Below are positions 1-21,181 of a stretch of 21,181 nt of DNA, piece by piece. The translations under genes were made by a program, and so were the position numbers. The stretch comes from a virus: the IMG/VR virus record IMGVR_UViG_3300001450_000306, positions 2,819 to 23,999 of that record. The stretch is one strand, 5' to 3'. How positions within the stretch are numbered: the first letter of the stretch is position 1; each line of letters begins with the position of its first letter. The notes beneath the pieces are model-generated. The model did not search any database. It was given only the letters and a program-made list of their open reading frames with translations, and was not told where the DNA came from.

Positions 1-2906
1 ACTGGGTCGTCAATTTCGTCTGCTGCGGTCAACAGTCCAGCGGCGATCAAGTATGCGTTGATTTGGCGTTGTTTCGCAATTCTGCCGCTAATGTCCACTG
101 TCTTTTCCAACAGCGCCGCCATCAACTTTGGATTTCTTATCGCCTCTACTAAAACTTGCTGCGTTTTAGCTTTTGGTAGCTGGATTAAGTTTTTTACAGC
201 CGCCCTTGCGCCTGCTGATGGAGCCTGCAAAGTCCCGCCTACACCAAAGGCTGCTCCTAGCCTTCTGCCTTGACTTGCACCGACTACCCTAGCCAAAAGC
301 TCAAACATGCCGCTTTCGTTAGCCGCTAGGTCTTCACCAATAGTTCCACTGTTGACCGAATTCTCTAACTTCCTCGCCTGCACAATCAGGGCATCGAGTC
401 CTTTATTCTGGTCTGCGGTTAAAATGCCTTGCCTTGTAAGCTCTGATCTTAGCGTCCGTGACGGCCCTAAAGTGTATGAAGAAGCAGGCGCGTCTAGTAT
501 TGCGTTAAGGGCGCGAGCCGACAACATTCCCTTGCTAGTTGTCGCAGAATCAAGAATTTGTTGGTAAACAGCATAACGCAGCCCTTCAAATGCTTCTCTG
601 CTCCCACCCTTCCTGCCTCGCACAAGATTCAAATACTTTTGCAGTTCCCTGCCTTTGTCTGGCGACACTAAAATTTGTTTGACGGCCTGGTTGATATCCA
701 TTTTTACCGCTCTGGAGGCAAAACTTTTTTGTTGACGGCCTGATCCGGGTCCATATTTCTTAACCTTGTTTAACACTCGTTGAGCAACAGCCGCTGCGGT
801 TGCAGTGTCAGAAAAAACGTCAGTTAGCCCAAGGCTTCTAATGGCTTCCTCGTTTCTTGAAATAAATGTTCTCAAGTTTCTAAGGTTTACATCTCCCGCC
901 ATTCCGGCTGTTTCAGATGCCATTTTTCTGAGAAATTCTTTTTGCAACGCTTCCATTTCAACGCCGCCAAGACTTTTTGTGTTAACAGCATTAAATCCTG
1001 CGGCCTCTCTAAGCTCTCGAAAGTTTACGTCACCTTTTTCTCTATTGGCACGGGCGGCAGTCAACGTAACTTGTGCCGGTATTTTTGGCACACCCCTACC
1101 CGAGGTAGCCAAGGTCTTGCCTACAATTCCTTCTCCAAAAGTAAGATTTTTGTTTTTCGTAAAGCGTATTGCGGCAGTCGCTTCAGAAATGCCCATGTCC
1201 GCCAAGTCTTGATCTATCCCTTCAACAACAGTAGAAAGACGCCTTTTTGTGTCAGGGTCTGTTTGCGGATTTCTTTGAAGCGCCCGTGTTCTATTTCTTA
1301 ATCTAAGCAAATCACCAGAAAGCACAGGGGGAGGTCTTTTGTTCGCAACCTCTTTTCCCGCTGCTTTATCTTTTGTCCATTTATCTAATTTAGCTTGTCG
1401 TCTTTTAAGACCCCTGACGGCAGTAGATATAACGCCAAATGGGTTCTCCCCTGGGAGAAACTCGGCTGCGTTTTTTTCGTAAGAAATAACGGTAGAAAGA
1501 GGAGCGCTCTCAACATCCCTAGGAACGGTGTTCCACAACTGGTCTTCAGTATCATTAGCGGCTTTTTTTACGTCGTCTAGTATCTGCCTAGCAGATAAAT
1601 TTAACTCTGTTCTATCAGCAGAAGTTGTTGTCTTGTCAGCAGCCTTCTCAAGCATTTCTTTTGCCTGCGCGGTCCTAGAGTTTAAGACACTATTAAACAT
1701 GTCTACTCTGGCCTGCGCTGCTTCTTGAATTGCCCGTGGGTCGCCCTCTGCAACGATTGCGTTAAATCTTTGGCGTTGCGCCAACAGCACGGCTTCTAAT
1801 TTACCTTGCCCCCCGTCAGGGGTTCTTTCATCTAACCTGACTAAAAGTCTTTCAAGGGCAGTTAGCTCCGGGTCGCCTGTAATCTGGCCTGGGGTTATTG
1901 GCACACCACTATCAACAAGGTCACTGCTCTTAATTTCTTCCGCTAATCTTGTTCTATCAAGGGGATCAGGAACTATTCTTGCTAGCTCGTCTGCCGCCGC
2001 AGCCTCTCTCCCGGCTCTGCCAAACTGAGTCCGAACTGCATCGGCTGCACCTCTGACAAGTGCTGGAGCATTTCTAAGCGCAGTGACCGCAGGCGCTAGA
2101 GGCGCAGCAACAGAGCCAGTTATTCTCGCTACGTCGCTCCCAGGGAAAATTGTTTCCGCACCGCCTGCTCCCGCTCCAGAAAGAGCGGTAGACAACGCTT
2201 CCATCGCAGCAAATCGCCCTGGTTGGTTGGCAGCTTTTTGAACAAATGGCGCAAACATTCCCGTTGCCCTCTGCGTTTCAACTGCTGGTGCGGCGCGAGG
2301 AGCTATCGTTGGGACTAACCTAGAGGCTTGGCCCGCAAAAGGCAGTGCGGCAATAGGCAAACTAGACCCCACCACTTCCCCTGCTCGCGCAAAAGCCCGT
2401 TGGTTGAAGGGAACGTCGGATATGTCTCGATAACCTATATTTCCCGCAGCCAACAATCCCCTTAACTGCTGGCGACCGCCCACAGGATTTTGAGACATTG
2501 CAGGCGCAAGAGGTTGTCCTTCAAATTCTTTTCTTGGTTCAGCAGGGACTCCCGTAATTTGCTCGCGTACATTACGAAACGCGCTGCCAATAATATTAGG
2601 GTTTTCGGGCCTGTTTTGAATGTTGGCTATGTTGTAAACAGCTTTTCTTGCCAACTCTGCTGGATCAGCACGGCTCACAATAGTAGGGATCTGGTTTACA
2701 AGGTCTACAGCAGAGCCAACAAAATCGGCAAGCCCTACGTTTACGCCTGCTCCAGCGGCTCCCGCTGCTTGGGAAGCAGACAATGGCTGGCTGCGCTCAC
2801 TATCAACAATCTCGTCAACCATTGCGCTTATTTGTTCTGTCGTTAAGTCAGCCGGGATGTCGTACTCGCCAAACCCTTTAATAGAAATCCTTTGTGTGTC
2901 AGCCAT
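1..2906 (-). CDS. Large virion protein, probably internal/ejection protein (partial, C-terminus off the left edge)
   Basis: An open frame runs without a stop from the ATG at 2906 to the left edge, giving at least 968 residues. It starts only 2 nt after the stop of the 640-aa gene upstream, so the two are probably translated together. The protein is rich in Ala, Arg, Gln and Leu and looks mostly helical. A motif near residues 333-352, ITPGQITGDPELTALERLL, is of a type I recall from very large podovirus virion proteins. No lysozyme or transglycosylase active site was recognised in the visible part. Its size, its place at the end of the tail-gene block and the two Gln-rich proteins just upstream suggest a DNA-ejection or internal virion protein. 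That role is inferred from context. A long tail-associated protein is the main alternative. The gene itself is certain; the function is not. Confidence 0.8.
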   Translation of the reverse strand, partial: MADTQRISIKGFGEYDIPADLTTEQISAMVDEIVDSERSQPLSASQAAGAAGAGVNVGLADFVGSAVDLVNQIPTIVSRADPAELARKAVYNIANIQNRPENPNIIGSAFRNVREQITGVPAEPRKEFEGQPLAPAMSQNPVGGRQQLRGLLAAGNIGYRDISDVPFNQRAFARAGEVVGSSLPIAALPFAGQASRLVPTIAPRAAPAVETQRATGMFAPFVQKAANQPGRFAAMEALSTALSGAGAGGAETIFPGSDVARITGSVAAPLAPAVTALRNAPALVRGAADAVRTQFGRAGREAAAADELARIVPDPLDRTRLAEEIKSSDLVDSGVPITPGQITGDPELTALERLLVRLDERTPDGGQGKLEAVLLAQRQRFNAIVAEGDPRAIQEAAQARVDMFNSVLNSRTAQAKEMLEKAADKTTTSADRTELNLSARQILDDVKKAANDTEDQLWNTVPRDVESAPLSTVISYEKNAAEFLPGENPFGVISTAVRGLKRRQAKLDKWTKDKAAGKEVANKRPPPVLSGDLLRLRNRTRALQRNPQTDPDTKRRLSTVVEGIDQDLADMGISEATAAIRFTKNKNLTFGEGIVGKTLATSGRGVPKIPAQVTLTAARANREKGDVNFRELREAAGFNAVNTKSLGGVEMEALQKEFLRKMASETAGMAGDVNLRNLRTFISRNEEAIRSLGLTDVFSDTATAAAVAQRVLNKVKKYGPGSGRQQKSFASRAVKMDINQAVKQILVSPDKGRELQKYLNLVRGRKGGSREAFEGLRYAVYQQILDSATTSKGMLSARALNAILDAPASSYTLGPSRTLRSELTRQGILTADQNKGLDALIVQARKLENSVNSGTIGEDLAANESGMFELLARVVGASQGRRLGAAFGVGGTLQAPSAGARAAVKNLIQLPKAKTQQVLVEAIRNPKLMAALLEKTVDISGRIAKQRQINAYLIAAGLLTAADEIDDP

Positions 2907-2908
2907 TC

Positions 2909-4831
2909 TTATTCACTTCCCGATGAGACGCGAGACCACTCGCGGCCCGTTCTGGTAACTTCGTCTGCGCCGGTTGGCTCGCCGCCAGCATTAGCCATTG
3001 CTTTATAAACAGGGATAACCCGCATAAGCTCCAATCCAGCTTGAAGAAACTTGCTTCTTTCTTTTGCAGAAAGATTAGGGTCGTCTAACTTTAATTTTAT
3101 TATTTCAAGATTAGTCTCAAACACCCCCAGACCAGCTTTAGCAATGGAAATGTTTTCTTGTTTAGTTTTGCCAGAACTAGGAAGTATGCGATCTGCAAGC
3201 TCAATAGTCAGGTTAGACCCTCGCGCACTTAACGCTTTAACTAAAGTTACCCTCATTAAAGCCTGCACTTGATCTAAATTAGCCGACTGGGTTCTTGTAG
3301 CTTTGCTCGGATCATTGAACCCTAAATTAGCAGAAACAAAGTTTGCGGCTCTCCTTCCTAAATTTGGGATGTCAAAAGAACCTTGTTCTAGCATCCCTGC
3401 AATATCGTTTTCGTCCATATCCTTTAAGAAAATGCTTTCATCAAAGGCTTCTGAAGATTCTGGGTTTGGTCTTGGTACTAAACCACTCTCAATATCTCTT
3501 AACAGATTTCTGACGGGAGGTTCGAAAGTGCTTGGCGTGACTGGTCGGATTGCGCCGCTCCCTAGCCCTCGAATAAGTTTGTCGTTTGCGCTATCAGATT
3601 TACTATCAAGTTGTCGTTTGGGAACAGTAAACGGCGTGTTAGGTGCTATTATATCCCCGTTAGGGCCTACTTGCTCTTCATTCGACACAAGAGTAACCAG
3701 AGACACCGTTGTTTTTGGTGTTGTAGACGGCGCTCTTGCTGTGAATTTTCCAGTGCTTAAAGCATTACGCAATTCTGGTTCTGCAATTTGCTGGTTTGTT
3801 AAATCGTAGGGCTTGTCTTTTTCATACGTCCGACCGTCTGCCACAAAAGTTTCAGTAGGATAGAATGTTTTGACGCTAGGAGCAGTTGTCCGAGCATCTG
3901 TTCGCTTTGGAACGAATTTACTTCCTTTGTCATCTATAAGTTCACCAGCAGTGACAAAGACGTTTGAATTTTTTGTTGTGTCAAAGACTCCTACTATTTT
4001 GCCTCTAGCAATTTCCGTTGCTCGCCCTTCGGTGTAAGTCCTGGTTTCGTCTGCTTCTGCTTCATCATAAGCCCTTGTTTCCGCTAGTCTTACGCCATAG
4101 AGAGTTTCTGCCCGAAGATTGGCTGATTCCGTGTTTGTGTCTTGGCGCAGATTTCTTGCTGCTGTATCAGCAACCGTCTGGTCTCTTGCTACGCCTTTAT
4201 CAGCAAGTTGCCGTTGCCGAGTCAAAGAACTTGCTGGATCAAGGATTGCTCCGTACTGCTCCGCGAGCTGCATCCCTTCTGGAGTGTTCTGCAAAAGAGC
4301 ATTTTGCAAACCCCTTTGCGCTTCTTCGGCAATTTTTTTAGCAGTGGCCGCATCACCTTGTTGAATTGCTTTCATGCGAAGCATCTCAAGTTGAGCAGGC
4401 ATAATCCCAGCAGTTTTAGCAACGCCTGCATCAAACGGCTGCATTGCTGGACGGGCAGGGCGATTAACGCTTACTTGCGTTTGAGGAGGCAAGGTATCTC
4501 CTACTGCCGCTCTCATCCCCGTAGGGTCAGGAGGGTTGACCATAGACTGAGAAAGGTATCCCCCCTCACCAGGAGGTCTGGCCCTTGAGGACTGTAGAAT
4601 CTGACCCATAATCTTATTTTGAGCCGCAGTCTGAGCTTCTTGAAGCTCATTAACTCGCCGCCCTTCTTGTCCCGCCAAGGCTCCGTAGGTCAGGTTTCGC
4701 AGCGCACTTGCAACCGGAGAGCCGCCATACGGGTTTCTTGGCAGTTGGATTGGGGCAAGCGACCGCTTTCTGTAGTCGTTACGCGCAGCTTGGGCGTAAG
4801 CAATCCGAGGGTCTGTGATGAATGTTGCCAT
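2909..4831 (-). CDS. Putative internal virion protein, 640 aa, Ala/Gln-rich
   Basis: A complete 640-residue frame lies 12 nt after the 355-aa gene and 2 nt before the very large gene that follows. The N-terminal third is rich in Gln, Ala and Arg (many QAA and EAQ runs) and predicts as helix. The centre, roughly residues 220-265, is charged and repetitive (LRAETLYG, RAYDEAEADETRTYTEGRATE), suggesting coiled coil. The C-terminal half contains short beta-type segments such as VFVTAGELIDDKGSKFVP. I do not recognise the family. There is no signal peptide, membrane segment or catalytic motif. Its place after the nozzle-type gene and its composition fit a podovirus internal/ejection protein, which is inference. 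The ribosome binding site is weak (AAAGG about 10 nt before the ATG). Confidence 0.8.
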   Translation of the reverse strand: MATFITDPRIAYAQAARNDYRKRSLAPIQLPRNPYGGSPVASALRNLTYGALAGQEGRRVNELQEAQTAAQNKIMGQILQSSRARPPGEGGYLSQSMVNPPDPTGMRAAVGDTLPPQTQVSVNRPARPAMQPFDAGVAKTAGIMPAQLEMLRMKAIQQGDAATAKKIAEEAQRGLQNALLQNTPEGMQLAEQYGAILDPASSLTRQRQLADKGVARDQTVADTAARNLRQDTNTESANLRAETLYGVRLAETRAYDEAEADETRTYTEGRATEIARGKIVGVFDTTKNSNVFVTAGELIDDKGSKFVPKRTDARTTAPSVKTFYPTETFVADGRTYEKDKPYDLTNQQIAEPELRNALSTGKFTARAPSTTPKTTVSLVTLVSNEEQVGPNGDIIAPNTPFTVPKRQLDSKSDSANDKLIRGLGSGAIRPVTPSTFEPPVRNLLRDIESGLVPRPNPESSEAFDESIFLKDMDENDIAGMLEQGSFDIPNLGRRAANFVSANLGFNDPSKATRTQSANLDQVQALMRVTLVKALSARGSNLTIELADRILPSSGKTKQENISIAKAGLGVFETNLEIIKLKLDDPNLSAKERSKFLQAGLELMRVIPVYKAMANAGGEPTGADEVTRTGREWSRVSSGSE

Positions 4832-4843
4832 TGCTACAGCCTT

Positions 4844-5911
4844 TTAGCTTGTGTTTCTGCCCAGGTATGCCGACCCAAGGGCCACAGGGATGCCTAGAGC
4901 CGTTGCTTGCCTTTGTTGGGCACCTTGGTAGCGAGCAAGGTTATCTGCTTGCTGCATGGCTGCGTATTGGCCCAGGTCTACTGGCGGTGGCGCGTTGATT
5001 GGAGCAAGCCCGCCTGGACCTTGAGCAGCAGCTTGTGAGAACGGTGTCGTGCCGGTCAACAAAGCCGAAAGCTCTGTCATTGGCTGCTGCCGCTCTCGGA
5101 GCCTCTCTGCAATAGCGCGATCCCTCGCTTGCTGCCCTATTCCGTATTGATCTCGGCCTTCTGCAATCTGCTGGCTTCTCTGCGCCTGGGAAACGTCGTA
5201 TTGCGTACCCAGTTCCTGCAATTGCTGTCCGCGCCCCGTCAAGATATTGCCCATCATGCTTGACTGAAGGTCTTGACCTTGGAACACGGCCTGACTTGCC
5301 AAATCAGCTAACTGATCGTTCTTTTGTTGTCGGAACGTCTCCATCTCTTGATTGTAAGCAGGAGAATTTTCTGGGATTCCTGTGGTGATTAGCTGAGTTC
5401 TGAGAGCAGCCTCTTGTCTGTCAAACTGCGGGTTTAGCCTGTTCGTCGCACGATTGTAGAAATCATCAGCAGCGCCAGTGGCGTAAGACTCTAAATCTGA
5501 GTAGCCAGGCAGTTGGTACGATGCTCCAGCGGTAGAATACTGCGGTTGCGCTCCATAATCTCCATACGAGAAAGCACCCGGCTCAGATGGGAGTCCCCGC
5601 GTATTAAACGGGTTTTGGCTTATCTGACCAACTCGCTGTTGCGCCAGTCCCTGCAACCCGCTTTGTATTCGCTGCTCTCCAGCACGCTGGGCTTCGTATT
5701 CGGGGGCGAGAGTGTAGGTGCCTAGATATTCGTCAGGCCCAGTTTCGCGGAACGTCGTCGTGCTGTACGGCGTCACCATATCAGGGCGGCTTAAATTCGT
5801 TTGCAGCCTGAGAGCGTCCTCGTCAAGAGCAGCTTGGTTTTGCGCCAACTGCCCGTAATCTATCGGGGGCGGTGCCTGTGGGCTGCTAAACATATCTCTA
5901 ATGAAGCCCAT
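4844..5911 (-). CDS. Putative internal virion/ejection protein, 355 aa, Gln-rich
   Basis: A complete frame whose ATG is preceded by a clear AAAGGAG ribosome binding site. It overlaps the end of the upstream 115-aa gene by 14 nt. The N-terminus (MGFIRDMFSSPQAPPPIDYG) looks like the short amphipathic start followed by a Pro-rich linker seen in several podovirus internal proteins. The rest is very rich in Gln and Ala, with helical stretches such as QARDRAIAERLRERQQ near residue 260, and a final small-residue segment (ALGIPVALGSAYLG) that could insert in or contact a membrane. I cannot name the family firmly. With the two large genes that follow, it forms a three-gene set comparable in position to ejection proteins of P22-like phages. 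The functional role is inferred. Confidence 0.8.
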   Translation of the reverse strand: MGFIRDMFSSPQAPPPIDYGQLAQNQAALDEDALRLQTNLSRPDMVTPYSTTTFRETGPDEYLGTYTLAPEYEAQRAGEQRIQSGLQGLAQQRVGQISQNPFNTRGLPSEPGAFSYGDYGAQPQYSTAGASYQLPGYSDLESYATGAADDFYNRATNRLNPQFDRQEAALRTQLITTGIPENSPAYNQEMETFRQQKNDQLADLASQAVFQGQDLQSSMMGNILTGRGQQLQELGTQYDVSQAQRSQQIAEGRDQYGIGQQARDRAIAERLRERQQPMTELSALLTGTTPFSQAAAQGPGGLAPINAPPPVDLGQYAAMQQADNLARYQGAQQRQATALGIPVALGSAYLGRNTS

Positions 5912-6245
5912 GATTTAGCTCCTTTCTCAGCAGAACTGCTGTCTTTTTGTAATCGGTCAATGCTTTTTCCCAGCCAGGACGGCCAATAATCTCAATAAAC
6001 CTAAACTTATTGTCCTTTGCAAAACTACAGATCTTTTCTTCGATCTCTTTCAGTTCATCAAGGTCGCCTCCGGCCAATCCAATTCTTAAAGATTCGCCGT
6101 AAGCACAAGTCACCGCAGCCGATCTTTCTCCCTGGAACAGCGTGAAACTTCCGTTATCAAGGCCAAGCTCGACATCCTGCCGGTCAACCGATTCAAAGTT
6201 TTCCGTTGAGGGCAGAAGAAGATCCCAGACGTAATCACTTATCAT
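5898..6245 (-). CDS. Small GNAT-fold-like phage protein
   Basis: The frame could begin at 6287, but the ATG at 6245 overlaps the stop of the upstream nozzle-type gene as ATGA, so I take the 115-aa product beginning MISDYVWDLL. The pattern of strand-helix elements resembles small GNAT-like proteins that sit beside tail genes in T7-like and related podophages (compare T7 gp13): a beta hairpin (SFTLFQGERSAAVTCAYGES), then a long helix (LDELKEIEEKICSFAKDNK), then a strand (FRFIEIIGRPGWEKAL) and a conserved-looking GRPGWEKAL segment. A canonical acetyl-CoA loop is not obvious, so enzymatic activity is doubtful and a virion-assembly role is possible. The family call is by resemblance only. Confidence 0.7.
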   Translation of the reverse strand: MISDYVWDLLLPSTENFESVDRQDVELGLDNGSFTLFQGERSAAVTCAYGESLRIGLAGGDLDELKEIEEKICSFAKDNKFRFIEIIGRPGWEKALTDYKKTAVLLRKELNHGLH

Positions 6246-7765
6246 AGCCCGACCCCTACTTCGTAGCGGACATCTGTAGCAAGCCAACGAACAGACTGTT
6301 GGGTCGTGCTGGTTCTAACGCGGACGGCTGCGTTCCAGCCGATGTCGGCTACGCTAAACCACGCTTGATGGGTTGTGATCGGGCTTCCCCACGTTGCTGA
6401 GTCCCAAGTCGCTGTGTCCCACGCAGAGGCGATAGAGCCTGTCGTGCTTGGTGTAAACGTCGTGGTTCCATCTCTGAAGTCTGTATCAAAGCCGATGCTG
6501 ACCTCAAGCTCAGAGTCGCTCGCCATAACAGGCCGGATTGCTGTGTAACGCTTTGGTCCAGACCTACCGCCGAAGTAGATAAAGGCTGTCTTAGCGACGG
6601 CTTCTATTGCCCCGCCCGAATCGTCTGTTCCGCTGTCTGCTTTGTAGACCTTGGTGCTTCCCCCGAAATAGAGGTCGCTATTAAATACAGCCCAAGCATA
6701 TCCGTCTTGATTGGTGAAACGGGACCATGCCCCAGTTTCTAAATTGATGATGTATTGAATAAAGTTGCCAGCGGTAGACGATGGAACATTAACAGCGGCG
6801 TATCCGCCTTTTGGATACACCACTCCTTGCCAGCCAAAAGTTCCCTTAAACTCAACGACTGAATCGTTGTAGCTGTTGCTGATCTTGTCGCTAAGAGCGA
6901 CGTTCGGCGCAGCCTCGCCTGTTCCAAGAACCTGGGTCATTGGAAGCAGGCCGTTCTCTGTGACTAGATAGCAGTCAGAGCCAACCTTCATCATGCACCT
7001 ACGCCCGATTGGCCGACCAACCGTGTAAACGCCGACTAATCCCCACTTTGTAGCGTCGGATGGGTCGGTCCCGCTGTACATCGCGATCTCGCCTTGGTCG
7101 GTAAAGAACAAGATGTTGTCATCAGGACCAGACCCACCATCACGGGTCCAGGTGCTGATCGCCATCAGCTTGCCGCCCTTGCTGAAAACGCTGCCCAGAT
7201 TTACTGAGGCAACTGTTCCAGCAATGCTATTCACCGGCAGATATCCATACGTTAGGCTGTCGGTTAGAACGAAGAACAGCCGCTCTTGGTAGACCTCGAC
7301 ATTAATTATGTTTGCGGCGGTAACGCTGCCCAATGTCGGCGTGGCCCATGCAGAGCCGTTCCAGTGACGAGGTGCGTCCTCACCGTTGCAGATCCAAAGA
7401 AATGACCCACCAGAAGTGGTCATGTTGACCGACTGAAATTTAGCGTTAGACAGACTGGTAATAACAGCAGCGCCAACAGAACCCGCGCTAGTCACGTTGT
7501 AGACTGCGCTCCCGCTTGCGGCGAACATCGTGTTGGCCGTGCCGCTGTTGTAGACCATCAAGCTCTCCACCGTAGACGGCAGACTTGTCACATGGTCGTC
7601 GTATCCGTTGCGAACTTGAACGTGAGAGCGCGCTGGGAAGAAATTGTCCAGCCTGATTGCGTCAGTCTCCGGCAACAAGTCCACCGAATCACGGGTGTTT
7701 AGACCGCCTATCGGAGATGGGAAAGCAGTGCTTTGCCCGGTCATGGATGCAGGAGATCTTGCCAT
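6242..7765 (-). CDS. Tail nozzle/hub-type structural protein (P22 gp10-like)
   Basis: A 507-residue protein composed almost entirely of short beta strands separated by Gly/Asp/Thr turns. It begins after a short leader with GGLNTRDSVDLLPETDAIRLDNFFP (residues about 20-44). This opening is typical of podovirus proteins of the P22 gp10 tail-hub type, where a GGLNxRD...P..A..LDNF signature precedes a beta-propeller-like body. Repeating WICNGEDAPRHWNG and DGYAWAVFNSDLYFG segments fit propeller blades. In P22, gp10 caps the gp4 adaptor ring and holds the tailspikes and needle. The gp4-like gene lies upstream here, which supports the role. The ATG overlaps the preceding stop by one base (TGATG). I am confident of a tail structural role and less certain of exact homology to gp10. 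Confidence 0.75.
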   Translation of the reverse strand: MARSPASMTGQSTAFPSPIGGLNTRDSVDLLPETDAIRLDNFFPARSHVQVRNGYDDHVTSLPSTVESLMVYNSGTANTMFAASGSAVYNVTSAGSVGAAVITSLSNAKFQSVNMTTSGGSFLWICNGEDAPRHWNGSAWATPTLGSVTAANIINVEVYQERLFFVLTDSLTYGYLPVNSIAGTVASVNLGSVFSKGGKLMAISTWTRDGGSGPDDNILFFTDQGEIAMYSGTDPSDATKWGLVGVYTVGRPIGRRCMMKVGSDCYLVTENGLLPMTQVLGTGEAAPNVALSDKISNSYNDSVVEFKGTFGWQGVVYPKGGYAAVNVPSSTAGNFIQYIINLETGAWSRFTNQDGYAWAVFNSDLYFGGSTKVYKADSGTDDSGGAIEAVAKTAFIYFGGRSGPKRYTAIRPVMASDSELEVSIGFDTDFRDGTTTFTPSTTGSIASAWDTATWDSATWGSPITTHQAWFSVADIGWNAAVRVRTSTTQQSVRWLATDVRYEVGVGL

Positions 7766-9096
7766 CAGCCTATACGACCAGGGCCATACGCCAAGTTCTG
7801 AGCAAGCCTATCAAGAACCCACTGCGGCGGTTTGTAATACTCCTTGACCGCAGGCGGCGCTGGGTCATTTGCGGGGTCTGTTGGGTCTGTTGGTTGCGTA
7901 GCCGCCATAAGCTCTTCATCGCTCGGGCTTGGGAGGCTTATATCGTCAATGTTAAAATCATCGTTATAAGTACCTCCTTCACCCGCAAGAGGAGTTAAGT
8001 CAGCATCAAAGGTAACTTCGCCTTTTGCAGCGGGTGTCATAAGATTTCTGCCGCCAAGAATAGCCGATAGCCAGGTAGGCAATAAAGAACTCGCAACTCC
8101 CATCCCGATATCCGCCGCTGTCCCAGAACGCCCTCTTGATACAATTCCCGTATACGGGTCTTGAACGACTGTAAGGTCACCAGGAGACATCCTGCCAAAA
8201 AAACTGTTGTTAGCTTTGTCTACGTCGGCTTGTTCAAGCTGCGCCTCTATCGTAGGCACGGTAAAAGCATATGGACTTCCGCCAGGATAAGATGTGTTTG
8301 AGGCAGATCTAGTAATTCCGTCCGGTCCAGTTCTTGTCTGCCCTGGCTTACCTCTTTCGCCCGAATCATAGATAGACCGTGTTACGCCATCTTTATCAAC
8401 ATATGTCCCGGTTCTAGTGTTAGGGCCTTTCCCAACTTTTGATGCGTCGTACTTAGAGCCGACTGATGCCCGGTCAGCAATATCATCAGCAATGGTTTGG
8501 TCAGCAAGAATATCAGCAATTCCTTTGCTTCCCGTGCCTGCAAGAAGGCTGTTTGTATTAGCTGTTTGAACAGCAAGAATGTCAGCTATGCCTTGGCTTC
8601 TAGCCTGCTCCGCTGCTGCCGCTATGCCGCCGCTTCGTATGTTGGCTTGAGCCTGGGCTTGGGCTTGGGCTTGGGCTTGAGCCTGGGCCTCAGCTTGAGC
8701 TTGGGCCTGGGCAAATTCTTGAGCGACAGTAGTTGGATTGTCGCCTCTGACACCTGAGTTGCCTTGTGGACCGGCGGCGGCGGCGGCGGCGGCGGCTCCA
8801 GCATCAACAGCGGACTGTATGTCAAAGTTTACTGAGGGCGCGTTTACTGAAGGCGCATCTACTGAAGGCGCACTTGGAGCTGTGACGGACGGGTTGTCAA
8901 ACGAAACGCTACCGAGTCCGCTAAAGTACGCAGGCATCCCGTTATACATATTCTGCCCGCCATCAGGAGCAACGCCGCCACCCATAGAGCGCAGAACCTC
9001 ACTCTCGTCAGGCCGAATATAAGCAGCGAAATGCCCAGGAGGAGCGCTGCGATTAAGCGCCCTTCCCATTAACTCGCCATAAAGATCGCGCTTCAT
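7765..9096 (-). CDS. Low-complexity virion-associated protein, 443 aa
   Basis: A complete frame lying between a 57-aa basic protein (3-nt gap) and the nozzle-type gene (1-nt overlap). Residues about 68-90 carry a short repeat (APSVDAPSVNAPSVN), followed by a run of eight Ala, then an Ala-Gln dipeptide tract around residues 130-150. Between about 150 and 200 the phrase GIADILA recurs three times or so (QGIADILAVQ, KGIADILADQ). The second half is Gly/Asp/Pro/Thr-rich and ends in an aromatic-basic tail (YYKPPQWVLDRLAQN). I do not recognise a family. The composition suggests a flexible or fibrous virion component rather than an enzyme. Its DNA has matching tandem repeats, so length variation between relatives is likely. 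It could equally be a non-structural filler gene. Confidence 0.7.
   Translation of the reverse strand: MKRDLYGELMGRALNRSAPPGHFAAYIRPDESEVLRSMGGGVAPDGGQNMYNGMPAYFSGLGSVSFDNPSVTAPSAPSVDAPSVNAPSVNFDIQSAVDAGAAAAAAAAGPQGNSGVRGDNPTTVAQEFAQAQAQAEAQAQAQAQAQAQAQANIRSGGIAAAAEQARSQGIADILAVQTANTNSLLAGTGSKGIADILADQTIADDIADRASVGSKYDASKVGKGPNTRTGTYVDKDGVTRSIYDSGERGKPGQTRTGPDGITRSASNTSYPGGSPYAFTVPTIEAQLEQADVDKANNSFFGRMSPGDLTVVQDPYTGIVSRGRSGTAADIGMGVASSLLPTWLSAILGGRNLMTPAAKGEVTFDADLTPLAGEGGTYNDDFNIDDISLPSPSDEELMAATQPTDPTDPANDPAPPAVKEYYKPPQWVLDRLAQNLAYGPGRIG
8644..8712 (+). repeat. Hexanucleotide tandem repeat inside the 443-aa gene
   Basis: Read on the plus strand, this tract is a run of GCTTGG/GCTTGA/GCCTGG units, imperfect but close to a 6-bp period. 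On the coding minus strand it encodes the Ala-Gln (with a few Glu) tract. The same gene also contains a pure CGG/GGC run at 8772-8796 that encodes poly-alanine. Such tracts are prone to slippage. Confidence 0.85.
8772..8796 (+). repeat. GGC trinucleotide run (poly-Ala codons)
   Basis: About eight uninterrupted CGG/GGC triplets. On the minus strand they read as GCC codons and encode the poly-alanine stretch of the 443-aa protein. The use of a single alanine codon throughout suggests expansion by replication slippage rather than selection on the protein alone. Confidence 0.85.
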
Positions 9097-9099
9097 TGT

Positions 9100-9273
9100 C
9101 TACGCCGTAATGTTAGTTTCGTTGCTGCCCGGACAGCTAAAAGTTCCGTTAGGTTTTTCGCCGCCTTTGTAACTTTTGTTAGACGCTACTTTAGTCGAGC
9201 TTTTCTTAGCAGTTTCAGCAGCGGCCATCCCTTTTGAAGTGTAGGGATACTTTTTTCCATCAACCATCGGCAT
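9100..9273 (-). CDS. Small basic conserved phage protein, 57 aa
   Basis: This short frame runs from ATG at 9273 to TAG at 9100. It is preceded by a strong AAGGAG ribosome binding site at good spacing and sits in a 192-bp gap between two clear genes, with 15 nt upstream and 3 nt downstream. The product begins MPMVDGKKYPYTSKGMAAAE. I recall this N-terminal pattern (MPMVxGKKYPYTxKGMxAA) from small basic proteins in structural modules of marine phages. It is Lys-rich, with one Cys in FSCPGSNE. Its function is unknown in those phages as far as I know. Position within the head/tail block suggests a minor virion or assembly role. The gene call is solid because of the ribosome binding site, the tight packing and the recognisable N-terminus. 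Confidence 0.8.
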   Translation of the reverse strand: MPMVDGKKYPYTSKGMAAAETAKKSSTKVASNKSYKGGEKPNGTFSCPGSNETNITA

Positions 9274-9288
9274 AGCGTGTCTCCTTGT

Positions 9289-9996
9289 TCAGCTTCCAAA
9301 GCCCGAATCGGGCACGTTAAGCGCAAGAATAGCTCGGCTTTGTCCACTCATACGCAAAATTGGTCTCGCTCCTTCGCTTTGCGTGTATTCCTGCAATCGC
9401 GACTGATACTCAAGGAACTGCTGTTCGTATGACAGTCCTTTAATCTTCAGAAAGCGCCAGATAACGCCAAGAGTGATTAGCTCTTCGGGAAGTACGCTTG
9501 TCTGCCCGTCTCCGGTAAACTTGTCTGCGTCAGCAACCGTGCCGCCTGACTCGTCTACCCAGTTTTTTGTAATGTACTCAAACTTGATTGACTCGCCTGC
9601 TGGCGGGGCCGGATTCAAAAGCAGCAACCCGCCTCGAATGCGGAAATAGTTGGTAATGCCGCCGCTAACGACAGCTAGAAGCCGCTGCCACTCGGAACCA
9701 GTTAGAGGGCCGTAATATGTCCGGTCTGTCGTGCGGTTCCACATTGTGTCGTTGCTAAACCGCCCAAAGTCAGCGGCAATCGAAACCATCGTCCCTTGGC
9801 TTTCTGCGGCTAGAGTGGTGTGGCTGCCTTCTTTTGTAAGAAGCTGCCAGGTATGGCGCTGCACTAAAGAGCGACCTTCTTGATTTGCCGCAGCCCTTAG
9901 CTGAATAACTGAGGTGTCCGTTGACGCAGTGACAGCATCAGGCGCAGTTATCCCAATGATGTCTGCGGCGTCTTGGCAAATCGTTAGAAGGGTCAT
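9289..9996 (-). CDS. Head-tail adaptor protein (P22 gp4-like)
   Basis: A 235-residue protein beginning MTLLTICQDAADIIGI, followed by segments such as EGRSLVQRHTWQLLTKEGSHTTLAAESQ. Together they are characteristic of podovirus tail adaptor/connector proteins of the P22 gp4 and SU10-adaptor type: an N-terminal helix, a helix with a Trp-x-L strand, then beta elements (FRIRGGLLLLNPAPPAGESIKFEYITKNWV). The family forms the first ring below the portal. The C-terminal helix (PEELITLGVIWRFLKIKG then YEQQFLEYQSRLQEY) matches the usual arrangement that docks onto the portal. The start overlaps the stop of the helix-hairpin-helix gene as ATGA. The nozzle-type protein expected to bind it is encoded two genes later. 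Assignment is by motif memory. Confidence 0.75.
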   Translation of the reverse strand: MTLLTICQDAADIIGITAPDAVTASTDTSVIQLRAAANQEGRSLVQRHTWQLLTKEGSHTTLAAESQGTMVSIAADFGRFSNDTMWNRTTDRTYYGPLTGSEWQRLLAVVSGGITNYFRIRGGLLLLNPAPPAGESIKFEYITKNWVDESGGTVADADKFTGDGQTSVLPEELITLGVIWRFLKIKGLSYEQQFLEYQSRLQEYTQSEGARPILRMSGQSRAILALNVPDSGFGS

Positions 9997-10409
9997 CCAA
10001 CAACCTGTTTCGGTTGAATGCCAGCTTGAGCCGCCAGGTAGTCACGGGCTTGCTTACGCAAATCTACCGTTCCAGCACCCAGACTGCCAACGCTTGCATC
10101 GGAAAGTTCTGATAGTTGTTCAACCGTGCTGACATCCTGGTTGATTAGGATTTTAGCTCGCCTGTTACCGACACCCTTTAGGGCGGTAAGCAAAGTCCCC
10201 GAGGGCTTAATCTTAGCTGACGACGCGCCGCCACCATTCTTTTGGTAAGCCGCAATTTCCTTTGGAAAATTCTCTTCCAGCCATTCGATCTTTTCTGAGA
10301 CTTTGTAGAGGACCGTATCTGGATCTCCCACTCGTCGTATTTCGATCAGATCGGGGCTGCCATTTTCCCCAGGAATAAATTCGACTCTGATATTTCCGCT
10401 CATAAGCAT
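9993..10409 (-). CDS. Helix-hairpin-helix domain protein of the head module
   Basis: The 138-aa frame starts at ATG 10409, with a second ATG two codons later at 10403. Residues about 1-35 form a beta hairpin (IRVEFIPGENGSPDLIEIRRV), then a helix (VSEKIEWLEENFPKEIAAYQK) and a Gly/Ser linker. The C-terminal half is a helix-hairpin-helix unit: LLTALKGVGNRRAKILIN followed by VSTVEQLSELSD. This fold usually binds DNA without sequence specificity. Here it lies between decoration and adaptor genes, where such domain proteins recur in podophages, so a head-completion or adaptor role is possible. No ribosome binding site lies at the normal distance; an AAGGAA lies 34 nt upstream, separated by a hairpin (see that entry). 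Confidence 0.75.
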   Translation of the reverse strand: MLMSGNIRVEFIPGENGSPDLIEIRRVGDPDTVLYKVSEKIEWLEENFPKEIAAYQKNGGGASSAKIKPSGTLLTALKGVGNRRAKILINQDVSTVEQLSELSDASVGSLGAGTVDLRKQARDYLAAQAGIQPKQVVG

Positions 10410-10414
10410 CAGTT

Positions 10415-10441
10415 GCGCGGGGGCTTTTACACCCCCGCACT
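10415..10441 (-). promoter_or_regulatory. Stable hairpin between decoration and HhH genes
   Basis: Read on the minus strand, GCGGGGG and CCCCCGC pair around an 8-nt loop (TGTAAAAG). One wobble and one more G-C pair extend the stem to about 9 bp. It lies wholly between the stop at 10452 and the ATG at 10409. No U-tract follows on the minus strand, so it is not a standard intrinsic terminator for the late operon. AAAAAGGAA directly precedes the stem and AACTG follows it before the ATG. Folding would therefore bring a ribosome binding site to about 6 nt from the start codon. Confidence 0.55.
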
Positions 10442-10451
10442 TCCTTTTTGG

Positions 10452-10922
10452 TTAGATCACAAACGACTTTGGATATGAAGCAAGACCCGCTGCACTACCA
10501 GCAGTTCCGCCACGCGCCGCTGTCAATTTGAGGCCGTCTACTCTTGTTTGACCAGTAGAGGCATCATCAAGACTTCCGGCTGTTGCCGTGGAAAACAAGA
10601 TCACGTTTGCGGCAGCACTTGCCAAAACATTGATCGTGCAAGTTCCAGTCAACTGAACCCACGCATATTCCCCATTCGTAATTGCTTGAGGAGCTATAGC
10701 AACAAGTTCACCAGTATCGACGAGTGCTTTTGTGATTGGAACGCCAACGTAAAGCTCCGTCACAGCCACTACATCGTATTGAGCAATCGCTGCCCCTGCT
10801 TCGATGTAGAGCCAAGTTGAAGCATCGGTTCCAACCATTCTGCTACCCGGAGGCTGAGATGGGGTCGTTTCGGTGCCCCCATCAAAGTCAATTCCGATAG
10901 CACCTTGAGTTGTGTAAGTCAT
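10452..10922 (-). CDS. Head decoration-type protein
   Basis: A 156-residue Gly/Ala/Thr/Val-rich beta protein immediately downstream of the major capsid gene (13-nt gap) with a strong TAGGAGGT ribosome binding site. This indicates high expression, as expected for a capsid surface protein made in hundreds of copies. The central part (AGAAIAQYDVVAVTELYVGVPITK, then LVAIAPQAITNGEYAWVQLTG) matches the general layout of DUF2190-like or lambda gpD-like small beta-barrel decoration proteins, where a residue pattern like YDVVAV..G....I..A is followed by G.YAWV...G. It is assigned by position and pattern; a minor capsid role is the alternative. Nothing suggests enzymatic activity. Confidence 0.65.
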   Translation of the reverse strand: MTYTTQGAIGIDFDGGTETTPSQPPGSRMVGTDASTWLYIEAGAAIAQYDVVAVTELYVGVPITKALVDTGELVAIAPQAITNGEYAWVQLTGTCTINVLASAAANVILFSTATAGSLDDASTGQTRVDGLKLTAARGGTAGSAAGLASYPKSFVI

Positions 10923-10935
10923 TAAAGACCTCCTA

Positions 10936-11892
10936 CTAGGCTTGGATGATGCCTTGCCGTGCGCGATTGCTGACCGTCATATTACCGGCCCATGCAACAG
11001 GCATGACAAGAGCGTCTTGGTTTACGGATGCCTTTTCGCCAAGAGGAACAAACTCACGACCCTCTGCATAACGCAAGAAGAGGTAATCGGTGTTGAGCAT
11101 GTACATCTTATTGGCAGGGCACTGATCGTCGTAATAGACCGGAGCGTCCATGAACATCAAGTTCATAAACCCAGCCGACGCCGACTCATCAGATGTGAAC
11201 CGCTGGTTCGTCTGAAGCGATGACCAGTAGAAACCAAAGTAGTTGGTATCACCGACAATCACGTCAGGCCGATCAGCGCCACGAATAGTAGAAAGCCACA
11301 ACGTGTTCATGGCCGTCTGGATCGTCGTAGCTGAAGCGGTTACCCCCGCAGTGGAAAAATCATAAACCTGATTCTGCCAGAAATCGTAGGTCGTGCTGTT
11401 AATCCCGCCGACCGTGTTACCCACGGTGCCAGGAACAACAAGCTGTAGACCGCCAAGTTCTTTGGAATCAGTCCCGCTGCCATCCGCATAAAGCGCAGAC
11501 GCCATCGTGTTTTTTAGCGATTTTTCAAGGTTGCGAATGCGGCTTTTGAGAAGATTGAAAATCTGCTCTGAGCCAGAGTTCTCGACTTGTTCGAGACCGG
11601 AGATCACTACGTTGCCCGCCAACTGCTTGTAGTTAAATTCAGCAGCCGTGAAGACATTGCTAGTTGAGGTGTCGAGTACCTCGTAACCCGAATACCACTT
11701 GGTGGTCGAGTTCGTTGCATACTCAAGCTCTTGGACGATAGTACGACCAGTTGCGGGGCTTTTATTTCCCTTTGAGTCGATGTGGCGAAGCAACGCATTG
11801 TTGTTCGTCACGTTGTCGGCCATCGTTTTGGAGTAACCAGCAAGCGTAGTGGTTACGATCTCCGTATAGGTGGAATTTGGAGAAGCGACCAT
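10936..11892 (-). CDS. Major capsid protein
   Basis: A 318-residue protein between the scaffold and decoration genes, the normal position for the major capsid protein in this order. Its features fit a compact HK97-fold capsid protein: an N-terminal arm (YTEIVTTTLAGYSKTMADNV), an extended E-loop-like segment (IVQELEYATNSTTKWYSGYE), a long spine helix (QIFNLLKSRIRNLEKSLKNT followed by MASALYADG), a region starting DRPDVIVGDTNYFGFYW, and a C-terminal strand set ending MPVAWAGNMTVSNRARQGII. The phrase SKELGGLQLVVP resembles the insertion point where a local loop or dimer contact forms in relatives. The ribosome binding site (GGAAG, about 10 nt before the ATG) is weaker than that of the decoration gene, which is odd for the most abundant virion protein. 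Confidence 0.85.
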   Translation of the reverse strand: MVASPNSTYTEIVTTTLAGYSKTMADNVTNNNALLRHIDSKGNKSPATGRTIVQELEYATNSTTKWYSGYEVLDTSTSNVFTAAEFNYKQLAGNVVISGLEQVENSGSEQIFNLLKSRIRNLEKSLKNTMASALYADGSGTDSKELGGLQLVVPGTVGNTVGGINSTTYDFWQNQVYDFSTAGVTASATTIQTAMNTLWLSTIRGADRPDVIVGDTNYFGFYWSSLQTNQRFTSDESASAGFMNLMFMDAPVYYDDQCPANKMYMLNTDYLFLRYAEGREFVPLGEKASVNQDALVMPVAWAGNMTVSNRARQGIIQA

Positions 11893-11930
11893 TTCTGTTT
11901 TCTTCCATCAAAATGGCAACGGCAGAAACC

Positions 11931-13025
11931 CTATGCTCTAGCAGTGTTAATCTTGTCGCGTAAAATTTCATCGAGACCCGTAGATGTGACTACTCCATTA
12001 GGTGGAGAAGCAGAGCGAGAAGGCCGAGTTTTTTTGGCTTTATCTATAGCCGCTTTTCTCTTTGCGTCCTCTTTATTGCTTACGCTTAGCCGCTCTTTTT
12101 CCAACGTCTCTTTGTAGAGGCCGTCATCTAATCGAAGCGCCATGTCGTATGCCTTACTCAAATCTTGAGTCTCTCCGGCAGTTACGAGCCGCGACATCCG
12201 TTCACGCACCTGTTCAAAATGAGGATGTTTAAGTTCTCCGTTTGCGGTTTTCTCATTTGCAAACTTTACAACGACATTCTCTAAACTTTGGTAACGATCT
12301 TGATGCTGCGACTGGGCCAACATATTAACTTGCTGTTGCGTTTGGGCTAATTGCTGTTGCAGTTGCTGTGTATGCGAATCTGTAGCGTATTCATCTACAT
12401 AATCCGCGCCCGAATCGCCTGACGGAAGCTGAACGCCATAGTGCTGGGCGAGTTGCTGGAGGGCTGCTTTGGGGTTTTGCCGTAGTGCATTGTCGTAGGT
12501 CATAAGACGCGAAACATACTCAGCTTCGCTAATCCCGTGAGCCTGCATCTGCTGTTTATACGGTGCCAAAACCCCGTTTAAGCCTTCTAGCTGTTTACGC
12601 TGCTCTGATAGTTCAGTCGTCTTGCGAGTAAACGCCGAGTCCCGTTCTTTCTCCCGGTTGAGCATAAAATCCTTTTGCTCATCGGGTAGCTGATTGAACG
12701 CTTCTCTTTGTTCAGCAGGCCATGTTTTTGGTGCGGCTAAAGCATCCGGCTCTGGCTCCGCTTCAGAATCTGTATCATCTGATAGAGGAGTGGCTTCGTC
12801 TTTGCCTTCTTCATGGCCTTCGGCGGCTTCGTTCGATGGGTCGTCTGATTCGACTTCGACGTTTTCCGCGCTGGTATCACCGGCAATGGCTCGTGGGTTT
12901 ACAGAAGTGGGTCCAGCATTGCCTTGCGTGAACTCTCCTGAGATGACGCTTTCTAGTACGCCATCAAGTGTAGTCGGCTCTGACGCTGGCCCCGGATCAG
13001 GGGTGCTTGTCTCAGTTGTTGACAT
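11931..13025 (-). CDS. Scaffolding protein
   Basis: I choose ATG 13025 (364 aa, beginning MSTTETSTPD), which overlaps the preceding gene by 14 nt. An in-frame ATG at 13091 would give 386 aa but an 80-nt overlap. The layout is that of a podovirus scaffold. First comes a long acidic, probably disordered N-terminal third (ESDDPSNEAAEGHEEGKDEA). A helical, coiled-coil-prone middle follows (LNREKERDSAFTRKTTELSE, then QQLQQQLAQTQQQVNM). The last 50 or so residues are a basic, hydrophilic tail (NKEDAKRKAAIDKAKKTRPS), the part that usually binds the coat protein. It sits directly before the major capsid gene. Scaffolds normally leave the procapsid before or during DNA entry; no protease gene is visible nearby to process it. 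Confidence 0.8.
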   Translation of the reverse strand: MSTTETSTPDPGPASEPTTLDGVLESVISGEFTQGNAGPTSVNPRAIAGDTSAENVEVESDDPSNEAAEGHEEGKDEATPLSDDTDSEAEPEPDALAAPKTWPAEQREAFNQLPDEQKDFMLNREKERDSAFTRKTTELSEQRKQLEGLNGVLAPYKQQMQAHGISEAEYVSRLMTYDNALRQNPKAALQQLAQHYGVQLPSGDSGADYVDEYATDSHTQQLQQQLAQTQQQVNMLAQSQHQDRYQSLENVVVKFANEKTANGELKHPHFEQVRERMSRLVTAGETQDLSKAYDMALRLDDGLYKETLEKERLSVSNKEDAKRKAAIDKAKKTRPSRSASPPNGVVTSTGLDEILRDKINTARA

Positions 13026-13281
13026 TTCTAATTGTATCCCAGTTGGAGGGGCGTTCACTTCCGGTCCAATCGTTGCCGGTTTGGCGAACATTATGTTTTT
13101 TCTCGTGTTCCCGCAATTCTGACCGGCTAGTTACATAGCTGCCGTCTACAGGACTTTGGAAAGGCTCAATGTCTCTAATAATGTTGTAGGCAACTTTTTG
13201 GCTTGCGGTTTCAACGCGAGAAACAGCCTTGCGCTTGTCCCACTTAATCTCATCGTAGTTGCTTAAATATTTCTTGTTCAT
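13012..13281 (-). CDS. Conserved small phage protein between portal and scaffold
   Basis: An 89-residue protein whose ATG overlaps the portal stop as ATGA, with an AGAGGG ribosome binding site. The second half, SPVDGSYVTSRSELREHEKK followed by HNVRQTGNDW, is a pattern I recall from many podophage proteins at this same place (P..G..I.SRs.LreHek.H...qvGND). Its His residues and SRSELREHEKKHNV helix suggest a small DNA- or metal-binding fold, although no Cys pair is present. Its role is unknown. Gene order (portal, this gene, scaffold, coat) is widely kept, so it may help procapsid assembly. I regard the gene as certain and the role as open. Confidence 0.8.
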   Translation of the reverse strand: MNKKYLSNYDEIKWDKRKAVSRVETASQKVAYNIIRDIEPFQSPVDGSYVTSRSELREHEKKHNVRQTGNDWTGSERPSNWDTIRNVNN

Positions 13282-15200
13282 CTCTGACCCTCTGCCATAC
13301 GCATTTCTGCTTCTAGCAACGCCAAGTCTTCTTTGCTTTGCACACGTTCAGAGGACGCTCGGCTTTTTTCTTCTATTTCTGCGGCTGTTGCCCGTTCACG
13401 CGAACTGATGTCTGCCAACTTGCCCTCTTGTTTTAATTGCTCACGTTGCATTTCAGCAGCAATCTTTTCTTGTTCGAGCTGCTGCTCTGGCGAGGTTTGA
13501 GGTTGTTGCTGTGAAGCCTGCAACTTCTGCATGACAGAGGCTTCCGTTTCTTCGATGACCTCTTCAAACTGTCGGCCAACTTTCCATGCACCCGATACAA
13601 ATTTGAGTATCTGGAAAGCAATCGGCGTTAGCTCTGGAGCGGCTTTTGTTGCCTCTATTGCTTGGACTAGATACCCGCCCATGACGTTGGCGAACTCTAT
13701 CCGGGTCCGTTTTATTTGCTCTTCGTCATCGAAGACGGTGCTATCTGTCTCTACGTCGATTTGATAGCTACGCAACTTATCGTTACGCATGATCTCGACC
13801 ATCTCTTCGGTGATCTCAATCCCGGTAATACGCTCCAAGATTTCTGGCTCGTAATTTTCTGCAATCAACTCGGCTTTAATACGGAAAAGATCGCGGATGT
13901 ACTTGGATATGTCTTCTTGGCGTAGCCGTAACCGCATTGAGCCGTACTGTGCTTTGAGCTGTTGCGCTGTTGCACTCTCGCTAGCTTTTGTGCCGCCGCC
14001 TCGAATGATGTCCGAAATTCCAGTGATCTCATAAATCGCCTGCAACACCTGGTTCCGCTGGTTGTATAGGCCAGCAAGAACCTGAGTGATCGAAGAAATG
14101 TCTTCTGTTTGAAAAGCGCCAGCTAATCCGCCTTTTTGGGCCAGATTTGCAAAGTTATCGCTCGGAACGAACTCATTGTCTGATGCGTTTGCTAGGTGCG
14201 CTAACTCTGGAATGCTTGCGTCATAGACGCCCCGGCGCTTTAGCCCTTCAATTAGGTTTGTAATTCGAGTGGTTACGCGGTCAAGCTCATCTGCTTGGTC
14301 TTGGTAAAGCGTAAACTCTGGAACTGGAACAGACGTGTTGTTCGTGTGGACTGCTATTAGCGGCGTCGGACACGGGAAGAAGTTCTCTAGGCTATACGGG
14401 TCTTCGTCATCTGCCAGAACATCCTTGTGTCCTGTTGCAACGAACAAACGCCGACGCTTTACTTTGTCCCAGATTTCCCAAACTTCGGCGCGGCTGTAGC
14501 TATCGTCTGCATCTCCAGCGTCCGGGCGTTCTGGACTCCAATTAAGGGGAACGTCTTCTGCGTTATCAAAACCACGTCCAACAAGTTCTTCTCGCGTAAG
14601 CAAGTGTCGCCGCGCCCGCCATGAAACGTCGTCTGATCTACGGCTTGGGCTTTCTCGGTAATCTTGCCAGTGAACGTATTCAAATCGGCAACGCTGATCG
14701 CCAAGACGCTCGACTTCTTCTTCTTCTGTAATGTTTACGCCGTCGCCTTTAATTTGGATCTTTGTTTTTTCTTTAATAATTATCGGCTCATAGACAACCC
14801 ACACTACCCCGCGTCCAGGCAACAGGTAGTCTTCTAGCGCAGCGCGAACAGGCAACGCCGAATCGTAGGTATCCATTTCGTAAAGAAGCGCACGCTCTAG
14901 TGCGATAGCAACTTGTCGTGCCGCAGCGTCACCGCCGCTAAACCGGCGACGAACATCAGGCTGGGCCATGCGCGCAAACAGTGCGCCCTTTAGCGTCTCG
15001 GTATTAGACCAAAGAATGTTGAAACGATGGCTAAGAGGTCCAGAAAGTCCGGTATCCCGCTCGTCACGGTATCGTTCTACAACACGAATGCCGCGATCCC
15101 GCCAATCACGCTCGAAGTCACTGGCTTGGTCGATCTCACGTTGCCAATAACGAGCGGTGCCGTAGAGCTTTTCTTGTTCTGCCTGGGTGCTATCTGCCAT
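13278..15200 (-). CDS. Portal protein (P22-like)
   Basis: The 640-residue length, N-terminal helix-rich region (YWQREIDQASDFERDWRDRG) and early segment FNILWSNTETLKGALFARMA with an Arg-rich, Pro-containing sequel fit the P22-type portal family. The family forms the dodecameric ring through which DNA enters and leaves the head. The wing region follows (LPGRGVVWVVYEP, CRFEYVHWQDYRESPSRRSD) and then stem helices (YQDQADELDRVTTRITNLIE). The last 90 residues are highly charged and Gln-rich coiled coil (QQLEQEKIAAEMQREQLKQE), likely the barrel that lines the inner channel in P22-like portals. The ATG lies one base after the stop of the upstream gene, with no ribosome binding site of its own, so translation is presumably coupled. 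Confidence 0.88.
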   Translation of the reverse strand: MADSTQAEQEKLYGTARYWQREIDQASDFERDWRDRGIRVVERYRDERDTGLSGPLSHRFNILWSNTETLKGALFARMAQPDVRRRFSGGDAAARQVAIALERALLYEMDTYDSALPVRAALEDYLLPGRGVVWVVYEPIIIKEKTKIQIKGDGVNITEEEEVERLGDQRCRFEYVHWQDYRESPSRRSDDVSWRARRHLLTREELVGRGFDNAEDVPLNWSPERPDAGDADDSYSRAEVWEIWDKVKRRRLFVATGHKDVLADDEDPYSLENFFPCPTPLIAVHTNNTSVPVPEFTLYQDQADELDRVTTRITNLIEGLKRRGVYDASIPELAHLANASDNEFVPSDNFANLAQKGGLAGAFQTEDISSITQVLAGLYNQRNQVLQAIYEITGISDIIRGGGTKASESATAQQLKAQYGSMRLRLRQEDISKYIRDLFRIKAELIAENYEPEILERITGIEITEEMVEIMRNDKLRSYQIDVETDSTVFDDEEQIKRTRIEFANVMGGYLVQAIEATKAAPELTPIAFQILKFVSGAWKVGRQFEEVIEETEASVMQKLQASQQQPQTSPEQQLEQEKIAAEMQREQLKQEGKLADISSRERATAAEIEEKSRASSERVQSKEDLALLEAEMRMAEGQR

Positions 15201-15201
15201 T

Positions 15202-15579
15202 TTATATTAACGGCTGCATTGGTTGTGGCTGCATCTGTTGCATCGGCTGCTGCATCGGAGCGCCCATCATTGGCTGCTGCATCTGCTGCATTGGCGGCGG
15301 CGGTGGCCCCATCGACATCATCATGGGAGCGGGGCCAGGAAGTAAGTCCGCAAGATCAACTTCTTCTTCAGTCTTGCTCTTAACTGGAACGCCGCTGTAG
15401 TCGCCAGGAACCTGTTCGGTTTCGACTGTAATTTTAGCAGTAAGATTTCCCAGAATTTCACTGAGCATAGCGGGGTCTTCTTGGTATGAACCAAACTCCC
15501 CGCCCATAGGCCCCGGAATCGCTAAACCGCCCTGGGGACCAAACCCTTGCGGCATAGGCTCACCATAATTAACAGCCAT
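15202..15579 (-). CDS. Met/Pro/Gln-rich small protein between terminase and portal
   Basis: I take ATG 15579, which overlaps the stop of the large terminase (TGATG), giving 125 aa; a TTG one codon upstream is possible. Residues about 1-75 are ordinary and acidic (DPAMLSEILGNLTAKITVET). The last 45 or so are extraordinarily rich in Met, Pro and Gln (APMMMSMGPPPPPMQQMQ), with an underlying DNA repeat of GCTGCAT/TGGCTGC units. I do not recognise the family. Small proteins with flexible tails are common at this position in podophages, but I know no function. It may help head assembly or DNA packaging by location only. Confidence 0.7.
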   Translation of the reverse strand: MAVNYGEPMPQGFGPQGGLAIPGPMGGEFGSYQEDPAMLSEILGNLTAKITVETEQVPGDYSGVPVKSKTEEEVDLADLLPGPAPMMMSMGPPPPPMQQMQQPMMGAPMQQPMQQMQPQPMQPLI

Positions 15580-16922
15580 CAAATTCTCGGCTCCGAATGA
15601 TTTGCGGAATCAAAATCGTGCATTTCCCACAAGTCGTCAAGGCTAGGTTTTTTTAACATCTCTTCTTGCCAGTCTGCGGGCGGCTCTTTTGGTTTTAAAT
15701 CTTTATAGGCAATAGCCAAATATCTGAAGGCATCTGCGGCGTGCGAGGCCCAATTATGCAGTGGCGTTTTCTTAAATACGCGCTTTACGTCGTCATATTC
15801 ACGTTGATATGAGCGCAGCGCATTAATGCCCTGCTCGCAATTTAATTCATCAAAATAGCAGTGGTGTAACAGCAACCGACCAGCGTTGATGCCGTCTGCA
15901 ATCTTGTGATTTGGGACAATCCGGGGCCGTCTGCCCATGTTTACTAGTGTTTCTGCGCGTGTGCGGCCTGTTCCTAGCTCGCGGACCTTGGCATCGTGCG
16001 GCAACCAGTCATCGCCGTACCAATACCCTTTTTCCGCCATAATTTTGACGTAATGCTCAAGTCCTACGTTGTTGTGTTCGTAGTAATCAATGATACGAAC
16101 TTCGCCCATAGTGACTTGGAAAAACCATAAAGCGCACGAATCAGCGATACCAAGATCCCAAGCAACGTGGACAGGGATCGCCGGATCATGCTCAACACGG
16201 GATATACGACCCTCTTTATCTGCATCTTCAACCAATCCTCCGTAATAGCTGCCCTTGATTGCAGCAGTCCAAGAACACTCAAATTCCTGGAGATATTCAT
16301 CTTCACCCATCTCGCGCTTTGCGGCTGCAAGCTCGTGCGGGTCGATAACCCCTGTCTCTGAGGCCCTATAGATATTTCGATACCACTCCTTATCCCCAGC
16401 GGTATCCTCATACAACCGCCAAAAGTGGTTTCTCCCCTTTGGCGTCCCAATAAATATTGCCCACCCCTTTCTATCTACCAAAGCGGGCCTGACGATCTCA
16501 CCCCATACACGGGGCGACATATCGGCATATTCGTCCAAAACTACCCCATCAAGGTAGATTCCGCGTAGCGCATCGGGGTCATCTCCGGCCCCAGCAAGCC
16601 GAATACGGCTGCCATTAACCAAATCAACCCTGAGTTCTGACTGATTAATCTTAGTTCCGGGCAAATCCTTGGCGTAATAACAAAGATAATCCCAGGCGAC
16701 TTGCTTGGCCTGCCGATAATACGGGGCCAGGTACATAAACCGGCCATCTCCGCGCTCGGTTTGTATCTCCAAAGCCTTACGCAGCAGCTCCGTAACCGCG
16801 TAAACGCTCTTACCCCAGCGTCTATGGGACACACAAATCTTAAAACGGGACGAATCTTGGTGTAGATCAAGCTGCTGGGGGCGTGGGGCGTAGGGTATTT
16901 CTATTTTCAAATCGGCTACCAA
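15579..16922 (-). CDS. terL: Terminase large subunit
   Basis: A 447-residue packaging motor. The N-terminal ATPase shows the terminase-type Walker A HRRWGKS (residues 33-39), Walker B GVVLDEYADM (126-135) and a coupling motif IGTPKGRNHF (158-167). The C-terminal RNase H-like nuclease shows VAWDLGIAD (first acidic residue about D256), RIIDYYE (about D279), LPHDAK (about D310) and HAADAFRY (about D398). It pumps DNA into the prohead through the portal and cuts concatemers. The start is TTG at 16922, since an upstream in-frame stop follows within two codons and no ATG exists before residue 63; TTG at codon 5 is an alternative. It overlaps the upstream 85-aa gene by 7 nt. Confidence 0.93.
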   Translation of the reverse strand: MVADLKIEIPYAPRPQQLDLHQDSSRFKICVSHRRWGKSVYAVTELLRKALEIQTERGDGRFMYLAPYYRQAKQVAWDYLCYYAKDLPGTKINQSELRVDLVNGSRIRLAGAGDDPDALRGIYLDGVVLDEYADMSPRVWGEIVRPALVDRKGWAIFIGTPKGRNHFWRLYEDTAGDKEWYRNIYRASETGVIDPHELAAAKREMGEDEYLQEFECSWTAAIKGSYYGGLVEDADKEGRISRVEHDPAIPVHVAWDLGIADSCALWFFQVTMGEVRIIDYYEHNNVGLEHYVKIMAEKGYWYGDDWLPHDAKVRELGTGRTRAETLVNMGRRPRIVPNHKIADGINAGRLLLHHCYFDELNCEQGINALRSYQREYDDVKRVFKKTPLHNWASHAADAFRYLAIAYKDLKPKEPPADWQEEMLKKPSLDDLWEMHDFDSANHSEPRI

Positions 16923-17173
16923 GCCTTACAGGACCAGTATCTCGCCTTAGTCTTAGGCCCAGGATCAGCGCATTTATGCCGTGCCCGGAAACTTGCCTTC
17001 CGACCAGGCTCGTTTTTGCGAATTTTCATATTTGGGTCACCAAATGTCACTCTTAGGACATTGCCCTTATCCTTAACGTAAACGACGGACTTCTTCTTCC
17101 CATAGCTGGTTTCACCAGCAGAAATCCGGCGGGGCTTATTCAGCGTGACCGTGCGCCCCTTATACTTAGCCAC
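16916..17173 (-). CDS. Small basic conserved phage protein (YWSCKxW C-terminus)
   Basis: An 85-residue Lys/Arg-rich protein with a GTG start at 17173, preceded by an AAGGGG ribosome binding site 7 nt away. Residues about 27-50 form a strand-rich part (KKSVVYVKDKGNVLRVTFGD). The end, KASFRARHKCADPGPKTKAR then YWSCKAW, contains two Cys and several basic residues. I recall this C-terminal pattern (SFRARHxC...K..A.YWSC..W) from phage head-module proteins, including some fused to or near prohead proteases in marine T4-like phages. The two Cys and the His may bind zinc. Location right before the large terminase suggests a packaging or head-assembly role. The function is unknown. Confidence 0.8.
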   Translation of the reverse strand: MAKYKGRTVTLNKPRRISAGETSYGKKKSVVYVKDKGNVLRVTFGDPNMKIRKNEPGRKASFRARHKCADPGPKTKARYWSCKAW

Positions 17174-17175
17174 GG

Positions 17176-17328
17176 CTAACCCCTTTTTATGGGCTTAGGT
17201 TTTGGCGCAAATCCGCCAGTTTTGCTCTTCATCTGGCCGTAAACCTTGGGGGAAATCGTGCTTCTCTTCTTAGAACGAGACATCTTCTTTTTCTTGCGAG
17301 CGTTCATGTTGGCATAAAGTCCGGGCAT
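17176..17328 (-). CDS. Small very basic protein (MPGLYAN N-terminus)
   Basis: A 50-residue frame from ATG 17328 to TAG 17176, with GGAG 8 nt before the start, 2 nt from the next gene. The product starts MPGLYANMNARKKKKMSRSK and continues with a Lys/Arg-rich body (SKTGGFAPKPKPIKRG at the end), so the net charge is strongly positive. I recall the MPGLYANIHAK-type N-terminus from tiny proteins in marine phages, which supports it being real. It may bind nucleic acid or the terminase. The neighbouring 85-aa gene is also basic. Function unknown. Confidence 0.8.
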   Translation of the reverse strand: MPGLYANMNARKKKKMSRSKKRSTISPKVYGQMKSKTGGFAPKPKPIKRG

Positions 17329-17349
17329 AGAAACAACTCCAATAAATAC

Positions 17350-17832
17350 CTAACTGGGTTCTGGCTCTTCTTCTGCTTCTTCTGTCTCTCTAGGCGTCAC
17401 ATCAACCATTGCCGTCTGTTGCCCCACCGCATCTTTCGGGTCAGGCAACGCAAAAGTAACCTGTATCTGCGACGGCAAATTAGCATCCGGGGCTTGAGTA
17501 TCTTTCCACCCCGCCCGCGACTTCAACATAAAAATAGACGCTATCGTGTCCTTACCAGAAGCAGCCCTTTGGTACAGCGCACGGGCCACATCAAAATTGA
17601 TGCTATCAACAGCTATATCTAGCTCTTCCCGATAGTGCTTCCGCAGCGTTCGCACACAGATGCCCAGCATCCGGGCCACGTTCTTTTGCTGCATCCCCAA
17701 CCCGACAGCCTCAATAACAACCCTGCGCGATTTGTCGTCAGGCTTGTGATACCGCTCGCCGCCCAAGTCTACTTCTTCAGGATCACGAGACGTGCGCTCC
17801 GGCACATCCCTAACTTTTCTATGAGCAACCAT
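17350..17832 (-). CDS. terS: Terminase small subunit
   Basis: The 160-residue product has a central helix-turn-helix (KSRRVVIEAVGLGMQQKNVA then RMLGICVRTLRKHYREEL, residues about 34-73). It continues into a helical oligomerisation part (VARALYQRAASGKDTIASIF) and the hallmark MLKSRAGWKDT near residue 112, seen in many small terminases. The tail is acidic (ETEEAEEEPEPS). It recognises the packaging start site on phage DNA and delivers it to the large subunit. It is the first gene of the minus-strand block. The ATG lies immediately after AAAAAGG with no spacing, which suggests a leaderless message or an unusual initiation (see promoter). The role is confidently assigned by motif and position. 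Confidence 0.85.
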   Translation of the reverse strand: MVAHRKVRDVPERTSRDPEEVDLGGERYHKPDDKSRRVVIEAVGLGMQQKNVARMLGICVRTLRKHYREELDIAVDSINFDVARALYQRAASGKDTIASIFMLKSRAGWKDTQAPDANLPSQIQVTFALPDPKDAVGQQTAMVDVTPRETEEAEEEPEPS

Positions 17833-17839
17833 CCTTTTT

Positions 17840-17869
17840 GTTATATCCCAATTTTACAGAAGCCAACAA
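17840..17869 (-). promoter_or_regulatory. Candidate leftward late promoter before terS
   Basis: On the minus strand, TTGTTG (17869-17864), an 18-nt spacer and TATAAC (17845-17840) form a plausible sigma70-like promoter. Only 7 nt separate the -10 box from the terS ATG at 17832. If transcription began at the usual distance, the message would have little or no leader. An inverted repeat AGAAGCC/GGCTTCT overlaps its upstream part. Confidence 0.35.
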
Positions 17870-17896
17870 CCCAGGGGGCGGTGTCTAAAGGCTTCT
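17858..17896. promoter_or_regulatory. Inverted repeat overlapping the candidate late promoter
   Basis: AGAAGCC at 17858-17864 and its complement GGCTTCT at 17890-17896 are 25 nt apart, centre to centre about three helical turns. The left arm overlaps the putative -35 box of the terS promoter. This could be an operator, a transcript hairpin, or chance; a 7-bp arm is weak evidence. Confidence 0.25.
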
Positions 17897-17905
17897 AGTT
17901 ATATT

Positions 17906-17927
17906 GGTGCCCTTTTTGGACCCCTTA
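17906..17927 (+). repeat. 22-bp intergenic direct repeat, copy 1
   Basis: GGTGCCCTTTTTGGACCCC plus TTA occurs here and, identical over 22 bp, at 18031-18052. Each copy lies close to a TGCAACACTCCTG 13-mer pair (17969-17981, 18012-18024). A CCCC-TTAATA-GGGG pairing directly follows this copy. The repeat lies just upstream of terS, so it may be a protein-binding site such as the terminase recognition site. Confidence 0.85.
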
Positions 17928-18030
17928 ATAGGGGGGGGTATCTACCCCCTCCATCGCCACTGCAACAGTGCAACACTCCTGCCTCGTTCATTTAAAATCC
18001 TTTATTGTCCTTGCAACACTCCTGGGAATA

Positions 18031-18052
18031 GGTGCCCTTTTTGGACCCCTTA
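18031..18052 (+). repeat. 22-bp intergenic direct repeat, copy 2
   Basis: Identical over 22 bp to 17906-17927, 125 bp further on. The flanking bases differ (ATA versus TTAA after the repeat), so the exact match marks its boundary. Confidence 0.85.
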
Positions 18053-18301
18053 TTAAAATCGTTTGCGCTTAGGTCGGAAACTACCGAGTTAGCGACCAGA
18101 TCAACGGCAACAACTAGAGCGTATCGAGTGAATACCTAGTAGAGGGCTGAAAATAGGGGGTTGGTGGGGGTGAGTTAGCCCAGCTAGGCCCCCGGACCGG
18201 GCACCCGGGCGTCGAGCCGCGCCGCGCCGTTTAAACTCGTTTTCGGGCCAGGGGCCCCTATCGGATAGGCTGTAACCCGCGCCACGCCTAGGGTTTAGGC
18301 C

Positions 18302-18319
18302 GGGTCGGGCCGGGGCGGG
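18302..18319 (+). other. G-quadruplex-type motif
   Basis: The plus strand has GGG-TC-GGG-CC-GGGG-C-GGG here, four G-tracts with loops of 1-2 nt, and further G-tracts at 18327-18329, 18332-18335, 18341-18343 and 18348-18352. This matches the standard intramolecular G-quadruplex pattern. It falls in the most GC-rich part of the non-coding stretch. Whether it folds in the cell cannot be told from sequence. Confidence 0.6.
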
Positions 18320-18423
18320 CGCGCTAGGGCTGGGGCTTTTGGGCGCTGGGGGACACTCCCGCGTGCTGTTCGCACCACCGTCCAACACCACTCGACCACG
18401 CTACAAACGAGGCCAGCCCTGGC

Positions 18424-18460
18424 ATTGCCCGCCTAGCGCCGGGGCTAGGTATTGCCCGCC
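18424..18460. repeat. Palindrome flanked by direct repeats downstream of the initiator-like gene
   Basis: CCTAGCGCCGGGGCTAGG (18432-18449) is an 18-bp imperfect palindrome (CCTAGC/GCTAGG arms). It is flanked by two copies of ATTGCCCGCC at 18424-18433 and 18451-18460. It begins 33 nt after the stop of the minus-strand initiator-like gene. It lacks a U-tract on the minus strand, so it is a weak terminator candidate or a protein-binding site. Confidence 0.6.
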
Positions 18461-18482
18461 CGATGTCGGTCGTTGCCCTTGG

Positions 18483-18986
18483 CTACTTTCGTTGGCGTCG
18501 TTCTCGGTTCAATCTTTGTGCCTGCTCGGATACCGTCTCGAAGGTCCAGTCTCCAGTGTCTTGCCTAATAGGCGAATCAAAAACAGAATCCACCGGCAAC
18601 CCGTTACTAGGATAAGTCTCACTAGGATAGTCCCTAGGATGTTTACTAGGATTGGGGTCCGGTGTGGACCGCCTAGACGGCCCAGAGTGAACTACCTTGT
18701 GCCCAGTGTGGACCCCCACCGTGTCCCCGGTGAACCCTACCCTATATCGGTTCGTGCCCTTGCGGCCCTTGCCGGTAGCCTCTAGCAGGCCGCGTTTACA
18801 CAATGCGGCAATAGAGCGCTTGACGGTGGACCGCGAGCAACAACACCGGGCCGACAACGTCTCAATACTCGGATAGGCGTTAGCCCCGGCCTTATCAGTG
18901 AAGCTGACAAGCGCTAGCAGGACAATACGCTCGGACATTGTCAAATCCGGCACCTTCCAGGCCGGGCCAATCAGCCGCCAACTCAT
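18483..18986 (-). CDS. Winged-helix protein, probable phage replication initiator (O-like)
   Basis: The 167-residue product starts with a winged helix-turn-helix of the HTH_36 kind (residues about 8-80). It has PDLTMSERIVLLALVSFTDK, then ANAYPSIETLSARCCCSRST and VKRSIAALCKRGLLEATGKG, with KGTNRYRVGF as the wing. This pattern is typical of the N-terminal DNA-binding domain of phage replication proteins such as lambda O. A Pro/Ser/His-rich linker follows (about residues 85-140), encoded by DNA with iteron-like repeats. A short helical tail (QAQRLNRERRQRK) ends the protein. The length is short for an initiator with a DnaB-loader-binding domain. A transcription regulator is the alternative. It overlaps the Cro-like gene as ATGA. 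Confidence 0.75.
   Translation of the reverse strand: MSWRLIGPAWKVPDLTMSERIVLLALVSFTDKAGANAYPSIETLSARCCCSRSTVKRSIAALCKRGLLEATGKGRKGTNRYRVGFTGDTVGVHTGHKVVHSGPSRRSTPDPNPSKHPRDYPSETYPSNGLPVDSVFDSPIRQDTGDWTFETVSEQAQRLNRERRQRK
18606..18735 (+). repeat. Iteron-like direct repeats inside the initiator-like gene
   Basis: Two sets of direct repeats are read on the plus strand. Set A is (A/C)CTAGGAT at 18606-18613, 18621-18628, 18633-18640 and 18645-18652, spaced 15, 12 and 12 bp. Set B is a 13-mer at 18657-18669 (GTCCGGTGTGGAC), 18680-18692 (GCCCAGAGTGAAC), 18701-18713 (GCCCAGTGTGGAC) and 18723-18735 (GTCCCCGGTGAAC), spaced 23, 21 and 22 bp, close to two helical turns. The shared form of set B is GYCC...GTGRAC. 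All lie in the linker-coding part of the gene, the arrangement seen for origin iterons in lambda O. That parallel is inferred. Confidence 0.65.
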
Positions 18987-19177
18987 ATGTCCGCGTCTAG
19001 CGCACGGCGCGCCATATAGCGCCGTAATTTCAGTACGGTTGACCGTCTAGCCGTCCCCGCGCCGCCTCGTCGCATTCGATGGATTAAATGAGAGTCCCCC
19101 GTTGCGGCCAGCCCCAGGGCGGTGTCAGATAACCCGTATTTTTCGCAAAATTCCGTCAATTCTTCTAGCAGGTCCAT
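18983..19177 (-). CDS. Small Cro-like helix-turn-helix protein
   Basis: The preferred start is ATG 19177, because GGGAG lies 5 nt upstream; ATG 19189 would add four residues but lacks a ribosome binding site. The 64-aa product (MDLLEELTEFCEKYGLSDTA) has the compact helical pattern of small phage or proteobacterial DNA-binding proteins. A first helix is followed by a helix-turn-helix GLSDTALGLAATGDSHLIHR, then a basic stretch (RMRRGGAGTARRSTVLKLRR) ending in a helix. It overlaps the downstream initiator-like gene as ATGA. An intrinsic terminator stands directly upstream. It probably binds DNA and may control the divergent promoters at 19832-19967. Not tested. Confidence 0.7.
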   Translation of the reverse strand: MDLLEELTEFCEKYGLSDTALGLAATGDSHLIHRMRRGGAGTARRSTVLKLRRYMARRALDADI

Positions 19178-19190
19178 AATAACTCCCATG

Positions 19191-19221
19191 CAAAGAAAAG
19201 GGCGGCCCCAATGACCGCCCC
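19191..19221 (-). terminator. Intrinsic terminator after the SprT-like gene
   Basis: On the minus strand, GGGCGG and CCGCCC pair around a 9-nt loop (TCATTGGGG), followed directly by TTTTCTTTG. It lies 17 nt after the stop of the SprT-like gene and ends only about 14 nt before the ATG of the Cro-like gene. The stem and U-rich tail make it a good intrinsic terminator. Because no other promoter is obvious between it and the next gene, it may limit rather than end transcription of the downstream genes. Confidence 0.75.
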
Positions 19222-19226
19222 GTAGT

Positions 19227-19234
19227 GTTTAAAC
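19227..19234. repeat. GTTTAAAC motif (one of three)
   Basis: A perfect 8-bp palindrome between the SprT-like stop and the terminator. Identical copies lie at 18229-18236 and 20282-20289, all between genes. I saw no other copy in the window by eye. The copies at 18229 and 20282 share the further flank GTTTAAACnCGTT. Confidence 0.6.
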
Positions 19235-19237
19235 GTC

Positions 19238-19831
19238 TTATGACGCCACGGTCATTTCTCCATGTAGAGGGCAATGCGGGACGCCCACGGCAATCCACGT
19301 CCGCGTTGTCCGCACTGTATATCCGCAATGGCACTGGCATTTGACCATGCGGGTGCGCTGTTTTTTGCGCTGAGTCGCGTCCAATTTAGAATGAGGGTAT
19401 TCGCCAACAACGGACATGATCCCCTTGGACCGAGAGAAATGGTCGAACATTTCTTGAAAACCCGGCCCGGCAACGGTTGCGGTCATTTTGCCCGTTAAGC
19501 CCATTGCCAACGCTACCTTGCGAAACGCGGGACCATGCCCAGCCGCCACGCCGACGACCGCGTGGACCAGTTCGTGGCATAGGGTGGCCGCGACGCGCTC
19601 GGGGCAATCTAGCGTCGGGCTGATGAAAATCTCGGTTGTGCCGTCCGCGCTACATGAAGGGTCGAAAATCTGCCCCAACGTGCGGCGGTTAGCACTTAGC
19701 CCACGGCTGGAGGGAAAGCCACAAGAGACGTTGATATTGTCCGGCAGGGGCGCGCCAATGGCCGCGAACTTATCCGCAAAACCGTACTCCACGAAATCCC
19801 TGAGCCATTGTTCGCGAGTCACATTGTCCAT
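19238..19831 (-). CDS. SprT-like zinc metallopeptidase
   Basis: I take ATG 19831 (197 aa), which has AAAGG 8 nt upstream; the frame could start at 19951 but no ribosome binding site supports that. The catalytic helix carries HELVH (residues 86-90) with a third ligand candidate at H99 in GHGPAFRKVA, the HExxH...H arrangement of SprT/Spartan proteins. A C-terminal zinc-ribbon-like part has Cys at 165, 167 and 169 (KCQCHCGYTVRTTRTW), then C187 and H190. Relatives cleave DNA-bound proteins (Spartan, Wss1) or are of unknown role in bacteria and phages. Here it may act at replication or on host DNA-binding proteins, which is inference. It is followed by an intrinsic terminator. Confidence 0.85.
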   Translation of the reverse strand: MDNVTREQWLRDFVEYGFADKFAAIGAPLPDNINVSCGFPSSRGLSANRRTLGQIFDPSCSADGTTEIFISPTLDCPERVAATLCHELVHAVVGVAAGHGPAFRKVALAMGLTGKMTATVAGPGFQEMFDHFSRSKGIMSVVGEYPHSKLDATQRKKQRTRMVKCQCHCGYTVRTTRTWIAVGVPHCPLHGEMTVAS

Positions 19832-19864
19832 TTGTTTAGCCTTTCTAGAGTTCCGATACCCAGC

Positions 19865-19892
19865 ACTATAACAGCGTATAAACGCATTGCAA
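19865..19892 (-). promoter_or_regulatory. Candidate leftward promoter for the SprT-like gene
   Basis: On the minus strand, TTGCAA (19892-19887), a 16-nt spacer and TATAGT (19870-19865) stand 34 nt upstream of the ATG at 19831, giving a leader of about 27 nt with a ribosome binding site. The -35 hexamer sits inside the palindrome at 19885-19896. A further TATAAT occurs on the minus strand at 19921-19916 but has no good -35 partner. Confidence 0.5.
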
Positions 19893-19896
19893 TGCA
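19885..19896. promoter_or_regulatory. Operator-like 12-bp perfect palindrome
   Basis: GCATTGCAATGC is a perfect 12-bp inverted repeat covering the -35 box of the leftward promoter candidate, inside the 136-bp gap between divergent genes. Its size and position fit a dimeric helix-turn-helix repressor site; the nearby Cro-like protein is a candidate ligand. This is inference. Confidence 0.5.
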
Positions 19897-19939
19897 TATT
19901 AGCGCTTGCATGGTCATTATATTGTGCTAGTGTGACCGC

Positions 19940-19963
19940 GTCGGAACACAAAAAACGAGGCTA
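19940..19963 (+). promoter_or_regulatory. Repeated leader element, copy 1
   Basis: GTCGGAACACAAA followed a few bases later by GAGGCTA, then 4 nt and the ATG at 19968. The same order recurs at 20321-20343 before the next gene. GAGG at about 8 nt from the ATG is the likely ribosome binding site. The GTCGGAACAC part has no assigned role and could belong to a promoter start region or a translational control site. Confidence 0.7.
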
Positions 19964-19967
19964 CACA

Positions 19968-20264
19968 ATGGAATTACAGGATTACGCGGCTATCACTAAC
20001 GATTGCGGCAAGTTCGAGGGCGAGACTGGACTCGCTAACTGGTATTGGAATTGCGTCATGAATGGGGATGGAGAGGACCATCCGCAGGTCTGGGACGGAC
20101 TCATCTATACGCTGTTTACTGTGGACTACGAAGAATCCCAGGCATTTCCGGAAGAGGTTAAGATTGGCGACACTGTCGTCATTTGGGAAGACTCTCAGGG
20201 TTTCGTCAATATGGTCGCCCATCCTACCCGCGAGCGCGCTTTAAAGTTTGTCTCTTGTCATTAG
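19968..20264 (+). CDS. Small strongly acidic protein, first gene of rightward operon
   Basis: The start is ATG 19968 because GAGG lies at suitable distance and the shared leader ends there; an upstream in-frame ATG at 19887 lies in the control region. The 98-aa product (MELQDYAAITNDCGKFEGET...) has 18 Asp/Glu against 5 Lys/Arg by my count, so it carries a strong negative charge. A Trp/Tyr-rich patch (ANWYWNCVM) is followed by beta-type segments (WDGLIYTLFTVDYEES, IGDTVVIWEDSQGFVNMVAH). I do not recognise the family. Being first in a probable early operon and acidic, it could be a host-directed inhibitor or DNA mimic, but this is speculation. No membrane segment is present. Confidence 0.75.
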   Translation: MELQDYAAITNDCGKFEGETGLANWYWNCVMNGDGEDHPQVWDGLIYTLFTVDYEESQAFPEEVKIGDTVVIWEDSQGFVNMVAHPTRERALKFVSCH

Positions 20265-20275
20265 AAACCCGGTTT

Positions 20276-20301
20276 GGGAGCGTTTAAACGCGTTCCTTTT
20301 C
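20276..20301 (+). terminator. Terminator-like palindrome between the first two rightward genes
   Basis: GGGAGCGTTTAAACGCGTTCC contains a 12-bp perfect palindrome (GCGTTTAAACGC, 20280-20291) with a short imperfect outer stem and is followed by TTTT. It lies 12 nt after the stop at 20264. The perfect palindrome would leave almost no loop, so an operator is as likely as a weak terminator. Confidence 0.4.
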
Positions 20302-20320
20302 CCGGTTCCTATGGGGCCGT

Positions 20321-20343
20321 GTCGGAACACAAATTTAGAGGCT
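20321..20343 (+). promoter_or_regulatory. Repeated leader element, copy 2
   Basis: GTCGGAACACAAA and then GAGGCTA repeat the arrangement seen before the first rightward gene. The gap between the two blocks is 3 nt here against 4 nt in copy 1, and the ATG at 20349 follows after 5 nt. Upstream sequence shows further loose similarity (CTATGGGGCCG versus CTAGTGTGACCG). Confidence 0.7.
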
Positions 20344-20348
20344 AAATT

Positions 20349-20774
20349 ATGAACGTAGAAAAGTATTCCCAGCACTCCTATAACGCTCGATACAATGCAC
20401 AGCACAATTTGCGCGGGCGCTCGCACTTTGTTGATGATGCTACGTTGCGCTATTTCTCAGGCCGAGTTTTGAGCGCATATGATCGCGCGGACGGTCGGCT
20501 ATTTGTTGTCGTTCATTCGCAAGCCACGTCACTTAATGGCGCGACCCGCGTCTATAGCTACGCGATCTTTGATTTGGCGGGCAGCGTTATCAATGAACAC
20601 ACGAAGCATTACAAAAGTGCGGCCACAGCCCGCAAGCATTGTGCGGCAATGTTAGCGCTACTCGACGCGGATCAAATCACACTCGACGCACTTAGCTATC
20701 TGGAGGGCCGCTTTGCCAATGATATCCGATATGCTCGCGAGAAATGGACCCCAGCGCTGGAGGTCGCAGCATGA
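20349..20774 (+). CDS. Small protein of unknown function, 141 aa
   Basis: The start is ATG 20349, directly after the repeated leader with its GAGG ribosome binding site. The product contains RYNAQHNLRGRSHFVDDATL near residues 14-33, then beta-type segments (DGRLFVVVHSQATSLNGATR, VYSYAIFDLAGSVI) and a helical end (AAMLALLDADQITLDALSYL). The NLRGRxHxVDDxTLR phrase followed by a strand-rich middle resembles small uncharacterised proteins I recall from other phages, although I cannot name a family. No catalytic motif, membrane segment or signal peptide is seen. Its stop overlaps the next start as ATGA, so it is part of the same operon. Confidence 0.75.
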   Translation: MNVEKYSQHSYNARYNAQHNLRGRSHFVDDATLRYFSGRVLSAYDRADGRLFVVVHSQATSLNGATRVYSYAIFDLAGSVINEHTKHYKSAATARKHCAAMLALLDADQITLDALSYLEGRFANDIRYAREKWTPALEVAA

Positions 20775-21034
20775 AAATCCCAATGAAACCGACCGCAACT
20801 CGAAAAGTCTACGCCACTCCCGAATTTTGGGACGCGGGCACGGTTTGGATATCCAAGGGAACCGTCACGGACCCCGAGGCCCATAACTTTAAGGCCAAAC
20901 TTGGTGATCCCGAGTGGCAATTTAGCGATGGTCCGTCGGGGTCCCGATCTTGGTCATGTGATTATGTAGACATTGAGAAGGGCCTAAAGGACCATCGCGG
21001 CTCTATGTTTGTTTACGCGGAGGACCCAGCATGA
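20771..21034 (+). CDS. Small protein of unknown function, 87 aa
   Basis: ATG 20771 overlaps the upstream stop (ATGA), indicating coupled translation; an earlier in-frame start at 20744 would overlap more and is less likely. The product (MKIPMKPTATRKVYATPEFW...) is rich in Trp, Asp and Ser, with a middle DPEWQFSDGPSGSRSWSCDY and an end GSMFVYAEDPA. It looks like a compact mixed alpha/beta domain. I recognise no family and no enzyme motif. Its stop overlaps the next gene, also as ATGA. Confidence 0.7.
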   Translation: MKIPMKPTATRKVYATPEFWDAGTVWISKGTVTDPEAHNFKAKLGDPEWQFSDGPSGSRSWSCDYVDIEKGLKDHRGSMFVYAEDPA

Positions 21035-21181
21035 GCAGCGAACTAGTGAGATCTATTGGCGAGTCCAAAGTCCCAGACGAGGACTTTATCCGCTCTTTGC
21101 TAAACTTTGACTTGCGACAAATACTCGACGGTTGCGACGACCGCGAATCGGCTCTTTACCGTGCAGCATTTGCGGAACTAC
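21031..21181 (+). CDS. Partial small protein, C-terminus off the right edge
   Basis: ATG 21031 overlaps the preceding stop (ATGA) and the frame stays open to the right edge, giving 50 residues beginning MSSELVRSIGESKVPDEDFI. The visible part is acidic and helical (DLRQILDGCDDRESALYRAA). Nothing in it identifies a family. Overlap with the upstream gene and lack of stops over 150 bp support it as the fourth gene of the rightward operon. Confidence 0.6.
   Translation, partial: MSSELVRSIGESKVPDEDFIRSLLNFDLRQILDGCDDRESALYRAAFAEL

Follow-up and report, generated by a model that had tools for sequence, protein, structure and literature searches.

A 130-bp segment inside the initiator gene of an uncultured virus very probably forms the core of a phage replication origin, in which the initiator would bind one set of repeats and open the DNA at a second. 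We analyzed a window of 21,181 nt, corresponding to positions 2819-23999 of a 24-kb IMG/VR record (IMGVR_UViG_3300001450_000306, G000), along with a 31,017-bp twin record (G001) that matches the window at 100% identity across 1.4 kb around the repeats and on which all genome-wide repeat statistics were computed. Both of these records and those of the relatives are fragments. The computed evidence consists of the repeats themselves, their conservation pattern, the protein fold, the instability of the DNA, and co-variation between protein and repeats. A sequence-only reading had placed a replication origin at these repeats within a lambda-O-like gene, and the initiator match, the fold, and the conservation of the repeats in homologues argue in favor of this placement.

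Alignment-guided scans yielded 18 initiator loci including the query, or 17 further homologues, and an extra scan with the distant homologue group added only one weak new locus. A search for prophage relatives in 84,980 bacterial and archaeal genomes gave one weak match, in an Actinomycetota MAG, and at the limits used we found no relatives of the L098 initiator or of the Cro-like partner protein (see below) in cultured phages. Elsewhere in the window, the portal protein gene (13278-15200) had more than 400 relatives in IMG/VR contigs and matched cultured phages such as Myxococcus phage Mx8 and Bradyrhizobium phage ppBjS10J-1 at only ~26-34% identity; these portal relatives point to a large uncultured phage group.

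The initiator gene (18483-18986, minus strand) encodes a protein of 167 aa, the N-terminus of which matched HTH_36 in a profile search (E 1e-15) as well as several PHROG families of replication initiators. The best of these was PHROG 391, "replication initiation O-like" (E 3e-16, residues 1-95), and the match to O-like profiles stopped at about residue 121. AlphaFold predicted a winged-helix DNA-binding domain at residues 1-83 (18738-18986, minus strand; pLDDT mostly >90) with its recognition helix at residues 52-64 (18795-18833, minus strand), followed by disorder across residues 89-147 and a C-terminal helix at residues 152-166 (18489-18533, minus strand; pLDDT about 79) that possibly acts as a helicase contact. 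Both repeat sets are encoded in the disordered linker. The earlier description of a lambda-O-like initiator with a winged-helix N-terminus and repeats in its linker-coding part is thus supported by the HTH_36 and PHROG 391 matches and by the modeled winged helix and disorder. Between this gene and the small-terminase gene lies a stretch of about 650 bp without a convincing gene (17833-18482), which could be a packaging or regulatory region. GC content is very high in the part adjoining the initiator, and several relatives likewise have a long GC-rich stretch after this gene. A 28-bp stretch occurs twice in the region at 93% identity (17903-17930 and 18028-18055).

Four 13-bp repeats, here called set B, lie on the minus strand at 18723-18735 (GTTCACCGGGGAC), 18701-18713 (GTCCACACTGGGC), 18680-18692 (GTTCACTCTGGGC), and 18657-18669 (GTCCACACCGGAC), and have the coding-strand consensus GTYCACNCYGGRC. 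Repeat searches along with frame and chance analyses recovered them exactly where they had been described, spaced 23, 21, and 22 bp apart in plus-strand order. The copies fall in frames 2, 0, 0, and 2 and are therefore not one protein repeat, as had been argued from their disregard of the codon frame; the two copies that share a frame encode VHTG and VHSG. In the form GTYC-N5-GGRC, 6-8 of the 13 positions of each repeat agree with its reverse complement, and 17-18-bp GTCC..GGAC dyads could be read by eye in L098 and L101.

With 30 of 39, set B had the top score among chains of four 13-mers at a spacing of 21-23 bp in G001, where the next non-overlapping chain scored 25; the maximum among 40 first-order Markov genomes of equal size was 28, so that none of the 40 reached the score of set B. 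When 24-bp spacing was also permitted, one gene in G001 with an in-frame protein repeat scored 31, above set B. This gene (window 7765-9096), whose product carries a long AQAQAQ-rich tract, was the only cluster to do so. Under a stricter null, codon shuffles that preserve the protein, the observed score was equaled or exceeded in 2 of 200 cases, making set B of the query phage alone only moderately improbable; this result is weaker because two of the four copies share a frame and encode VHTG/VHSG. In several homologues, synonymous shuffling gave modest values because few linker codons are interchangeable and the motif register differs between groups. Set B is an iteron array whose copies, about two helical turns apart within linker-coding DNA and present at the equivalent place in homologues, are the predicted initiator sites.

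Across the relatives, iteron-like repeats occur at the equivalent place (gene nt about 252-309) and differ in sequence by group. Their spacing of 22-24 bp stays, whereas both the residues of the linker and the sequence of set B vary, which supports an internal origin of the lambda-O type. Each form of the recognition helix is paired with its own repeat: NRSTVHR with TGCAAC, SRSTIKR with CAGTGACC, TTRTIRR with GTCC (GGAC completing the dyad), SARTVRR with GTCC/GGCC, and SRSTVKR with GTYCACNCYGGRC. Among 11 genes, set B distance tracked recognition-helix distance once N-terminal and tail distances were removed (partial r 0.75, permutation p 0.0004), though the homologues are related by descent, so p-values here overstate independence and are optimistic. 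Two genes have the look of natural recombinants, with helix and set B moving as a unit: L099 combines the N-terminus of L096 (93%) with a helix and set B from the NRSTVHR/TGCAAC group, and L100 joins the tail of the L090 group to a helix and set B like those of L098/L101. A fixed-register identity test was non-significant in L098, L100, and L101, where the motifs are shorter and shifted and were read by eye, and no clear set B array was found in the distant genes L102, L106, and L107.

The second set of repeats, set A, consists of four ATCCTAG boxes on the minus strand at 18646-18652 (inside AATCCTAGTAA, 18643-18653), 18634-18640, 18622-18628, and 18607-18613. Repeat search and codon analysis confirmed the four plus-strand CTAGGAT copies at exactly the positions and spacings (15, 12, and 12) first given for them, and these four are the only occurrences of ATCCTAG/CTAGGAT in G001, all within 46 bp. 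Across relatives the box takes the form AATCCT(A/G)(G/T)TAA and stays constant across helix types while set B changes. We tried the DNA pattern AATCCTAGTAA..CCTRGTAA, from set A alone, and rejected it: its 21 matches in viral contigs were unspecific, as those beyond five known family members fell in unrelated genes.

All of set A falls within the 60-bp stretch where the gene's duplex is weakest (18599-18658, minus strand; gene nt 329-388), a probable duplex-unwinding element. Its nearest-neighbor stability is -1.28 kcal/mol per bp, compared with a mean of -1.47 for the whole gene, which ranks it in the weakest 1-3% of the record. Stability profiles of 13 genes place the start of this weakest stretch at or beside set A in every case. 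This weak, AT-rich DNA adjoins the iterons on their C-terminal side, and it is less AT-rich in the query (60% in 40 bp) than in the relatives (70-80%). Because set A does not swap with the recognition helix, sits on the least stable DNA, and has spacings in the query phage that are all multiples of three, we consider a duplex-unwinding element the likelier interpretation, and a further array of sites for the initiator the less likely one. Of the two binding-site families originally proposed, set B thus stands as iterons, while set A resembles an unwinding element and not a second set of duplex sites.

Set A could instead hold duplex sites for a second protein. A small Cro/434-repressor-like gene of 64 aa (18983-19177, minus strand; 68 aa if started from 19189) overlaps the initiator start by ATGA. 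All 14 homologue loci examined carry a partner gene of this kind (64-70 aa) immediately before the initiator, and in 13 of them it has the same ATGA overlap, with its stop at +4 of the initiator. The modeled partner is a compact four-helix HTH (pLDDT 89) whose best fold matches were HipB, 434 repressor, SinR, and 434 Cro (TM about 0.65, no significant E-value); no Pfam or PHROG family matched the protein, and we dismissed a polyubiquitin profile hit, which covered an 18-residue stretch, as fortuitous. Immediately upstream of the partner gene is an SprT-like metalloprotease-type protein (19238-19834) that matched PHROG 6361 (unknown function) at E 2e-37, with Pfam SprT-like slightly under cut-off.

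The position and fold of the partner gene, along with the constancy of set A while set B varies and the fact that partner and box are both most divergent in L106/L107, would fit an origin run by two DNA-binding proteins, with the partner on set A and the initiator on set B. We nevertheless regard this as unlikely. Usual Cro-type operators differ from boxes such as these, which run in direct orientation at intervals of 12-15 bp and show hardly any palindromic symmetry; their location on the least stable DNA is sufficiently explained by an unwinding element, and the partner could be a plain operon repressor. The partner may bind set A or may simply regulate the operon. The fuller form of this idea, in which the conserved set A is recognized by a co-translated Cro-like partner and the fast-evolving set B by the initiator, seems to us slightly less probable again; if it were true, a single operon would encode both proteins and hold both site families.

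A much poorer explanation of set A, and one already disfavored, is that selection acted on its amino acids, as a repeat at the protein level (NPSK/YPSE/NPIN), leaving set B as the sole DNA element. The set A copies of the query and its nearer relatives do all lie in a single codon frame at spacings that are multiples of three, but the residues vary (S, I, G, V, or R after P, and even T in place of P in L099) and the wobble bases do not. Set A proline codons are CCT in 33/33 cases against 11/90 elsewhere in these genes, or 19/19 against 7/50 with one gene per group (Fisher 1e-11), and the serine codon is AGT in 13/14 against 13/79 elsewhere. Furthermore, L102 and L104-L107 keep the box as TAYAATCC at the equivalent place in a different codon frame, where it was present in 11 to 29 of 20,000 shuffles, and the region is predicted to be disordered. 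Taken with the several frames of set B and its co-variation with the helix, this codon constraint indicates that the repeats are kept as DNA and not as protein.

In the origin model we favor, the winged helix of the initiator would bind the four iterons of set B to form an O-some-like complex, which would open the weak DNA at set A. The AATCCTAGTAA boxes, which the initiator perhaps holds single-stranded, would then serve as the unwinding element, and a TOPRIM/DnaB-type primase-helicase encoded by the phage itself would be loaded at the opened DNA. This primase-helicase is encoded on the initiator's record, as are a RusA resolvase and a PD-(D/E)XK exonuclease. No P-type helicase loader was recognised among the genes scanned, a subset of those on a possibly incomplete record, and from this we infer direct recruitment of the primase-helicase. 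Binding, melting, helicase recruitment, and origin activity of the segment are likewise what we infer from the computed features. Cumulative GC skew, another check suggested by the sequence-only reading, does turn near the initiator gene, but proves little because gene orientation switches at the same turn. DnaA boxes TTATNCACA (TTAT[C/A]CACA), a feature of DnaA-dependent origins, were found on neither strand of the 31-kb record. That the repeats are instead operators for autorepression of the initiator is the least probable reading of all: winged-helix proteins frequently autoregulate and intragenic sites could serve as roadblocks, but these sites lie 250-380 bp into the gene, hence downstream of its promoter, and their layout with adjoining weak DNA is the lambda ori pattern.

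We also observed that the primase-helicase occupies two overlapping frames at L085:5389-6855 and L085:6752-7063 (minus strand), a zinc-binding part and a TOPRIM/helicase part, which cover consecutive stretches of one PHROG profile. Separate frames also occur in L112, L060, and L077; they represent either two genes or a programmed frameshift.

The favored model closely follows lambda, where gene O contains ori-lambda with four 18-bp iterons and a 38-bp AT-rich tract (PMC3349717, PMC7466680). As a positive control, our analysis of lambda O recovered iterons 20, 24, and 23 bp apart in frames 0, 2, 2, and 1, with an AT-rich 40-mer directly after them. Lambda and the query share an N-terminal HTH initiator, iterons about 22 bp apart that fall in differing frames within the central, linker-coding part of the gene, and weak DNA on the C-terminal side of the iterons (PMC3349717, PMC7466680). 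They differ in that the query iterons are 13 bp long and only partly dyadic rather than 18 bp, its initiator has 167 residues against 299 in lambda O, its unwinding region carries conserved, codon-constrained boxes, and it has a primase-helicase with no P-type loader recognised in the genes scanned.

We also tested four cultured phages with HTH_36/PHROG 391 initiators: Caudovirus D_HF5_3, Mesorhizobium phage vB_MseS-P1, Arthrobacter phage KellEzio, and Microcystis phage Mvi-Yong1342-1. Their initiators are 34-40% identical to the query over the winged helix and, as in the query, their genes contain repeats mostly 22-23 bp apart (nt 273-433) in different frames. Array scores exceeded the shuffled maximum in D_HF5_3 (38 vs 29), KellEzio (31 vs 27), and P1 (30 vs 28), whereas the Microcystis phage array merely equaled it (27). 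These phages differ from the query in iteron sequence and in their longer proteins, and the set A box was found in none of the four. Since comparable arrays are present in at least three of the four, this kind of origin is already known; what sets this variant apart is its short initiator, together with codon-constrained unwinding boxes, a coupled Cro-like protein, and a primase-helicase without a recognised P-type loader.

Short repeats bound as single strands are known from the unwinding elements of other origins, including the E. coli 13-mers, the RATCA repeats of V. cholerae ori2 with RctB, and DnaA-trios (PMC10797057). Like set A, these are short direct repeats on weak DNA beside the duplex sites of an initiator (PMC10797057), but set A differs from them in sequence and in a 31-kb record that has no DnaA box, and its single-strand binding is conjectural.

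Within this family, the recognition helix and iterons appear to have been swapped as a unit between different backbones while the unwinding box stayed constant, making the family a natural experiment on initiator-origin specificity. Such an exchange would let the recognition code of HTH_36/O-type initiators be read from sequence. It would also let the sequence demands of the unwinding element be tested within a coding region, where codon choice exposes them.
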